Shown piece by piece: positions 1-64,000 of a stretch of 64,000 bases of DNA; within the stretch, counting starts at the first letter, position 1; the number at the start of each line of letters is the position of its first letter. The notes beneath the pieces were generated by a model, which was not told the DNA's origin, did no database searches, and saw only the letters and a list, made by a program, of their open reading frames with translations. The stretch comes from Streptomyces sp. TG1A-60. GTDB lineage: Bacteria > Actinomycetota > Actinomycetes > Streptomycetales > Streptomycetaceae. The stretch lies in assembly GCF_037201975.1 (NCBI RefSeq), contig NZ_CP147520.1, positions 3,968,001-4,032,000 on the forward strand, in the 5' to 3' direction. A program made the position numbers and the translations under genes.

Positions 1-129
1 GCATCCGCATGACCCACAGCGAAACACGACCGCCACCACCCCGCATCCCGACTTGCCCGCGGCCCGTGTCGGGTGTGCCCTGGTAGTCGGGACGCAGAGG
101 TGCGGGGGAGGGAAGAGAGGAGTGCTCCC

Positions 130-648
130 ATGGCTCAAGCGGCACCCACTCCGGGCGGGCGGTCGACGCCGGGCGGACCGGCGCCCACGGGCGGACCCAC
201 GACTCCGGGCACACGTCCCGACCCGGCCACCCGTGACGCCACACCCGGCACCACACCCGATGTCTTCAGCGAGCGCGCGCACACGCTCACGAACCGGATC
301 CTGCCCGTGGTCCTCGGCCTCGTCTACGGCTACTGGGCGGCGGCCGTCAGCCGCGACGCCGGCCCCATCACCGGCTGGAACCTCCTCTTCGGCTTCACGG
401 CCGCGTTCGTGTTCGCGGCACTCCACCTCGCCGTGCAGGCCGTCGCGCCCCGCCTGCGCCGCGAACCGCACGCCCTCCTCTGGGCCGCCTTCGCCGGCTG
501 CGCCTTCGGTTTCCTCTACAGCCAGGCCCCCCAGCACAGCGTGCTGCGCTCCGCGGCCATCTCCCTCGCTGTCGCCGCGGCGGTGTTCGCGGTGGCGTTC
601 TACCGCTACTACACGCACGAGGACGCGGAGGGCCACCGGCTGAAGTGA
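130..648 (+). CDS. Small integral membrane protein, function unknown
   Basis: The product is about 172 residues. An N-terminal stretch of about 45 residues rich in Pro, Gly and Thr is followed by four hydrophobic segments (roughly residues 60-78, 85-105, 117-133 and 140-158) and a short charged tail ending HRLK. I chose the ATG at 130 because a purine-rich site (GGGAGGGAAGAGAGG) lies just upstream and the preceding codons look non-coding. No enzymatic motif is visible. The next reading frame begins where this one stops. I recognise the general type (Streptomyces small membrane proteins) but no named family. Confidence 0.75.
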   Translation: MAQAAPTPGGRSTPGGPAPTGGPTTPGTRPDPATRDATPGTTPDVFSERAHTLTNRILPVVLGLVYGYWAAAVSRDAGPITGWNLLFGFTAAFVFAALHLAVQAVAPRLRREPHALLWAAFAGCAFGFLYSQAPQHSVLRSAAISLAVAAAVFAVAFYRYYTHEDAEGHRLK

Positions 649-767
649 GGCAGGGACGGACCCGCGGGCGGCCCGCCCTCCCCGTTCGGCTTGTCCTGTG
701 GGGCCATTCGCAGGCACGGGTGGCGGGAGCGTTCGCGTACGGGCGGGCGGCGGGCTTGCCTGGAGGG

Positions 768-1731
768 GTGTCCCACCGCGCTCGCGGCGCCCTGTCGGCC
801 GCGCTGACCGTGTTCGCCTGCCTGCTCACGCCGGTGGGCGCACTGGCCACGTGGGCGACGTACGAGATCGCGGACCGGACGCGGTACGAGGCGATCACGG
901 CACCCCTGGCCGCCGACCCCGACGTACGGGACACCCTCGCGGACGCGGTCGCCGCCGGGATCCTGCGCGAGGTCCGGGTGGGGCCGCCGCTGCGGGAGCC
1001 GGTAGGCGACTTCACGCACGAGGCGGCGCGCTCCTTCACCCGGACGGAGGCGTTCCGCACGGCGTGGCGCATGACGAACCGGGCGGCGCACGACGCGGTC
1101 CTGAAGGCGGTACGGGAGGAGGGCACGGACGGCGGGGGACGGACGGCGGGCGCGCTGCGGGCGGGCGGGGCGGGGCCGGGCGGGGCGAGGGGCGGCCGGT
1201 GACGCTCGACCTCGCGCCCATCGGCGAACGCGTCAAGCGGCAACTCGTGCGCGACCACGTGCCGTTCGCCCATCGCATCCCGGTCGCGCACACCGAGGTC
1301 GAGATCCTGTCGGCCGCGGAACTGGTACAGCTCAGGAAGGGGTATCGCGTGCTCGAAGTCGCCGCGTTCTGGCTCCCGGTCGGCGCTCTCGCACTGGCCG
1401 CCGGTGGCATCCTCGTCGCCACGCAGCGCCGCCGGGCCGTCTGCGCGACGGGCCTCGGCACGGCTCTGGGCGGCGCCCTCCTCGGCGTCGCCGTCGCGCT
1501 GGGCCGCCACCTCACCCTCGCCGACCTGCCCCCGGGCGTCCCCCCGAGGCCGCCGGCGCCGTCTACGACGCCCTCACCGCCACCCTCCGCACCGTGACCT
1601 GGGGCCTGCTGGGCCTGGGCACCACCATCGCCTGCGCCGCCTGGCTCACCGGCCACCTCGTACAACGTCGCCGAGCACCCGCAACGCCCCCGCCAGCTCC
1701 GACAGACCGACCGAACCGAGCCCGAGCCTGA
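768..1731 (+). pseudogene. Frame-broken integral membrane protein gene
   Basis: Three reading frames must be joined to give one plausible protein of about 320 residues: frame one from a GTG near 768 to about 1170-1200, frame two from about 1200 to 1545, frame three from 1546 to the stop at 1729-1731. The pieces contain an N-terminal membrane helix (ALTVFACLLTPVGALATW), a soluble middle part (ERVKRQLVRDHVPFAHRIP) and two C-terminal hydrophobic segments. Each joint equals the loss of one base, the second in a run of six C and the first in a G-rich tract. This may be a true pseudogene or two assembly indels in an intact gene. The start could also be the GTG at 645, which overlaps the upstream stop. 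Confidence 0.65.
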
Positions 1732-1831
1732 CGCAACGCCCCGCGGGAGCCGCCCCCGAGGACCCGCCGACCACGGACCCGCCCGACTCCCGCGGCCCCT
1801 CCCCCGGCCCGAGGAGGCACCGGGCCCGGGG

Positions 1832-2095
1832 GACCCCGCCCGCGACCGGTCGTCCCGCCGGGCCGCCGCCGCGCCCCACCCGGACCGCTCCGGCTCCGTC
1901 GGCCGTCCCGGCGTCTCGGGCTCCGTCGTCGGCGCCGACGACGCGTACACCCCCGTCAGCGACGCCGAGGCCCTGCACGCCGCCCTCCCCGACGCCACCC
2001 TGCACGTCGTCGACGGCGCCGCCCACCTGCCGAACCTGGAGCGGCCGGCGGAGTTCGACAAGGCGCTGGAGGACTTCCTGACCCGGCTGGACTGA
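1832..2095 (+). pseudogene. C-terminal remnant of an alpha/beta hydrolase
   Basis: The last 55 or so codons read as the end of an alpha/beta hydrolase. They contain VVGADDAYTPVSDA, which resembles the strand-then-acid segment carrying the catalytic Asp, and later GAAHLPNLERPAEFDKAL, the usual catalytic-His region. The nucleophile Ser elbow and everything N-terminal to it are missing; codons before about 1925 look degraded and Arg/Pro rich, and there is no start codon with a ribosome site. The stretch 1732-1831 shows nothing else. It sits directly after another broken gene, so this is a small decayed patch between two intact membrane-protein genes. Confidence 0.6.
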
Positions 2096-2213
2096 GCCCG
2101 GCCCGCCGGTCACGCCCGAGGGCCGCCTCACCCGTTCGGCCTCCACCGGGTGCGGCGCTCCCGCTACGGCGCGAGCATGCGGATGAGCTGTCCATCCGTC
2201 GGAGGAGGCCCTC

Positions 2214-2663
2214 ATGGCCCAGCACAGCACCACCCCGCGCCCGGACCCCGCCTCGCGGGAGACGCCGACGTCCGGGAAGGAGCCCGGCTCGTCGTGGGCC
2301 CTCGGCGGAATGGTCTTCGCCGGTGTCCTCATGATGGTCATCGGCGTCATGGGCATCCTCAACGGCATCGCGGGGATCGCCACGGACGACGTGTACACGA
2401 ACATCGGCGACTACGTGTTCGAGTTCAGCCTCACCGCCTGGGGCTGGATCCACCTGGTCATCGGGCTCGCCGTCCTGACCGTCGGCTGGGGCGTCCTGCA
2501 GGGCCGCGACTGGGCCCGCGCGATGGGCATCGCTCTGGCGTCCCTCTTCGCCATCGCGTACTTCATGTTCCTCCCCTACGCCCCCGTCTGGTCCACGATC
2601 TGCATCGCCATCGCGGTCTTCGTGATGTGGTCCCTGGCGACGGCCCCGGACCCGGCGCGGTAG
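2214..2663 (+). CDS. DUF7144-type four-helix membrane protein
   Basis: The 149-residue product has a hydrophilic N-terminus (about 28 residues) and four membrane segments, near residues 29-50, 72-95, 100-118 and 122-142. The phrases GWIHLVIGLAVLTVGWGVLQGRDWAR (helix two, loop and RDWAR turn, only partly quoted here) are typical of a common actinobacterial small membrane family. The ATG at 2214 follows GGAGGAGG at a good distance. Function is unknown for the family; it stands alone, upstream of an EEP-family gene 147 bases away. Confidence 0.8.
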   Translation: MAQHSTTPRPDPASRETPTSGKEPGSSWALGGMVFAGVLMMVIGVMGILNGIAGIATDDVYTNIGDYVFEFSLTAWGWIHLVIGLAVLTVGWGVLQGRDWARAMGIALASLFAIAYFMFLPYAPVWSTICIAIAVFVMWSLATAPDPAR

Positions 2664-2810
2664 CGAGCGACGCGGACGAACGCGGAAGAGCCCGGAGGTA
2701 CCCGTGCGAGGGCGAGTGCGGACCGTGCGCGTCCCGCTCCCCTCGCAACCTTCGCCCCGCCCACTCCGTCCTAGAGGAAGAACCCGGCGGCGAAGGGAAG
2801 GCATCGGCCC

Positions 2811-3860
2811 GTGGAGAGCACGACCATCGAGCGGCCGGAGCCGGCGCCGTCACCGGAACCACCGGCACGGCGCCCCCGGCACCGAGGCAGGGCACGGCTC
2901 GCCGCCCTGCTCCTCCTCGGCGTCACCGCCGTCGTCGCCTGCCGGGCGCTCGACACCGACGCCTTCACCCCGGTCACCCAGCTCCTCGCGTTCCTGCCCT
3001 GGCTCCTCGCGCCCACCGGCCTCGCCCTCCTCCTCGCCCTCCTCGCCCGCTGGTGGACCGGGCTGCTCTGGGGCGTCGTCGTGCTCGGCGCGCTCGCGTG
3101 GTTCATCGAGCCGTACGGCAGGGCGAGCGAGCCCGGCGGGACCGTGCTGGCCGAGGTGCGGGTGATGACGTCCAACGTGCAGCTCGGCCGGGGCACGGAC
3201 GCCCTCATCGACGCCGTACGCCGTGACCGCCCCGACATCGTCTTCGTCGAGGAGTGCGAGTACACCTGCTCGGCCGCCCTCCGCGACGCCTTCGGTTACC
3301 TCGACGACAACCGGGGCGGCGGCCCGGAGGACGCTCCCGACTACCCCCACCGCCAGGCCGTCGAGGGCTACGGCTCCACCGGCTCCGTCATCCTCAGCCG
3401 CTACCCGCTCAAGGCCGCCGACCCGATCCCCGGCACCATGGGCATGCCCGGTGCCGTGGCGGACATCGAGGGCCACCCCGTACGGCTGCGGCTGGCGCAC
3501 CCCATGCCGCCGCTGCCGGGCCAGTTGGACACCTGGCGGCGGGAGCTGGGCGCGCTGCGGGCGTACGCGGCGGCGGACACCCGGACCCCGACCATCATGG
3601 CCGGGGACTTCAACGCCTCCCAGGACCACGCCGCCTTCCGCGGCATCCTCGACACGGGTCTGAGCGACACCGCCCGCCTGGTCGGCGAGGACCGGAGGCC
3701 GACCTGGCCCGCCCGGACGACCCCGAGGATCGGCGCCCAGATCGATCACGTCCTCGTCTCGGCGAAGGACTTCTCCGCACGCGGGGTCCGCTTCCGGGAA
3801 CTGCCCGGCACCGACCACAACGCCGTCACCGCCGACCTCACCCTCCACCGACGCGGATGA
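2811..3860 (+). CDS. Membrane-anchored endonuclease/exonuclease/phosphatase (EEP) family protein
   Basis: The 349-residue protein has three N-terminal membrane helices (about residues 30-48, 52-80 and 83-100) followed by an extracytoplasmic EEP domain. Motifs in order: VMTSNVQLG (Asn of the first metal-site strand), IVFVEECEY (metal-binding Glu), GDFNASQDH (Asp and Asn of the catalytic centre), IDHVLVS and GTDHNAVTADL (the closing Asp-His motif). All key residues of this Mg-dependent phosphoesterase fold are present. The substrate cannot be inferred; family members cleave DNA, phospholipid or inositol phosphates. The start is GTG at 2811, after GGGAAGG. Confidence 0.85.
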   Translation: MESTTIERPEPAPSPEPPARRPRHRGRARLAALLLLGVTAVVACRALDTDAFTPVTQLLAFLPWLLAPTGLALLLALLARWWTGLLWGVVVLGALAWFIEPYGRASEPGGTVLAEVRVMTSNVQLGRGTDALIDAVRRDRPDIVFVEECEYTCSAALRDAFGYLDDNRGGGPEDAPDYPHRQAVEGYGSTGSVILSRYPLKAADPIPGTMGMPGAVADIEGHPVRLRLAHPMPPLPGQLDTWRRELGALRAYAAADTRTPTIMAGDFNASQDHAAFRGILDTGLSDTARLVGEDRRPTWPARTTPRIGAQIDHVLVSAKDFSARGVRFRELPGTDHNAVTADLTLHRRG

Positions 3861-3951
3861 ACCAGGGCGCCGCCCTCCACCGACACGCCAGCGGAACCGG
3901 TGCGGGCCGTCCTGCCCGACAGGAGGACGGCCCGCGTTCGCGTGTGCGCGA

Positions 3952-6012
3952 TCAGACGCCGATGTCGCAGCCGTCCGCGCGCCACACCGCGACGACCGCG
4001 GGGCGGACGTACTCGCCGGGGCCGTCGGGCCAGGTGCTCTTGGGGTTCTCGACGGAGGCACCGTCGACCTCGCCCGGGTGCTGGACCGCGACCAGGACAC
4101 GGCGGTCCTCGATGATCGGGCCACAGGTCTCGGCGCCGCTCGGCACGGTCAGGAACTGCTTCAGCTCACCGCGCCGCCCACCGCGCGTGGCGACACCGAA
4201 GAGCCCGTCGTGCGAGCCGAGCCGGGCGCCGTCGGTGGAGATCCACAGGTTGCCGTACGGGTCGAAGGCGACGTTGTCCGGGCAGGAGATCGGGCTGACG
4301 TCGTCCTTCGGGAAACCCGCGAAGTAGGTCGCCGGGTCCTCGGGGTCGCCCGCGACGAGGAACAGCAGCCAGCCGAACCTCGTGCTCTCGGGCCGGTTGC
4401 GGTGCTCGGTGAGTTCGAGGACCTGGCCGTGCTTGTTGGCGTTGCGCGGGTTGGCCTCGTCCGCCCCGGGGTGGGAGCCGACACCCCGGTTGGTGTTGTT
4501 GGTGAGGGCGACGTAGACCTTGCCGGTGACCGGGTTGGGCTCGATGTCCTCCGGCCGGTCCATCTTGGTCGCGCCGACCTTGTCGCCCGCGATCCGGGTG
4601 AAGACGAAGACCTCGTCGGCCGTCATCCCGTCCACGTGCGAGACGGCACCCCGGGCGGTCGCGGTGGCCAGCGGGATCCACTCACCGGCGCCGTCGAACT
4701 CGCCGTCGTCCGGCAGCCTGCCCGTGCCGTCGACCTCGATCGCCGGGGAGTCACCGGTGAGCTTGGCGACGTAGAGCGTGCCCTCGTCGAGCAGCGAGAG
4801 GTTGTGCTCGCGCACGGCCCGCGAGCCGCCCCGCTTCATCCGCTTGCTGCTGACGAACTTGTAGAAGTAGTCGAAGCGCTCGTCGTCACCCGAGTAGACG
4901 ACCGGCCGCCCGTCCGAGGTCAGCCGGATGGTCGCGGCCTCGTGCTTGAAACGCCCGAGCGCGGTGTGCTTGCGCGGCGTGGAGGACGGGTCGTACGGGT
5001 CGAGCTCGACGACGTACCCGAAGCGGTGCGGCTCGTTCGGCTCCCGGGCGACGTCGAACCGCTCGTCGAACCGCTCCCACTTGCGCTCCGAGGCGCCGGT
5101 GCCGAGGCCGTACCGCTTGTCCGTCGCACGGCTGCCGTTGGCGAAGTACTGGTTGAAGTTCTCCTCGCCGTGGAGGGTCGTGCCCCAGGGGGTCGTACCA
5201 CCCGAGCAGTTGTTGAGCGTGCCGAGCACCTTCCTGCCGGTCGGGTCGGCGGAGGTCCTGAGGAGGTCGGACCCGGCGGCGGGCCCGGTCAGCCGGAACT
5301 CGGTGGTGGCGGTGACGCGCCGGTTGAGGTGGTGCCGGGGCACGGCGGTGAGCCTGCCGGTGCGCCGGTCCTCCTCCACGACCACGGCGGACAGCCCGTG
5401 CGCCGCCCAGGCGACCTCGACCTGGTCACGGGTCGGGTTGGCGGCGTCGTACCCCCGGAACATGAGCATCTCGTCGGTGTACTCGTGGCTGGCGACCAGG
5501 AGCTTTCGGCCGCGCTCGCCGGGGAGCGGGAGCAGCGCCAGGAAGTCGTTGTTGTAGCCGAACTGGCCGGCCTGGGCCGCGCCCGTCTGGTTCTCCGGGT
5601 CGAAGGCGGGCGCACCGCGCAGGATGGGCTCCCCCCACCGGATGACGACGTTCTGCCGGTACCCCTCGGGGATGGTCACCGTGTCGGCGGTGTTGGGCTC
5701 GACGGCGGTGAACCGGAGCCCCCGGGCGGCCCTGCCTCTGCCCTTGCTGACGGCGGCTGCCGCGGGGGCCGCGGTGGCGGGCGGGGCGGTGCCGAGGGTG
5801 GTCGCCGTCCCGGCCGCGCCGGCCACGGTGACGACGGCGGCGGCCCTCATCACCGAGCGGCGGCTCAGCGCGGTCGCGATGACGTCGCCCACGTACTCGT
5901 TGGTGCTGGTGTTCGGCACCTCGTGGAAGCAGGCGTCACCACAGCGGAAACGACAGGTCAGGGCGGAACGGCCGCCGGGGTGCGAGCCGATCATGGGCAG
6001 CAGCTTGCGCAC
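3952..6012 (-). CDS. phoX: PhoX-family alkaline phosphatase (Tat-exported)
   Basis: The 686-residue product is a DUF839/PhoX phosphatase, a Ca/Fe-dependent secreted phosphomonoesterase that releases phosphate from organic esters. The N-terminus has three spaced Cys (20, 24, 28), then a twin-arginine motif SRRSVMR at 50-56 and an Ala-rich hydrophobic stretch ending near residue 82, so export by Tat is expected. Family phrases seen include YNNDFLALLP, LVASHEYTDE, NNCSGGTTPWGT, GEENFNQYF, RMDRPED-like KMDRPEDIEPNP and PDNVAFDPYGNLWISTDG. The start is GTG at 6012 with AAGGAG six bases upstream. A PHO box lies about 80 bases upstream, so induction by PhoP during phosphate starvation is likely. Confidence 0.93.
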   Translation of the reverse strand: MRKLLPMIGSHPGGRSALTCRFRCGDACFHEVPNTSTNEYVGDVIATALSRRSVMRAAAVVTVAGAAGTATTLGTAPPATAAPAAAAVSKGRGRAARGLRFTAVEPNTADTVTIPEGYRQNVVIRWGEPILRGAPAFDPENQTGAAQAGQFGYNNDFLALLPLPGERGRKLLVASHEYTDEMLMFRGYDAANPTRDQVEVAWAAHGLSAVVVEEDRRTGRLTAVPRHHLNRRVTATTEFRLTGPAAGSDLLRTSADPTGRKVLGTLNNCSGGTTPWGTTLHGEENFNQYFANGSRATDKRYGLGTGASERKWERFDERFDVAREPNEPHRFGYVVELDPYDPSSTPRKHTALGRFKHEAATIRLTSDGRPVVYSGDDERFDYFYKFVSSKRMKRGGSRAVREHNLSLLDEGTLYVAKLTGDSPAIEVDGTGRLPDDGEFDGAGEWIPLATATARGAVSHVDGMTADEVFVFTRIAGDKVGATKMDRPEDIEPNPVTGKVYVALTNNTNRGVGSHPGADEANPRNANKHGQVLELTEHRNRPESTRFGWLLFLVAGDPEDPATYFAGFPKDDVSPISCPDNVAFDPYGNLWISTDGARLGSHDGLFGVATRGGRRGELKQFLTVPSGAETCGPIIEDRRVLVAVQHPGEVDGASVENPKSTWPDGPGEYVRPAVVAVWRADGCDIGV

Positions 6013-6090
6013 AGCGCGCTCCTTGTTCCTCTTATGTGCCTTTTTGTTGTGAGCGCGACACTAGGGGTGCGCGCGTTCGAGAACGCGGAC

Positions 6091-6112
6091 GGAAGGTGAA
6101 CAGAGGGTGAAA
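6091..6112 (-). promoter_or_regulatory. PHO box (two 11-bp direct repeats) upstream of phoX
   Basis: On the minus strand the site reads TTTCACCCTCT directly followed by GTTCACCTTCC, two adjacent 11-base units that match the Streptomyces PhoP repeat (GTTCACC plus four variable bases) at 6/7 and 7/7 core positions. A TAGTGT hexamer at 6058-6063 could serve as the -10 region. The spacing fits PhoP acting at an otherwise weak -35 region. The rest of 6013-6264, between phoX and the divergent VWA gene, shows nothing else clear. Confidence 0.75.
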
Positions 6113-6264
6113 CTGCGGCAGTCGAGGCGGTGTTGACAGCGCCGGGTGACGGAGATAATGAAAGTCCCCGCCCCAGCCGAAGATCACCAAACCCGGCCGC
6201 TAACCTTACGTGTCCGTCCTGGCCAGGGATTGACGGGCTACAACTCACGCGAAGGGTTGCGCAC

Positions 6265-7959
6265 ATGGGCATTCTCTCTCTCCTGCGGAACGCGTTCGGC
6301 CGCTCACGCAAGGGGCGCGACTCGGTTCCTTCGCAGGAGGCGGAGCGGGTTTCCTTGAAGGAGACCGAACCGGTTTCCTCGCCGAAGGCCGAACCGAAGG
6401 CCGAACCGAAGGTTCCGGCCCCCTCGGCCGAGCCCGAGGCGACGGCCACCACCGCCGACCCCACCCCGGCCCCCTCCGTCGTCGATCTCGTCTCCGCGGC
6501 CTTCGACAACGTGACGGTGCCGAAGCCGCGAGTCGATGAACCTGCCGGGAGCAGGGCGGAGACGGAGGTAGAGCCGAAGGCCAAGGCTGAGGCTGAGGCT
6601 GAGCTGCCGGCAAAGGCGGAGGCGGAGACGCCGGTCGTCGAGCCTGAGCCCAAGGCGTCCGCCGAGTCCGAGGAGTCCGCTGCCGAGGTCAAGCCCGCGG
6701 CGCCGGCGGTCGAGGCTGAGCCGGAGCCTGCGGTCGAGGCGAAGGCCGAGGTAGAACCCGCGTCGTCGAAGACCGAGGTGGAGGCTGAGCCGGAGCCTGC
6801 GGACGAGTCTGTGGCACCGGTGGCCGAAGCGGAGCCGGAAGCGGAAGCGGACGCTGCGGCCGTAGCACCGGCCACCGAGCCGGAGCCGGTCGTGACGGCC
6901 GAGCCGGAGCCCGAGGCGGCTGCGAAAGCTGAGCCTGAGCCGGTGGCCGCGAAGGAGGCCGAGGCGGAGCCCGCGCCCGAGGTCGAGCCTGTGGCAGGGG
7001 CGGAGCCGGAGCCCGAGGCCGAGGCGGTTCCTGCCTCCCAGCCCGAGGCCGTCGTCAAGCCGGAGCCCGCGCCCGAGCCGGAAGCCGCGAAGGAACCGGA
7101 AGCCGCCCCGGAGCCCGAGCCGGTGGCCGCCTCCGAGCCCGAGGACGCCCCTGAGCCGGTGGCCGTTCCCGGACCCGTGGCGGCGGCCGTGGAAGCCACC
7201 CCCGAGCCCGCGGTCGCCGACGGCGACGGCACCCCGCGGGAGTCACCCGCACCCGACGACGAAAGCGGCACGGGTGGTGCGGTCGGACAAACGGACGTGA
7301 CCGAAGGCGGAGCCGAGGTCGCGGTGCCCGCGAGCCTGCGTTCCGCGTACGGCGCCGCACGGGCCGTACTCGACAAGCGGGACCTCGCAGCCGCCCGCGC
7401 CAAGGTGTACCTCGTGCTGGACAGGTCCGCGTCGATGCGGGCGTACTACAAGGACGGCTCGGCCCAGGCGCTCGGAGAGCAGACGCTGGCGCTCGCCGCC
7501 CACCTCGACCCCGAGGCCACCAGCGTCCCCGTCGTCTTCTTCTCGACCGAACTCGACGGCACCGGCGAGCTCACCCTCGACGCGTACGAGAACAAGGTGG
7601 ACGACCTGCACGCCGGACTCGGGCGCATGGGGCGTACCAGCTACCACGTCGCCGTCGAGGAGGTGCTCGCCCAGCACCGCAAGGCGGCGAAAGCCGGCAC
7701 CCCCGCACTGGTCGTCTTCCAGACCGACGGCGCCCCCGACGCCAAGACCCCGGCGAACCAGGCGCTCGCGGACGCCGCGAAGAACCACCCGGACGTCCAC
7801 TTCGCGTTCGTGGCGTTCGGTGACCCGGAGAACAGGGCCTTCGACTACCTCCGCAAGCTGAGGACGGACAACACGTCCCACTTCCTCGCCGGCGAGACCC
7901 CGCGGGAGCTGACGGACGCCGAGGTCTACGAGGGCCTGTTGGCGAACTGGCGCCCGTAG
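6265..7959 (+). CDS. VWA-domain protein with long Glu/Pro/Ala-rich region (TerF-like domain)
   Basis: The 564-residue protein starts [17 protein letters not shown], a basic amphipathic head that could bind membrane or nucleic acid. Residues about 35-350 are almost entirely Glu, Pro, Ala, Val and Lys in irregular EPEP/AEAE repeats and are probably disordered. A von Willebrand A domain fills about 375-560, with the metal-site motif DRSAS at 387-391, later FQTDGAPD and [15 protein letters not shown]. This domain resembles the TerF/tellurium-resistance VWA family, but no other ter genes are close by. ATG at 6265 is chosen because the conserved-looking head begins there; upstream codons look non-coding. 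Confidence 0.85.
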
Positions 7960-7999
7960 CCCGCTCGGAGAGCACGGAGAACCTTCCGCACATCGACCG

Positions 8000-8028
8000 A
8001 CAGGGCCCGGCACTACCCCGGGCCCTGT
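8000..8028 (+). terminator. Terminator hairpin after the VWA gene
   Basis: An 11-bp perfect stem (ACAGGGCCCGG / CCGGGCCCTGT) encloses a 7-base loop, 41 bases after the VWA stop codon and 65 bases before metG. There is no T run, as is usual in these genomes. Confidence 0.7.
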
Positions 8029-8092
8029 CCACGTAATCCTCCCGCCCGCAATCGGCGTGAGGGCGTTCCCCCGGGCCAGTAGGATTTCGCCC

Positions 8093-9700
8093 ATGGCGGC
8101 CACTGGATCCGAGAAGCAGGGCAGGAAGGCGTACTACGTCTCCACCCCCATTTATTACGTCAACGACGCTCCTCACCTGGGCCACGCCTATACGACCGTC
8201 GCAGGCGACGTGCTCACCCGCTGGCACCGTCAGCGCGGCGAGCGGGTGTGGTATCTCACCGGCACGGACGAGCACGGTCAGAAGATCATGCGCACCGCGG
8301 AGGCGAACGGCGTCAGCCCGCAGGAGTGGGCGGACAAGCTCGTCGACGAAGCCTGGAAGCCCCTCTGGGAACACCTGGAGATCGCGAACGACGACTTCAT
8401 CCGTACGACGGAGAAGCGTCACACGGACCGCGTCCAGGAGTTCGTCCAGGACCTCCACGACAAGGGCGAGATCTACAAGGGCGGCTACGAGGGCCCGTAC
8501 TGCGTGGGCTGTGAGGAGTACAAGCTTCCCGGCGACCTCATCGAGGCCGAGGACGGCACGAGGCTGTGTGCCATCCACAGGAAGCCGGTGGAGATCCTCA
8601 AGGAGGAGAACTACTTCTTCAAGCTCAGTGAGTACGGCGAGAAGCTGCTCGCCCACTACGAGGCGAACCCGGACTTCATCCAGCCCGAGTCGGCGCGCAA
8701 CGAGGTCGTGAACTTCGTCCGCCAGGGCCTCCAGGACCTCTCCATCTCCCGTTCCACCTTCGACTGGGGTGTCCCGGTCCCGTGGGACGACAAGCACGTG
8801 ATCTACGTGTGGATCGACGCGCTGCTGAACTACGCGACGGCGGTCGGCTACAACGAGAACCCGGAGAAGTTCGAGAACACCTTCCCCGCCGACGTGCACC
8901 TGGTCGGCAAGGACATCCTCCGCTTCCACGCGATCATCTGGCCCGCGATGCTGATGGCGCAGAACCTCCCGCTACCGGGCAAGGTCGCGGCCAACGGCTG
9001 GCTGATGGTCGGCGGTGAGAAGATGTCGAAGTCGAATCTGACGGGCATCAAGCCGCAGGACCTGACGTCGCACTTCGGTGTGGACGCGTACCGCTGGTAC
9101 TTCCTGCGCGCCATCGCGTTCGGCCAGGACGGCTCGTTCTCCTGGGAGGACTTCTCCGCCCGTTACACGAGCGAGCTGGCGAACGACTACGGCAACCTCG
9201 CGTCGCGCGTGGCCGCGATGGTCGGCAAGTACTTCGGCGGCACACTGCCGGAGGCGACGGCCGCAGGCGAGGCCGAGAAGGCGATCCAGGGCGGCCTGGC
9301 CGAGGCGGTGGCCGAGGCCGACCGCCGTATCGGCGACGACCTGGACTTCCAGGGCGGCATCCTGGCGATCTTCGACTTCGTGAAGCAGGTCAACGGCTAC
9401 ATCACGGAACAGGAGCCGTGGAAGGTGGCCAAGGACGATTCACCGGAGGGCCGGGCCCGCCTGGCGACGATCCTCTACACGGCCGCGGAGTCGCTCCGCG
9501 CGGTGGCGGTCCTGCTCAACCCGGTCATGCCGGACACCTCGCAGAAGCTCTGGGACTCCCTCGGCGCGGACGCCGTTCTCGGCGCGCTCTCCGACCAGAG
9601 GGTCGCAGACGCCGCCGCCTGGGGCCGGCTCCCGGCGGGCGCGACGGTCACCAAGGGCGCGGTGCTCTTCCCGCGTCTGGAGGAGAAGCCGAGCGCGTAG
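8093..9700 (+). CDS. metG: Methionyl-tRNA synthetase, KMSKS type
   Basis: The 535-residue enzyme charges tRNA-Met with methionine in the cytoplasm. The class I signatures are HLGH at 28-31 (HIGH box) and KMSKS at 310-314. The connective region carries CVGCEEYK near residue 141, and the C-terminal anticodon-binding part contains [10 protein letters not shown] and [13 protein letters not shown]. It lacks the C-terminal dimerising tRNA-binding extension of longer bacterial enzymes. ATG at 8093 starts the conserved [10 protein letters not shown] head. A second, only distantly related methionyl-tRNA synthetase follows within 360 bases. Confidence 0.96.
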
Positions 9701-9752
9701 TCACGAACGTGAGCGTGAGGGAGGTGACCGGGGCTCGGTCCCCCTCGCGTTC

Positions 9753-9854
9753 TCACAGCGCGGTGTTGACGGTGTCCTTCTTGGTCTTCGTGCCGAGCAG
9801 TTCCTGGGCTTCCGCCAGAGCCTCGTCGTCGACCTCGATGAGCAGCTTCGACAT
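9753..9854 (-). CDS. Truncated VapB-family antitoxin (33 residues)
   Basis: The short ORF encodes [20 protein letters not shown] followed by [13 protein letters not shown] and a stop. This is the ribbon-helix-helix N-terminal half of DUF2191/VapB antitoxins, whose typical length is 60-80 residues. The start has an excellent ribosome site (GGGGAGG, six bases before the ATG), so the peptide may be made, but the C-terminal toxin-binding tail is absent and no VapC toxin gene is adjacent. It lies antisense between the two methionyl-tRNA synthetase genes. Remnant of a toxin-antitoxin pair or a solitary DNA-binding mini-protein are both possible. Confidence 0.6.
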
Positions 9855-10052
9855 ACAGACCTCCCCGATACAGACGTGCAGCACTCACGGTATATACCAG
9901 TGCGCGAGCGTCCACTCGCGACCCCGGACGGACGATCATTCCCGCCCGCCCCCGTCGACTACGATTCCAAGGTTCGTACGACGGCCCCGGCGGCACGGCA
10001 CAGCCGAAATCGACACCCGTCACCCCACGCAACGACCTGGGAGCAGCCCGCG

Positions 10053-11786
10053 ATGGCTCGACACCTCATCACCAGCGCCCTTCCGTACATCAACGGGATC
10101 AAGCACCTGGGCAACATGGTGGGGTCCATGCTCCCGGCGGACGTGTACGCCCGGTACCTCCGCCAGCGCGGCCACGACGTCCTGTACATCTGCGCGACGG
10201 ACGAGCACGGCACGCCGGCCGAGCTGGCCGCGAAGGAGCGGGGGCTCCCCGTCGCCGAGTTCTGCGCGCAGGCGCACGACGCGCAGAAGGCCGTCTACGA
10301 CGGTTTCGCGCTCGCGTTCGACTACTTCGGCCGCAGCTCCAGCCCGCAGAACGTCGAGATCACCCAGCACTTCGCGCGCCGCCTGAAGGAGAACGGGTTC
10401 ATCGAGGAGCGGGCCATCCGCCAGGTGTACTCGCCCGCCGACGGCCGCTTCCTCCCGGACCGCTACGTCGAGGGCACCTGCCCGCACTGCGGCTACGACA
10501 AGGCCCGCGGCGACCAGTGCGAGAACTGCACCCGCGTCCTCGACCCCACCGACCTCGTCGACCCGCGCTCGGCGATCTCCGGCTCCACCGACCTGGAGGT
10601 CCGCGAGACCAAGCACCTCTTCCTCCTCCAGTCCAAGCTCCAGCACGAGGTGGAGGCCTGGGTCGCCGCGCACGAGGAGGAGTGGCCACAGCTGTCGTCC
10701 TCCATCGCCCGCAAGTGGCTGAACGAGGGCCTGCACGACCGCGCCATCACCCGTGACCTGGACTGGGGCGTACCGGTCCCGGCCGACACCTGGCCGGAAC
10801 TGGCGGCCGAGGGCAAGGTCTTCTACGTCTGGTTCGACGCCCCGATCGAGTACATCGGCGCGACGAAGGAGTGGTCGGACGCCGCCCCGGACGACGAGAC
10901 CCGGGGCTGGAAGTCCTGGTGGTACGAGGCGGACTCCGGCGACAACCCCGTCCGCTACACGCAGTTCATGGCGAAGGACAACGTCCCCTTCCACACGGTG
11001 ATGTTCCCGGCCACCGAGCTGGGCATCCGTGAGCCGTGGAAGAAGGTCGACTACGTCAAGGCCTTCAACTGGCTGACGTACTACGGCGGGAAGTTCTCCA
11101 CCTCGCAGAAGCGGGGCGTCTTCACCGACCAGGCCCTGGAGATCCTTCCGGCGGACTACTGGCGCTACTTCCTGATCGCCAACGCGCCCGAGTCGGACGA
11201 CTCGTCCTTCACCTGGGAGCACTTCACCGCCACGGTCAACAAGGACCTCGCCGACACCCTCGGCAACTTCGTCAACCGCGTCCTGTCCTTCTCCCGCAAG
11301 CGCTTCGGCGACGAGGTGCCGGCCGGCGCGGCGCCCGGCGAGCCGGAGGCGCGGCTCGGCGAGGAGATCACCCGCCTTCTCACCGAGTACGAGTCGCAGA
11401 TGGAGGCCCTCCAGTTCCGCAAGGCCGCCACGGCCCTGCGCGCCCTGTGGTCGGCGGGCAACTCCTACCTGGAGGAGAAGGCCCCCTGGCTGCAGATCAA
11501 GACCGACCAGGACGGCGCGGCCCTCACCCTCCGCACCGCCATGAACCTCATCCACCTCTACGCGGTGGTCTCCGCGCCGTTCATCCCGGTCTCCTCGGCC
11601 GCCATGCGCACCGCCTTCGCCCTCAGGGACGACACGGCCACCTGGGTCACGCCGGAGGAGGCCAGGGCCCTCGACTCCGTCCCGGCCGGCACCCCCTTCA
11701 CCGTCCCCCCGGTCCTCTTCGCCAAGCTGACGGAGGACGACCTGGAGGCGTACAAGGACCGCTTCGGCGGCGAGCCCGCCGCGTAA
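10053..11786 (+). CDS. Second methionyl-tRNA synthetase, FSTS (zinc-knuckle) type
   Basis: The 577-residue protein is a complete class I methionyl-tRNA synthetase of the other subfamily. It starts [21 protein letters not shown], where HLGN replaces HIGH; it has a four-Cys zinc knuckle [17 protein letters not shown] (Cys 143, 146, 156, 159), and KFSTSQKRG at 347-355 replaces KMSKS. The C-terminal helical domain contains [13 protein letters not shown]. Such divergent second enzymes can give resistance to MetRS inhibitors in other bacteria (established for MetRS2 in some Gram-positives); that role here is inference. ATG at 10053 is the natural start; a GGGAG motif lies upstream. Confidence 0.93.
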
Positions 11787-11806
11787 GGCCCCGGCATCAG
11801 AAAAGA

Positions 11807-11838
11807 GGCCCGGTGACGTCGTACGACGTCACCGGGCC
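11807..11838 (+). terminator. Perfect 32-bp palindrome, terminator of the second synthetase gene
   Basis: A fully self-complementary 32-base sequence, with arms beginning GGCCCGGTGACGTCGT, starts 20 bases after the stop codon. The strict dyad with no loop could form a hairpin and so stop transcription, but it also looks like a protein site (TCGTACGA centre). Confidence 0.6.
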
Positions 11839-11862
11839 CCTGGTTGTCTGCTTTTCGGATGC

Positions 11863-12048
11863 GTGCTCGCGGCGCTCGCGGCGGCGGTCGCCTTCCGTCG
11901 TCTGCAGGAGATCAGTCACTTCGCGGTGCACGGCGTGCTGGCGCGCGCCAACCGGCTCAACACCCTGCTCGCCGAGGTGGCCGTGCACATCGGCGCACGC
12001 TGCCGCGACTGCCGCGAGCGCCAGCCACCCGCCGTCACGACCTTCTGA
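11863..12048 (+). CDS. Possible small protein or C-terminal gene remnant
   Basis: This reading frame from GTG to TGA has almost only G or C in the third codon position, as real genes do here, and encodes 61 residues: a hydrophobic Ala-rich N-terminus, then HGVLARANRLNTLLAEVAVH and a CRDC motif near the end. No ribosome-binding site precedes the GTG and no homologous family is recognised, so it may be the tail of a lost gene. The following 157 bases to the next start show nothing. Confidence 0.35.
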   Translation: MLAALAAAVAFRRLQEISHFAVHGVLARANRLNTLLAEVAVHIGARCRDCRERQPPAVTTF

Positions 12049-12205
12049 CAGAACACCGCAGGCTCACCCCTGCGGGTGAATATCGCCAACTGAGCTCATT
12101 CCAGGCCGCGTTGCCGCCCTAAGCTTTCGCAAGCATCTGCCATAGGCATGTGCCAAAGGCAGCATCACCCACGCTTTCCCGTACCTCCTCCCACAGGAAA
12201 CCCTC

Positions 12206-13114
12206 ATGGTCAGCTCGCCCCACGAGGCGATGCACCGCATCTTCCAGGAGTACCCGGACCTCTTCTCCCGGCTCTCCGAGGTGCTCGGCGTCGACTTCGC
12301 CCCACCCACGTCGGTCGCCATCCTGCCGACCGACGTGACTGAGACCCGCCCGCTCGAACGCCGGCTCGACACGCTGCTGCGGCTGGAGACGGAGGACGAC
12401 GAGCCTCTTCTCCTCGCCGTGGAGGCCCAGGGCAAGAAGGACCCGGCCAAGCCCGCGAGCTGGGCGTACTACGCCTCGTACCTGCTCACGAAGTACCGGC
12501 TGCAGCCGATACTGCTGGTCGTCTGCCAGGACCGCGCGACCGCCGAATGGGCGGCACGAGAGGTCCGCTTCGGCCCTCGCCAGTGGCCTCTGCTCACCCT
12601 GCGCCCGCTCGTCGCGGGTCCACACAACATGCCGGTGATCACCGACCCCGCCGAAGTCCGCAAGGACCTCGCCGTCGCCACACTGTCCACGATCACCCAC
12701 GGCAAGAACCCGGACATCGGGGCCATACTAAAAGCAATGACGACCGTTCTGCAGGACACTCCTGACTCGGTCAAGAACCCCATCATCGAATTCATCTCAC
12801 AGGGCCTGGGCAAGCTGCCCGCCGCAGCACTATGGAGGAAACTGGTGGCCGTGGACCTCTCTTTCTACAAGTCGCCCCTCTTCGAAGAAGTCCGCGACGA
12901 AGCCCAGGCCAAGGGCCGCGCCAAGGGCCGCGCCGAGGGCCGCGCCGAGGGCCGCGCCGAGGACATCCTGTTCATCTTGGAGCGGCGCGGCCTCGACATC
13001 CCCGACGAGGCACGGGAACGCATCGCCGCCTGCGACGACCTCGACGTTCTGCGCCAATGGCTCGACCGGGCCCTCACCGCCTCCTCCGCCGACGCGGTCT
13101 TCGCGGATGAGTAG
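12206..13114 (+). CDS. Rpn-like PD-(D/E)XK nuclease-fold protein
   Basis: The 302-residue product resembles the Rpn / putative transposase group. The nuclease-like core is in residues about 45-110: RRLDTLLRLE, then LLLAVEAQGKKD, where Asp and the E-x-Q-x-K strand form a PD-(D/E)XK-type site, followed by ASWAYYASYLLTKY. A helical middle part (ATLSTITHGKNPD) and a charged repeat AKGRAKGRAEGRAEGRAED near 235-252 precede a short C-terminal domain (ILERRGLDIPDEARERI). Such repeats near the tail are common in Rpn proteins. ATG at 12206 follows AGGAAA; an in-frame ATG at 12230 is an alternative. It stands alone and is probably an accessory gene. Confidence 0.65.
   Translation: MVSSPHEAMHRIFQEYPDLFSRLSEVLGVDFAPPTSVAILPTDVTETRPLERRLDTLLRLETEDDEPLLLAVEAQGKKDPAKPASWAYYASYLLTKYRLQPILLVVCQDRATAEWAAREVRFGPRQWPLLTLRPLVAGPHNMPVITDPAEVRKDLAVATLSTITHGKNPDIGAILKAMTTVLQDTPDSVKNPIIEFISQGLGKLPAAALWRKLVAVDLSFYKSPLFEEVRDEAQAKGRAKGRAEGRAEGRAEDILFILERRGLDIPDEARERIAACDDLDVLRQWLDRALTASSADAVFADE
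12908..12961 (+). repeat. In-frame 12-bp tandem repeat in the Rpn-like gene
   Basis: Four and a half copies of a 12-base unit (GCCAAGGGCCGC or GCCGAGGGCCGC) encode the Gly-Arg-Ala-Lys/Glu repeats. Because the unit is a multiple of three, copy-number change would lengthen or shorten the linker without breaking the frame. Confidence 0.85.
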
Positions 13115-13230
13115 TCCCGGCACACCGAGGCACAGGCCCGGTGAAGAGGCGCTTCTTCGCCCGGCGCCGACGCACCGACAAGAGTGCTGCGTGATCCTCA
13201 CACGGTGGAGCCCCTCGCAGACCATTTCCG

Positions 13231-13310
13231 CTGGCTCCTGGCTCCTGGCTCCTGGCTCCTGGCTCCTGGCTCCTGGCTCCTGGCTCCTGGCTCCTGGCTC
13301 CTGGCTCCTG
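13231..13310. repeat. 7-bp minisatellite, about 11 copies
   Basis: The heptamer CTGGCTC is repeated without error for 80 bases (11.4 copies) in the non-coding stretch 13115-13445 between the Rpn-like gene and the pectate lyase terminator. A unit of seven would shift any frame crossing it. No gene with a ribosome site was found in this 330-base stretch. Confidence 0.95.
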
Positions 13311-13445
13311 AGAACGACGTCATGCGCCTCGCGTGATGCGTGATGCGGGTGGTCTGGTCGGCGTGGGCGTCGACGGCGGCCCGCAGAAGGCGCTGGGCCG
13401 TCACGCTGCTCCCGTACCCGTTGGTGGCCAGGACCATTGCCACAG

Positions 13446-13489
13446 TGACGCCGCCCGGCCACCGGAGAAGGGGTGGCCGGGCGGCGTCA
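13446..13489 (-). terminator. Strong terminator hairpin of the pectate lyase gene
   Basis: A perfect 18-bp stem (TGACGCCGCCCGGCCACC and its complement) with an 8-base loop lies 22 bases beyond the pectate lyase stop codon on the minus strand. Confidence 0.85.
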
Positions 13490-13511
13490 CGTCCTCGGTG
13501 GACCGGGTCGG

Positions 13512-14867
13512 CTACGAGAGGGTGCCCGCGCCCGTCGTGCTCGTCAGGTCGGTCAGCAGGTTCCTGACCGAGGCCTGGAGGCCGGACGTGAGGGTCGGCT
13601 TCCAGTTGGCGGTGGTCTTCAGCTTCTTCGAGGAGTTCGCGGCGTTGTACGCGGCGACGATGTCGGTGGCCTTGCCGTTGACGAGGTTGCCCGTGCCGGC
13701 GACCGAGCCCGTGCCGTCGCCGCTCAGCAGCCTGGCGGCCTTCGCGCCGGCGGGGATCTTCCAGACGTTGCGCTCGGCGACGACCTGGGCCTTCGCCCGG
13801 CTGTCGATGCTGTACCTGGAGGCGTAGCCGTTGACCGTGGTGGTGTCGTAGACGTTGTTGTAGAGGTGGATCCGGCCGATGCGGGCCAGCGGGGCGCGCT
13901 GGCCGATGCCCTTCCACACGTTGTGGTGGATGGTGACGCGCAGCTTGCCCTTGGAGTCGGTGTCGCTGGAGCCGATCAGCATCGTCTTGTCGTGGTTGAG
14001 GAACCGGTTGCGCTCGACGGTCACCAGGTCGGAGCCGTTGGTGATGTCGAGGGCGCCGTCGTGGACCTGGTACTTGCGGCCGAAGTGCGTCGCCTGGGTC
14101 TTGTCGAAGGTCGGCGCGTCGGTGAACGTGTTGTGGTCGGCCCAGACGTTGGTCGCGCCGCGCAACGAGACGGAGTCGTAGTTGGAGTTCCACTCGCCGG
14201 ACGAGCCGTCGGTCGGGTCCCACTGCGGGAAGCAGTCCCGGGTGTCGGCGAAGGTGAGGTTGCGCATGATGACGTTCTTGACGTTCTGGACCAGGACACT
14301 GCCGCCGAGGATGCCGGCCTTGGTGCCGGGGACGCCGACGATGGTGGTGTTGGACGGCACCCTGAAGACGATGTTCTTCTTCTGCTTGACCGCGGCGGCC
14401 TTGCGTGCGGTCTCCTGGGGGCCCTTCGGCGCCTTCTTGCCGTAGGTCGCCGGATGGAACGCCTTGAGGTAGGCGGAGAGCGAGTAGCCGGTGCCGGAGG
14501 CGTAGTCCGCGCAGGTCAGCTTCTTGCCGGAGGCGTTGCTGTTGGCGTTGATCATGCCCTTGATCTTGATGATCCGGGGGGCGGTGTCCGTGGCGGAGCC
14601 CAGCGCCTTCACCAGCTGCGCCCGGGTGGACACCGTGAAGGTGTGCGCGGCGTCGGCCTTCGTACCGCCGGTCGTGCCGGAGCCGGCCGCCGCCCAGCCG
14701 TCCTTCGCGGGCAGCACCTGGTGGTAGAGGTCCACGGGCCCGGCGTTGGCGTTCACCACGAGGACGCCAACGCCGACAGCGGCGGCCACGGCGGCGGCGG
14801 AGACCACGAGGGTACGGCGCCTGCGGAGGGACCGGCGGTGGGACGGGCGCGAGTAGGCAGAGGCCAC
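13512..14867 (-). CDS. Secreted pectate lyase, polysaccharide lyase family 1
   Basis: The 451-residue precursor begins with an Arg-rich head and a hydrophobic signal (TLVVSAAAVAAAVGVGVLVV, about residues 18-40). The parallel beta-helix of PL1 pectate lyases follows: NTTIVGVPG, VIMRNLTFAD, DSVSLRGATNVWADHNTF, HDGALDITNGSDLVTVERN, and RAPLARIGRIHLYNNVY, the last containing the conserved R-x-P-x-x-R-x-G calcium/catalytic segment. It cleaves pectin by beta-elimination outside the cell. I chose GTG 14867 because AAGGA lies eight bases upstream and the signal peptide is then a usual length; an in-frame ATG at 14948 would add 27 unlikely residues. Confidence 0.88.
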   Translation of the reverse strand: MASAYSRPSHRRSLRRRRTLVVSAAAVAAAVGVGVLVVNANAGPVDLYHQVLPAKDGWAAAGSGTTGGTKADAAHTFTVSTRAQLVKALGSATDTAPRIIKIKGMINANSNASGKKLTCADYASGTGYSLSAYLKAFHPATYGKKAPKGPQETARKAAAVKQKKNIVFRVPSNTTIVGVPGTKAGILGGSVLVQNVKNVIMRNLTFADTRDCFPQWDPTDGSSGEWNSNYDSVSLRGATNVWADHNTFTDAPTFDKTQATHFGRKYQVHDGALDITNGSDLVTVERNRFLNHDKTMLIGSSDTDSKGKLRVTIHHNVWKGIGQRAPLARIGRIHLYNNVYDTTTVNGYASRYSIDSRAKAQVVAERNVWKIPAGAKAARLLSGDGTGSVAGTGNLVNGKATDIVAAYNAANSSKKLKTTANWKPTLTSGLQASVRNLLTDLTSTTGAGTLS

Positions 14868-15014
14868 GGATGAGTCCTTACGTAACGTACGTGGTTCGGG
14901 AGAACACGTGGTTCGTGCGGAGCCCCCGCGAAGGGGGCTCCGACTCATGTGTGGTCGCCGTGCCGGGAAAGGTTGCCTCCGGCTTCCCTGCCCGTCGGGG
15001 AATCTGAGCCGCGG

Positions 15015-15380
15015 TCAGCCGAGGTTCGACTTCACGTGGCTGATGACCTGCTCGAAGTCCTTCTTGGGCGAGAAGTCCACGTACTCACAGTCCTCAAGCG
15101 CTTCCGGTGCGTGACCCGGCGCCCAGTAGAAGGCCTCGCCCTCCTCGTAGGCCCTGTCGCCCTCCTTGGTGTGCATCACGAGCCGGCCCTTGAACATGTA
15201 GCCCCAGTGGGGGACCTGGCACAGGCCGTCGGGCTCGTCCTTGAGGGCCGGCCGCATGTCCGTTCCCTTGGGGAACCGGACGAAGGCGACCTCCGTGTCG
15301 CCGCCGATGTCCCGCATGCGCAGTTCGACGCCGCTGCCCTCGATCTCGACGGGTGCATCCGTCCGCGTGACTGCCGTCAT
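15015..15380 (-). CDS. Small cupin-domain protein
   Basis: The 121-residue protein is a single beta-barrel domain. WGYMFKGRLVMHTKEGDRAYEEGEAFYWAPGHAP shape (quoted in part: GYMFKGRLVM and EGEAFYWAPGH) fits a cupin, with a late His and Glu pair that could hold a metal, although the first His motif is incomplete. Substrate unknown. The start is ATG after GGAGGAATC, an ideal ribosome site. It is divergent from the CAP-domain gene 520 bases away. Confidence 0.75.
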   Translation of the reverse strand: MTAVTRTDAPVEIEGSGVELRMRDIGGDTEVAFVRFPKGTDMRPALKDEPDGLCQVPHWGYMFKGRLVMHTKEGDRAYEEGEAFYWAPGHAPEALEDCEYVDFSPKKDFEQVISHVKSNLG

Positions 15381-15787
15381 GATTCCTCCACGACCGATCC
15401 GCCGCGGGGCCTCGGGAACCTCCCTGCCGGGGTCCGCTCTCTCGGGGACCCCGCGCTTTCCAGTCTGCGCCTGTCCTGCGCACACCTCGAATCTGGGTGA
15501 CATGCGTCACGACCGAAATGCGCCCGATGGAATCGATCGACCCGCTTTTCCGTGGCGACAAATGACTTCTTTCAAATCCCAATGGGGGCACTTGCCGCCA
15601 CAGATGGCGAATTCAACTGATCATCTGGATCGGCAATGCCCTTGCCCTCCGTCCCGGCAGGGCGGCCTTGTGCCTGGTCCCGGCTGCGCGGGAGGGGCCC
15701 GAGCGGGTGCACCGACAGCTGGGGGCGTACGTCCTCCCGCCCCGCGGAACGCCACCGGCACCGCCCCGGCAGTAGCACGGACGTTCG

Positions 15788-15817
15788 TTGCCCGGTGCGC
15801 TCGGCGGTCCCCATAAT
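15788..15817 (+). promoter_or_regulatory. Candidate promoter for the CAP-domain gene
   Basis: TTGCCC and CATAAT are separated by 18 bases, about 85 bases ahead of the CAP-domain start. The 523-base divergent gap 15381-15903 is locally AT-richer at 15535-15640, but I see no other element in it; in particular no cyclic-di-AMP riboswitch core. Confidence 0.4.
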
Positions 15818-15903
15818 GACCTGGCTCGCCAGGGCAGCGGCCAACGAGGGGGGCATTCAGGGGCGAAGTCGAACCGAAGCCGGACCACTCAGTGAGGCCA
15901 CTT

Positions 15904-16770
15904 ATGTCACGTATGAACAGTCATCGCCGGAAGACAAAACGCTCGGAGAAGCAACGCTCGGGGACGAGGCGTCCGAAAACGAAGCGCCGGAAGATAGCCG
16001 TCGCCACCGCCATCGTGGTGGCCGTCGGTGCCGTGGGCCTCCCCGCGGCCGCGTGGGCCGGCGGCATCGGGCTGGGAGGCTGGAGCAGTGTGGCGTCCTC
16101 CTGGTGGGGAGGGCACAAGCCGGATCCGGCTCCCCCGACACCATCGCGAACGCCCTCCGCGTCCGCGGCAGCCCCCTCCGCGAACACCTCTGCCACTCCG
16201 GCCCGCACGCAGCGCCCCTCCCGCTCCACCAGCCCGAGCGCGTCTCCCTCGAAGTCCGCCAGCCCGACCGCCAAGCCCACCCCCGACACCCCCGACAAGA
16301 CCACTTCGCCTCCGAGCGCCCCCAAGGCCACGAAGGCCACGAAGGCCACGAGAGCCGACAACACTCCCGGCACCTCTGCCGGCAACGCGGATTCCGGCCC
16401 CACGGATCGTGTACTGGTTCTGGTCAACGCCGAACGCGACAAGGCGGGTTGCTCGCCGGTGACCGAGAACGCCAAGCTCACCAAGGCCGCTCAGGACCAC
16501 AGCCAGGACATGGCCGATCACAAGAACATGTCCCACACCGGTTCCGACGGCTCGTCCATGAGCGACCGGCTCGCCCGTGTCGGGTACAGGTTGAGTACGG
16601 CGGGCGAGAACGTCGCGGCCGGGTACGGCACCCCCGAGAGCGTCATGGACGGCTGGATGAACAGCCCCGGACACAAGGCCAACATCCTCAACTGCGCCTT
16701 CAAGGAGGTCGGCATCGGCCTGGCCGGGCCGGGCAACTACTGGACGCAGAACTTCGGGTCGCCCGCGTAG
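15904..16770 (+). CDS. Secreted CAP (SCP/PR1-like) domain protein
   Basis: The 288-residue product has a strongly basic head, a signal/anchor helix (KIAVATAIVVAVGAVGLPAA, about residues 30-50), a long Ser/Thr/Pro/Lys linker (about 75-160), and a CAP domain from about 165 to the end. Domain features are VLVLVNAERDKAGC, AQDHSQDMADHKNMSHTGSD (His of the CAP cavity), AGENVAAGY, VMDGWMNSPGHKANIL and YWTQNFGSP. Two Cys may form a disulfide. CAP proteins are extracytoplasmic; the exact activity is unknown. ATG at 15904 or 15913 are both possible. Confidence 0.87.
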   Translation: MSRMNSHRRKTKRSEKQRSGTRRPKTKRRKIAVATAIVVAVGAVGLPAAAWAGGIGLGGWSSVASSWWGGHKPDPAPPTPSRTPSASAAAPSANTSATPARTQRPSRSTSPSASPSKSASPTAKPTPDTPDKTTSPPSAPKATKATKATRADNTPGTSAGNADSGPTDRVLVLVNAERDKAGCSPVTENAKLTKAAQDHSQDMADHKNMSHTGSDGSSMSDRLARVGYRLSTAGENVAAGYGTPESVMDGWMNSPGHKANILNCAFKEVGIGLAGPGNYWTQNFGSPA

Positions 16771-16890
16771 CCGTCGGCGCGCTCGCCCGCACGGAGATGG
16801 CAGCCAGATCGGCGACCACGAGAAGGGGCTGATCCATGTCAAAAGACGATCGGGGGTGAACCTTTGAGCGCGCTTTGCCTTCCCTTAACT

Positions 16891-16905
16891 GAACTTGAGA
16901 AGTTC
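16891..16905. other. Short inverted repeat in the CAP-protease intergenic region
   Basis: GAACTTGAGAAGTTC is a perfect 6-bp inverted repeat around GAG, about 170 bases upstream of the protease start. It could be an operator. It is not a LexA box (spacing is seven, not four) and only half resembles the HspR site. Nothing else is clear in 16771-17071. Confidence 0.35.
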
Positions 16906-17071
16906 CGCGGGCCAACGCCGGGTGCACCCGATCCGCTTCGGTCGCTTCTTGTGAAACGACTGTGGAGACCTGCCAATATTTGAGCTTTCAAGATTGTTAC
17001 TGACGAGTCGCCTGCGACATTGGGGTCCTCGGGGGATCGAGATCTTTCACATCGATCGACATGGACCACAG

Positions 17072-20000
17072 TTGACGAACCATCACATAAGCCCGAGGGC
17101 GGCCGTCACCCTGCTGGCGCCGCTGCTCGGCGGAGCCCTGACCGTCACGGCGGTCATCGCTCCCACCTTCGCCGCCGACGCCGACTCCACGGGGAGCGAC
17201 GGAAGTCACGGCGCCGACACCTACATCGTCAAGCTGGCCGACGCGCCCGTCGCCGCGTACGAGGGCGGGCTGCCCCGCCTGAAGCGGACGGCGCCCGCGA
17301 CGGGCAGGCGGCTCGACGCCGACTCCGCCAAGGTCGAGAAGTACGTGGCACACCTGGACGACCGCCGGGAGCGCGTCCTCGACGCCGTGCCCGGGGTCGA
17401 GACGCTCCACGACTACTCCTACACGTTCAACGGATTCGCCGCCGAGCTGACCGGCCGACAGGCCGCGAAGCTGACCACGACGCCGGGGGTCGTCTCGGTG
17501 ACCCGCAACACGGTCGCCCAGCTGACGTCGGCGGGGCCGGACCACGGGCCGGGGGCGGATGCCGCCGGCCGGGCCGGAGTGGACGTCCGGGCCGAGGCCG
17601 ACACCCCGGCCCCCGAGGCCCAGCAGCCGCCCTCCGACGGCAAGGCCACCGGCAACGGCAGGACCGGCGGCAGGAAGGCCGCGTCTGAGGGCTCGGCCCG
17701 GTTCCCCGACACCCCCCGTCTCCTCGGCCTCTCCGGCAAGAAGGGCCTCTGGGCGAAGGCCGGCGGCCCCGACCACGCCGGAGAAGGCGTCATCGTCGGG
17801 ATCGTGGACACCGGGGTCGACCCGTCGAACCCGATGCTCGCCGCCCTGCCGGAGCCGCGCCCGGACGCCGAGGCCATCGCGAAGAAGTGGCACGGCGACT
17901 GCGTCCCGGGCGACGACCCCGCGCACAAGGTGACCTGCAACAACAAGGTGATCGGCGCGCAGTGGTTCGGCGCGGACAGGCCCGACCCTGACGGCGAGGA
18001 CATCCCCTCGGCGATGGACACCGACAGCCACGGCACGCACACCGGCACCACGGCCGCCGGGAACCACGGCGTCGCCGCGTCGGTCCCCGGCAGCAACGCC
18101 GAGGGCACCCTCAGCGGTGTCGCCCCGGCCGCCCGCCTCGCCTACTACAAGGCGTGCTGGAGCGCCGGCTGCCCGGTCGTGGACACCACGGCCGCGATCG
18201 ACAAGGCGGTGGCGGACGGCGTCGACGTCCTCAACTACTCCATCGGCGGTGCGCTCCCCGACCCGGTCTCCATGGAGGCCATGTTCAACGCGGCCAAGGC
18301 GGGCGTCTTCATCGCCGCGTCGGCCAACAACGGCGGCCCGGACACGGTGGAGCACACCGGCCCGTGGGTCACGACGGTCGCCGCGGCGACGCACGACACC
18401 GAGTACACCGCCTCCCTGGTCCTCGGCGACGGCCGCCGCTACACCAACCCCAGCCTGAACCCGGGCGTCGCCTCGGCCCCGCTGGTCGAGGCCACCGCCG
18501 TACGGAAGGACGGCGCGGACGCCGGCCCGGCCGCGCTGTGCACGCCGGGCACGCTCGATCCGGAGCGGGCGAAGGGGAAGATCATCGTCTGCGACCGCGG
18601 CGGTGAGGGCCTCTTCGTCGTGGACAAGGCGGAGGAGGTCAGGGCGGCGGGTGGCAAGGCAATCGTCCTCGCCAACTCCCCGACCAGTGCCCAGGACTAC
18701 TTCGCCTACGTCTTCAGCGTGCCCGTCGTCCAGGTGAGCGCGGAGGACGCGCCGGCGGTCCACGCGTACGCCTCCGGTGCCGGCGCGACCGCCGAGTTCA
18801 CCCCCACGAAGAGCGCCCACCGGGCCACCCGGGAGATCACCTCCTTCTCCTCCAGCGGCCCGGACCACTACAGCGACGGCGACCTGCTCAAGCCCGACAT
18901 CGCCTCCTTCGGCGCGAGCGTCCCGGCGGGCGTGGTGCCCGGCGGCGGGTACACCGGTCAGTTCGGCTTCGCCGACGGCACGTCGATGTCGTCCCCGCAC
19001 GTCGCCGGCCTCGCCGCCCTGCTGCGGCAACTGCGTCCCGACTGGTCGCCGATGGAGATCAAGTCGGCGCTGATGACGACGGCCACGACCACCGACGAGA
19101 ACGGCGACCCCATCGGCCGCGCCCAGGCCGACTCCGCCTCGCCGCTCGACTACGGCGCGGGCCTGCCCCGGGTCACCCGGGCGGCCGACCCCGGTCTGGT
19201 CTACGACTCCACCTCCGCCGACTGGACCGCTTACCTCTGCGCGATCGGCCAGAAGCCGGTCACGGAGAGCGGCGGCGACGCCTGCCCCACGGCCGCGAAG
19301 ACCGACCCCAGCGACCTCAATCACCCGTCCATCTCGGTCGGCGACCTGCTGGGCGTCCAGACGGTGACCCGCACGGTCACCAACGTCTCGGCGGAGACCG
19401 CCACGTACAAGGCGAAGCTCCGGACCCCGCAGGGCTTCCGTGCCGAGGTCACCCCGAAGCGGCTGACGGTCGCGCCGGGCGGGTCGGCGTCGTACAAGGT
19501 GACCGTCGAGCACACGAGCGCCGCCTACGACAACTGGTCCTTCGGCTCCCTGACACTCAGCGACGCGCACAGCCGCCACGAGGTCACCAGCCCGATCGCC
19601 CTGCGCGCCGTGCTGTTCGCGGCCCCGAACGAGGTCACGGTCACCGGCGGTGACACGGCGACGCTGACGCCGGGCGTCGGCTGGGACGGCGAACTGACCG
19701 CGAAGGCGTCCCTCTACACCGGCGAGAAGACCACCGGCACCCTCACCGGCACCGACCAGTCCGCCTTCTGGGAGAGCCAGCACACCAACGACGCCGTCGT
19801 GAAGCACCGCGTCCACGTCCCCGAGGGCGCCCTCTTCACCCGGTTCGCCATCTCCTCCGCCGACTACCTCCCCGGCAGCGACATCGACCTGTACGCCTTC
19901 GACACCGACGGCAACCACGTCGGCGATTGGGCCGACGTCGGCTCCGACGAACACGTGGACCTGCCGCCCGGCGACTACGACGTCTACGTCCTCCAGTACG

Positions 20001-20239
20001 AGCTGCCGGCCGGCACCACCAGCCAGCAGTACACCCTGTGGAGCTGGAAGGTCGGCCAGGGCACCCCTGCGGTGACCCCCACGGCCACCCCGGCCGAGCA
20101 GAGCGTCTCGGCGGGCGACCACCCGGACGTCAAGGTGTCCTGGCCGGAGGCCACACGCGGCGAACGGTACGTCGGCGTCGTCGAGTTCGGCGACGGCTCG
20201 GCGGTCGTGGGACACACGCCGCTGACGGTGAGGCCGTAG
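17072..20239 (+). CDS. Large secreted subtilisin-like (S8) serine protease
   Basis: The precursor is about 1055 residues from the TTG at 17072. A hydrophobic signal (VTLLAPLLGGALTVTAVI) is followed by an I9-type propeptide (TYIVKLADAP, YTFNGFAAEL, TPGVVSVTRN), a linker, and the catalytic domain with Asp246 in GIVDTGVD, His320 in SHGTHTGT and Ser638 in GTSMSSPHVAG. A protease-associated (PA) domain is inserted between His and Ser (about 470-560), and a fibronectin-III-like C-terminal region runs from about 770 on (TVTRTVTNVSAETATYKAK). It is an exported, self-processing protease. The start is uncertain: a TTG at 16994 is in frame, and no strong ribosome site precedes either. Confidence 0.9.
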   Translation: MTNHHISPRAAVTLLAPLLGGALTVTAVIAPTFAADADSTGSDGSHGADTYIVKLADAPVAAYEGGLPRLKRTAPATGRRLDADSAKVEKYVAHLDDRRERVLDAVPGVETLHDYSYTFNGFAAELTGRQAAKLTTTPGVVSVTRNTVAQLTSAGPDHGPGADAAGRAGVDVRAEADTPAPEAQQPPSDGKATGNGRTGGRKAASEGSARFPDTPRLLGLSGKKGLWAKAGGPDHAGEGVIVGIVDTGVDPSNPMLAALPEPRPDAEAIAKKWHGDCVPGDDPAHKVTCNNKVIGAQWFGADRPDPDGEDIPSAMDTDSHGTHTGTTAAGNHGVAASVPGSNAEGTLSGVAPAARLAYYKACWSAGCPVVDTTAAIDKAVADGVDVLNYSIGGALPDPVSMEAMFNAAKAGVFIAASANNGGPDTVEHTGPWVTTVAAATHDTEYTASLVLGDGRRYTNPSLNPGVASAPLVEATAVRKDGADAGPAALCTPGTLDPERAKGKIIVCDRGGEGLFVVDKAEEVRAAGGKAIVLANSPTSAQDYFAYVFSVPVVQVSAEDAPAVHAYASGAGATAEFTPTKSAHRATREITSFSSSGPDHYSDGDLLKPDIASFGASVPAGVVPGGGYTGQFGFADGTSMSSPHVAGLAALLRQLRPDWSPMEIKSALMTTATTTDENGDPIGRAQADSASPLDYGAGLPRVTRAADPGLVYDSTSADWTAYLCAIGQKPVTESGGDACPTAAKTDPSDLNHPSISVGDLLGVQTVTRTVTNVSAETATYKAKLRTPQGFRAEVTPKRLTVAPGGSASYKVTVEHTSAAYDNWSFGSLTLSDAHSRHEVTSPIALRAVLFAAPNEVTVTGGDTATLTPGVGWDGELTAKASLYTGEKTTGTLTGTDQSAFWESQHTNDAVVKHRVHVPEGALFTRFAISSADYLPGSDIDLYAFDTDGNHVGDWADVGSDEHVDLPPGDYDVYVLQYELPAGTTSQQYTLWSWKVGQGTPAVTPTATPAEQSVSAGDHPDVKVSWPEATRGERYVGVVEFGDGSAVVGHTPLTVRP

Positions 20240-20264
20240 ACGGCACCTAATCGTCCCTGAGACC

Positions 20265-20301
20265 GAGCCGCCCGCGCACTCCCCGAGTGCGCGGGCGGCT
20301 C
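20265..20301 (+). terminator. Terminator hairpin after the S8 protease
   Basis: A 15-bp perfect stem (GAGCCGCCCGCGCAC / GTGCGCGGGCGGCTC) with a 7-base loop lies 25 bases after the stop codon. Confidence 0.8.
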
Positions 20302-20363
20302 GCGCCGGCCCGGAACCTGGAACTGCTCCGACGCACGCGCAGCCTTACCGGATGACTGTCCGG

Positions 20364-20401
20364 GGTTCAGGGTGGAGGTTCGCGTGCCTCCACCCTGAAC
20401 C
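20364..20401. terminator. Second strong hairpin before the ABC remnant
   Basis: GGTTCAGGGTGGAGG and its exact complement form a 15-bp stem with an 8-base loop. It lies 23 bases before the ABC ATPase remnant and 200 bases beyond the GPP34 stop, so it could end leftward transcription or be a back-up terminator. Confidence 0.6.
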
Positions 20402-20423
20402 GCAGATGCGTTCTTGAGGATCG

Positions 20424-20618
20424 ATGACTGACTCCCCTCGCCTTCCGGCCGAAGGATGCGCCGCGGCGGCGGAGGTCCCTGCCTCCGAGCGGCTCATGCT
20501 CGAAGTGCAGAGGCTTCGTGTGGAAGTGTCGGGGCGATTACTGCTCGACGACGCGGAACTGACAGTGCGCAGCGGAGGGTCCCACCGCCACGGCGTCGCC
20601 GTCACGTCACCGTCGTGA
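20424..20618 (+). pseudogene. N-terminal remnant of an ABC-transporter ATPase
   Basis: Residues 25-51 of this 64-codon frame read MLEVQRLRVEVSGRLLLDDA followed by ELTVRSGG. That is the first beta-sheet of an ABC ATPase up to just before the Walker A loop; the P-loop and all later motifs are absent. The frame contains a TTA leucine codon (20538-20540), very rare in Streptomyces. It runs 17 bases into the 3' end of the convergent GPP34 gene, so an insertion or deletion removed the rest. Confidence 0.5.
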
Positions 20619-21234
20619 TCACCACCACCGTCGTCGCCATCGTCGCCGCCGTGAGGGCCGCCGCGGCGGCAGCCGCCGTCTCGGCCATGCGGCGGAGCGC
20701 CGGGTCGGCCCAGTGGCGTTCGGCGATCTCGGTCATGCGCCGTTTGACCGGGGACTCGTCGGAGTCGGCGTCCGGGAAGGCGAGGGTGTGGAGGTCGCCG
20801 TGGTGGAGGAGGCTGATCAGGGCGGCGGTGCGGGGGTCCGGTTCGGCGCCCGTCAGCACCACCTCCGCCAGACGCCCGCGCAGCGCGGACTCCACCGTGG
20901 CGTCGGCCTCCGGGTAGCGGGTGGTACGGAAGACGAGGAGGACCCGGCGTTGCTCCTTCCGGATCAACCCCTTGTCCAGCACTCCCCGCAGGGCTTTCTC
21001 GTACTCCTTCGTGCTGTTCCCGTAGATCCACTTCGCGGCGTCGTCCGGCAGCACCGCGTCGTCCGTCTCCCCGGACAGGGACCGCTCCAGCAGCGCCGCC
21101 GCCGCGATCGCGTGAGGCGTCCGCAGGGGAAGCCGCGCCTCACCCGTGGTGTCGTCGAGGGAGAGGAGGAGAATCTCCTCGCCGAGGGTCGCGGGGATCG
21201 GCGTGGGGGTGGAAGCGGCGGTCGACGTGGTCAT
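20602..21234 (-). CDS. GPP34 (GOLPH3-like) family protein
   Basis: The 210-residue protein has GEEILLLSLDDTTGEARL at its start and then alternating hydrophobic helices (AIAAAALLERSL, LRGVLDKGLIRKEQRRVLLVFRTTRYPEAD), the pattern of the GOLPH3/GPP34 fold. Eukaryotic GOLPH3 binds phosphoinositide; the bacterial role is unknown. A C-terminal hydrophobic tail (ALTAATMATTVVVITTV) could anchor it in the membrane, which is unusual for the family. ATG at 21234 is chosen by the conserved start; its ribosome site is poor. It lies 105 bases downstream of a small membrane-anchored protein on the same strand. Confidence 0.8.
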   Translation of the reverse strand: MTTSTAASTPTPIPATLGEEILLLSLDDTTGEARLPLRTPHAIAAAALLERSLSGETDDAVLPDDAAKWIYGNSTKEYEKALRGVLDKGLIRKEQRRVLLVFRTTRYPEADATVESALRGRLAEVVLTGAEPDPRTAALISLLHHGDLHTLAFPDADSDESPVKRRMTEIAERHWADPALRRMAETAAAAAAALTAATMATTVVVITTVT

Positions 21235-21339
21235 GATCAGTAGGACGCGGCCGGGAAGCCGGCGGTTGCGAAGCCGTCCCGCGCGCGGAAGCGCCACCTC
21301 CCGCTCCCGGGCCGCACTTCCCGCTCCCGGCCCGGACCA

Positions 21340-21813
21340 TCACGAGGCCGCGGTGACCGACCTGCTCCCGGTTCTGGAGGGCTCGGACCTCCGTACGACC
21401 CGGACGGCGTGGTCGAGCGGCCCACTGACCGCCGTACGGTCCGTCGCCTGAGCGCCCGGGTCCACGCCCAGCGCCGTACGAGCCGCGTGCACATGGCGCA
21501 GCCCCTCCACCGCCGTCCGCGTGACCTGGGTGTACTGGTCGGAGGTGCGGGCCTCGGCCAGCTGGGCCCGAGCGGTGCGGAGGTGTTCGGCGGCCTCGGT
21601 CAGGGACTGGGCCGCGCTGCCGCCCGCTCCGGCCTGCGCCCGTACGTCGGTGCCGGCCAGACTGCCGCCCAGCCGTACCACCCAGCGGTTGGCGTCGGCC
21701 TCCGCGTCCAGGCCGGACGCCGGGCCGGGCCTGTCGACGGACCGCCGCCGGGCGACGACCGCGACCACCGCTCCCGCGATCAGCAACACTGCCACCAACA
21801 CGGCCAGCTTCAT
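21340..21813 (-). CDS. Single-pass membrane protein with helical cytoplasmic domain
   Basis: The 157-residue product starts MKLAVLVAVLLIAGAVVAVV, one N-terminal membrane helix, followed by a basic stop-transfer RRR and a soluble Ala/Arg-rich helical part (SLTEAAEHLRTARAQLAEAR, VEGLRHVHAARTALG). ATG 21813 is preceded by GGAGGAGGCC. No catalytic motif. It may form a short operon with the GPP34 gene. Confidence 0.7.
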   Translation of the reverse strand: MKLAVLVAVLLIAGAVVAVVARRRSVDRPGPASGLDAEADANRWVVRLGGSLAGTDVRAQAGAGGSAAQSLTEAAEHLRTARAQLAEARTSDQYTQVTRTAVEGLRHVHAARTALGVDPGAQATDRTAVSGPLDHAVRVVRRSEPSRTGSRSVTAAS

Positions 21814-22002
21814 GGCCTCCTCCAGCATTCCGACGTTTCGTCCCGCACGAGAGGTGCGTCCCGTACGGGTTCCTCACCCCGTACGCCCATCACACCCTTT
21901 GCCGCTGTGCGCCTCCGTCGAGAAGCCCGTGCGCCTGATGATGGTTTCCCCAGCGGCCTTCCCCGCAGAGAGAACTCCGGTACGAGGAAGAGGGCACGGC
22001 AA

Positions 22003-22060
22003 AGGCCCGGAACCCAGGGGAAGGGATGCTGTTGCATCCCAGGGGAAGGGTTCCGGGCCT
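22003..22060. terminator. Large compound hairpin
   Basis: AGGCCCGGAACCC pairs with GGGTTCCGGGCCT (13 bp); the enclosed loop contains two copies of CCAGGGGAAGGG and an inner GGGATG/CATCCC hairpin. It lies between aspS and the upstream start of the small membrane protein, in the 361-base gap 21814-22174, and probably acts as a second transcription stop. Confidence 0.6.
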
Positions 22061-22094
22061 CGCGCCGAGCGGCCTCGAAATCGATGTCCGTTTC

Positions 22095-22138
22095 GGGAAG
22101 GGTCCTGAAATCGACGGTCGACTTCAGGACCCTTTCCC
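22095..22138 (-). terminator. Terminator of aspS
   Basis: GGGAAGGGTCCTGAA pairs with TTCAGGACCC-T-TTCCC, a 15-bp stem with one bulged base, 37 bases after the aspS stop codon. Confidence 0.75.
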
Positions 22139-22174
22139 GTTCAAGCCCCGATAAGGCTTGCCTTACTGAATCCC

Positions 22175-23938
22175 CTACTTCGGCTGCGACTTCCGCACCG
22201 ACAGGTGCAGCTCCCTCAGCCGCGCCTCCTCCAGCTCCGTCGGCGCGCCCATCATCAGGTCCTGGGCGTTGCCGTTGAGCGGGAAGGCGATGGTCTCGCG
22301 GATGTTGGGCTCGTCCGCGAGGAGCATGACGATGCGGTCGACGCCCGGCGCGATACCGCCGTGCGGCGGGGCGCCGAAGCGGAACGCGCGCAGCATGCCC
22401 GCGAACTGCTCCTCGACGGTGTCACGGTCGTAGCCCGCGATCTCGAAGGCCTTGAGCATGATGTCGGGCTCGTGGTTCCGGATGGCGCCGGAGGACAGCT
22501 CGACACCGTTGCAGACGATGTCGTACTGCCAGCCGAGGATGTCCAGCGGGTCCTGGGTCTCCAGGGCCTCAAGGCCGCCCTGCGGCATGGAGAACGGGTT
22601 GTGCGAGAAGTCGGTCTTGCCGGTCTCCTCGTCCTTCTCGTACATCGGGAAGTCGACGATCCAGCAGAACCGGAAGACGCCCTCCTCGAAGTGGCCGGCC
22701 CGCTTGGCGGCTTCCACCCGCACCGCGCCCATGATCTTCGAGACCTCGTCGAACCCGCCCGCGCCGAAGAACACCGCGTGGCCCGCGGCCAGCGACAGAC
22801 GCTTGGTCAGCTCGGCGACGTTCTCCTCGGTGAGGAACTTGGCGATCGGGCCGGACAGCGAACCGTCCTCGGCGACCCGCACCCAGGCCAGGCCCTTCGC
22901 CCCCTGCTCGATGGCGTACTCACCGAGCTGGTCGAAGAACTTGCGCGGCTGGGACGAGACGTCCGGCACGGCGAGCGCGCGCACGTGCTTGCCGGCGAAC
23001 GCCTTGAACTCCGAGCCCTCGAAGACATCGGTGATGTCCACCAGCTCCAGTTGGGCGCGCAGGTCCGGCTTGTCGGAGCCGTACTTGAGCATCGCCTCGC
23101 GGAACGGGATGCGCGGGAAGGGGGAGGTGACGTGACGGCCGCCCCCGAACTCCTCGAACAGCTCGGTCATGAGCTTCTCGATGGGCTGGAACACGTCCTC
23201 CTGCTCGACGAAGGACATCTCCACGTCGAGCTGGTAGAACTCGCCCGGCGAACGGTCCGCGCGCGCGTCCTCGTCACGGAAGCAGGGCGCGATCTGGAAG
23301 TACCGGTCGAAGCCGGAGATCATCAGCAGCTGCTTGAACTGCTGCGGGGCCTGGGGGAGGGCGTAGAACCTGCCCGGGTTCAGGCGCGACGGGACGACGA
23401 AGTCCCGGGCGCCCTCGGGGGAGGTCGCCGACAGGATCGGGGTCGCCATCTCGTTGAAGCCCAGCGCCGTCATCTTGTGACGGATCGCGGAGATCACGGC
23501 CGTACGCAGCATGATGTTGCGGTGCATGCGCTCGCGGCGCAGGTCCAGGAAGCGGTACTCCAGGCGCCGCTCCTCGTTGACCCCGTCCTCGGTGTTGATC
23601 GTGAAGGGGAGCGGGGCGGCAGCACCGAGCAGCTCCACCTCGCCGACCTCGACCTCGATCTCACCGGTCGGCAGGTCCGGGTTGACGTTCTCGGTGCCTC
23701 GCGAGACGACCTTGCCGTCGACGCGGACGGTCGACTCCTTGGAGGTCTTGTCCAGCGCCTCGTACGCCGGGGTGCCCGGCCGGGCGACGAGCTGCGTGAT
23801 GCCGTAGTGGTCGCGCAGATCGATGAAGAGGATGCCGCCCAGGTCGCGCCGATTGTGCAGCCAGCCGCTCAGCCGGACGTCGGTGCCGACGTCAGAGGCG
23901 CGGAGCTCGCCGCAGGTGTGGGACCTGTACCGATGCAT
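22175..23938 (-). CDS. aspS: Aspartyl-tRNA synthetase
   Basis: The 587-residue class II synthetase begins [18 protein letters not shown]. The N-terminal anticodon-binding OB fold (about 1-105) contains [20 protein letters not shown]. The catalytic domain has motif 1 around [19 protein letters not shown], motif 2 [19 protein letters not shown], a bacterial GAD insertion (about 290-410), and motif 3 [18 protein letters not shown]. The length is right for the bacterial type. Many actinobacterial enzymes of this type are non-discriminating and also charge tRNA-Asn; that cannot be decided here. Adjacent parS lies 130 bases upstream. Confidence 0.97.
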
Positions 23939-24065
23939 CGTCGTTCATCCAGCCTTCGCTGATCGGGGATCTGAGCGGGTGTCCCACGGTGTCCGGTCCG
24001 CGGTCATGGCCCATGGTCGGGGCCCGTAGGCAGGGCCCGTGGTCAGGGTCGGCGGTCACGGCCGG

Positions 24066-24081
24066 TGTTTCACGTGAAACA
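24066..24081. promoter_or_regulatory. parS centromere-like site (perfect palindrome)
   Basis: TGTTTCACGTGAAACA is a perfect 16-bp match to the ParB-binding parS consensus known in Bacillus and Streptomyces. It lies in the 407-base divergent gap 23939-24345 between aspS and the SpoIIE gene, in which I see no other clear element. Several parS sites cluster around oriC in Streptomyces, so the origin should be near this window. Confidence 0.93.
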
Positions 24082-24345
24082 ACCCCCAGGGTACCGGCCA
24101 CCCCGAGATCGCCTCCCCACCTTTTGCCGTCGGCCCGCTGGCCCCGATACACGACTGCCGCCGCGCTGTCCGGATACACACCGTCATGGCCATGGGCAGG
24201 ACCGCAAGCGGTTACTGTCGCTAGCGTCGATAGCCGTCACCTCCGTCGCCGCCGGTCGTGGTTACTTGTCATGGCTTCCGGGACCGCTCGGTGCCCGGCG
24301 CAGCTTCGGTGGCACGGTCCGATCAGCTGTTCATAGAGTGGGTCA

Positions 24346-26688
24346 ATGCGCACTGGTGAGCCCCCGCCCACCGTGGGGGACGTCCTGTCCGCCCTCGCGA
24401 CGGGACTGTGGACCTGGGACAGCGCTGCCGGAACCGTCACGATGGACGCCGAAGCAGCCCGGCTCATGGGGCTGCCCGCGGAGCCGACGACACTCACCCA
24501 GGCCGGGGCGCGGGCACGCCTGCACCCCGTCGACTGGAACGAGATCGTCTCGGTCGTGCAGCTCGCCGTCGCCGAGGACACCCTCGCCGAGGTCCGGATC
24601 CGGGTCATGGACGACCGGAGCCGGGTGATCCGTACGGTCCGCAGCCGCTCCAAACCGGCCTTCGACCCGGTGCGGAAGTCCTTCGAGCTGATGGGGACCC
24701 TCCAGGAGGTCACCGAGCCCTCACCGGAGACCGCCGCCCGCGCCCCGGCCGTCACCGGCGACTGGCGGCGCTCACGCGAGGCGTTCCTGCTGGACGCGGG
24801 ACGGGCGCTGGCCGAGGCGCGGTCCACCGAGGAAGTGCTGCGGGTCGCGGCGGGCCTGGCCATGCCCGGCTTCTCACCGGACGGGCTCGCCGTGTTCGGG
24901 GTGGAGGCCGACCGCCTCACCGTCATCGGGCACCACGGGCACAGCCAGGGCGACGAGGGCCCCTTCACCCATATGCCGCTGGCGACGGACTACCCGGCCG
25001 CCGAGGTGGTCCGCACCGGCCGCGCCGTCTATCTCTCCTCCCCCGAGGACTACAAGGCCCGCTACCCCACGGCCTGGCCGCTCGCCGAACAGTTCGGCCG
25101 CCAGTCCTGGGCGTTCCTGCCGCTGACCGTCGCCGGCAGCACCATGGGCGCGTGGATGGCCGGCTTCGCCTACCCGGTCACCTTCACCCCCGACGAACGC
25201 TCGGTCCTGACCACCGTCGCCCGCATGCTCGCCCAGGCCCTCTCCCGCGCCGGCGCCGCCGAGACCGAACGCGAACTGACCGACGGCCTCCAGCGCACGA
25301 TGCTCCCCACGCTCGGCCCCGAGATACCCGGCATGAGTGTCGCCGCACGCTATGTCCCCACCGGTGGCGGCCTCCAGGTCGGCGGCGACTGGTACGACAT
25401 GATCGCCCTGCCGAGCGGCCGTTTCGCCCTCGTCATCGGCGACGTCCAGGGCCACGACGTCCGCGCGGCGGGCCTCATGGGCCAGCTCCGCATAGCCCTG
25501 CGCGCCTACGCCTCCGAGGGCCACCGCCCCGACGCCGTCCTCTCCCGCGCCTCCCGCTTCCTGCACGGGATCACCCACGCCTCCGCCGACGCCTTCTCCG
25601 ACCTGCGCTTCGCGACCTGCCTCTACGTCGAGGTCGACCCGGTGACCGGCGTCCTCGACATCGCCCGCGCCGGGCACCCCGACCCGGCGATCCGGATGGC
25701 CGACGGCACGGTCCTGGTCCGGCCGACCTCGGGCGGTCTCCCCCTCGGCATCGACCCCGACGCCGACTACCCGACCACCCGCCTCGTCCTGGAGCCCGGC
25801 GAGACCATGCTCCTGTGCACCGACGGCCTGATCGAGACGGGCGGCCACGACCTCGACACGGGCTGGCGCCGCATCCGCACGATCCTGGAGTCCTTCGACG
25901 CGAGACCTCATGAGGGCGGAGGGGCGGGTGGGGCGGATGCCGAGGGGCTGGGCCCCGACGAGGTGGGTGCGGACGTGCCGCACGCCCCGGAGGTGGACGG
26001 CGGCCGTGCGGCGGGCGGCCGTGACGGACTCGGCCCCGAAACCGGCCGCGTCCAAACGACCCGCCCGCAACCGAACGGCCTCGCGCCGGGCCGGCTGGAG
26101 GCACTGGCCGACGCGCTGGTCCAGGGTGTGCACGGACCGTCGTCGCACCACACCCCCGGCCCGCTCGCCGACCGGCGCGAGGACGACATCGCGATGCTGC
26201 TGCTGTGCCGGGAGAGCGAGGACTGCGGCTGCGGGGAGACCACGGCCGAACGACCGCACGTGCGCCGCACCGCGTTGACCGTCGCCCAGGCGGAGCCGGA
26301 GCGCATCGCCGGAGCCCGCCAGCAGGTGCGCGAACTGCTCCACGACTGGAGCTGCGGCGACCAGGTCGACTCCGCCGTCCTCCTCGTCTCCGAGACGCTC
26401 ACCAACGTCCTCGTCCACACGGACGCCGACGCGCTCCTCGTCGCCGAGATGACCGGCGACGGCGGCAAGCGCCGGATGCGCGTCGAGGTCACCGACGCCA
26501 GCGACGACCTCCCCCACAAGCGCCACCCCGGCGAACTCGCCTCCTCCGGCCGCGGCCTTGTCCTCATGGACATGCTCGCGGACGCCTGGGGCGTCGACCC
26601 GCGAGGCGACGGCAAGAGCATCTGGTTCGAACTCTACGAACCGGCACCACCGGACGGGCAGGACGGGGGGCCGGCAGGTCCCCCATAA
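24346..26688 (+). CDS. PAS-GAF-SpoIIE phosphatase with anti-sigma-type ATPase domain
   Basis: The 780-residue protein joins a PAS domain (about 10-115), a GAF domain (about 150-305), a PP2C/SpoIIE serine phosphatase (about 320-620; GLQRTMLPTLGPEIPGMSVA, VGGDWYDMIAL, VIGDVQGHDVRAAGLM, ETMLLCTDGLIE, REDDIAMLLL) and a C-terminal GHKL/HATPase of the RsbW type (about 645-770; SETLTNVLVHTDA, SGRGLVLMDMLADAWG). It should act in partner-switching control of a sigma factor, dephosphorylating an anti-sigma antagonist and perhaps phosphorylating it too. A disordered insert of about 65 residues (Gly/Asp/Pro-rich, about 525-587) splits the phosphatase domain before its last metal-site motif. ATG at 24346 has only a weak ribosome site. 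Confidence 0.92.
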   Translation: MRTGEPPPTVGDVLSALATGLWTWDSAAGTVTMDAEAARLMGLPAEPTTLTQAGARARLHPVDWNEIVSVVQLAVAEDTLAEVRIRVMDDRSRVIRTVRSRSKPAFDPVRKSFELMGTLQEVTEPSPETAARAPAVTGDWRRSREAFLLDAGRALAEARSTEEVLRVAAGLAMPGFSPDGLAVFGVEADRLTVIGHHGHSQGDEGPFTHMPLATDYPAAEVVRTGRAVYLSSPEDYKARYPTAWPLAEQFGRQSWAFLPLTVAGSTMGAWMAGFAYPVTFTPDERSVLTTVARMLAQALSRAGAAETERELTDGLQRTMLPTLGPEIPGMSVAARYVPTGGGLQVGGDWYDMIALPSGRFALVIGDVQGHDVRAAGLMGQLRIALRAYASEGHRPDAVLSRASRFLHGITHASADAFSDLRFATCLYVEVDPVTGVLDIARAGHPDPAIRMADGTVLVRPTSGGLPLGIDPDADYPTTRLVLEPGETMLLCTDGLIETGGHDLDTGWRRIRTILESFDARPHEGGGAGGADAEGLGPDEVGADVPHAPEVDGGRAAGGRDGLGPETGRVQTTRPQPNGLAPGRLEALADALVQGVHGPSSHHTPGPLADRREDDIAMLLLCRESEDCGCGETTAERPHVRRTALTVAQAEPERIAGARQQVRELLHDWSCGDQVDSAVLLVSETLTNVLVHTDADALLVAEMTGDGGKRRMRVEVTDASDDLPHKRHPGELASSGRGLVLMDMLADAWGVDPRGDGKSIWFELYEPAPPDGQDGGPAGPP

Positions 26689-26700
26689 GCGGCCACCGGT

Positions 26701-26753
26701 ACGGGAAAGCCCCGCCCACCGGAACTCACGTACCGGCGGCGGGGCTTTCCCGT
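26701..26753. terminator. Bidirectional terminator between convergent genes
   Basis: ACGGGAAAGCCCCGCC and its exact complement form a 16-bp stem midway between the SpoIIE stop and the pirin stop; both strands end transcription here. Confidence 0.85.
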
Positions 26754-26775
26754 GACCGAAGGAACCGCGCAGACC

Positions 26776-27747
26776 CTACAGCCCGTCGGCGGACATGCCG
26801 TGCACGGCCGGGATCGTCCCCAGCCGGCCCTTCTGGAAGTCCTCGAATGCCTGCTGCAGCTCCTCGCGGGTGTTCATGACGAACGGACCGTAGTGGGCCA
26901 TGGGCTCACGGATCGGCCGGCCGCCGAGGAGGACGATCTCCAGGTCCGGCGCGTTCGCGTCCTGCTGCTCGTCCGCGCGGAAGGTGATCGAGGAGCCGGC
27001 GCCGAAGACGGCGGTCTGGCCGAGGCGGATCGGGCGCCGGTCCACCCCGACGCCGCCACGCCCGGCGAGGACGTACGCGAGCGCGTTGAAGTCCTCGCGC
27101 CACGGCAGGGTGATCTCCGCGCCCGGCGCGACGGTCGCGTGGAGCAGGGTGATCGGGGTGTGGGTGATGCCCGGACCCTCGTGGCCGTCCAGGTCACCGG
27201 CGATGACGCGGAGCAGCGCGCCGCCGTCGGGAGTGGTGAGGAGCTGGACCTGGCCGCCGCGGATGTCCTGGTACTTGGGGGCCATCATCTTGTCCTTGGC
27301 CGGGAGGTTCACCCACAGCTGTATGCCGTGGAAGAGACCGCCGGACATGACGAGGGCCTCCGGCGGCGCCTCGATGTGGAGAAGGCCCGAGCCGGCCGTC
27401 ATCCACTGGGTGTCACCGTTGGTGATGGTGCCGCCACCGCCGTGGCTGTCCTGGTGGTCGAAGATCCCGTCGATGATGTAGGTGACGGTCTCGAAGCCGC
27501 GGTGCGGGTGCCAAGGCGTTCCCTTCGGCTCACCGGGCTTGTAGTCCACCTCGCCCATCTGGTCCATCATGATGAACGGATCCAGATGCCTGTAATCGAT
27601 CCCGGCGAACGCGCGGCGGACCGGGAAGCCCTCCCCCTCGAAGCCACTGGGCGCGGTCGTCACGGCGAGCACCGGACGGGCCACCGCGTCGGCGGGCGCG
27701 ACGACACGGGGCAGGGTCAGCGGGTTCTCGACAGTCACTGCGGGCAT
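26776..27747 (-). CDS. Pirin family protein
   Basis: The 323-residue two-cupin protein carries the pirin metal site: DPFIMMDQMG, then WHPHRGFETVTYIIDG (two His), and GGLLHIEAPP-like GSGLLHIEAPPE (His and Glu). The second, metal-free cupin follows from about residue 180. Bacterial pirins have been linked to quercetin dioxygenase activity and to modulation of pyruvate dehydrogenase; the role here is open. ATG 27747 has a perfect AGGAGGT site. An imperfect inverted repeat just upstream (AGTTTAGTTGATCGTTGAACT crosses 27768-27790; halves only AGTT.../...AACT) might bind a MarR-type regulator. Confidence 0.9.
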   Translation of the reverse strand: MPAVTVENPLTLPRVVAPADAVARPVLAVTTAPSGFEGEGFPVRRAFAGIDYRHLDPFIMMDQMGEVDYKPGEPKGTPWHPHRGFETVTYIIDGIFDHQDSHGGGGTITNGDTQWMTAGSGLLHIEAPPEALVMSGGLFHGIQLWVNLPAKDKMMAPKYQDIRGGQVQLLTTPDGGALLRVIAGDLDGHEGPGITHTPITLLHATVAPGAEITLPWREDFNALAYVLAGRGGVGVDRRPIRLGQTAVFGAGSSITFRADEQQDANAPDLEIVLLGGRPIREPMAHYGPFVMNTREELQQAFEDFQKGRLGTIPAVHGMSADGL

Positions 27748-27810
27748 GTCGGTACCTCCTTGTGCGCTCAGTTTAGTTGATCGTTGAACTTCCTGCCAGT
27801 CCTCAACCAC

Positions 27811-27842
27811 GAACGCCCGGAGAGCATTCCCTCCGGGCGTTC
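27811..27842 (-). terminator. Terminator hairpin downstream of the SseB-like gene
   Basis: GAACGCCCGGAG / CTCCGGGCGTTC forms a 12-bp perfect stem with an 8-base loop, between the pirin start and the SseB-like stop. Confidence 0.6.
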
Positions 27843-27998
27843 GGTGCGCCCCGCCAGGCGAGCGCGCCACGAAGACGCGCCCCGCCAAGGGGCGCGAGGA
27901 ACGGCACGAGGAACCACATGCGACCCGCGGGCCGCGACGGCCGCACCCGGCCACCCCGGCACACGGCGCGAAGCCCGCCGGCCGCGGAGCCGTCCGCG

Positions 27999-28490
27999 CT
28001 ATCCGTACATACGCCGCATCGCGAACTCCACCATCTGCTCCACGGCCTTCGCGTCGAACACCATCCGGTGCTCCCCCTCCATGTCGAGGACGAAGCCGTA
28101 GCCGGTCGGCAGCAGATCGATGACCTCCGCGCCGGTGATGACGAAGTACTTGGACTCCTTGCCGGCGTACCGGCGCAACTCCTTGAGCGAGGTGAACATC
28201 GGGATCACCGGCTGCTGGGTGTTGTGCAGCGCCAGGAACCCGGGATTGTCGCCGCGCGGGCAGTACACCTTGGACGTCGCGAAGGCCTGCTGGAAGTCCT
28301 CGGCGGCCATCTGTCCGGTGGTGAAGGCGCGCACCGCGTCCGCGAGCGAGGGCGGGGACGGCTCGGGGTACAGCGGAGGCTGCTGGCCGTAGCCGCCGCC
28401 CATCGGGCCGCCGGGCATCTGCCCCGACATCGGCTGCTGCGGCGGGGCGTACTGCTGCTGAGTGCCAGCGCTGTGGTCGTAGCCGTACAT
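27999..28490 (-). CDS. SseB-family N-terminal-domain protein
   Basis: The 163-residue product starts MYGYDHSAGTQQQYAPPQQP, a Gln/Pro/Gly-rich tail of about 45 residues, then a single SseB-like domain: VRAFTTGQMAAEDFQQAF, VYCPRGDNPGFLALH, PVIPMFTSLKELRRYAG, VIDLLPTGYGFVLDMEGEHRMVF. The domain is of unknown function in actinobacteria and is often linked with type VII secretion (ESX) protein sets. No enzymatic residues are visible. Ends near the pirin gene on the same strand but with a 250-base gap and hairpin between, so not an operon. Confidence 0.75.
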   Translation of the reverse strand: MYGYDHSAGTQQQYAPPQQPMSGQMPGGPMGGGYGQQPPLYPEPSPPSLADAVRAFTTGQMAAEDFQQAFATSKVYCPRGDNPGFLALHNTQQPVIPMFTSLKELRRYAGKESKYFVITGAEVIDLLPTGYGFVLDMEGEHRMVFDAKAVEQMVEFAMRRMYG

Positions 28491-28540
28491 GCGGCACAGC
28501 GTAACGAGTCACAGATGACCCGATCGGGGTTGCTTCTTAT

Positions 28541-28552
28541 TACCGACGGGTA
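28541..28552. promoter_or_regulatory. Candidate repressor operator for the acyl-CoA dehydrogenase gene
   Basis: TACCGACGGGTA is an inverted repeat (TACC-N4-GGTA) about 90 bases upstream of the acyl-CoA dehydrogenase start and 50 bases upstream of the divergent SseB-like start. TetR-type fatty-acid regulators in actinobacteria bind repeats of this look; which protein binds here is not known. Confidence 0.4.
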
Positions 28553-28642
28553 GCATCATCGGATAGAAGCTACTTGCTGGTATGTGAACTAGTGCGAGGA
28601 TCCAGCGCCTCGCCGACCTCTTCTCTCTACGGAGCCGTCGCC

Positions 28643-30484
28643 ATGGGGCACTACAAGTCGAATCTCCGCGACATCGAGTTCAACCTCTTCGAGGTCCTCG
28701 GGCGCGACAAGCTGTACGGCACCGGCCCGTTCGCGGAGATGGACACGGACACCGCCAAGAGCATCCTGGAGGAGCTGGCCCGTCTCGCCGAGAACGAGCT
28801 GGCGGAGTCCTTCACGGACGCCGACCGCAACCCGCCGGTCTTCGACCCGGAGACGAACACCGCTCCCGTACCGGCCTCCTTCAAGAAGAGCTACAAGGCC
28901 TTCATGGACTCCGAGTACTGGCGCCTCGGCCTGCCCGAGGAGATCGGCGGCACCACCTCCCCGCGCTCCCTGATCTGGGCGTACGCGGAGCTGCTGCTCG
29001 GCTCGAACCCGGCCGTGTGGATGTACGCCTCCGGCCCGGCGTTCGCCGGCGTCCTCCACGACGAGGGCAACGACGTACAGAAGAAGATCGCCCGGATCGC
29101 GGTCGAGAGGACCTGGGGCTCCACCATGGTGCTCACCGAGCCGGACGCCGGCTCGGACGTCGGCGCCGGACGCACCAGGGCGATCCAGCAGGAGGACGGT
29201 TCCTGGCACATCGAGGGCGTCAAGCGCTTCATCACGTCCGGTGAGCACGACATGGAGGAGAACATCCTCCACTACGTCCTCGCCCGCCCCGAGGGCCACG
29301 GCCCCGGCACCAAGGGCCTGTCCCTCTTCCTCGTCCCGAAGTACCTCTTCGACTTCGAGACCGGCGAGCTGGGCGAGCGCAACGGCGTCTACGCCACGAA
29401 CGTCGAGCACAAGATGGGCCTCAAGGCCTCCAACACCTGCGAGATGACCTTCGGCGACCGCCACCCGGCCAAGGGCTGGCTGATCGGCGACAGGCACGAC
29501 GGCATCCGCCAGATGTTCCGCATCATCGAGTTCGCCCGCATGATGGTCGGCACCAAGGCGATCTCCACGCTCTCGACGGGCTACCTGAACGCCCTGGAGT
29601 ACGCCAAGGAGCGCGTCCAGGGCCCGGACCTCGCGAACTTCATGGACAAGACCGCGCCCAAGGTCACCATCACGCACCACCCCGACGTCCGCCGCTCGCT
29701 GATGACGCAGAAGGCGTACGCGGAGGGCATGCGCGCGCTGGTCCTGTACACGGCCTCTCTCCAGGACGAGATCCAGGTCAAGGAGGCGGCCGGCGAGGAC
29801 GCCTCCGCCCTGGAGGCCCTGAACGACCTGCTCCTGCCCATCGTCAAGGGCTACGGCTCCGAGAAGGGCTACGAGCAGCTTGCCCAGTCGCTGCAGACCT
29901 TCGGCGGCTCCGGCTTCCTGCAGGAGTACCCGATCGAGCAGTACATCCGCGACGCCAAGATCGACACCCTGTACGAGGGCACCACCGCGATCCAGGGCCA
30001 GGACTTCTTCTTCCGGAAGATCGTCCGCAACCAGGGCGCCGCGCTGAACACCCTCGCCGAGGAGATCAAGAAGTTCCTGGCGGTCGGCGAGGGCGGCGAG
30101 CGGCTGGCCGGTGCCCGCGAGCACCTCGCCAAGGCCGCCGTCGAACTGGAGGCCATGGTCGGTCTGCTGCTCACCGACCTCGCGGCCACCGAGCAGGACG
30201 TCAAGAACATCTACAAGGTGGGCCTCAACACCACCCGCCTGCTGATGGCCTCCGGCGACGTGGTCGTCGGTTACCTCCTCCTCAGGGGCGCCGCCGTCGC
30301 CGCCGAGAAGCTGGCGACCGCCCCCGCCAAGGCTGTGTCCTCCAAGGACGTGGCCTTCTACACCGGCAAGATCGCGGCGGCGAGCTTCTTCGCGGCCGAG
30401 GTCCTGCCGGGCGTCACCCTCGCCCGCAAGGTCTCCGAGGGCGTCGACCTGGACCTGATGGAGCTGGACGAGGCGGCGTTCTAG
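28643..30484 (+). CDS. Acyl-CoA dehydrogenase, long (613-residue) type
   Basis: This FAD enzyme introduces the alpha-beta double bond in acyl-CoA during beta-oxidation. Residues about 40-150 are the helical N domain, 155-290 the beta domain ([28 protein letters not shown]), and 300-470 the C-terminal helical domain with the catalytic base in [15 protein letters not shown] further domain of about 130 residues follows, as in the FadE5-like/AidB-related group, rather than the usual 380-residue enzymes. ATG 28643 begins [20 protein letters not shown], the conserved start. It is a single gene ended by two hairpins. Confidence 0.92.
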
Positions 30485-30525
30485 AAGGGCGCTGGAAGGG
30501 CGCCCCTCGGCCGCACCCCGGCCGT

Positions 30526-30560
30526 GGCGCCGGACGGACCCTGCCCGACCGTCCGGCGCC
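30526..30560 (+). terminator. Terminator after acyl-CoA dehydrogenase
   Basis: GGCGCCGGACGG / CCGTCCGGCGCC forms a 12-bp stem 42 bases after the stop. A second hairpin with a GCCCGCTCCC / GGGAGCGGGC stem follows at 30587-30613. Confidence 0.75.
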
Positions 30561-30639
30561 CCTTCCTCGACACCGCTCACCACGAGGCCCGCTCCCAACC
30601 CCAGGGAGCGGGCCCTCGTACGTCGTTAAGGTGAACCCC

Positions 30640-31938
30640 ATGCGCACACCCCCACGCTTCGATCGCGGCCACACCGACGACCTCATGACCTTCCTGTCGA
30701 GCAGCCCGTCCCCGTACCACGCGGTGGCGAGCGCCGCGGAGCGGCTGGAGAAGGCCGGCTTCCGACAGGTCGCGGAGACGGACGCGTGGGACGGCACGCT
30801 GGGCGGCAGGTACGTACTGCGCGGCGGCGCGATCATCGCCTGGTACGTGCCTGAGGGGGCCACACCGCACACCCCCTTCCGCATCGTCGGCGCGCACACC
30901 GACTCCCCCAACCTGCGCGTGAAGCCGCGCCCCGACAGCGGTGCGCACGGCTGGCGCCAGGTCGCCGTCGAGGTCTACGGCGGCCCGCTGCTCAACTCCT
31001 GGCTCGACCGCGACCTCGGCCTCTCCGGCCGCCTGTCCCTGCGCGACGGCACCAGCCGCCTCGTCAACGTCGACAGACCCCTCCTCCGTGTCCCCCAACT
31101 CGCCATCCACCTCGACCGCTCGGTCGCCTCCGACGGCCTCAAGCTCGACAAGCAGCGTCATCTCCAGCCCGTCTGGGGCCTGGGCGACGACGTCCGCGAC
31201 GGCGACCTGATCGCCTTCCTGGAGGAGGAGTCGGGCCTCCCCTCGGGCGAGGTCACCGGCTGGGACCTGATGACCCACTCCGTCGAGGCCCCCGCGTACC
31301 TGGGCCGCGACAAGGAACTGCTCGCCGGTCCCCGCATGGACAACCTCCTCTCCGTGCACGCCGGTACGGCGGCACTCGCCGCGGTCGCCACCACCGGTGA
31401 CGGCCTCCCCCGCATTCCCGTCCTCGCGGCCTTCGACCACGAGGAGAACGGCTCCCAGTCGGACACCGGCGCGGACGGCCCGCTGCTCGGCTCCGTGCTG
31501 GAGCGCTCGGTCTTCGCCCGCGGCGGCTCGTACGAGGACCGGGCCCGCGCCTTCGCCGGCACGGTCTGCCTCTCCTCCGACACCGGTCACGCCGTCCACC
31601 CCAACTACGCCGAGCGGCACGACCCCACGCACCACCCGCGCGCGGACGCCGGCCCGATCCTGAAGGTGAACGTCAACAACCGCTACGCCACGGACGGTTC
31701 GGGCCGCGCCGTCTTCACCGCCGCCTGTGAGAAGGCCGGTGTGCCCTTCCAGACGTTCGTCTCCAACAACTCCATGCCCTGCGGCACCACCATCGGCCCG
31801 ATCACCGCCGCCCGCCACGGCATCCGCACCGTCGACATCGGCGTCGCCATCCTCTCCATGCACAGCGCCCGCGAACTGTGCGGCGCGAAGGACCCCTACC
31901 TCCTGGCGAACGCTCTGACGGCGTTCCTGGAGGGCTGA
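30640..31938 (+). CDS. apeB: M18-family aminopeptidase (aspartyl aminopeptidase type)
   Basis: The 432-residue zinc enzyme removes N-terminal residues, preferring acidic ones in characterised homologues. Metal and catalytic segments are FRIVGAHTDSPNLRVKP (first His-x-Asp), LAAFDHEENGSQSDTGADG (bridging Asp and general-base Glu-Glu), SSDTGHAVHPNY and IGVAILSMHSARELCG (last His). It is cytoplasmic, with no signal peptide. An in-frame GTG at 30631 would add three residues. The symbol follows the Streptomyces naming that I remember. Confidence 0.92.
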   Translation: MRTPPRFDRGHTDDLMTFLSSSPSPYHAVASAAERLEKAGFRQVAETDAWDGTLGGRYVLRGGAIIAWYVPEGATPHTPFRIVGAHTDSPNLRVKPRPDSGAHGWRQVAVEVYGGPLLNSWLDRDLGLSGRLSLRDGTSRLVNVDRPLLRVPQLAIHLDRSVASDGLKLDKQRHLQPVWGLGDDVRDGDLIAFLEEESGLPSGEVTGWDLMTHSVEAPAYLGRDKELLAGPRMDNLLSVHAGTAALAAVATTGDGLPRIPVLAAFDHEENGSQSDTGADGPLLGSVLERSVFARGGSYEDRARAFAGTVCLSSDTGHAVHPNYAERHDPTHHPRADAGPILKVNVNNRYATDGSGRAVFTAACEKAGVPFQTFVSNNSMPCGTTIGPITAARHGIRTVDIGVAILSMHSARELCGAKDPYLLANALTAFLEG

Positions 31939-31963
31939 CCCCGGCCCCCGCCCGCGAGGGCCG

Positions 31964-32017
31964 GTGCCGCGGCAGGCGAGGTTCGCCCGACGGGGCGAAC
32001 GCTGCCTGTCGCGGCAC
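31964..32017 (+). terminator. Terminator after the aminopeptidase gene
   Basis: An outer stem (GTGCCGCGGCAGGC with TGCCTGTCGCGGCAC, one mismatch) encloses an inner TTCGCCC/GGGCGAA hairpin, 25 bases after the stop codon. Confidence 0.75.
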
Positions 32018-32051
32018 CAGTTGACGGGGCGAACGCTGCCTGTCGCGGCAC
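31989..32051 (+). repeat. 29-bp direct repeat within and after the terminator
   Basis: A 29-base unit starting GACGGGGCGAACGCTGCCTG occurs at 31989-32017 and again, identically, at 32023-32051, separated by five bases. The first copy is the right arm of the hairpin, so the second copy can pair with the same left arm and form an alternative structure. Confidence 0.85.
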
Positions 32052-32149
32052 TGGTTACTGACAGGCCTGTTCGGGTACCCGATCCCGACCGGTAGGACCG
32101 AACGACCGGAACGACCGGCCGACCCAACCGGACACAGGGAGGAACACTC

Positions 32150-32383
32150 ATGGGCCTGGGCGGGTGCATCATTCTGATCGCCGTGGGGGCCATCCTCACG
32201 TTCGCCACCGACTGGGACATGCAAGGGGTCAACCTCGACCTGGTCGGCATCATCTTCATGATCGTCGGTCTGATCGGCGTCGCCACCTTCAGCAGCATCG
32301 CCAAGCGGAGGCGGGTCCTGGTGCCGCCCTCGACTCCGGTCGTCGACGACCGGCACCACCGCGACGGGTACGGCGGCATGTGA
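32150..32383 (+). CDS. Small two-helix membrane protein (DUF6458-like)
   Basis: The 77-residue protein has helices at about 3-21 (GGCIILIAVGAILTFATDW) and 27-48 (LDLVGIIFMIVGLIGVATF), then a basic RRRR stretch and a short hydrophilic tail. The start has GGGAGGA at good distance. It is a widespread actinobacterial family of unknown function. Confidence 0.8.
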   Translation: MGLGGCIILIAVGAILTFATDWDMQGVNLDLVGIIFMIVGLIGVATFSSIAKRRRVLVPPSTPVVDDRHHRDGYGGM

Positions 32384-32417
32384 CCACACCGTCCCGGCGG
32401 GCAGCGAGGAGGGCGGT

Positions 32418-32656
32418 CTCGGACGAGTCCGTCAGCGCCCGGGGACGACCCCGCCGGCCTGGCTGACCGGAGAGCGGGTGACCCTGGCGTGCCGCTGATC
32501 GAGCGGGGCGAGGAACGGCTGGACGTGGTCGCCGCGCGGAGCGGCCCGGGGACCGCCGCCAACCTCCGGAACCGGCTGCGCCGCGAGACCGGCCTGAGCC
32601 CTTCGGCCTACAAGCGACGTTTCGGACCGGGTCCCGGGGAACGCCTGAAGGCATGA
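32418..32656 (+). pseudogene. C-terminal remnant of an AraC/GlxA-family regulator
   Basis: Two frames together encode the tail of an AraC-type DNA-binding domain: GTTPPAWLTGERVTLACR in one frame (to about 32493), then LIERGEERLDVVAARSG, AANLRNRLRRETGLSPSAYK and RRF in the next, up to the stop at 32654-32656. This is the second helix-turn-helix with the conserved GLSPSAYKRRF signature. The sensor domain and first helix-turn-helix are gone. Joining the frames requires restoring one base near 32493. The remnant's stop overlaps the start of the next gene in an ATGA. The 34 bases before it hold nothing. Confidence 0.65.
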
Positions 32657-33147
32657 GATTCCTCGTACGCGACCGGCTCCTCGGCATCGGTGACGACTAC
32701 TGGATCGAGGACGAGCACGGCCGGAAGGCCTTCCTCGTCGACGGCAAGGCCATGCGGCTGCGGGACACCTTCGAGCTGAAGGACACCCAGGGGCGCGTCC
32801 TGATCGACATCAGGCAGAAGATGTTCGCGCTGCGCGACACCATGGTGGTCGAACGGGACGGCGAGCCCCTGGCCACCGTCCGTCGTAAGCACCTGTCCCT
32901 GCTCCGCAACCACTACCGGGTGTCGCTGGTGGACGGCACCGAGCTCGACGTGAGCGGCAAGATCCTCGACCGTGAGTTCGTCGTCGAGCACGACGGAGAA
33001 CTCCTCGCGCACATCTCCCGCCGTTGGCTGCGGGTCCGCGAGACCTACGGCCTCGACGTCGTACGCGACGACGCGGACCCGGCCCTGCTGATCGCCGTGG
33101 CGGTGTGCGTGATCCACCTGGCGGAGAAGGAGAGGGACGACGACTGA
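32653..33147 (+). CDS. LURP-one-related (Tubby-like fold) protein
   Basis: The 164-residue protein starts MRFLVRDRLLGIGDDYWIED and alternates short beta-strands: DTFELKDTQGRVLIDIRQKM, DTMVVERDGEPLATVRRK, GKILDREFVVEHDGELLAHISRR. This is the LOR/YxjI barrel around a central hydrophobic helix (ALLIAVAVCVIHLAE near the end). Function is unknown; the fold resembles phospholipid scramblases and Tubby. The start codon overlaps the stop of the AraC remnant (ATGA), so translation may originally have been coupled. Confidence 0.8.
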   Translation: MRFLVRDRLLGIGDDYWIEDEHGRKAFLVDGKAMRLRDTFELKDTQGRVLIDIRQKMFALRDTMVVERDGEPLATVRRKHLSLLRNHYRVSLVDGTELDVSGKILDREFVVEHDGELLAHISRRWLRVRETYGLDVVRDDADPALLIAVAVCVIHLAEKERDDD

Positions 33148-33179
33148 CGGAAGCGACGAACGGGGACGGCCGGCAGGGA

Positions 33180-33974
33180 TCAGCGGCGCGGCGGCTCCAG
33201 CCCCAGCAGTCGGTCCTTGAGCGCGGGGAACAGCTCCCGGGTCGTGGCCACCTTCGCCGGGTCGAGGTCGACCGTGAGGACCTCCTCGTCGGAGCCCGCC
33301 TCCGCGAGCACCTCGCCCCAGGGATCGACCACGATCGAGTGACCGGCCTGGGGAACCCCCGCGTGTGTACCGGCCGTTCCGCAGGCGAGGACGTACGCCT
33401 GGTTCTCGATCGCCCGGGCCTGCGACAGCAGTGTCCAGTGCGACCGCCGCCGCTCCGGCCATCCCGCCGACAGCACGAACATCTCGGCGCCCGTGTCGAC
33501 GAGCCCCCGGAACAGCTCGGGGAAGCGGAGGTCGTAGCAGGTGGCGATGCCGATGGTCGTCTCGGGAAGACGGAGCGTCACCAGTTCCGAGCCGGCGCCC
33601 ATCAGCACCGCCTCACCCTTGTCGAAGCCGAAGCGGTGGATCTTGCGGTAGGCGGCGGCGAGGTCACCGGAAGGTGAGAAGACGAGGGAGGTGTTGTAAA
33701 GGGGGCCGTCCGGGTCACGCTCCGGGATCGAGCCCGCGTGCAGCCAGACGCCCGCGTCGCTCGCCGCCTTGGCCATCGCCTCGTAGGTCGGACCTTCCAG
33801 CGGCTCGGCCTCGGCCGTGAAGGACTCGAACGCGAACGCGCCGGTGGTCCACAGCTCCGGGAGGACCACGAGATCGGCACCGGCCTGCTCCCGCACCAGC
33901 GAGGCCACACGCCGACGGCGCGAATCAACCGATTCGTCCTCTTCTATACCGATCTGAATGAGCGAGGCGCGCAC
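33180..33974 (-). CDS. Carbon-nitrogen hydrolase (nitrilase superfamily, omega-amidase-like)
   Basis: The 264-residue enzyme has the Glu-Lys-Cys triad: Glu in VVLPELWTTG, Lys in YRKIHRFGFDKGE and Cys in IGIATCYDLRFPELFR, followed by SAGWPERRRSHW. This pattern fits omega-amidase/YafV and related C-N hydrolases that cut short amides, possibly in metabolite repair. GTG 33974 starts VRASLIQIGI, the usual first strand; its ribosome site is weak. The gene is convergent with the LOR gene, 32 bases apart. Confidence 0.88.
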   Translation of the reverse strand: MRASLIQIGIEEDESVDSRRRRVASLVREQAGADLVVLPELWTTGAFAFESFTAEAEPLEGPTYEAMAKAASDAGVWLHAGSIPERDPDGPLYNTSLVFSPSGDLAAAYRKIHRFGFDKGEAVLMGAGSELVTLRLPETTIGIATCYDLRFPELFRGLVDTGAEMFVLSAGWPERRRSHWTLLSQARAIENQAYVLACGTAGTHAGVPQAGHSIVVDPWGEVLAEAGSDEEVLTVDLDPAKVATTRELFPALKDRLLGLEPPRR

Positions 33975-34208
33975 ACTACCACCGTCCTGGCATTCGAGCC
34001 GTCGACACGGGCACCTACGATCGTCACACCAAAGCACTGCCGGGGTGCCCCTCAGCAGCGTAACTTAACGTTCCACAGCGCCCACTGACAGCCGCCGACG
34101 CCCGCTCACCGCCGTCAACGCCGACACCCCCACTGAAGACCACCCGCCACGTAGCCGACACGTACCGACCGTACTGACACGTACCGACCGCCCGAGGGGT
34201 CCCGTTCC

Positions 34209-35033
34209 GTGAGTCTGCATCCCACACTTCAGCCCTACGCCGACGCCTGGACCCACTCCGTGGACGCGATATCCGAGCTGGTGACGCCGCTCGTGGAGGG
34301 CGAGTGGAACCGGCGGACGCCATGCCCCGGCTGGTCGGTTCGCGATGTGGTCTCCCATGTCATCGGCCTGGACTGCGAGATGCTCGGCGACCCGCGTCCG
34401 ATCCACACCCTCCCGCGCGACCTGTACCACGTACGGACCGAGCACCAGCGGTACATGGAGATGCAGGTCGACGCCCGCCGGCACCACACCGCGCCGGAGA
34501 TGACCTCCGAGCTGGAGTACACGATCATCCGGCGCAACCGCCAGCTGCGGAACGAGTCACGGCAGCCGGACCACAAGGTGCGTGGCCCGCTCGGCACGGA
34601 GCTGACCCTCGAACAAGCCATGCGCAACCGCGCGTTCGACGTGTGGGTCCACGAGCAGGATCTGCGCGCCGCGCTGGGGCAGCCGGGCAACCTGGACTCG
34701 CCGGGCGCGTACGTCGTCCGCGACGAGCTGCTCTCCGTCCTGCCGAAGGTCATCGCCGAGGACGCGCAGGCACCGCGCAGTTCGGCCGTCGTCCTCGACG
34801 TGCACGGCCCCGTGGAGTTCATCCGCACCGTCCGCGTCGACATCCAGGGCCGCGGCACCCTGGAGACCTCCCCCGCCCTCGGCCCCGCCGCCACCCTCAC
34901 CCTCGACTGGGAGACCTACGTCCGCCTCGCCTGCGGCCGTGTGACCGCCGACCTGGTCGCCGACCGCATCAAGGGCGAGGGCGACCCACAGCTGATCGCG
35001 GCGATCCTGCACGTGTTCGCGGTCACCGTGTGA
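34209..35033 (+). CDS. Mycothiol-dependent maleylpyruvate isomerase-family protein
   Basis: The 274-residue product has the MDMPI N-terminal DinB-like four-helix domain (WNRRTPCPGWSVRDVVSHVIGLD, with metal-binding His, and later DVWVHEQDLRAALGQ with His) and an SCP-like C-terminal part (about 185-270). Such proteins use mycothiol, the actinobacterial thiol, in isomerase or transferase reactions; substrate unknown. GTG 34209 follows GAGGGG. It is monocistronic. Confidence 0.85.
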   Translation: MSLHPTLQPYADAWTHSVDAISELVTPLVEGEWNRRTPCPGWSVRDVVSHVIGLDCEMLGDPRPIHTLPRDLYHVRTEHQRYMEMQVDARRHHTAPEMTSELEYTIIRRNRQLRNESRQPDHKVRGPLGTELTLEQAMRNRAFDVWVHEQDLRAALGQPGNLDSPGAYVVRDELLSVLPKVIAEDAQAPRSSAVVLDVHGPVEFIRTVRVDIQGRGTLETSPALGPAATLTLDWETYVRLACGRVTADLVADRIKGEGDPQLIAAILHVFAVTV

Positions 35034-35087
35034 CCGGCCCGCCTCGAAGGCCCGCCCCTACACCGGTGGGCCCACGGAAGCCCGCCC

Positions 35088-36401
35088 CTACACCGGTACG
35101 TGCACGGTCTCCACCCGGCTCGCCACCAGCCGTTCCAGCTCGCGGCGGGCCGCGCGGCCCCGTAGGCGGAGGATCTGGCTGAGGCCCAGCGCCTGAAGGA
35201 CGAAGACGGCGGAGAAGGCGATGCGGTAGTCGTCGCCGGTCATGTCCAGGAGGACGCCGACCGCGAGCAGAGTCGTCATGGAGGCGACGAAACCACCCAT
35301 GTTGGTGATTCCGGAGGCGGTGCCCTGACGCTCCGGCGGGTTCGCCGGGCGGGCGAAGTCGAAGCCGAGCATCGAGGCCGGGCCGCAGGCGCCGAGGACC
35401 GCGCACAGGACGACCAGGAGCCACATCGGCGCGTGGTCGCCGGGGTACAGGAGCGTGGCCGCCCAGACCGTCGCCGTCCCCAGGACCGTGCCGAGCGCCA
35501 GCGGAAGCCGCGCCGCGTGGTGCCGGGCGACGATCTGGCCGTACACCAGTCCGAAGACCATGTTGGAGAGGACGACGAGGGTGAGCAGTTCACCCGCGGT
35601 GCCCCGGCTCAGCCCCTGCGCCTGGACCAGGAACGGCAGCCCCCACAGCAGCAGGAACACCATCGCCGGGAACTGGGTGGTGAAGTGCACCCACAGCCCG
35701 AGCCGGGTGCCGGGCTCCCGCCAGGACGCCGCGATCTGGCGCCGGACGTACGCGGCCCCCCGGTGCGGGAACGGCTGCGGCTCGTGCCCCTCGGGGTGGT
35801 CCTTCAGGAACAGCAGGGTGAGGACCAGGACGACGAGCCCGGCGACCGAGCTGCCCGCGAACGCCGCCGTCCAGCCCACGCCGTGCAGCAGCCGGGCCAG
35901 CAGCAGCGTCGAGACCAGGTTGCCCGCCATGCCGGCGAGCCCCGCGAACTGCGCGATCATCGGCCCGCGCCGGGCCGGGAACCAGCGGCTCCCCAGCCGC
36001 AGCACACTGATGAACGTCATCGCGTCACCGCAGCCCAGCAGCGCCCGCGAGGCCAGCGCCGTGCCGTACGACGGCGACAGCGCGAACCCGATCTGGCCGG
36101 CCGTGAACAGCAGGATGCCCAGGGTCAGCACCTTCTTGGTGCCGAGCCGGTCGACCAGCAGACCGACGGGTATCTGCATGCCCGCGTAGACCAGCAGCTG
36201 GAGTATCGAGAAGGTCGACAGGGCGGAGGCACCCACGTGGAAGCGGTCGGCGGCGTCGAGACCGGCCACGCCCAGCGACGTACGGAAGATGACGGCGACG
36301 AAGTAGACGCAGACGCCCACACCCCAGACGGCGAGGGCGCGGCGGCCACCGGGCGGGTCACCGGGCAGACCGGCGGACGAGGACGGGGCGGGGCGGCTCA
36401 C
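35088..36401 (-). CDS. Major facilitator superfamily transporter
   Basis: The 437-residue protein has about twelve hydrophobic segments and the MFS loop-2/3 signature GLLVDRLGTKKVLTLGILLF (about residues 80-100). PMIAQFAGLAGMAGNLVSTL lies in the first half and a long central loop with KDHPEGHEP separates two six-helix halves. Substrate unknown; anion:cation or sugar-acid symporters look alike. Its GTG start overlaps the stop of the upstream GntR regulator by four bases (GTGA) after GGGGGAGG, so the two are translationally coupled and the regulator probably controls the transporter. Confidence 0.9.
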   Translation of the reverse strand: MSRPAPSSSAGLPGDPPGGRRALAVWGVGVCVYFVAVIFRTSLGVAGLDAADRFHVGASALSTFSILQLLVYAGMQIPVGLLVDRLGTKKVLTLGILLFTAGQIGFALSPSYGTALASRALLGCGDAMTFISVLRLGSRWFPARRGPMIAQFAGLAGMAGNLVSTLLLARLLHGVGWTAAFAGSSVAGLVVLVLTLLFLKDHPEGHEPQPFPHRGAAYVRRQIAASWREPGTRLGLWVHFTTQFPAMVFLLLWGLPFLVQAQGLSRGTAGELLTLVVLSNMVFGLVYGQIVARHHAARLPLALGTVLGTATVWAATLLYPGDHAPMWLLVVLCAVLGACGPASMLGFDFARPANPPERQGTASGITNMGGFVASMTTLLAVGVLLDMTGDDYRIAFSAVFVLQALGLSQILRLRGRAARRELERLVASRVETVHVPV

Positions 36402-37066
36402 CGGACCTCCCCCCGCGCCAGGTTGGAGAACCAGCTGACGTGCCGGTGCACCAGGTTCACCGCCGCCTCCGCATCGCCCGCGCGCAGCGCCCGGAGGATC
36501 TCCTCGTGCTCGGTGAGCGTCTTGGTGATGCGGTCGGGGTGGGCGTGCATCACGGCCACGCCCATGCGCAGCTGGCGGTCGCGGAGCTGGTCGTAGAGGC
36601 GGGAGAGGATGTCGTTGCCACCGCTGCGGACGATCTCGGCGTGGAAGCAGCGGTCGGTCACGGCTGCTGCGGCCAGGTCCCCGGCGGCGGCCTGCGCCTT
36701 CTGCTGTTCGAGCAGTTCCTCCAGCCGGGCGATGAGCCGCGGCGAGGCCGGGACCGTCTTACGGACCGCGTGCTCCTCGACCAGTTGCCGGGTCTCGACG
36801 ACGTCCGCGATCTCCTGCGCGGAGACGGGCAGGACCAGGGCGCCCTTCTTCGGATAGAGCTTGATCAGCCCCTCGACCTCAAGGCGCAGCAGCGCCTCGC
36901 GCACCGGCGTCCGGGACACCCCGACCGCCTCGGCCAGCTCCCCCTCGGTAAGCAGCGTGCCGCCCTCGTAACGGCGCTCCAGGACGCCCTGTTTGACGTG
37001 GGCGTAGACACGGTCGGCGGCGGGTGGCCGCTTCACGGCCAGGGCTGGGTCGGAGGACATGGCCAC
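36398..37066 (-). CDS. GntR-family regulator with FCD domain
   Basis: The 222-residue repressor has a winged helix (about 18-85: LTEGELAEAVGVSRTPVREALLRLEVEGLI) and a C-terminal FCD ligand domain (about 95-215) with metal-binding His (CFHAEIV, HEEILRAL, HRHVSWF). FCD regulators usually sense carboxylic acids. GTG 37066 or ATG 37060 may be the start. It forms an operon with the downstream MFS gene. Confidence 0.9.
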   Translation of the reverse strand: MAMSSDPALAVKRPPAADRVYAHVKQGVLERRYEGGTLLTEGELAEAVGVSRTPVREALLRLEVEGLIKLYPKKGALVLPVSAQEIADVVETRQLVEEHAVRKTVPASPRLIARLEELLEQQKAQAAAGDLAAAAVTDRCFHAEIVRSGGNDILSRLYDQLRDRQLRMGVAVMHAHPDRITKTLTEHEEILRALRAGDAEAAVNLVHRHVSWFSNLARGEVR

Positions 37067-37308
37067 AGCTTAGATACAACACGCACGCATGGCGCCCCTC
37101 GTCCACGATCCGGGATGAACCGCGCCCGAATCACCATGGAACCTTCAAGAGAGTGTGAGATGGACTTGAATCGACCCCCGCCTCGCCCGCCGCACAACCT
37201 TTTGTGCTACTCACTTGTCGTACGAGAAGCGGCCCCGGGTTGCGCCTGTCCCTCCGGTGTCGAACTGGCCGCACTCCTCAGACATTTGACGCAATCGGGG
37301 TACTGAAC

Positions 37309-38211
37309 TTGATTACCGCCATAAAGGGTGTGCGAGTACGCAGAGCCGCCGCTGTCGTCGTGACCTCCGGTGCGATGATCGCGACCGGAGTCGTCGGCTC
37401 CGCTCCCGCGCACGCCGCCGTCGCGAAGCCCACGATCAATGCCAAGGGCGCGTTCGTGATGAACAGCGCCAACGGCAAGGCCCTCTTCACCAAGGCCGCT
37501 GACACCAAGAGACTCACCGCCTCCACCACGAAGATCATGACTGCCAGGGTCGTGCTCTCGCAGTCGAATCTGAACCTGAACTCCAAGGTGACGATCCAGA
37601 AGGCGTACAGCGACTACATCGTCGACAACAACTGGGCCTCCAACGCGGGCCTGATCGTGGGCGACAAGGTCACCGTGCGGCAGCTGCTGTACGGGCTGAT
37701 GCTGCCGTCCGGCTGCGACGCCGCCTACGCGCTGGCCGACAAGTTCGGCACCGGCTCCACCCGCACGGCCCGCGTGAAGTCGTTCATCGGCAAGATGAAC
37801 AAGATGGCCAAGAGCCTCGGCATGAAGAACACGAAATTCGACTCGTTCGACGGCATCAGCAAGGGCGCGAACCGCTCGACACCCCGGGACCTCACGATCC
37901 TCGCCCGCAGCGCGATGAAGAGCTCCACGTTCAAGACGGTCGTGAAGACCACCAAGTACACGGCGAAGACCACCACGAAGAGCGGCGGCACGCGCACCAT
38001 GACGCCGTGGAAGAACACCAACACCCTTCTCGGCTGGAAGGGCACCATCGGCGTGAAGACCGGCTCCGGCACCCAGGCCAAGTACTGCCTCGTCTTCTCC
38101 GCCACCCGCAACGGCAAGACCATCGTGGGCACCGTCCTCACGTCGTCCTCCGCGGCCAACCGCACGGCGGACGTGAAGAAGCTCATGAACTACGGCTTCG
38201 CCACGCTGTAG
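37309..38211 (+). CDS. D-alanyl-D-alanine peptidase of the Streptomyces K15 type
   Basis: The precursor is about 300 residues with a signal peptide ending AHAA near residue 37. Penicillin-binding motifs are Ser72-Thr-Thr-Lys75 (SxxK), Ser134-Gly-Cys136 in place of the usual SxN, and KTG at 250-252. SGC is the known peculiarity of the Streptomyces K15 D,D-transpeptidase, which this protein resembles throughout (VVLSQSNLNL, TVRQLLYGLMLPSGCDAAYA, NTKFDSFDGI). It is an extracytoplasmic low-molecular-mass PBP acting on peptidoglycan. The TTG at 37309 gives a normal signal peptide; GTG 37330 is an alternative. Confidence 0.92.
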   Translation: MITAIKGVRVRRAAAVVVTSGAMIATGVVGSAPAHAAVAKPTINAKGAFVMNSANGKALFTKAADTKRLTASTTKIMTARVVLSQSNLNLNSKVTIQKAYSDYIVDNNWASNAGLIVGDKVTVRQLLYGLMLPSGCDAAYALADKFGTGSTRTARVKSFIGKMNKMAKSLGMKNTKFDSFDGISKGANRSTPRDLTILARSAMKSSTFKTVVKTTKYTAKTTTKSGGTRTMTPWKNTNTLLGWKGTIGVKTGSGTQAKYCLVFSATRNGKTIVGTVLTSSSAANRTADVKKLMNYGFATL

Positions 38212-38236
38212 CCTCCAGCGTCTTCGTACAGACGAG

Positions 38237-38268
38237 AAGGGCCGGCCGCACACCAGCGGCCGGCCCTT
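38237..38268 (+). terminator. Terminator after the D,D-peptidase gene
   Basis: AAGGGCCGGCCGC / GCGGCCGGCCCTT forms a 13-bp perfect stem with a 6-base loop, 26 bases after the stop codon. Confidence 0.85.
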
Positions 38269-38725
38269 CCAGCGCTGGAACGGGATCCACGACAGGGAGC
38301 CGGCGCGGACACCGCGGCGCCTGGAAGCGGCTCCACCGCAGCGCGCAGCCCTCGGACGTAGGGCAGCTTCTGGTGGACTTGCACAACGCGGAGGAGAGTT
38401 GGACCGCACGGACGGCGGCCCGTGAGCGGTGACAGAGTTCCTCTGCGACGACGAGAGCGTGCTGCCCGGTCATCTGGTGGGGCGCCGCGGTATCGAGGAT
38501 GTCGAGGTCCGCAGGCTCACAGCACCCGGGGTTCGATGAAGGCTGTCCGGCGACTGGGGTCAGGTGCGCTGTCGGCCCGGCCGTTGCTGAACAACACCCC
38601 GCGCCAAGGCACTCCGACCGGATGCAAGCCGAACAGCCGGTCTTCCCTCGCAATGGTGAACATCGTTGCGCTGGCTGGCATATTCGCCTTTCTCCGACCT
38701 AGGTTCCGGGGCGGAGGTGGTTCAA
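38269..38725. other. Gap with degraded sequence before the BRO-N gene
   Basis: These 457 bases contain no convincing gene. A GTG-initiated frame at 38429-38539 encodes 36 residues (starting VTEFLCDDESVLPGHLVGRR) with gene-like codon use and could be a remnant. The composition towards 38600-38725 is less GC-rich than its surroundings, as in the following phage-type gene, which suggests acquired DNA. Confidence 0.4.
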
Positions 38726-39729
38726 GTGATCGAACCCAGCAAGCACCGGCCCCATCCTCGCACCCAGCGCGATGCTCTCGACGTCGGCGACTTCGTCTAC
38801 GCCGCTACCGGAGCCAGGGTCCGCCGACTGACCATGCCGGACGGGACGCACTGGTTTCCGGCGGTGGATGTCTGCAAGCGATTGGGCTACACAACGCCTC
38901 GCAAAGCTCTCATCGACCATGTCCCGGAGAAGCATCGAGACATTCTTGAGACACTGACTGGAGGTCACGGTCTCAGCATTCCCGCAGGTAGAGAGTGGCG
39001 TCGAGACCTGAATCTCATCGATCTCCAGGGGCTGATCCTTCTCGTCGGCGCCTGCACCAAACCCGAATGCGCACCCTTCAAACAGTGGGTCGCCGAGGTC
39101 GTCGAGACGATTCAGAGGGAGGGTTCCTACACCCTCGTGGAGGCCGAGGTACAACCCGCCGGACCCGGTGGGCCCATCGCGTACGCCATGCCCGAGCAGG
39201 TCGCCGAGGCCCTCGTCCGGCTCGAAGAGCGCAACCTTCGGGCGGACGAGCAGCTCGCGGTCGCACAGCACAAATCGCTCGCTCTGCAACAGGAGTTGCT
39301 GGAGACACAGCAGGCCATGGTGAAAACGCAGCAGACCATGCTGGAGACGCAGCACGAAACGCTCACCGCCGGCAAGCCACGGCTCAGGCCATGGAGCGCA
39401 TCGCGAACCGGCTCGACGTCCTGGCCGTCGACCGGCCGGCACCCACCGCCACCGCGTTCTCAGCGCATCCGACCACCGAGGCCGTGCTGGCCGACTGGCG
39501 GGGGCGGCTGTCCGTGACCGCGGACGTATGGACCGTGGCCGTGGTGATCGCCCCGGTACTTGTCGAGGACGGTGAGCTGCGTCAGCCGTTGGAGGCGATC
39601 GCCGCCCGTACCGGGCTGTCGGTGCACCGCGTCAACGAATGTCTCCGGCTGCTGCGCAAGCACGCCTGCATCCGTCCTCAGGGGGCGACGGAGGACGGGG
39701 CGCCGGTGTATGTGCTCAGCCCACGCTGA
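38726..39729 (+). pseudogene. Phage-type BRO-N antirepressor-like gene, frame-broken
   Basis: From GTG 38726 (GGAGG upstream) the first frame encodes a BRO-N/antirepressor domain: FVYAATGARVRRLTMPDGTH, WFPAVDVCKRLGYTTPRKAL, LNLIDLQGLILLV, FKQWVAEVVETIQREGSY. A coiled coil follows (ALQQELLETQQAMVKTQQTM). Near 39376 the frame breaks; the next frame continues ATAQAMERIANRLDVLAVDR and a winged-helix tail (GLSVHRVNECLRLLRKHACI, PVYVLSPR) to the stop at 39729. Restoring one base (AAG-GCC) gives a single protein of about 334 residues. It may be an inactive phage relic or an assembly indel in an intact regulator. No integrase or att site is visible nearby. Confidence 0.7.
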
Positions 39730-39750
39730 CGCATCTGAGGGACAGAGGCG

Positions 39751-39791
39751 GAAGGGGCCGACCGCAAGTCGAAGTTGCGGCCGACCCCTTC
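39751..39791. terminator. Bidirectional terminator between the BRO-N gene and bkdC
   Basis: GAAGGGGCCGACCGCAA pairs with TTGCGGCCGACCCCTTC (15 of 17 positions) between two convergent genes. Confidence 0.7.
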
Positions 39792-39816
39792 GCGCCGAGC
39801 CTATCCAGTCACGCCC

Positions 39817-41262
39817 TTACGCCCAAGTGATCAGCCGCTTCGGCTGTTCCAGGATCGCCGCCACGTCGGCCAGGACCTTGGAGCCCAACTCCCCGTCCAC
39901 CAGCCGGTGGTCGAAGCTCAGGGCCAGTGTCGTGACCTGTCGGGGCTTCACCTTGCCCTTGTGGACCCACGGCTGGAGCCTGATCGCGCCGACGGCGAGG
40001 ATGGCGGACTCTCCGGGGTTGAGGATGGGCGTGCCGGTGTCGATGCCGAAGACGCCGACGTTGGTGATGGTGACCGTGCCGCCCTGCATCGCGGCGGGGG
40101 AGGTCCTGCCTTCCTTCGCCGTCGAGACCAGCTCGCCCAGGGACTCGGCCAGCTGGGGCAGCGTCTTGGCGTGGGCGTCCTTGATGTTCGGGACGATCAG
40201 GCCGCGCGGGGTGGCGGCGGCGATGCCCAGGTTCACGTAGTGCTTGACCACGATCTCCTGGGCGGCCTCGTCCCAGGAGGCGTTGATGTCCGGGTTGCGC
40301 TTGATGGCGACCAGCAGGGCCTTGGCGATCAGGAGCAGCGGGTTCACCCGCGCCCCCCGCATCTCCTTGTCCTGCTTCAGCTCCTCGACCAGCTTCATCG
40401 TGCGCGTCACGTCGACGGTCACGAACTCCGTGACGTGCGGCGCGGTGAACGCCGAGCCGACCATCGCCGCCGCCGTCGCCTTCCGGACACCCTTGACCGG
40501 GACACGGGTCTCGCGCGCGTCGTCGTACGACGCCACCGGCGCCGGGGCGACGGCAGGGGCCGCGGGTGCGGCGGGGGCCTCCACAACGGGCTCCGGGGCC
40601 GTCGGCGGGGCCGCGGCGGCGTGGACGTCCTCGCGGGTGATGACGCCGTCCGGGCCGGACGGGGTGATCGTCGCCAGGTCCACGCCGAGGTCCTTGGCCA
40701 GCTTGCGCACCGGCGGCTTCGCCAGCGGACGCGGTGCGGGGGCCCCGTGCTGTCCGTGGCCGTTCAGCTCGCCCTGGATGCTCTGGAGGGCGGCGGCGCC
40801 GTACAAGGTGTCCTCGGCGGGAACCGCGGCGGGCGGGACGCCCTTGCGGGGACGGCGCTTCGTGGAGGACTCGGCGACCCCGTAGCCGACGAGGACCGGC
40901 TTGCGGCCCTCGGGCTTCCTGGCCGCCGGCGCCGCGGGCTCGGGCTTCGCCGCCGGCTCGGCGGGCGCGGCCTCCTCGGCGGGGGCCGAGGCCGGTGCCG
41001 GGGCCGCGCCGCCCGCCACGGCCACCGCGATGATCGACGTGCCCACGTCGACCGTGGTGCCCTCGGGGAAGTGCAGCTCGCGCACGACACCGTCGTAGGG
41101 GATGGGCAGTTCGACGGCGGCCTTGGCCGTCTCGACCTCGCAGACGACCTGGCCGTCGGTGACGGTGTCGCCGGGCTGGACGTACCACTTGAGGATCTCG
41201 GCCTCGGTGAGTCCCTCGCCCACGTCGGGCATCTTGAACTCGCGCAGAGACGTGTCTGTCAT
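39817..41262 (-). CDS. bkdC: Branched-chain keto-acid dehydrogenase E2 (lipoyl acyltransferase), cluster 1
   Basis: The 481-residue E2 core subunit carries one lipoyl domain (about 8-85; DGQVVCEVETAKAAVELPIP, Lys in ETAKA), an Ala/Pro-rich linker, a peripheral subunit-binding domain (about 175-215; PPVRKLAKDLGVDLATITPS), and the catalytic acyltransferase domain ending with SFDHRLVDGELG (the His-x-x-x-Asp-Gly motif). It moves the branched acyl group to CoA, giving starter units for fatty acids and polyketides. ATG 41262 and GTG 41271 are both possible starts, 11-20 bases after bkdB. Confidence 0.95.
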   Translation of the reverse strand: MTDTSLREFKMPDVGEGLTEAEILKWYVQPGDTVTDGQVVCEVETAKAAVELPIPYDGVVRELHFPEGTTVDVGTSIIAVAVAGGAAPAPASAPAEEAAPAEPAAKPEPAAPAARKPEGRKPVLVGYGVAESSTKRRPRKGVPPAAVPAEDTLYGAAALQSIQGELNGHGQHGAPAPRPLAKPPVRKLAKDLGVDLATITPSGPDGVITREDVHAAAAPPTAPEPVVEAPAAPAAPAVAPAPVASYDDARETRVPVKGVRKATAAAMVGSAFTAPHVTEFVTVDVTRTMKLVEELKQDKEMRGARVNPLLLIAKALLVAIKRNPDINASWDEAAQEIVVKHYVNLGIAAATPRGLIVPNIKDAHAKTLPQLAESLGELVSTAKEGRTSPAAMQGGTVTITNVGVFGIDTGTPILNPGESAILAVGAIRLQPWVHKGKVKPRQVTTLALSFDHRLVDGELGSKVLADVAAILEQPKRLITWA

Positions 41263-41282
41263 CGTCGTCACGGACCTCTCCC

Positions 41283-42302
41283 TCAGTACGCCAGCGAGCG
41301 GTCGACGGCGTCGAGCACCCGGTCCAGGCCCGGCAGGTACTCCTCCTCCAGGCGGGCCGGCGGATACGGGGCGTGGTACCCACCGACGCGGAGGACGGGG
41401 GCCTCCAGGTGGTAGAAGCACCGCTCGGTGACACGGGCGGCGATCTCGGCGCCCGAGCCGAAGAAGACCGGGGCCTCATGGACCACCACGAGGCGGCGCG
41501 TCTTCTCCACGGACGCCTGGATCGAGTCGAAGTCCAGGGGAGACACCGAGCGGAGGTCCAGGACCTCCAGGGCACGGCCCTCCTCGGCGGCGGCGTCGGC
41601 GACCTCCTGGCAGAGCTTCACCATCGGGCCGTACGCGACGAGCGTGAGGTCGGTGCCCTCGCGGACCACGCGGGCCTTGTGCAGGGGGCCGGGGATGGCC
41701 TCGGGGTTGACCTCCGCCTTGTCCCAGTAGCGCCGCTTGGGCTCGAAGAAGATCACCGGGTCGTCGCTCTGGATGGCCTGCTGCATCATCCAGTAGGCGT
41801 CCGAGGCGTTCGACGGCGAGACCACCTTCAGGCCCGCCACGTGGGCGAACAGCGCCTCCGGAGACTCGGAGTGGTGCTCGACGGCGCCGATGCCGCCGCC
41901 GTACGGGATACGGACGACGACCGGGAGCTTGACCTTGCCCAGCGAGCGCGCGTGCATCTTGGCGAGCTGGGTGACGATCTGGTCGTACGCGGGGAAGACG
42001 AACCCGTCGAACTGGATCTCGACCACCGGGCGGTATCCCCGCAGGGCGAGGCCGATGGCGGTACCGACGATGCCGGACTCGGCGAGCGGGGTGTCGATCA
42101 CCCGGTCCTCGCCGAAGTCCTTCTGGAGGCCGTCGGTCACCCGGAACACACCGCCGAGCTTGCCGACGTCCTCGCCCATGACGAGGACCTTGGGGTCGGC
42201 TTCGAGGGCCTTGCGCAGCGATTCGTTGATCGCCTTGGCGAGCGCCAGGTTCTTCGACACCGGGGCCGACGCCGAAGCGGATGTCGCGGTCTGCGTGGTC
42301 AT
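41283..42302 (-). CDS. bkdB: Branched-chain keto-acid dehydrogenase E1 beta, cluster 1
   Basis: The 339-residue E1 beta subunit pairs with E1 alpha to form the thiamine-diphosphate site. It shows LVMGEDVGKLGGVFRVTDGL, DTPLAESGIVGTAIGLA, RIPYGGGIGAVEHHSESPEA, IFFEPKRRYW and RRLVVVHEAPVFFGSGAEIA, all standard for this family. ATG 42302 lies two bases after the bkdA stop, so expression is coupled. Confidence 0.96.
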   Translation of the reverse strand: MTTQTATSASASAPVSKNLALAKAINESLRKALEADPKVLVMGEDVGKLGGVFRVTDGLQKDFGEDRVIDTPLAESGIVGTAIGLALRGYRPVVEIQFDGFVFPAYDQIVTQLAKMHARSLGKVKLPVVVRIPYGGGIGAVEHHSESPEALFAHVAGLKVVSPSNASDAYWMMQQAIQSDDPVIFFEPKRRYWDKAEVNPEAIPGPLHKARVVREGTDLTLVAYGPMVKLCQEVADAAAEEGRALEVLDLRSVSPLDFDSIQASVEKTRRLVVVHEAPVFFGSGAEIAARVTERCFYHLEAPVLRVGGYHAPYPPARLEEEYLPGLDRVLDAVDRSLAY

Positions 42303-42304
42303 CG

Positions 42305-43522
42305 CTACTTGCCCTCCTCTACGTCCACGTCGGCGAACGACGACTGGTACGCGGCGAACTGGGCGCGCTCCTCGTCCACGAGGGCGTGCCCGTCCGCGTA
42401 CACGTTCTCGAAGACGGCGAGGTGGTCCGGGTCCGGCATGGCACGCACCACTTCGCGCACTCGCTTTCCCAACGCCTCGCTCTCCGCTTCGAGTTCCGCG
42501 AAGAATCCCTCGTTCGTGTCCGTGTCGGACTCCAGGTAGCCGCGCAGCCGCGCGATCGGGTCCTTCGCCTCCCAGGCCGCCCGCTCGTCGTCATGGCGGT
42601 AGCGGGTCGGGTCGTCGGAGGTGGTGTGGGCGCCCATGCGGTACGTGAACGCCTCCACCAGGGTGGGGCCCTCGCCCCGGCGGGCGCGCTCCAGCGCCCA
42701 CTTGGTGACCGCGAGGCAGGCCAGGACGTCGTTGCCGTCGACGCGGACGCCGGGGAAGCCGAAGCCCTGGGCGCGCTGGTAGAGCGGCACGCGGGTCTGC
42801 TTCTCCGTGGGCTCCGAGATGGCCCACTGGTTGTTCTGGCAGAAGAACACGACCGGCGCGTTGTAGACCGCGGAGAAGGTGAACGCCTCGGCGACGTCGC
42901 CCTGGCTGGACGCGCCGTCGCCGAAGTAGGCGATGACCGCCGAGTCGGCGCCGTCCTTGGCGATGCCCATGGCGTAGCCCGTGGCGTGCAGCGCCTGGGA
43001 GCCGATGACGATCGTGTAGAGGTGGAAGTTGTTGCTGTTCGGGTCCCAGCCGCCGTTGTTCACACCCCGGAACATGCCGAGCAGATTGGTCGGGTCGACG
43101 CCCCGGCACCAGGCGACACCGTGCTCGCGGTAGGTCGGGAAGACGTAGTCGTCCTCGCGGGTGGCCCGCCCGGAGCCGATCTGGGCGGCCTCCTGGCCGA
43201 GCAGCGAGGCCCACAGGCCCAGCTCGCCCTGGCGCTGCAGGGAGGTGGCCTCGGCGTCGAAGCGGCGGGTCAGCACCATGTCGCGGTACAGGCCACGCAG
43301 TTCGTCGGGGGTGATGTCGGCGACGAACGGGTCGTACTCGGCGTTCTTGACCCGTTCGCCCTCGGGCGTCAGCAACTGGACGAGTTCGGGCCCGGCGCCG
43401 GCCTGCTTCTTCGCAGTGGCGCGCCTGGTACCGGTGGCGCCGGCCGCCTTGCCGCCGGTGGTACCGGTCTTGCCTGCGGCGCTGCGTCGCGGCTTGCGCG
43501 CGGCAGTGCTCTCCACGGTCAC
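42305..43522 (-). CDS. bkdA: Branched-chain keto-acid dehydrogenase E1 alpha, cluster 1
   Basis: The 405-residue E1 alpha subunit decarboxylates branched 2-keto acids from Val, Leu and Ile. The TPP-binding motif is GDGASSQGDVAEAF to FFCQNN. Other signatures are TRRFDAEATSLQRQGELGL, LGQEAAQIGSG and YRMGAHTTSDDPTRYR with the phosphorylation-loop region. The first 35 or so residues form a Lys/Arg/Ala/Gly/Thr-rich tail absent from the paralogue near 59.3 kb. GTG 43522 follows GGAGGAGCACAC. It is the first gene of a three-gene operon; E3 (lipoamide dehydrogenase) must be encoded elsewhere. Confidence 0.95.
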   Translation of the reverse strand: MTVESTAARKPRRSAAGKTGTTGGKAAGATGTRRATAKKQAGAGPELVQLLTPEGERVKNAEYDPFVADITPDELRGLYRDMVLTRRFDAEATSLQRQGELGLWASLLGQEAAQIGSGRATREDDYVFPTYREHGVAWCRGVDPTNLLGMFRGVNNGGWDPNSNNFHLYTIVIGSQALHATGYAMGIAKDGADSAVIAYFGDGASSQGDVAEAFTFSAVYNAPVVFFCQNNQWAISEPTEKQTRVPLYQRAQGFGFPGVRVDGNDVLACLAVTKWALERARRGEGPTLVEAFTYRMGAHTTSDDPTRYRHDDERAAWEAKDPIARLRGYLESDTDTNEGFFAELEAESEALGKRVREVVRAMPDPDHLAVFENVYADGHALVDEERAQFAAYQSSFADVDVEEGK

Positions 43523-43747
43523 GTGTGCTCCTCCGTCGGTCCGGCCCCCGGGATTGCCGGATGGCTGGGGATCCCCCCAGCTCCTTGAGAGCTTGGGGGA
43601 GCGGCTCGCCTGATCCCGGAACCCGTGCACGGGGTGGGTGCCCTCGGCCGGGAACAGACGTGACAGGTGCCCCGGCGAGCGCCCTGCACAAGGCACGTTA
43701 CCCAGTGCTCCACATTCCTGTGAAACCCCTACTGACCTGCGATTTTC

Positions 43748-43792
43748 CTTGGATTTCCAAGTAATTCGATACTAGGGGGTCCAAGTAGTTCG
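43748..43792. promoter_or_regulatory. Repeat-rich AT pocket upstream of bkdA
   Basis: CTTGGATTTCCAAG (43748-43761) is an inverted repeat with arms CTTGGA/TCCAAG. TCCAAGTAATTCG (43756-43768) is repeated as TCCAAGTAGTTCG at 43780-43792, 24 bases later, about two helical turns. The segment is the AT-richest part of the 654-base gap 43523-44176 and lies about 230 bases upstream of bkdA, so it may be an operator, for example for an Lrp-type protein such as BkdR. The rest of that gap shows nothing I can name. Confidence 0.45.
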
Positions 43793-44176
43793 GGTCCGTC
43801 GGGAACAACTGCTGGTCACAGCACTGGCCACAAGCCCGGCAGGGGGCCGGAACACCGGCACGTTATCCCGGCCACCCCGACCACGGGAAGAGTTCGCCGT
43901 ACGCGGGCCCCGAGATCGCCGGTGAGAGTTGCTCTCTTCGGAGGACGGCATCGAAGCGAACGGCGGACCCGTAGGTAGGCGCGTCAAGCCGCAGTCCGGT
44001 TCCGCGCCCTCTGTGACCGGAAATGACTGTCTGCGACAAGCGCGAGGTCAGCAGCTCGGCGCGCGCCCCAACATCTGGCGCGTGCCGCGCTCGCCTGTAC
44101 CACCCCTCGTGCTCCACGCGCCCCCTCTGAGCCCCCTGCTGGAGCAGCGGCCGACTCGCCGCCGGGCGTACACCCC

Positions 44177-44329
44177 GTGTGGTGGGAACGGCTCACCGAC
44201 TTCTGGATGCTGCGCCGGCACTACGAGCGCGGCGACACCCGCGCCGATCCGCGGTTCCCCGCGGCCCCGGCGCCGGTGGTGTGCTGGACGCGGCAGTACG
44301 ACGCGGTGCGCGAGGTGTCCGTGGAGTGA
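44177..44329 (+). CDS. Small 50-residue protein, unknown
   Basis: The frame GTG to TGA encodes VWWERLTDFWMLRRHYERGD, then TRADPRFPAAPAPVVCWTRQ and YDAVREVSVE. Nearly every third codon position is G or C and the composition (Trp-rich, charged) is protein-like. No clear ribosome site precedes the GTG. It ends in the hairpin shared with the convergent kinase gene. No family recognised. Confidence 0.5.
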   Translation: MWWERLTDFWMLRRHYERGDTRADPRFPAAPAPVVCWTRQYDAVREVSVE

Positions 44330-44387
44330 CCCCGAGCGGCCCCGGGTGCTCCCGAGTGCCCTCGGGAGAGCCGCTCCCCGGGTCACT
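44325..44387. terminator. Bidirectional terminator between small ORF and kinase gene
   Basis: AGTGACCCC-GAGCGGC pairs with GCCGCTC-CCCGGGTCACT, and the enclosed loop holds a second CCCGAG/CTCGGG hairpin. It overlaps the stop codons of both convergent genes. Confidence 0.6.
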
Positions 44388-45966
44388 CCTCGCTGCCGCC
44401 GCCGTCGCCGCCGCCGACCGTCAGACCCGCGGCGTCACCGCCACCGCCACCGCCGTCGTCGGGCGGCGGGCTCTCCGCAGTCCCCGACGCCTCCCCCGAG
44501 GGCGTCGGATCCGGCGTCGTCGGATCCTCCGTCGGCTGGCTCTGCGTCGGCTGGCTCTGCGTCGGCGACTGGCTGTAGCTCGGCGACTGCGAGTACGACG
44601 GCGTGTAGTTGGAGCCGCCGCCCGAGCTGGTGTTCTGGTCCGTGCTCTCCTCGGTCGCCTCGTCGCTCGGCGTCTCGCTGGTGTCCTTGTCCTTGCTGGA
44701 CGTCGAGGCCGTCGGCGAGTTCGTGACCTCGGTGCCGCCGCCGCTGGTGCCGTTGTTCTTCAGCGCCAGTGCGACGCCCGCCGCGATGGCGATCACCGCG
44801 AGCACCGCGAGGATCCACAGCTTGCCGCGGCCACTGCCCCGGTTGCCGCCCCCCTCGAAGCCGCCGTCGTCCCGGCCACCGCCGTACCCCGGCAGGATCG
44901 GCTGCGGGATCTGCGACGTCCCCTGTTCCCCGGGGTGCGGCATGACCGCCGTCCCGGCCATGCCGCCGGGCGGCGTGTGCCTGCCCTCGTGCATGGCGAC
45001 GGGCCCGGTGTTCCAGGTACCGGTGTGGCCGCCCTGGTCGTACAGCATCTGCAGGCCGTACTGGACGAGGCCGCGCATCTCCTCTGCCGTCTGGAAGCGG
45101 TCGTCCGGGTCCTTGGCGAGGGAGCGCATGGCGAGGCCGTCGAGCTCCGGCGGCGCCGTCCCCTCCGACACCTCGGAGGGCGGCACCGGGATGTCCTGCA
45201 CATGCTGGTAGACCACCGACAGCGGCGTCTCGCCGACGAACGGCGGCCTGAGCGCGAGGAGTTCGTAGAGCAGACAGCCGGTGGCGTACAGGTCGGAGCG
45301 GTGGTCGACGGCCTTGCCGAGCGCCTGCTCCGGGGAGAGGTACTGCGGCGTGCCCATGACCATGCCGGTCTGCGTCATCGTCGTGGACGCCCCGTGCAGC
45401 GCGCGGGCGATGCCGAAGTCCATCACCTTCACCGCGCCGTTGGTGGTGATGATGACGTTCGCCGGCTTGATGTCGCGGTGCACGATGCCGTGCTGATGCG
45501 AGTACGCCAGCGCTTCGAGGACACCGGAGACGATGATCAGCGCCTGCTCGGGGCCGGGCGCCTCCGCGTTGATCAGCAGGTCGCGGATGGTGCGGCCCTC
45601 GACCAACTCCATGATGATGTACGGAACGGGGGTGCCGTTCACGACGTCTTCACCGGAGTCGTAGACCGCCACGATCGAGTGGTGGTTGAGGCCCGCCACG
45701 GACTGGGCCTCGCGCGTGAAACGGGCCTTGGACACGGGGTCCTCGGCGAGATCGGAGCGCAGCAGCTTGACCGCGACCGTACGACCGAGACGCACGTCCT
45801 CGGCGGCGAACACCTCGGCCATGCCGCCCCGGCCCAGTCTGTGGGTCAACCGGTAACGACCGTCCCCGACAAGCCCGCCGTTGCCCCACAACTCCGGCGC
45901 GTCAGACATGCCGCCGCCAGTCGCCTCGGGGTCGGACGGGCCCTGAGAGCGCTGCTGCTGTGCCAT
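44383..45966 (-). CDS. Membrane Ser/Thr protein kinase
   Basis: The 527-residue Hanks-type kinase has its catalytic domain at about 35-300: glycine loop LGRGGMAEVFAAED, AVKLL (ATP Lys), HRDIKPANV (catalytic loop), DFGIAR and GTPQYLSPEQ (activation segment). A Gly/Pro-rich juxtamembrane region precedes a helix (KLWILAVLAVIAIAAGVALA, about 381-403). The outer part is a Ser/Thr/Pro/Gln-rich low-complexity tail with YSQSP and TQSQP repeats, without PASTA domains. ATG 45966 follows GAGGA. It is divergent from a PASTA kinase; the pair may respond to cell-envelope state. Confidence 0.92.
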   Translation of the reverse strand: MAQQQRSQGPSDPEATGGGMSDAPELWGNGGLVGDGRYRLTHRLGRGGMAEVFAAEDVRLGRTVAVKLLRSDLAEDPVSKARFTREAQSVAGLNHHSIVAVYDSGEDVVNGTPVPYIIMELVEGRTIRDLLINAEAPGPEQALIIVSGVLEALAYSHQHGIVHRDIKPANVIITTNGAVKVMDFGIARALHGASTTMTQTGMVMGTPQYLSPEQALGKAVDHRSDLYATGCLLYELLALRPPFVGETPLSVVYQHVQDIPVPPSEVSEGTAPPELDGLAMRSLAKDPDDRFQTAEEMRGLVQYGLQMLYDQGGHTGTWNTGPVAMHEGRHTPPGGMAGTAVMPHPGEQGTSQIPQPILPGYGGGRDDGGFEGGGNRGSGRGKLWILAVLAVIAIAAGVALALKNNGTSGGGTEVTNSPTASTSSKDKDTSETPSDEATEESTDQNTSSGGGSNYTPSYSQSPSYSQSPTQSQPTQSQPTEDPTTPDPTPSGEASGTAESPPPDDGGGGGGDAAGLTVGGGDGGGSEE

Positions 45967-46238
45967 CAGTCCTCGCCGTCGTTTCTGCCCGCGGTCCGCG
46001 CGGTTCTTGTCACGGTCTCCGTCGGCCCACGCTACAGCCTTCACGCAAGGGCTCGGTCCGGGCGGGATGCGGGACCGGTCGCCAGGGGCCCGCGACGGAT
46101 TCAAGACGGGTTCAAAGGTTGACCGGCCATGAAACCCACAGCGCGCACACTCGTGCAAGTTGTGTGTACCGGGCGTACGCCCCCGGTAACGCTTCCGCGA
46201 CTCTTCTTTCGCGTACGGTCACGGAACGGGCACCACGC

Positions 46239-46266
46239 TTGACGTGTCAGTGCCCTGGGGCAGACT
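46239..46266 (+). promoter_or_regulatory. Candidate HrdB-type promoter of the PASTA kinase gene
   Basis: TTGACG and CAGACT are separated by 16 bases, close to the Streptomyces housekeeping consensus (TTGAC and TAGACT-like). The start would lie about 85 bases upstream of the coding start. The rest of the divergent gap 45967-46357 shows no other clear element. Confidence 0.5.
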
Positions 46267-46357
46267 TGGCCGGGAATAGCACAAAGGATCACCAGGATCA
46301 CCGATCGCGGGAGCCATTTCACCAGCTTTCGCGCGCGCCGATGGGGGACGCAGGAAG

Positions 46358-48019
46358 ATGAGCCAGGACGCCGCAGAGGGCCGGTACGCGGGGCGGTCGC
46401 TGGCCGGTGGCCGCTATCAGCTGCGTGACCTGCTCGGCGAGGGCGGCATGGCCTCCGTCCACCTCGCGTACGACTCGGTGCTCGACCGACAGGTCGCGAT
46501 CAAGACACTCCATACGGAGCTGGGACGCGAACAGGCCTTCCGTGAACGCTTCCGCCGCGAGGCCCAGGCCGTGGCGAAGCTCACGCACACGAACATCGTC
46601 TCGGTCTTCGACACCGGCGAGGACGACCTCGACGGCATGACGACGCCGTACATCGTCATGGAGTACATCGAGGGCAAGCCGCTCGGCTCGGTGCTCGACG
46701 CGGACGTCGCCCAGCTCGGCGCGATGCCCGCCGACAAGGCGCTGAAGATCACAGCGGACGTGCTGGCGGCCCTGGAGATCAGCCATGAGATGGGCCTGGT
46801 GCACCGGGACATCAAGCCGGGCAACGTGATGATGACCAAGCGCAACGTCGTGAAGGTCATGGACTTCGGCATCGCCCGCGCCATGCAGTCCGGCGTCACC
46901 TCGATGACGCAGACCGGCATGGTCGTCGGCACTCCGCAGTACCTCTCGCCCGAGCAGGCCCTCGGCCGTGGCGTGGACGCGCGCTCCGATCTGTACTCGG
47001 TCGGCATCATGCTGTTCCAACTGACCACGGGACGGCTGCCGTTCGAGGCGGACTCGCCGCTGGCCGTGGCGTATGCGCACGTCCAGGAGGAGCCGGTCGC
47101 CCCCTCCTCGATCAATCGTTCCCTGCCGCCGGCCGTGGACGCCGTCATCGCCCGCGCGCTGAAGAAGAACCCGAACGAGCGGTTCCCCAGCGCCGAGACG
47201 ATGCGCGACGAGTGCCTGCGGGTCGCGGCGTCCCTCCAGCCCGCCGCGCCGAGCATCGTGCCGGGCGCGCAGACGTCCAGCGGTGCCGGCGTCTCCTCCG
47301 CGGTCTTCCCGCCGATCGACCACACGGGCGTACCGCAGTCGGGCAGCGTCCAGACGCCGTACCAGCCGCCGGCGCAGACGGGAGGCGGATACGGCCCGCC
47401 GACGCCCGCGCCCGGCCCGACACCCGCCCCGTCCTACGGCTACCCGCAGCAGGGCGGCTACCGGCCCCCGCCGCAGACGGCCGCGTACTCGCCCCGGCCG
47501 GGGCCCTCCACTCCGCCGCCGTACACCATGTCGCCCCAGCAGTCGTCGCTCTCGGCGGGGCATTCCGGGGGCGGCAAGAGCAACAAGGGCGTCATCGTCG
47601 GCTCGGTCGTCGTCGCGGTCGTCGCGATCGGCGGGCTGATCACGGCGCTCGCCCTGGGCAACGGCAGCGATGCCGAGGCCGGCGACGGCAACGCGACCGC
47701 GTCGGCGTCGCCGACCGTGGTCGAGGGACACAAGGGCCCGGACACGTCGAAGGTCCTGGAGTCCACCGAGTGCACGGAACCCACGGAGTCGTACAACGAC
47801 CCCGACAAGATCATGCTGCCGGACTTCACCTTCAAGAACATCGACTCGGTGAAGAAGTGCCTCCAGGCGGCGGGCTGGGAGTACGACACCCGGGACGTCG
47901 ACGAGAACACGTACGGCCAGGACACGGTCATGGAGCAGTACCCCACGGGCGACGAGGACGTCGACCCCAAGGACATGCCCACGATCATCCTCAAGGTGTC
48001 GACGGGCAACCCGGCCTGA
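46358..48019 (+). CDS. Ser/Thr protein kinase with one PASTA domain
   Basis: The 553-residue kinase has its catalytic domain at about 17-280 (LGEGGMASVHLAYD, VAIKTLH, HRDIKPGNVMM, DFGIARA, GTPQYLSPEQ), a Pro/Gln/Tyr/Gly-rich linker (about 290-400), a membrane helix (GVIVGSVVVAVVAIGGLITA, about 410-432) and one extracytoplasmic PASTA domain (about 485-553; MLPDFTFKNIDSVKKCLQAA, PTIILKVSTG). PASTA domains bind peptidoglycan precursors, so this is probably a cell-wall sensor kinase. Two Cys in or near the PASTA domain (ESTECTE, VKKCLQ) could form a disulfide. Confidence 0.93.
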   Translation: MSQDAAEGRYAGRSLAGGRYQLRDLLGEGGMASVHLAYDSVLDRQVAIKTLHTELGREQAFRERFRREAQAVAKLTHTNIVSVFDTGEDDLDGMTTPYIVMEYIEGKPLGSVLDADVAQLGAMPADKALKITADVLAALEISHEMGLVHRDIKPGNVMMTKRNVVKVMDFGIARAMQSGVTSMTQTGMVVGTPQYLSPEQALGRGVDARSDLYSVGIMLFQLTTGRLPFEADSPLAVAYAHVQEEPVAPSSINRSLPPAVDAVIARALKKNPNERFPSAETMRDECLRVAASLQPAAPSIVPGAQTSSGAGVSSAVFPPIDHTGVPQSGSVQTPYQPPAQTGGGYGPPTPAPGPTPAPSYGYPQQGGYRPPPQTAAYSPRPGPSTPPPYTMSPQQSSLSAGHSGGGKSNKGVIVGSVVVAVVAIGGLITALALGNGSDAEAGDGNATASASPTVVEGHKGPDTSKVLESTECTEPTESYNDPDKIMLPDFTFKNIDSVKKCLQAAGWEYDTRDVDENTYGQDTVMEQYPTGDEDVDPKDMPTIILKVSTGNPA

Positions 48020-48108
48020 GCCCTGCGGGGCGGCGCTCCGTCGCCGCCCTTGTCGCCGGCGAGTCACGCCTGCAGGTCGTCCGTCATCCCGGCAGATCAT
48101 GAGTAAGA

Positions 48109-48137
48109 ACGGCCCGGCACTTCGAGTGCCGGGCCGT
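48109..48137. terminator. Terminator between the PASTA kinase and the proteasome activator
   Basis: ACGGCCCGGCACT / AGTGCCGGGCCGT is a 13-bp perfect stem with a 3-base TCG loop, followed on the plus strand by TTTG. It serves both convergent genes. Confidence 0.85.
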
Positions 48138-48187
48138 TTGCGTGCGTACGGTTTCGCGTGCGTACGGTGGAGGCGGTCGGCCGGAGG

Positions 48188-48730
48188 CTAGAGGTACGGC
48201 CCGCCCGAGCGGGGGACCGTGCGCGGGTCGTCGTCGCCGTCCTGGCCGCCGACGCCGGGCGGCAGGGCGCGGCGCATCTGCTCCAGCTGGGCCCGGGCGG
48301 CCATCTGCTGGGCGAACAGCGTGGTCTGGATCCCGTGGAAGAGGCCTTCGAGCCAGCCGACCAACTGGGCCTGCGCGATCCGCAACTCCGCGTCGCTCGG
48401 GATCGCCTCGTCCGTGAAGGGCAGGGAGAGCCGCTCCAACTCCTCGACCAGCTCCGGAGCCAGACCGTCCTCCAGTTCCTTGACGGAGCTGGCGTGGATC
48501 TCCTTCAGCCGGGCCCTGCTGGCCTCGTCGAGAGGGGCGACCCGCACCTCTTCGAGCAGCTGCTTGATCATGCTGCCGATGCGCATCACCTTGGCCGGCT
48601 GTTCCACCATCTCCGTCACCGGGACCTCGCGGGAGTCCTCGTCTCCTCCGCCGCCCACTGCCATGCCGTCCTGACCCACGACCAGGATCTGGGGCTGTTC
48701 CGGCGACCGTTCGTTCCTCGGCATCTCCAT
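48188..48730 (-). CDS. bpa: Bacterial proteasome activator (Bpa/PafE family)
   Basis: The 180-residue protein is mostly helical: VMRIGSMIKQLLEEVRVAPL, ARLKEIHASSVKELEDGLAP, LRIAQAQLVGWLEGLFHGIQ, QMAARAQLEQMRRALPPG. In mycobacteria Bpa forms a 12-mer ring that opens the 20S proteasome through its C-terminal Gly-Gln-Tyr-Leu motif; here the tail reads GGPYL, keeping Tyr-Leu at the end. It should allow ATP-independent degradation of unfolded proteins. The start is ATG 48730 or 48724. Confidence 0.88.
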   Translation of the reverse strand: MEMPRNERSPEQPQILVVGQDGMAVGGGGDEDSREVPVTEMVEQPAKVMRIGSMIKQLLEEVRVAPLDEASRARLKEIHASSVKELEDGLAPELVEELERLSLPFTDEAIPSDAELRIAQAQLVGWLEGLFHGIQTTLFAQQMAARAQLEQMRRALPPGVGGQDGDDDPRTVPRSGGPYL

Positions 48731-48839
48731 GCCGCCATTCTCTCGCACCCGCACACCTCCCCATCTCGGTGCCCCCGCCACAGCGTGATCCACCGCTTAC
48801 GGACAAGCTGTTCGCGCCCCTGGCGGCCGGGCGGCTGCC

Positions 48840-48857
48840 GGGGGTGGGGTGGGTGGG
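48840..48857 (+). other. G-quadruplex motif in a G-rich non-coding tract
   Basis: GGGGGTGGGGTGGGTGGG has four G-runs separated by single T, an ideal intramolecular quadruplex. It lies 110 bases upstream of the bpa start, within 48731-49211, a 480-base stretch that is strongly G-rich on the plus strand and contains no supported gene. Confidence 0.6.
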
Positions 48858-49211
48858 ATGGTCGGTGGGCCAGGGGGCGGCTGCGGAGGTCGGCACGGGG
48901 CTGCGGAGGGCTCGGGACCAGCCGGGCCCCCGGGGTGGGATTCTGCCGGCTCCGGGCGGGCATCGGCGGGCTTGGTCGTGTCATCGGCGACCGGCTGCGG
49001 TGGCTGCCCGAACGTTCACGGCGGACCCGGGGGCGGGCGCGGCGGATGAGCCCCGGCCGGGTTGCGGCGGGCCGGCGACTCGGGGCGGGGCGTGAGCGGT
49101 CGGTGGTGGGCCGTGGGCTTGTGGCCGGGCGCCGGGCTCCGGGCGCCGGGCGGGCTTTCGGTGGGCGGGTTCCGAGATGCCGGGGCGGCGGTGGCGTGTG
49201 AGGCTGAGCGC

Positions 49212-49634
49212 GTGACTCCTTGGATTCGCTCGGTGCGGGTGACGGGACTGGTTCTCGTCGCCGGGCTTTTTGTGGTCCTGGGGGTGGGGGCCGTACCGAC
49301 GCACGCCGCCGAGCCCGACCCCGCCACCTCCTGGGCCGGCAGTCGGGCGGGCGAGGGGCGGGAGCGGCCGGGGCGCCAGGACGCCGGTCCCGTGGAACCG
49401 GAGGACGACGCGAACGCGCCCCCGGAAGAGCCCGCCCCGGAGCCGGACGGCCCGGACGCCGACGTCGCCCCCTTGCCGTCGCAGAACGCCGCCCCGCCCG
49501 TACCGGCCGCCCCGCCCGGAACCGGCACCGCCGAGGAGCCCGTCCTGCAGGTTCTCCCCCTCGGCACCGGACTCATGCTGATGGGCCTTGGCCTCGGGCT
49601 GGCCTTCGTGGGGCTGCGGATACGGCGGGACTGA
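49212..49634 (+). CDS. Small secreted or type I membrane protein with Pro/Glu-rich middle
   Basis: The 140-residue product has a signal peptide (about 1-33; RVTGLVLVAGLFVVLGVGAV then THAA), an acidic Pro-rich middle (about 34-108) and a C-terminal helix (LPLGTGLMLMGLGLGLAFVG) closed by RIRRD. The LPLGTG-helix-basic arrangement looks like a cell-wall sorting signal but is not a true LPxTG. GTG 49212 is the most likely start. Function unknown. Confidence 0.65.
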   Translation: MTPWIRSVRVTGLVLVAGLFVVLGVGAVPTHAAEPDPATSWAGSRAGEGRERPGRQDAGPVEPEDDANAPPEEPAPEPDGPDADVAPLPSQNAAPPVPAAPPGTGTAEEPVLQVLPLGTGLMLMGLGLGLAFVGLRIRRD

Positions 49635-49870
49635 GCAGGGCCGAGCCCGTGCCGTGGCAGGCGACGTCTGCGCGACGGGGCCGAACGCCGTCGGCCGCGC
49701 CACCAGGCGTGCACGAGGTGGCGCAGCCGCTGTGCACCCAGGCCGCCGCCTCCGCCGGAAACACGGCCCCGTGGGTGTCGACCAGGTTGCCTCCCCTGCG
49801 GCACCCCCACACTGCTGCTCCGGCCTTCCGGCGGCGCTCCCGCGGCCTTCCCGCGGGAAGGCCGGGCAGC

Positions 49871-50851
49871 CTACGGCGCGACCAGGAGCACCTTGCCGAC
49901 GTGGCTGCTCTCCTCCAGGACCCGATGGGCCGTGGCCGCGTCGTTCATGGGGATCTCGCGGTCGACGACCGGGCGTACGTGGCCGTCGACGATGAGCGGC
50001 CACACGTGTTCACGCACGGCGGCCACGATGGCGGTCTTCTCCTCCAGGGGCCGGGCGCGCAACGAGGTCGCGCTGATGGCGGCGCGCTTGGCGAGGAGGG
50101 CGCCGATGTTCAGCTCGCCCTTGATGCCGCCCTGCATACCGATGATCGCGAGGCGGCCGTTGACGGCGAGGACACGGACGTTGCGGTCGAGATACTTGGC
50201 GCCCATGTTGTCGAGGATGACGTCCGCGCCCTTGCGGTCCGTGGCCTTCCGGACCTCCTCGACGAAGTCCTGTTCGCGGTAGTTGATCAGGATGTCCGCG
50301 CCCAGGGCGGCGCACTGTTCGAGCTTCTCCTTGGTACCCGCGGTGACGGCGACCTTCGCGCCGACGGCCTTGGCGAGCTGGATGGCCATCGTGCCGATGC
50401 CGCTGGAGCCGCCGTGCACGAGGAGGGTCTCGCCGGGGCGCAGGTGGGCGATCATGAAGACGTTCGACCAGACGGTGCAGGTCACCTCGGGCAGCGCGGC
50501 GGCCCGGTTGAGATCGAGGCCCGTCGGCACGGGCAGCAGTTGGCCGGCCGGGGCGACGGCCTTCTCGGCGTAGCCACCGCCCGAGAGCAGCGCGCACACC
50601 TCGTCGCCGACGCTCCACCCGGCCACGCCGGGCCCGATCTCCGCGATGCGCCCGGAGCACTCCAGGCCGGGGGAGGGGGAGGCGCCGGGCGGTGGGTCGT
50701 AGAACCCCTGCCGCTGGAGCAGGTCGGCGCGGTTCACAGCGCTCGCCGCCACCTCGACGAGCACTTCGCCCTCGCCGGGCACCGGATCGGGGACCTCGTC
50801 CCAGACCAGCGCCTCGGGTCCACCGGGTTCGGGAATCGTGATCGCATACAT
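49871..50851 (-). CDS. NAD(P)H quinone oxidoreductase (medium-chain dehydrogenase family, PIG3-like)
   Basis: The 326-residue protein has the GroES-like start (VLVEVAASAVNRADLLQRQG, PGLECSGRI) and a Rossmann domain with HGGSSGIGTMAIQLAKAVGA in place of the usual GAAGGVG. It has no zinc-site cysteines, so it belongs to the zinc-independent quinone reductases of the PIG3 type rather than alcohol dehydrogenases. GTSSG-like tail IPMNDAATAHRVLEESSHVG is standard. ATG 50851 is fixed by the conserved MYAIT start; its ribosome site is weak. Confidence 0.9.
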   Translation of the reverse strand: MYAITIPEPGGPEALVWDEVPDPVPGEGEVLVEVAASAVNRADLLQRQGFYDPPPGASPSPGLECSGRIAEIGPGVAGWSVGDEVCALLSGGGYAEKAVAPAGQLLPVPTGLDLNRAAALPEVTCTVWSNVFMIAHLRPGETLLVHGGSSGIGTMAIQLAKAVGAKVAVTAGTKEKLEQCAALGADILINYREQDFVEEVRKATDRKGADVILDNMGAKYLDRNVRVLAVNGRLAIIGMQGGIKGELNIGALLAKRAAISATSLRARPLEEKTAIVAAVREHVWPLIVDGHVRPVVDREIPMNDAATAHRVLEESSHVGKVLLVAP

Positions 50852-51282
50852 GAGGGGGACGCTACCCCCGCCCTCCACGCTCAGACCCCAGCCCCGCCCC
50901 AGCACTTCCGCCCAGCCCCAGCCCCGGCCGACCTGCGCCCTCGGCCCTCGTAGGCCCGTGTCGCCGACTCCCACCAGCCGCGCCCCCGGCTCCTGTGACC
51001 CGCGCCCCGGCACCCACCGGCCTGCGTCCCCGGTCCGATCCTCCTGCCCTCTTGGCCTGATCACGCCCTTGGTCCCGACTAATTGAGGTGCGATCAGTCA
51101 TCATCGGCGAGACCGTGGAGACCCTACGGCCGCTCGGGTACTCGCGGACGCTCTTCGCCCCGACGCGGAAGCAGGCGAGGCAGTCGTGATTGCCCGCGCG
51201 GCCACCGATGAGTTTCGGCGGTCCCGGTGGTCTCCCCTCACGTAGCCCCGGACACGGGCCCCGTACGTGGAAGGACCTCAAC
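50852..51282. other. Gap upstream of the DrrAB-type exporter
   Basis: These 431 bases contain a Pro-codon-like CCCCAGC-rich patch (50880-50940) and one small frame at 51088-51189 (33 codons, GAGG before GTG, starting VRSVIIGETVETLRPLGYSR) that could be a leader peptide or nothing. No regulator gene is present. Confidence 0.3.
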
Positions 51283-52314
51283 ATGAGCGCACAGACGTCC
51301 GGCCTCGCGATCGAGACCGCGGGTCTGGTGAAGACGTTCGGCGAGACCCGGGCCGTCGACGGAGTCGACCTGGCCGTGCCGGCCGGCACGGTCTACGGCG
51401 TCCTCGGCCCGAACGGCGCCGGCAAGACCACCACGGTGAAGATGCTCGCCACCCTGCTGCGACCCGACGGCGGCGAGGCGCACGTCTTCGGTCACGACGT
51501 CGTCCGGGAGGCCGACGAGGTGCGCGGCCGGGTGAGCCTGACCGGGCAGTACGCCTCCGTGGACGAGGACCTCACGGGCGCCGAGAACCTGGTGCTGCTC
51601 GCCCGGCTCCTCGGCCACGGCAAGCGCTCGGCGCGGCTCCGCGCCGAGCAACTGCTGGAGGCCTTCGGGCTGAGCGAGGCGGCCGGCAAACAGGTCAAGC
51701 ACTACTCGGGCGGCATGCGGCGCCGTATCGACATCGCCGCGTCCATCCTGAACACGCCCGACCTGCTCTTCCTGGACGAGCCGACGACCGGCCTCGACCC
51801 GCGCAGCCGCAACCAGGTGTGGGACATCGTGCGTGCGGTGGTCGCCCAGGGCACGACGGTGCTGCTGACCACGCAGTATCTGGACGAGGCCGACCAGCTG
51901 GCGTCCCGGATCGCCGTCATCGACCAGGGCAAGGTGATCGCGGAAGGCACGAAGGGGGAGCTGAAAGCGTCCGTCGGCGCCGGTTCCGTCCATCTGCGGC
52001 TGCGCGACGCGGCCCAGCGGCCGCAGGCCGAGGAGGTACTGCGGCTCGCTCTCGACGCCGATGTGCAGCGCGAACCGGACCCGGTGGCGCTGACTGCCCG
52101 CGTCGGCACGGGGTCCGCCACCGGGCAGGGCGCGGCCGAGGCAGCCGCCCGCGCACTCGCCGAGCTGGCCCGCACGGGCATCACCGTCGACAACTTCTCG
52201 CTGGGACAGCCCAGCCTGGACGAGGTGTTCCTCGCCCTCACCGGACACGACACCAAGGCATCGGCCGCGCCGGTCGACGACACCCACGAGACGAAGGACG
52301 AGGCGGCGGCATGA
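51283..52314 (+). CDS. DrrA-type ABC transporter ATPase
   Basis: The 343-residue ATPase has Walker [16 protein letters not shown]-loop [11 protein letters not shown], signature YSGGMRRR, Walker [17 protein letters not shown] and the H-loop replaced by Gln ([11 protein letters not shown]). The C-terminal part (about 240-330; [20 protein letters not shown]) is typical of the daunorubicin-resistance (DrrA) family that powers drug or lipid export. ATG 51283 follows GGAAGGA. It is coupled to the permease gene by a 4-base overlap. Confidence 0.93.
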
Positions 52315-53159
52315 GCACCGCGACCACCACCGAGAGCAGGGAACTCGCCCCCGTCAGCGCCGAGTCGCTCGCCGCGCTGCTCGTCACCAAGGAGCGACCG
52401 CCGAGGCCCAGCGCCCTGTCGGCGTCGCTGACCTTCGGCTGGCGGGCCATGCTCAAGATCAAGCATGTGCCGGAACAGCTCTTCGACGTCACCGCCTTCC
52501 CGATCATGATGGTGCTGATGTACACGTACCTCTTCGGCGGTGCCCTGGCCGGCTCCCCGGAGGAGTACATCCAGTTCCTGCTGCCGGGCATCCTGGTGAT
52601 GTCGGTCGTGATGATCACGATGTACACGGGCATCTCGGTCAACACGGATATCGAGAAGGGCGTCTTCGACCGGTTCCGCTCCCTGCCGATCTGGCGGCCA
52701 TCGGTGATGGTCGGCTATCTGCTGGGCGATGCCCTGCGCTACGCCATCGCGTCCGTGGTGATGCTCACCGTCGGCATGATCCTCGGCTACCGCCCGGACG
52801 GCGGGGTGCCGGGCGTGGCCGCCGGAGTCGCGCTGCTCATCGTCTTCTCGTTCGCGTTCTCGTGGATCTGGACGATGTTCGGCCTCATGCTGCGCACCGA
52901 GAAGTCCGTGATGGGCGTCAGCATGATGGTGATCTTCCCGCTGACCTTCCTGTCCAACGTCTTCGTCGACCCGGGCACCATGCCGGGCTGGCTCCAGGCG
53001 TTCGTCAACAACAGCCCTGTCACCCACCTCGCCTCGGCGGTCCGCGAGCTGATGGCGGGCGAGTGGCCCACCGCGGAGATCGCCTGGACGCTGGGCTGGT
53101 CCGCCCTGTTCGTGCTGGTCTTCGGACCGATCACGATGCGCCTGTACAACCGCAAGTAA
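52311..53159 (+). CDS. DrrB-type ABC-2 permease
   Basis: The 282-residue permease has six membrane segments and the ABC-2 signature region ([20 protein letters not shown]; later [20 protein letters not shown]). It partners with the preceding ATPase as an exporter of unknown substrate; DrrAB pairs export antibiotics or lipids. The start ATG overlaps the ATPase stop (ATGA). Confidence 0.92.
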
Positions 53160-53191
53160 GGCCCGTCCGAACCAGGCGCACCCCATACCGT

Positions 53192-53228
53192 GAGGGCGCC
53201 CCAGGGAGTGCATCCCCGGGGCGCCCTC
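53192..53228 (+). terminator. Terminator of the DrrAB operon
   Basis: GAGGGCGCCCC / GGGGCGCCCTC is an 11-bp stem followed by TTGTTT, one of the few hairpins here with a T-rich tail. Confidence 0.85.
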
Positions 53229-53302
53229 TTGTTTCGAGGCGGTCGCCGTCGGCGGCACCGCGTCGGACCGTCCCGCTCCCCGCTCCCGCTTCCGCTGGTC
53301 CG

Positions 53303-54394
53303 CTACGGCAGGTGCTTCGTGTGGGGGGTGACCTTGGTGCTCGGGGTCGCGCGCACGATGGTGATGAGGCGGTCCGTCAACTGGAGTTCCCCGACGGCCG
53401 GGTCGTCGTAGCCGAGCACACGATGGCCGCGCAGGACGCTGACCACCAGGTCCGCCGTCTCCCGGGCGCTGCGCCCCACCTCGGCCTTTATGACCGGCCG
53501 CTCGATGATGTCGAGCCCGCTGCCCTGCTGGATGAGGTCCTCCATGACCATGCCGGCGGTGGGGCTGAGCACGGAGAGTCCGAGGAGCCGCCCGGCCGCG
53601 CTGGCGCTGGTGATGACGACATCGGCTCCGGACTGCTTCAGCAGCGGAGCGTTCTCCTCCTCCCGGACGGCGGCCACGATCTTCGCCCCTCGGTTGAGCT
53701 GACGGGCGGTCAGCGCGACCAGTACGGCGGTGTCGTCCCGCGCGGTCGAGATGATGATCTGCCGCGCCTTCTGCGTCTCGGCCCGCAACAGCACATCGCT
53801 GCGGGTCGCGTCCCCGACGACTCCCGTATACCCCTCGGCCGTCGCCGCCTCGATGACCTTGGAGCTGGGGTCCACGACGACGACCTGCTCCTTCTTCAGC
53901 CCCGACGCACAGACGGTCTGGATCGCCGACCGTCCCTTGGTGCCCCAGCCGACGACAACGGTGTGCTCCCTCAAGGTCGCCCTCCAGCGGTTCAGTCGCC
54001 ATTCCTCGCGCGTACGCTCCGTGAGGACCTCCAGTGTGGTCCCGACCAGGATGATCAGGAACAGCACGCGCAGTGGCGTGATCACGAAGATGTTGGTGAG
54101 CCGGGCCGCGTCGCTGACCGGAGCGACGTCTCCGTACCCGGTGGTGGAGAGGGTGACGGTGGCGTAGTAGAACGCGTCGAGCAGGTCTACGGTGCCGTCG
54201 GAACTGTCGGTGTAGCCGTCACGGTCGGCATAGACGATGAACGCGGTCGCGATCAGCACGAACAGCGCCATCGCCAGCCGCCTGCCGACCTGCCGGATCG
54301 GGCGCTCGACCTCTCTTCTCGGCAGCCTCACCTGGTGGGTCACGAGACGCTCGTCCGCGTGGCGGGCGATCACGTCATGGCCCGGCAGTTTCAC
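53303..54394 (-). CDS. Two-helix potassium channel with RCK (TrkA) domains
   Basis: The 363-residue protein has a basic N-terminus, helix one (MALFVLIATAFIVYADRD, about 42-57), pore helix with the selectivity filter TTGYGD at 84-89, helix two (IFVITPLRVLFLIILVGTTL), and a cytoplasmic TrkA-N/RCK domain (VVVGWGTKGRSAIQTV, VVGDATRSDVLLRAE) plus a TrkA-C part (about 280-350). It should be a ligand-gated K+ channel of the MthK kind. The start GTG lies inside a parS site (CAC-GTG), with GGGGAG eight bases before it. Confidence 0.9.
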   Translation of the reverse strand: MKLPGHDVIARHADERLVTHQVRLPRREVERPIRQVGRRLAMALFVLIATAFIVYADRDGYTDSSDGTVDLLDAFYYATVTLSTTGYGDVAPVSDAARLTNIFVITPLRVLFLIILVGTTLEVLTERTREEWRLNRWRATLREHTVVVGWGTKGRSAIQTVCASGLKKEQVVVVDPSSKVIEAATAEGYTGVVGDATRSDVLLRAETQKARQIIISTARDDTAVLVALTARQLNRGAKIVAAVREEENAPLLKQSGADVVITSASAAGRLLGLSVLSPTAGMVMEDLIQQGSGLDIIERPVIKAEVGRSARETADLVVSVLRGHRVLGYDDPAVGELQLTDRLITIVRATPSTKVTPHTKHLP

Positions 54395-54402
54395 GTGAAA
54401 CA
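54387..54402. promoter_or_regulatory. parS site overlapping the potassium-channel start codon
   Basis: AGTTTCACGTGAAACA contains the perfect 14-bp parS core; only one flanking base departs from the 16-bp palindrome. The GTG start codon of the channel gene (54392-54394 on the minus strand) is part of the site, so ParB bound here would cover the ribosome-binding region's DNA and possibly the promoter. Confidence 0.9.
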
Positions 54403-54455
54403 CTCCCCGTTTCGCCGTATGTCCCCTGGCTGTACTTCGTCCCCACCCGCCCTGT

Positions 54456-54469
54456 GTTTCACGTGAACA
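54456..54469. promoter_or_regulatory. Degenerate parS-like site overlapping the moeA stop codon
   Basis: GTTTCACGTGAACA matches 12 of 14 parS core positions; the mismatches are at the last two bases. Its ACGTGA includes the TGA stop codon of moeA on the minus strand. It is 68 bases from the perfect site, so the two could bind ParB cooperatively. Confidence 0.55.
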
Positions 54470-55811
54470 CCTGGATCCCCGCTGTCGCCCAGGGCAGGTC
54501 GAGCAGTTCCAGCTCCTGCCCGGGGCGGGCGCCGCCGGGCGGCACGACGGCAAGGGCGTCGGCGGTGGCGATGCCGCGGAGCATAGCCGGACCGCTGTAG
54601 TGCAGCGGTACGGCGTCGTCGCCGCGCAGAGCGACAGGAATGAGCCGGGTGTCATACGGGTGCCCGTGCACCGCCTCCCGCAGGGGCATCGCGTACGGCT
54701 CCGGGGCGGCGCGTCCGGCAAGGGTCCGCAGCAGGGGCTCGCCGAGCGTGAACAGCCCGGAAACAGCGGCCAGCGGGTTACCGGGCAGGCCCACGAGGTG
54801 CCGGCCCTGCTGGACGCGGGCCAGCAGCATGGGGTGCCCCGGGCGCACCTCCACGCCGTTGACCAGGAGTTCCGCGCCGAAGCGGCGGAGGGTGGGATGG
54901 ACATGGTCGACGGGCCCGGCGGCCGTGCCGCCCGTGGTGACGATGAGGTCGGCGGAGGAGTCCTTCACCGCCCGGTAAAGGGCGTCCGCGTCGTCGCCGA
55001 GGCGGCGTACGGCGGTGACCTCGGCGCCGAGCGCCCGGAGCCAGGACGGCAGCATCGGACCGAGGGCGTCCCGGATCAGGCCCCCACGGGGCAGCCCTTC
55101 GGTGAGCAGTTCGTCGCCCAGGACGAGCAGTTCGACGCGTGGACGGGGGAGCACCGTCAGCGTGTCGTACCCGGCCGCCGCCGCGAGCCCGAGCGCGGCC
55201 GGGGTGAGCTGTGTGCCGGGTGGCAGCAGTTGGTCGCCGTCGCGGCACTCCTGGCCGCGTGGGCGGATGTCCTGCCCGTGAGCCAGGTCACGACTCGCGT
55301 ACAGCCTTCCCTTGCCGTCGGTGCGGCCGTGCTCGCTGCGCAGGACGGCGGTCGTGTCGGGCGGGATGCGCGCGCCGGTGGCGATACGCACCGCCTCCCC
55401 GTCCGTGAGCCGCCCGGGTTCGGCGTGCCCTGCCAGCACACCGTCCTCCCGTACGTCCCAAGGGCCGGGGCCCGCGACCGCCCAGCCGTCCATCGCGGAG
55501 GTGTCGAAGGAGGGGAGATCGGTGAGGGCGGTGAGGGGGGCGGCGAGGACGAGGCCGAGGGCGTCGTCGACGGTGACGGACACGGGGGCACGGCCCCCGG
55601 CGGAGCGGGCGGCGCGTTCGGCGACGGCGCGGGCCTCGGGCCAGGCGGTGGCCCGGTGGTGGGAGTCGTCCTCGGCCCGGTGGGCGCCGGCCCGACCGGC
55701 CGTGGGCGTTTTCCGGGAGGAGCGGGGCTCGCCGGGCCCCCGGGCGCCCCTGTCGTTGGCCACGGCCAGCGCCTCCTCCACGTCGAGTTCCTCGGCGTCC
55801 TGGGCGGTCAT
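54459..55811 (-). CDS. moeA: Molybdopterin molybdotransferase
   Basis: The 450-residue enzyme inserts molybdate into adenylylated molybdopterin. Features are DTSAMDGWAV (substrate loop), ATGARIPPDTTAVLRSEHG (domain III), VTTGGTAAGPVDHVHPTL (the MoeA/MogA catalytic GG motif) and VGLPGNPLAAVSGLFTL. An N-terminal extension of about 55 residues rich in Arg/Gly/Glu precedes the core. The start ATG 55811 overlaps the upstream nucleotidyltransferase stop by four bases. Confidence 0.92.
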   Translation of the reverse strand: MTAQDAEELDVEEALAVANDRGARGPGEPRSSRKTPTAGRAGAHRAEDDSHHRATAWPEARAVAERAARSAGGRAPVSVTVDDALGLVLAAPLTALTDLPSFDTSAMDGWAVAGPGPWDVREDGVLAGHAEPGRLTDGEAVRIATGARIPPDTTAVLRSEHGRTDGKGRLYASRDLAHGQDIRPRGQECRDGDQLLPPGTQLTPAALGLAAAAGYDTLTVLPRPRVELLVLGDELLTEGLPRGGLIRDALGPMLPSWLRALGAEVTAVRRLGDDADALYRAVKDSSADLIVTTGGTAAGPVDHVHPTLRRFGAELLVNGVEVRPGHPMLLARVQQGRHLVGLPGNPLAAVSGLFTLGEPLLRTLAGRAAPEPYAMPLREAVHGHPYDTRLIPVALRGDDAVPLHYSGPAMLRGIATADALAVVPPGGARPGQELELLDLPWATAGIQVFT

Positions 55812-56791
55812 CCGGCGTCCGGGGCGGTGTCCGGGCTGGTCTCGGGGCCCGGGGCGGTGTCCGGGCTGGTCTCAGGGCCCGGGGCGGTGTGCGGGCCGGA
55901 CCCGCCGTCCGGCTTGACGTCGGGGGCGTCTTCGTCGGCCCAGCTGAGGGCCAGGGCGGCGGCCTTGCGGGCGGCCTCGGTCACCGCCTCGGGTCCTCCC
56001 CCGGCCTTGGCGGCGGCGTAGCCGACGAGGAACGTGGTCAGCGGGGCGGCGGGCCGGGCCACGTTGTGGGCGGCATCACGGGCGAGGTCGAGCAACTCGG
56101 TGATGTCGACGTCGAGGTCGATCCCCAACTCGTCCTTGACTGCGGAAATCCATTCATCCAACACGTGGCCATGCTCCCTGATCCGTGCGCGGGCGGCGGC
56201 GATGTCGTCCCAGGTGTCGCAGTCGAAGGACGCGACCGGGTCGGTGATACGGGTGAGGTGCAGCGCGGCGGTCAGCCGCCGCAGGGGAAGTCCGGTCAGG
56301 CCGTCGTGGCGGGCGGCGAGCCGCGCGAGCTCGCGGCGCAGGGCGTCGGCCCGGTAGGCGGCCACGAGGGGCTGATCACGGCCGTCGGGGTCAGTGACCA
56401 GGACTCCGTCGACGGGGCCCGCGCTGCTCCGGAGGGCGTCGAGCAGCCTTCGTACCGTCTCCTCGTCGAGGAACGGCAGGTCGGCGGAGAGGACGACGAG
56501 CTGCGGCGCGCCGGTGTGCCGGAGTCCGGCGTCCAGCGCGGCGAGGGGGCCGCCGCCGAGGGGTTCCTCGCGGGCCCACCGCACGGGCCGCGCGGTGGGG
56601 CGGGGGCCGGCGACGACGACGGTCGTCCCGGCCCCGGCGCAGGCGGCCAGCACCCGGTCGAGCAGGGCCCGTCCGCCCACGCGTACGGCGGGCTTGTCGG
56701 CGCCGCCGAGCCGCCGGGCGGCGCCTCCGGCGAGCACGACGGCGTCGAACGCCTCGGTACCGGGGCCGCCCGGGGGCTCGTACGCGGTCAT
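55808..56791 (-). CDS. MobA-like nucleotidyltransferase fused to a DUF6457-type domain
   Basis: The 327-residue protein begins with an NTP-transferase domain (about 14-205): VVLAGGAARRLGGADKPAV is the sugar-nucleotide loop and VVLSADLPFLDEE the metal Asp region, as in MobA, which makes molybdopterin guanine dinucleotide. Residues about 210-300 form a small helical domain (LDEWISAVKDELGIDLDVDI, AAPLTTFLVGYAAAKAGG) usually found as a separate protein; fusion to MobA is typical of Streptomyces. The tail holds TAPGPETSPD repeats. Overlap with moeA supports a molybdenum-cofactor operon. Confidence 0.88.
   Translation of the reverse strand: MTAYEPPGGPGTEAFDAVVLAGGAARRLGGADKPAVRVGGRALLDRVLAACAGAGTTVVVAGPRPTARPVRWAREEPLGGGPLAALDAGLRHTGAPQLVVLSADLPFLDEETVRRLLDALRSSAGPVDGVLVTDPDGRDQPLVAAYRADALRRELARLAARHDGLTGLPLRRLTAALHLTRITDPVASFDCDTWDDIAAARARIREHGHVLDEWISAVKDELGIDLDVDITELLDLARDAAHNVARPAAPLTTFLVGYAAAKAGGGPEAVTEAARKAAALALSWADEDAPDVKPDGGSGPHTAPGPETSPDTAPGPETSPDTAPDAG
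55821..55890 (-). repeat. 30-bp tandem repeat at the end of the MobA-like gene
   Basis: Two copies of a 30-base unit (starting GGGGCGGTGTCCGGGCTGGT; one base differs) plus ten bases of a third encode the repeated TAPGPETSPD decapeptide at the C-terminus. Length change here keeps the reading frame. Confidence 0.9.
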
Positions 56792-56906
56792 TCCCCGAGT
56801 ATGCGTGCCGCCCCGAGCACAGGGAACGCGGGGAAGGTCACGCCGTCACGGCAGACCCTGCCCCGAGGGCGGAGAGCCGGCGGGCCCTGGGCGGCGCAGC
56901 CGGTGG

Positions 56907-58286
56907 TCACAGCGTGCGCAGCAGCACCGCCGGCTGTTCGACGCAGTCCGCCACGTACCGCAGGAAGCCGCCCGCCGTGCCGCCGTCGCACACCCGGTGG
57001 TCGAAGGTGAGCGAGAGCTGTACGACCTGCCGCACCGCCAGCCCGCCCTCGTGCACCCAGGGCTTGGGGACGATGCGGCCGACGCCGAGCATGGCGGCCT
57101 CGGGGTGGTTGATGATCGGTGTGGAACCGTCGACGCCGAAGACGCCGTAGTTGTTCAGCGTGAAGGTCCCGCCGGTCAGCTGGCCGGGCGTCAGTCTCCC
57201 GGTCCGCGCCGCCTCGGTCAGCCGGGCGAACTCGGCGCTCAGCGACTCCGCGTTCCTGCTGTGCGCGTCCCGTACGACGGGCACGACCAGCCCCCGGTCC
57301 GTCTGCGCGGCGAACCCGAGGTCCACCCGGTCCAGCCGTACGACCTCGCGGGCGTCCGTGTCGACCGTCGAGTTGAGCTCCGGGAAGCGGGCCAGCGCGG
57401 CGGTGCAGATCCGGGCGAGCAGTGCGAGGAGGGAGATCTTCGGGCCGCCGGACGCATTCATCGCCCTGCGGGCTTCCATGAGTTCCGTGGCGTCGGCGTC
57501 CACCCAGCAGGTCGCGTCCGGGATCTCGCGCCGGCTGCGGGAGAGCTTGTCGGCGACGGCGCCACGGACCCCGCGCAGGGGGATGCGGGTGCCGAGGCCA
57601 TCGGCCGGCGGGGAGGCGACGGGGGCGGGCAGAGCCGCCTGGGGCGCCGTGACCGAGGAGGCGTGCGGCGCCGGGACGCCGACGGCCGGGGCCGTCCCCT
57701 GCGGAGCCTCCCGCAGCGCGCGCTCGACGTCCGCCCGGAGGATCAGGCCCTCGGGGCCCGAGCCGTGCAGCGTCCGCAGATCCAGGCCGTTGTCGCGGGC
57801 GAGGCGGCGGACGAGCGGGGAGATGACCGGCACGGGGCCGTCCGGCCGCTCGGGGGCGGCAAGAGCGGGTGCTGTCCGGGCAGCGGCGGGCCGCGCCGTG
57901 CCCGCCGTGGCTCCGGCGGGTTCCGCCGCCCGGACGGGCGCCTCCGGCCGCACCCGCCTGCGCCGTGCCGCAGGCGCACCGGTGCCGTATCCCACCAGGA
58001 CGTTGCCGGAGCCCTCCTCGGCGGTGTCGCCGGAGGCAGAAGCCCCGACCGCCACCGTCAACAGCGGTGCTCCCACGGGCAGTTCCGTGCCCTCCTCACC
58101 GAAGCGGGCGGTGACGACGCCGCCATAGGGGCAGGGGACCTCGACCATGGCCTTGGCGGTCTCGACCTCGACGACGGGCTGGTCGACGGCGACGACGTCG
58201 CCGACCTGCACCAGCCAGCGCACGATCTCGGCCTCGGTGAGCCCCTCACCGAGGTCGGGCAGCTTGAACTCCAGCACCTGGGCCAT
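56907..58286 (-). CDS. bkdC: Branched-chain keto-acid dehydrogenase E2, cluster 2
   Basis: The 459-residue acyltransferase has one lipoyl domain (about 4-80; DQPVVEVETAKAMVEVPCPY), a Pro/Ala/Arg linker, a subunit-binding domain (about 150-190; SPLVRRLARDNGLDLRTLHG) and the catalytic domain ending TFDHRVCDGGTAGGF, with the His-x-x-x-Asp-Gly motif. It is the last gene of the second bkd operon; its ATG shares one base with the E1 beta stop (TGATG). Confidence 0.95.
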   Translation of the reverse strand: MAQVLEFKLPDLGEGLTEAEIVRWLVQVGDVVAVDQPVVEVETAKAMVEVPCPYGGVVTARFGEEGTELPVGAPLLTVAVGASASGDTAEEGSGNVLVGYGTGAPAARRRRVRPEAPVRAAEPAGATAGTARPAAARTAPALAAPERPDGPVPVISPLVRRLARDNGLDLRTLHGSGPEGLILRADVERALREAPQGTAPAVGVPAPHASSVTAPQAALPAPVASPPADGLGTRIPLRGVRGAVADKLSRSRREIPDATCWVDADATELMEARRAMNASGGPKISLLALLARICTAALARFPELNSTVDTDAREVVRLDRVDLGFAAQTDRGLVVPVVRDAHSRNAESLSAEFARLTEAARTGRLTPGQLTGGTFTLNNYGVFGVDGSTPIINHPEAAMLGVGRIVPKPWVHEGGLAVRQVVQLSLTFDHRVCDGGTAGGFLRYVADCVEQPAVLLRTL

Positions 58287-59290
58287 CAGCTCTCCGCCTC
58301 CCACTGCAGGCGCCCCACGGCATCGAGGATCCTGTCGACGCCGGGCAGATGGTGGCGCTCCAGCATCGGCGGCGGATAGGGGATGTCGAACCCGGCGACG
58401 CGCAGCACGGGCGCCTCCAGGTGGTGGAAGCAGCGCTCGGTGACGCGGGCCGCGATCTCGCCGCCCGGACCGCCGTACCCACCGGACTCGTGGACGACGA
58501 CGGCGCGTCCGGTCCGCCGCACCGACGCGGCGACCGTCTCGTCGTCGAAGGGCACGAGCGAGCGCAGGTCGACGACTTCGAGGTCCCAGCCCTCGCCCGT
58601 GGCCGCCTCGGCGGCCTCCAGGCAGACGGGCACGGACGGGCCGTAGGTGATGAGGGTGGCGCTGCGACCGGTGCGGCGCACGGCCGCGCGGCCGATCGGC
58701 TCGACGGCCTGCGGTTCCTCGGGGTTCCAGGAGTCCTTCGACCAGTACAGGCGCTTGGGCTCCAGGAACACGACCGGGTCGTCGGAGGCGATGGCGGCGC
58801 GCAGCAGCCCGTAGGCGTCGGCGACTGTGGCGGGTGTGACGACATGGAGCCCCGGAGTCGCCATGTAGTACGCCTCGGAGGAGTCGCTGTGGTGTTCGAC
58901 GCCGCCGATGCCACCGCCGTAGGGAACGCGGATGGTGACGGGCAGCGGCATCGCCCCGCGCGTGCGGTTGCGCATGCGGGCGACATGGCTGATCAGCTGC
59001 TCGAACGCCGGGTAGGCGAACGCGTCGAACTGCATCTCCACGACCGGCCGGAGCCCGTACATGGCCATGCCGACGGCCGTGCCGAGGATGCCCGCCTCGG
59101 CGAGCGGGGTGTCGGTGACCCGGTCCTCGCCGAACTCCTCGGCGAGGCCGTCGGTGACCCGGAAGACTCCGCCGAGGGTGCCGACGTCCTCGCCCATGAC
59201 GTGCACGGTCGGGTCGGCGGTCATGGCGTCGCGGAGGGCGCGGGTGAGCGCCTGCGCCATGGTGGCGGGCTTGAGAGCGACGGTGGTCAT
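58286..59290 (-). CDS. bkdB: Branched-chain keto-acid dehydrogenase E1 beta, cluster 2
   Basis: The 334-residue subunit shows VHVMGEDVGTLGGVFRVTDG, DTPLAEAGILGTAVGMA, RVPYGGGIGGVEHHSDSSEA, VFLEPKRLYW and RAVVVHESGGYGGPGGEIAA. It is clearly paralogous to the E1 beta of the first cluster. Its ATG overlaps the E1 alpha stop by four bases (ATGA). Confidence 0.96.
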   Translation of the reverse strand: MTTVALKPATMAQALTRALRDAMTADPTVHVMGEDVGTLGGVFRVTDGLAEEFGEDRVTDTPLAEAGILGTAVGMAMYGLRPVVEMQFDAFAYPAFEQLISHVARMRNRTRGAMPLPVTIRVPYGGGIGGVEHHSDSSEAYYMATPGLHVVTPATVADAYGLLRAAIASDDPVVFLEPKRLYWSKDSWNPEEPQAVEPIGRAAVRRTGRSATLITYGPSVPVCLEAAEAATGEGWDLEVVDLRSLVPFDDETVAASVRRTGRAVVVHESGGYGGPGGEIAARVTERCFHHLEAPVLRVAGFDIPYPPPMLERHHLPGVDRILDAVGRLQWEAES

Positions 59291-60423
59291 CGGTGCGCCC
59301 CTTCTTCCTCCGCCGCCAGCTCGGCCCGCAACAGCGCCTCCTGGTCCCGCAGATGCGGGGTGGGCTCGGCGTACACGTGGGCGAAGAGGTCCATGGGGTC
59401 GAGCACCGGGTCCTGGTTCATGCGCTCGCGCAGATCGGCGGCCATCGTCTCGGCGGCGTCCCGCGCGGCCCGGATGCCCGCCTCGTCGAGGAGTTCGCGC
59501 TCGGTCAGCTCGTGTTCCAGGAGCGCGATCGGGTCGTGGGCGCGCCAGGTGTCGACCTCGGCGTCACCGCGGTAGCGGGTCGCGTCGTCGGCGTTGGTGT
59601 GGGCGTCGATGCGGTACGTCACCGCCTCGACCAGCGTGGGGCCACCACCCGCGCGCGCGTGGGCCACGGCTTCGGCGAGCACCTGGTGCACGGCCGCCGC
59701 GTCGTTGCCGTCGACCAGGCGGCCCGGCATCCCGTAGCCGACGGCCTTGTGTGCCAGTGACGGGGCGGCGGTCTGCTTGGCGAGCGGGACGGAGATCGCG
59801 AAGCCGTTGTTCTGGACAAGGAAGACGACCGGGGCCTGCCAGACTGCGGCGAAGTTCAGCGCCTCGTGGAAGTCGCCCTCGCTGGTGCCGCCGTCACCCA
59901 CCAGGGCGAGCGCGACCACGTCGTCGCCCCGGAGGCGTGCGGCGTGCGCGAGGCCCACGGCGTGCGGAAGCTGGGTGGCGAGGGGCGTGCACAGGGGCGC
60001 GACCCGGTGCTCGTGCGGGTCGTAGCCGGTGTGCCAGTCGCCGCGCAGCAGCGTGAGCGCCTGCACGGGGTCGAGGCCGCGGGCGACGGCGGCGAGCGTG
60101 TCGCGGTAGCTCGGGAAGAGCCAGTCGCGCTCTTCGAGGACGAGCGCGGCGGCGACCTCGCAGGCCTCCTGGCCCGTGCTGGAGGGGTAGACGGCGAGCC
60201 TGCCCTGCTTGGTCAGGGCCGTGGCCTGCGTGTTGTAGCGACGGCCGCGCACCAGCTCCGCGTAGAGCCGGCGCAGCAGCGCGGGGTCCGCGTCGGCCAC
60301 CGCTTCGGTGCCGAGCACGCGGTACGGCCGCGCGTCGGGCAGCAGCGGCGCCGGATCCGTGCGGGGCTGCCAGGCGGGCGGTGGTGTCGGGCGGTACGCG
60401 CCCCGCTGCTCCATGACCGTCAT
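59287..60423 (-). CDS. bkdA: Branched-chain keto-acid dehydrogenase E1 alpha, cluster 2
   Basis: The 378-residue subunit has the TPP motif GDGGTSEGDFHEALNF to VQNN, the YNTQATALTKQGRLAVYPSS entrance and YRIDAHTNADDATRYRG. Compared with the first-cluster protein it lacks the basic N-terminal tail. ATG 60423 has GAGGAGG seven bases upstream and is preferred over an upstream in-frame start at 60480. It is the first gene of a tightly overlapping E1a-E1b-E2 operon, divergent from the Lrp-type regulator. Confidence 0.95.
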   Translation of the reverse strand: MTVMEQRGAYRPTPPPAWQPRTDPAPLLPDARPYRVLGTEAVADADPALLRRLYAELVRGRRYNTQATALTKQGRLAVYPSSTGQEACEVAAALVLEERDWLFPSYRDTLAAVARGLDPVQALTLLRGDWHTGYDPHEHRVAPLCTPLATQLPHAVGLAHAARLRGDDVVALALVGDGGTSEGDFHEALNFAAVWQAPVVFLVQNNGFAISVPLAKQTAAPSLAHKAVGYGMPGRLVDGNDAAAVHQVLAEAVAHARAGGGPTLVEAVTYRIDAHTNADDATRYRGDAEVDTWRAHDPIALLEHELTERELLDEAGIRAARDAAETMAADLRERMNQDPVLDPMDLFAHVYAEPTPHLRDQEALLRAELAAEEEGAHR

Positions 60424-60482
60424 ACGGCACCTCCTCGTGGGAGTGGCTCGGGGACACGGCACGGCTGTGACGCGTCTCACCT

Positions 60483-60496
60483 ACCGATTGTTCGGT
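60483..60496. promoter_or_regulatory. PaaR-type operator between bkd cluster 2 and the Lrp gene
   Basis: ACCGATTGTTCGGT is an inverted repeat (ACCGA-N4-TCGGT) that differs by one base from the site inside the paaN promoter at 63292-63305. It lies 60 bases upstream of the bkdA start and 100 bases upstream of the Lrp start, in a shared divergent promoter region. Confidence 0.65.
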
Positions 60497-60597
60497 CGTT
60501 GGCGCATTTTGGCTACAGGCACCCTCAGGCTGTGGACAAACGGTTCTGCGCAGCCTGGAATGAACGCAGTACGTCCACGGCAGGGAGGCGGGGGCAC

Positions 60598-61098
60598 ATG
60601 GCGTCTGAACAAATGGCCGAACCGCCGGAGCACGGCCCGGCCCTGCCGCCCCCTCGACCGCTGGACGCCATAGATCAGGACATCCTGCGCATGCTGCAGG
60701 CCGACGGCCGCGCCTCGATACGGTCCGTCGCCGAACGCGTCCACGTCTCCCGCGCCAACGCCTACGCCCGCATCAACCGCCTCATCGAGGACGGCGTGAT
60801 CCGCGGCTTCGGGGCGCGCGTGAACCACGAGCGCGCCGGAAAGGGCACCTCCGCCTACATCACCCTCAAGATCGTGCAGAACTCCTGGCGCACGGTCCGT
60901 GAACAACTTCGCCAGCTGTCCGGCGCCGCCCACATCGCGCTGGTGGGCGGCGACTACGACGTCCTGCTCCTGGTGCACACCTCGGACAACCGGGCCCTGC
61001 GCGAGGTCGTCCTCACCAAGCTCCAGGCCATCCCGGAGGTGCTCAGCACCCGGACCCTGCTGGTCTTCGAGGAGGAGGACGTGGAACCGGAGGAGTGA
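60598..61098 (+). CDS. bkdR: Lrp/AsnC-family regulator (BkdR type)
   Basis: The 166-residue protein has a helix-turn-helix at about 22-70 (LDAIDQDILRMLQADGRASI, VAERVHVSRANAYARINRLI) and a RAM ligand-sensing domain at about 85-160 (TLKIVQNSWRTVREQLRQLS, VGGDYDVLLLVHTSDNRAL). BkdR-type Lrp proteins control branched-chain keto-acid dehydrogenase genes and respond to branched-chain amino acids; divergence from the second bkd operon supports the same job. ATG 60598 follows GGAGGCGGGGG. Confidence 0.9.
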   Translation: MASEQMAEPPEHGPALPPPRPLDAIDQDILRMLQADGRASIRSVAERVHVSRANAYARINRLIEDGVIRGFGARVNHERAGKGTSAYITLKIVQNSWRTVREQLRQLSGAAHIALVGGDYDVLLLVHTSDNRALREVVLTKLQAIPEVLSTRTLLVFEEEDVEPEE

Positions 61099-61130
61099 CC
61101 GGCGAGGAGACCACAGCCCCCGATAATCGA

Positions 61131-61721
61131 TCAGTCCTGGGCGCGCAGACCCGCGAAGACCAGCTGCGCCACCGCGTCGGACACTTCGCGCTCGCCCATG
61201 CCCCGTCCGTCCGGCCGGTACCACTCCACGATCGAGTTGATCATCCCGAAGACCAGCCGGGTCGCGAGCCGCACCTCCACGTCCCCCCGTACGTCCCCGT
61301 CGGCCGCCGCGGCCTTCAGCAGCTCGGCGACCTGATGGTCGAAGTCCCGGCGCCGCTCCAGGGCCCAGCGCTCTGTGCCGGTGTTGCCCCGCACCCGCAG
61401 CAGCAGCGTCACATACGGCAGTTCGGCGATGAGGACCTCCACCATGCGCCGGACGACGTGCTCCAGCCGCTCCACCGCACGTCCCGCGCGCGCGGGTTCC
61501 TCGTCGAGGATCCCGAAGAGCCCGTCCAGCGCCCGGCTGACGGCCCGCCGCAGCAGCTCCTCCTTGCCCGTGACGTGGTGGTATATCGACGACTTCGAGA
61601 TACCGGCCGCCTTGGAGAGGTGCTCCATGGACGTGCCGTCGTAGCCGCGCTCGTTGAAGACCCGGACGGCGACGGAGAGCAGTGTCTGCGGGGTGTACGT
61701 GTCCCGTTTGGCGGTGGTCAT
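61131..61721 (-). CDS. TetR-family regulator, PaaR-like
   Basis: The 196-residue repressor has the TetR helix-turn-helix at about 10-57 (TLLSVAVRVFNERGYDGTSM, LSKAAGISKSSIYHHVTGKE) and an alpha-helical ligand domain with MINSIVEWYRPDGRGMGERE. Its ATG overlaps the stop of the 3-hydroxyacyl-CoA dehydrogenase gene (ATGA), so it is made together with the pathway it probably represses. Two shared inverted repeats (60483-60496 and 63292-63305) are its probable targets, and phenylacetyl-CoA its probable inducer, by analogy with PaaR. Confidence 0.9.
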   Translation of the reverse strand: MTTAKRDTYTPQTLLSVAVRVFNERGYDGTSMEHLSKAAGISKSSIYHHVTGKEELLRRAVSRALDGLFGILDEEPARAGRAVERLEHVVRRMVEVLIAELPYVTLLLRVRGNTGTERWALERRRDFDHQVAELLKAAAADGDVRGDVEVRLATRLVFGMINSIVEWYRPDGRGMGEREVSDAVAQLVFAGLRAQD

Positions 61722-63235
61722 GAGGAGGTGCCCTCCCGCTTGTCGGAGGCGTAGGCGTGGCGGTACAGCGCGAGGGACGGCGCGTAGCGCCCGGAGGGGT
61801 CGCGTAGGTGCAGGTCGTCCAGGAGGGCGTACGCCCAGTTGCGGCCGAGCCTGCGGCTCCATTCGAAGGGCCCGAGCGGGTAGTTGACCCCCAGGCGCAT
61901 CGCCGTGTCGATGTCCTCCTCGGTGGCCACGCCCTTGGCGACGGCGTCGTGCGCGAGGTCGACGATCCGGGCCACCGTACGGGCGACGATCATTCCGGGG
62001 GCGTCCCCGATGACGCTGACGTCCTTGCCGAGCGCCTGGAACAGCCCGGTGGCCTCGGCGAGGGTCTGCGGGGAGGTGTCCTGGGAGGCGGACAGGGCCA
62101 CGCGGGTGGCCTGGCGGTAGTCGAACGCCAGGTCGAAGTAGACGACGTCCCGGAACTCCACGGAGGTCTGCCCGTCGGCGAGGGCCAGCTGCCCGCCGCT
62201 CGGCAGGACGAGCCGGGTGCCGTGGTCCTCGTCGTCCTCGCGGACCGGGATGCCCGCCTCGCGGATCAGGGTGAGCAGTTCGGAGGCGGGGCCCAGGTCG
62301 CCCTCGGTGACGACGTACGCGGGCGCCTGGGCCCGTTCGGCGGTGTGCGGTTCGGGACGCTCGGCGTCGTCGCCGTAGCCGTACCAGCCCCGCCCCGCCT
62401 TGCGACCGAGCCGGCCGGACTCGACGAGCCGCCGCTGGGCCAGCGAGGGCGTGAACCGCACGTCCTGGAAGAAGGCCTGCCACACGGAGTGGGTGACGGA
62501 CTCGTTGACGTCCTGCCCGATGAGGTCGGTCAGCTCGAACGCGCCCATCCTGAAGCCACCGCACTCCCGCAGGATCGCGTCGAGGGTGGCCGGGTCGGCG
62601 GCCTGCGCCTCGTGCACCGCGAAGGCCTCGGCGTAGAACGGCCGTGCGATGCGGTTGACGATGAAGCCGGGGGTGTCGGCGCACGCGACCGGTGTCTTGC
62701 CCCAGGCGCGGGCCGTCTCGTACGCGCGTGTGGCCGACGTGACGTCGGTGGCGAACCCGGAGACGACCTCGACGAGGGGCAGCAGCGGCGCGGGGTTGAA
62801 GAAGTGCAGGCCCACGAAGCGGCCCGGGTGGCGCAGGGCGCCCCCGATGGCCGTGACCGACAGGGAGGAGGTGTTGGTCGCGAGCAGGCAGTGCTCGCCG
62901 ACGACGTCCTCCAGCGCGCGGAACAGCTCCTGTTTGACGTCCAGCCGCTCCAGGACCGCCTCGACGACGAGGGCGCAGTCCGCGAGGTCGGACAGGCTCT
63001 CCGCGGCGTGCAGCCGGGCGCGCGCGGCGTCCCGGTCGGCGCCGGCCAGACGGTCCTTCGCAACGAGCCGGTCGAGCCGGGCCCCGATCGCCTCCGCCGC
63101 TTCCCGGGCGCGGCCCGGGGCGACGTCGAACAACCGTACGGGGTGGCCCGCGACCAGCGCGACCTGGGCGATGCCCTGGCCCATGGTGCCGGTGCCGACG
63201 ACGGCCACGGGGCTGCTGAGGTCGAGTGCTGTCAT
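61718..63235 (-). CDS. paaH: 3-Hydroxyacyl-CoA dehydrogenase of the PaaH type
   Basis: The 505-residue NAD enzyme oxidises 3-hydroxyacyl-CoA; in phenylacetate breakdown it acts on 3-hydroxyadipyl-CoA. It has the Rossmann motif VAVVGTGTMGQGIAQVAL at the start, LFDVAPGRAREAAEAIG, VVEAVLERLDVKQELFRALE, NTSSLSVTAIGGALRHPGRF and HFFNPAPLLPLVEVV, then a duplicated C-terminal helical domain (GDAPGMIVARTVARIVDLAH, NYPLGPFEWSRRLG). The doubled C-terminus and the length match PaaH/PaaC. It is the first gene of a two-gene operon with the TetR regulator, divergent from paaN. Confidence 0.9.
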   Translation of the reverse strand: MTALDLSSPVAVVGTGTMGQGIAQVALVAGHPVRLFDVAPGRAREAAEAIGARLDRLVAKDRLAGADRDAARARLHAAESLSDLADCALVVEAVLERLDVKQELFRALEDVVGEHCLLATNTSSLSVTAIGGALRHPGRFVGLHFFNPAPLLPLVEVVSGFATDVTSATRAYETARAWGKTPVACADTPGFIVNRIARPFYAEAFAVHEAQAADPATLDAILRECGGFRMGAFELTDLIGQDVNESVTHSVWQAFFQDVRFTPSLAQRRLVESGRLGRKAGRGWYGYGDDAERPEPHTAERAQAPAYVVTEGDLGPASELLTLIREAGIPVREDDEDHGTRLVLPSGGQLALADGQTSVEFRDVVYFDLAFDYRQATRVALSASQDTSPQTLAEATGLFQALGKDVSVIGDAPGMIVARTVARIVDLAHDAVAKGVATEEDIDTAMRLGVNYPLGPFEWSRRLGRNWAYALLDDLHLRDPSGRYAPSLALYRHAYASDKREGTSS

Positions 63236-63283
63236 GTGCGCGATCCTCCCGCACGGGGTTGTCCACAGATGCGGCGGACCCCC

Positions 63284-63311
63284 TTGTCCCGACCGATCGT
63301 TCGGTTACTCT
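63284..63311 (+). promoter_or_regulatory. paaN promoter with embedded PaaR-type operator
   Basis: TTGTCC (63284-63289) and TACTCT (63306-63311) are 16 bases apart; between them lies ACCGATCGTTCGGT (63292-63305), an exact match to the core ACCGNNCGNNCGGT known for the phenylacetate repressor PaaR of Corynebacterium (from memory). A repressor bound here would block RNA polymerase. The divergent paaH start is 57 bases to the left. Confidence 0.7.
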
Positions 63312-63436
63312 AACTCTGTCCGGCCACCCGTCGCCCACCACCGCCCTGAACGAGGCGCTTCGCGCCACACCCCCTGATTCTGTCCTGCCCAGGTCAGGGC
63401 CCACAAACGAGTCCTGACGTGAGGAGTTGGTCACGC

Positions 63437-64000
63437 ATGGCCGCCGAACTGTCCGCGCACACCCTGCTCGCCAAGCACCGGTCCACTCTCGACCAGGCGC
63501 TGGAAGCGATCCGCACGCGCGCGTACTGGTCGCCCCACCCCGAGCACCCCAAGGCGTACGGCGAGAACGGCAGCCTGGGCATGGCCGAGGGCAAGGCCGC
63601 CTTCGACGCCCTCCTCTGCACCCGCCTCGACCTCGGCCAGCCCGGCACCGACGACTGGGTGGGCGGCGAGATCTCGCCGTACGGCCTCGAACTGGGCATC
63701 ACCTACCCGCACGCCGACATCGACACGCTGCTGCCCGCCATGAGAGCCGGGCAGCGCGCGTGGCGCGACGCGGGCGCTCAGGCGCGCGCGGCGGTGTGCC
63801 TGGAGATCCTCAGGCGGATCAGTGACCGCACCCACGAGTTCGCCCACGCGGTCATGCACACCTCCGGCCAGGCCTTCATGATGGCCTTCCAGGCCGGCGG
63901 CCCGCACGCCCAGGACCGAGGCCTGGAGGCGGTCGCGTACGCGTACGCCGAGCAGATCCGCACCCCCGACAACGCCGAATGGACCAAGCCCCAGGGCAAG
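63437..64000 (+). CDS. paaN: Phenylacetate-degradation aldehyde dehydrogenase PaaN, 5' part
   Basis: The first 188 codons of a gene that runs off the window. The protein begins MAAELSAHTLLAKHRSTLDQ, followed by IRTRAYWSPHPEHPKAYGEN, TDDWVGGEISPYGLELGITY and HEFAHAVMHTSGQAFMMAFQ. This is the characteristic N-terminus of the actinobacterial PaaN family, which acts on the ring-opened intermediate of phenylacetyl-CoA catabolism. The catalytic Cys and Glu lie beyond the window. ATG 63437 follows GAGGAG. Confidence 0.88.
   Translation, partial: MAAELSAHTLLAKHRSTLDQALEAIRTRAYWSPHPEHPKAYGENGSLGMAEGKAAFDALLCTRLDLGQPGTDDWVGGEISPYGLELGITYPHADIDTLLPAMRAGQRAWRDAGAQARAAVCLEILRRISDRTHEFAHAVMHTSGQAFMMAFQAGGPHAQDRGLEAVAYAYAEQIRTPDNAEWTKPQGK

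Follow-up and report, generated by a model that had tools for sequence, protein, structure and literature searches.

A predicted PaaR-type operator seems to link the second bkd cluster with the phenylacetate genes in Streptomyces

The end of the window (the whole 64 kb stretch of Streptomyces DNA analysed here) carries a second bkd cluster (bkd2), the regulatory gene bkdR, a tetR gene and the genes paaH and paaN, together with two closely similar 14-mers (Table 1). The sequence-only reading had described these 14-mers as differing in one base, one of them facing bkd2 and bkdR and the other lying in the paaN/paaH gap; their coordinates, the single difference (T/C at position 7) and their placement are all confirmed. 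Of the bkd2 products, BkdA2 scores above the cut-off of the PDH E1 alpha model TIGR03181 (420.7 vs. 411.35 bits), and BkdC2 matches NCBIfam dihydrolipoyl acyltransferase models, none of them above cut-off. The paaH-like protein is above the cut-off of subfamily NF006124 but below that of the PaaH equivalog TIGR02279 (565.8 vs. 669.4 bits). PaaN, taken as the whole gene (L001:3438-5147), reaches 977.8 bits against a TIGR02288 cut-off of 578.75. For the TetR protein, Pfam TetR_N and TetR_C_24 are above cut-off; in an NCBIfam scan it did not reach the cut-off of any model, and no TetR-type model for PaaR was among those listed. Because tetR starts at 61721 and paaH stops at 61718, the two genes share the four bases ATGA, which makes the translational coupling proposed earlier plausible from the sequence.

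Table 1. Features of the bkd2-paa region (positions in the window)
Feature	Position	Strand	Remarks
bkdC2, E2 component	56907..58286	-	ATG start at 58286; alternative GTG at 58304 in the ORF list
bkdB2, E1 beta	58286..59290	-	PDH E1 beta models match, none above cut-off
bkdA2, E1 alpha	59287..60423	-	SCO3831 ortholog by synteny; Pfam E1_dh
Operator 1 (predicted)	60483..60496	.	ACCGATTGTTCGGT; bkdA2/bkdR gap; 59 bases before bkdA2 start, 101 before bkdR start
Second conserved element	60527..60554	.	Consensus GGCTGTGGA-N10-TCCACAGCC, an imperfect inverted repeat; by eye
bkdR, Lrp/AsnC-type regulator	60598..61098	+	SCO3832 ortholog by synteny; Pfam AsnC domains
tetR, probable paaR	61131..61721	-	Ortholog of SCO3833 (PDB 2IAI), full-length match
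paaH-like 3-hydroxyacyl-CoA dehydrogenase	61718..63235	-	Overlaps tetR by 4 bases
-35-like TTGTCC of paaN	63284..63289	+	By eye
Operator 2 (predicted)	63292..63305	.	ACCGATCGTTCGGT; paaH/paaN gap, between the paaN -35- and -10-like hexamers
-10-like TACTCT of paaN	63306..63311	+	By eye
paaN	63437..64000	+	Runs off the window; TIGR02288 PaaN above cut-off

Apart from the two 14-mers, the window contains no exact ACCGA-N4-TCGGT palindrome. When mismatches are allowed, the counts in the window fall to chance level (5 found vs. 3.9 expected with at most one mismatch, 10 vs. 11.0 with at most three), and thus the case rests on placement and conservation rather than on rarity within the window. In the whole genome (7.83 Mb), there are 16 such palindromes vs. 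three for a reversed control, and a stretch of about 8 kb holds three of them (C1:4028483, 4031292, and 4036482). The last of these, ACCGATCGATCGGT, stands before an acyl-CoA dehydrogenase gene that has a strict palindrome upstream in just 8 of 23 loci; because paaA occupies this place in many genomes, the site is possibly a relic of a paaA operator. The genome's own paaA (C1:7393345) has only the variant ACCGAACGAATGGTCGGT, which resembles ACCGAACGAACGGTCGGT near the paaA of an outer genus of the family (G263), and the sequence examined upstream of a further paaA/paaC pair (C1:1435676-1437673) contains no palindrome of this kind. Near matches elsewhere in the genome (L002-L008) showed, by eye, no obvious catabolic target.

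Conservation of both repeats in related genomes had been named as a check, and both are conserved. The window and 80 named Streptomyces loci form a syntenic set (n = 81), with a PaaN match in all 80 named loci. Every one of the 81 sequences carries the bkd-side 14-mer unchanged, and 80/81 carry the paa-side 14-mer unchanged. Positions 60483-60498 form the longest invariant run in the 174-column bkdA2/bkdR gap of these 81 sequences, and 63289-63308 the longest run with at least 80/81 identity in the paaH/paaN gap. The bkd 14-mer is also exact in all 21 further Streptomyces sampled by TetR alone and in 239 of 247 Streptomycetaceae genomes, nearly always as a single copy (two of the 239 are stray matches); the reversed pattern was not found among the matches listed in this genome search. 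At the level of loci, a palindrome stands upstream of bkdA2 in 114 of 115 cases (13 of the 115 were chosen partly at motif matches), the lone exception, L172, having one arm mismatch, upstream of paaN in 113/113, and upstream of cluster-linked paaA in 57/58. The frame TTGnnn-N16-TAnnnT is present at paaN in 107 of 114 loci, which places a palindrome of this type inside the predicted core promoter there. Among matching loci, the bkd site has one core form (114/114), paaN four and paaA two. This invariance of the bkd core, next to the variable paaN cores, goes beyond what control by PaaR alone would demand.

The tetR gene largely co-occurs with this site. Its ortholog occurs in 241 of the 247 Streptomycetaceae genomes, and TetR and the exact 14-mer occur together in 237. 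Four genomes (G246, G263, G279, and G393) have TetR without the exact bkd 14-mer, and in two of them (G263 and G279) BkdR and bkd2 are present with no palindrome in the gap. Two genomes of a single outer genus form a natural pair. G263 combines TetR with a palindrome upstream of paaN; in G273, which retains paaN and paaA, neither a TetR ortholog nor, over 19.9 kb, a strict palindrome is present. PaaA/PaaC are found in 244/247 genomes; those without a proper match (G249, G258, G261, and G271, the last with a weak match only) are also without TetR, and TetR and paa are therefore not separable within the 247 Streptomycetaceae genomes. One further genome without TetR, G275, is a draft.

Besides overlapping paaH and neighbouring paaN in the window, the TetR gene is linked to paa elsewhere, since 42 of the 53 other-family loci with an ortholog have it next to paaA or paaN. 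Beside these orthologs, a strict palindrome stands before paaA in 9/35 and before paaN in 3/8 regions, and a control palindrome in none. The 26 of 35 paaA upstream regions without a strict palindrome imply that operators drift or that not all TetR orthologs read this motif. The bkd-side palindrome is carried by 0/39 bkd2 upstream regions outside the family; that site is confined to Streptomycetaceae.

Several known systems can be compared with this arrangement. In Burkholderia cenocepacia, the TetR-type PaaR (BCAL0210) has an experimentally supported operator, ACCGACCGGTCGGT, which lies between the -10 and -35 elements of paa promoters and, by protein family and operator, resembles the sites described here in arms, spacing and core-promoter place (PMC2770484). 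In contrast to the present case, the B. cenocepacia repeats were concluded to be specific to the paa clusters of that genome, with no bkd target in the accessible part of that report (PMC2770484). PaaR is reported to recognise phenylacetyl-CoA (PMC4424350). Within the genus, S. pristinaespiralis PaaR (SSDG_03033), presumably an ortholog of the window TetR, is a TetR-type paa regulator whose putative site, AACGA-N4-TCGGT, is one letter off the arms found here (PMC10933834), and by description the actinobacterial Corynebacterium glutamicum PaaR is likewise a TetR-type paa repressor (PMC9493321, PMC10933834). Given the conserved palindromes at paaN and paaA, the paa-linked orthologs and the match to the B. 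cenocepacia operator, the TetR protein of 61131-61721 is probably PaaR, the phenylacetate repressor. The PaaR-like look ascribed to the repeats by the sequence-only reading is thus supported by comparative genomics, which also makes the local TetR, as that reading proposed, the probable reader of both sites; with a site of the same type in the bkd2/bkdR gap, it probably acts on bkd2, bkdR or both as well.

Other TetR-type regulators of acyl-CoA or branched-chain degradation genes have been described in actinobacteria, namely PccD, AccR and the S. albus 'BkdR' (XNR_4213), but they are different proteins with motifs unlike those of the window TetR (T/ATGACGG/CTGT/CTGT/A for PccD and GTTAA-N6-TTAAC for AccR; PMC10933834). 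That a different TetR-type protein of the genome reads the bkd site, which would resemble the paa site through similar DNA-binding domains, is very unlikely. The genome does hold 20 TetR-like matches, and related TetR proteins can share operators, as reported for TTHB023 and TTHA0167 (PMC7022988); however, the nearest paralog is just 30% identical, 237 of 247 genomes have the SCO3833 ortholog together with the bkd site, and the AccR site, reported on acyl-CoA genes, is dissimilar. It is very unlikely that the bkd 14-mer owes its conservation chiefly to a promoter role, its operator likeness being secondary: the invariant TTGTTC inside it might serve bkdR as a -35 hexamer, and its single core form differs from the several forms at paaN and paaA, but the arms vary no more than the core does, and by eye no conserved -10-like hexamer stands at the usual spacing.

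Operator 1 sits in the bkdR/bkdA2 gap, and BkdR (Lrp type, SCO3832) is reported to regulate the branched-chain dehydrogenase complex (PMC8176718, PMC12323332); BkdR, which belongs to another protein family than TetR, might thus read both 14-mers and link bkd2 with the paa genes. The distribution of the palindrome relative to BkdR in other families makes this very unlikely. Half of the bkd2 regions elsewhere have a BkdR-like neighbour (20 of 40 other-family stretches), yet the strict palindrome occurs in 0/40 of these stretches. Moreover, other-family loci (e.g., L117, L125, L133, and L134) have paa palindromes with no BkdR detected, and G258, which retains a BkdR ortholog and is without TetR, PaaA/PaaC and a bkd2 ortholog, has no palindrome in the fetched 19.9 kb. 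A chance similarity of the two 14-mers, for which it could be said that patterns with one to three mismatches are equally common in the window and in shuffles, is practically negligible and is rejected by the exact conservation across the syntenic set and the 239 genomes, with no reversed pattern among the matches listed.

From the anatomy, conservation and co-occurrence of the sites and TetR, we infer binding, repression, the effector and the choice of bkd-side promoter as follows, and consider it likely that PaaR represses paa together with bkd2 and/or bkdR through shared operators from which phenylacetyl-CoA releases it. A PaaR dimer would bind ACCGA-N4-TCGGT. The paaN operator fills the -35/-10 spacer, so that a bound dimer would shut paaN; the divergent paaH-tetR promoter would probably be shut too, which would amount to self-limitation. 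The phenylacetyl-CoA epoxidase operon has predicted operators of this type upstream of paaA, and an extra one would have arisen in the bkdA2/bkdR gap in Streptomycetaceae, through which the same repressor would also hold down the bkd2 operon, bkdR or both until phenylacetyl-CoA frees it. BkdR would exert separate control in the same gap, where the inverted repeat at 60527-60554 is a candidate BkdR site.

The operator common to bkd2 and paa further suggests, tentatively, that bkd2 is wholly or partly an aromatic 2-oxo acid dehydrogenase converting phenylpyruvate to phenylacetyl-CoA; PaaR would then switch both the supplier and the consumer of its own inducer within one phenylalanine-degrading module. 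This possibility, which we regard as doubtful, draws on the PDH-type score of BkdA2, on gene order and on a precedent. Of the 24 other-family genomes with both genes, three (G168, G221, and G028, from three families) have a bkd2 ortholog less than 20 kb from TetR, the two being farther apart or on different contigs in the remaining 21, and in G273 paaN lies 96 bases downstream of bkdC2 in the same orientation. A PDH-like complex, PglB/C, is said to convert phenylpyruvate to phenylacetyl-CoA in S. pristinaespiralis (PMC7089894). The sequence-only reading had suggested that bkd2 may serve catabolism rather than fatty-acid starter supply. The single expression hint on this point comes from S. albus, where L-valine is reported to induce the catabolic route and 'BCDH II' to be its main complex; the accessible part of that account gives no locus for BCDH II.

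A search of one open library found no paper joining PaaR with bkdA in Streptomyces, none joining Streptomyces phenylacetic acid, branched-chain, TetR and bkd regulation, none on phenylacetyl-CoA from phenylpyruvate with the Streptomyces branched-chain dehydrogenase complex, and none naming SCO3833. The PaaR-type site at bkd2/bkdR seems to be a conserved link in Streptomyces and most sister genera, and what it would add to control by BkdR is a second, probably aromatic-responsive input in the bkdR gap. If this is true, phenylalanine/phenylacetate breakdown would be tied to acyl-CoA supply in nearly every Streptomycetaceae genome sampled, and such an aromatic-responsive switch may offer a handle for precursor supply.

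The two repeats, of the form ACCGA-N4-TCGGT, lie where the sequence-only reading had placed them, one in the bkdA2/bkdR gap and one in the paaH/paaN gap, and tetR and paaH, which it had called translationally coupled, have an ATGA in common. The gene order in this part of the window (positions 3968001-4032000 on a chromosome of 7.83 Mb) is bkdC2-bkdB2-bkdA2 (-), bkdR (+), tetR-paaH (-) and paaN (+). PaaN exceeds its NCBIfam cut-off, as does PaaA, which is encoded elsewhere; the PaaH protein exceeds the cut-off of a 3-hydroxyacyl-CoA dehydrogenase subfamily model and stays under that of the PaaH equivalog, so that its name is given by context. TetR is the ortholog of SCO3833 (structure 2IAI), and the next best solved relative, 3VPR, is presumably Thermus PfmR. 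Because operator-like patterns with mismatches are as common in the window as in shuffled sequence, conservation is the decisive test of both repeats.

Coordinates of the operators and neighbouring or related features
Feature	Coordinates	Strand	Remark
Operator 1	60483-60496		bkdA2/bkdR gap
Longest invariant run in bkd gap	60483-60498		81 sequences
Conserved inverted repeat	60527-60554		beside operator 1
tetR (probable paaR)	61131-61721	-	4-base overlap with paaH
Longest paa-gap stretch identical in at least 80/81 sequences	63289-63308		
Operator 2	63292-63305		paaH/paaN gap
TAGAACCTGTTCTA	L001:8619-8632		own genome, beyond the window
Second paaA/paaC pair	C1:1435676-1437673		own chromosome (L090, L091, L094)

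Conservation in relatives, proposed earlier as a check, was examined in 80 named loci selected solely by TetR protein likeness, which are close relatives, being the best 80 of 516 confirmed matches; TetR, PaaH, BkdR, BkdA2 and PaaN are each present in all 80. Together with the window, ACCGATTGTTCGGT is exact in 81/81 bkd gaps and ACCGATCGTTCGGT in 80/81 paa gaps, the sole exception (L044) having two changed core bases. Invariant columns make up 71 of the 174 in the bkd gap alignment of these 81 sequences (57/160 outside the 14-mer), and the exact bkd 14-mer recurs in 21/21 further Streptomyces from the class sample, picked by TetR alone.

Across the family (247 genomes, 16 genera), TetR occurs in 241 genomes and the exact bkd 14-mer, nearly always as a single copy, in 239, with both in 237. 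Four genomes have TetR without the exact 14-mer (G246, G263, G279 and G393): the gap of G393 holds ACCGATTGTTCGCT in its place, and no bkd-gap site was found in G263 or G279, though both have BkdR and bkd2. The 14-mer occurs without a TetR ortholog in G249 and G273, where the matches (L175, L176) lie away from all 11 query proteins; neither was found in G258, G261, G271 and G275. Among 115 family loci (80 + 21 + L172 + 13, the last 13 partly chosen at motif matches), the strict palindrome stands upstream of bkdA2 in 114/115, of paaN in 113/113 and of cluster-linked paaA in 57/58. Members of 13 genera show the bkd site at its expected place.

The suggestion that the repeats resemble PaaR sites holds for the arms and, at paaN, for the seat. 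The PaaR operator of B. cenocepacia, ACCGACCGGTCGGT, has arms identical to those of the palindrome, sits between -10 and -35, as does the paaN operator here, and was tested by mutation in that organism (PMC2770484). The paaN operator is framed by TTGnnn-N16-TAnnnT in 107/114 family loci. PaaR has already been reported in S. pristinaespiralis, with a putative site AACGA-N4-TCGGT (PMC10933834). The two repeats are a real, deeply conserved operator pair of PaaR type. Such operators are of a known kind; what appears to be new in the searched literature, the original Streptomyces PaaR paper aside, is their occurrence at bkdR and a second bkd operon.

Orthologs of TetR occur in 75/246 class genomes (28/103 genera). 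Of the 53 other-family TetR loci (46-65% identity), 42 have PaaA or PaaN encoded nearby. The strict palindrome stands upstream of paaA in 9/35 and of paaN in 3/8 of these families' regions, the control palindrome in none; it is absent from 26/35 paaA regions, and therefore the operator drifts or differs in other families. A natural pair within one genus agrees with TetR as the putative reader: G263 has TetR and palindromes upstream of paaN and near paaA, and G273, which still has paaN, paaA and a PaaH-like gene, shows neither a TetR ortholog nor, within 19.9 kb, a strict palindrome.

BkdR is an unlikely reader of the palindrome. Genes for bkd2-like E1 alpha occur in 78/246 class genomes, and 40 other-family stretches at such genes were compared (23 of them drawn from 22 TetR-bearing genomes, the other 17 from genomes in which no TetR passed the search threshold). 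A BkdR-like gene adjoins in 20/40 (14 with TetR, 6 without), yet the strict palindrome was found in 0/40 stretches (0/22 and 0/17 usable upstream regions, n=39). G258, which is without TetR, PaaA/PaaC and a bkd2 ortholog, keeps BkdR yet has no palindrome nearby. Because of these 40 stretches and G258, the bkd operator is read as a gain within the family or a loss in its outer genera, apparently tracking PaaR rather than BkdR. The name BkdR covers two unrelated proteins, the Lrp-type SCO3832 and the TetR-type XNR_4213 of S. albus.

Elsewhere in the own genome, TAGAACCTGTTCTA lies directly upstream of an acyl-CoA dehydrogenase gene and looks like a KstR-type site; a third ACCGA palindrome lies about 180 bases upstream of this gene. 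The genome's paaABCDE-type operon is at 7.39 Mb; the second paaA/paaC pair stands apart from it, has by eye an apparent acyl-carrier protein gene upstream, and may be a member of a biosynthetic cluster.

The core of the bkd site has one form in 114/114 matching loci, compared with four among paaN and two among paaA cores; these bases are likely to be under a second constraint, for instance as a promoter hexamer or through some other protein. Next to operator 1 stands the inverted repeat, with the consensus GGCTGTGGA-N10-TCCACAGCC, of which the window has an imperfect copy; it is a candidate BkdR site or bkdR promoter part. A prediction published for S. coelicolor puts an MtrA site between bkdA2 and bkdR (window equivalent 60424-60597; PMC12323332), so that three or more inputs may converge there.

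Control by PaaR is very probable for bkdA2, for bkdR or for the two together, between which sequence cannot separate because no convincing -35 facing bkdA2 was seen by eye in the gap. A bolder and rather doubtful reading is that bkd2 converts phenylpyruvate to phenylacetyl-CoA, as PglB/C does, by precedent, in S. pristinaespiralis (PMC7089894). In G168, bkdA-B-C shares one row near TetR with a palindrome, a gene for a transporter and what by eye are paaJ, paaF, paaH and paaZ; bkd2 lies approx. 5 kb from TetR in G221 and approx. 16 kb in G028. In L173 (outer-genus G273), where neither a TetR ortholog nor BkdR was found, paaN comes directly after bkdA-B-C2, with the strand unchanged and 96 bases between them. 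Counting against this reading, in 21/24 other-family genomes with TetR and bkd2 the two are separated by over 20 kb or sit on separate contigs (often in draft assemblies), and the substrate of bkd2 is not settled by sequence. The catabolic route for L-valine in S. albus is strongly activated by this amino acid, 'BCDH II' being the major complex, the locus of which is not given in the accessible part of the source (PMC8176718). The bkd2 cluster is a candidate for a catabolic role.
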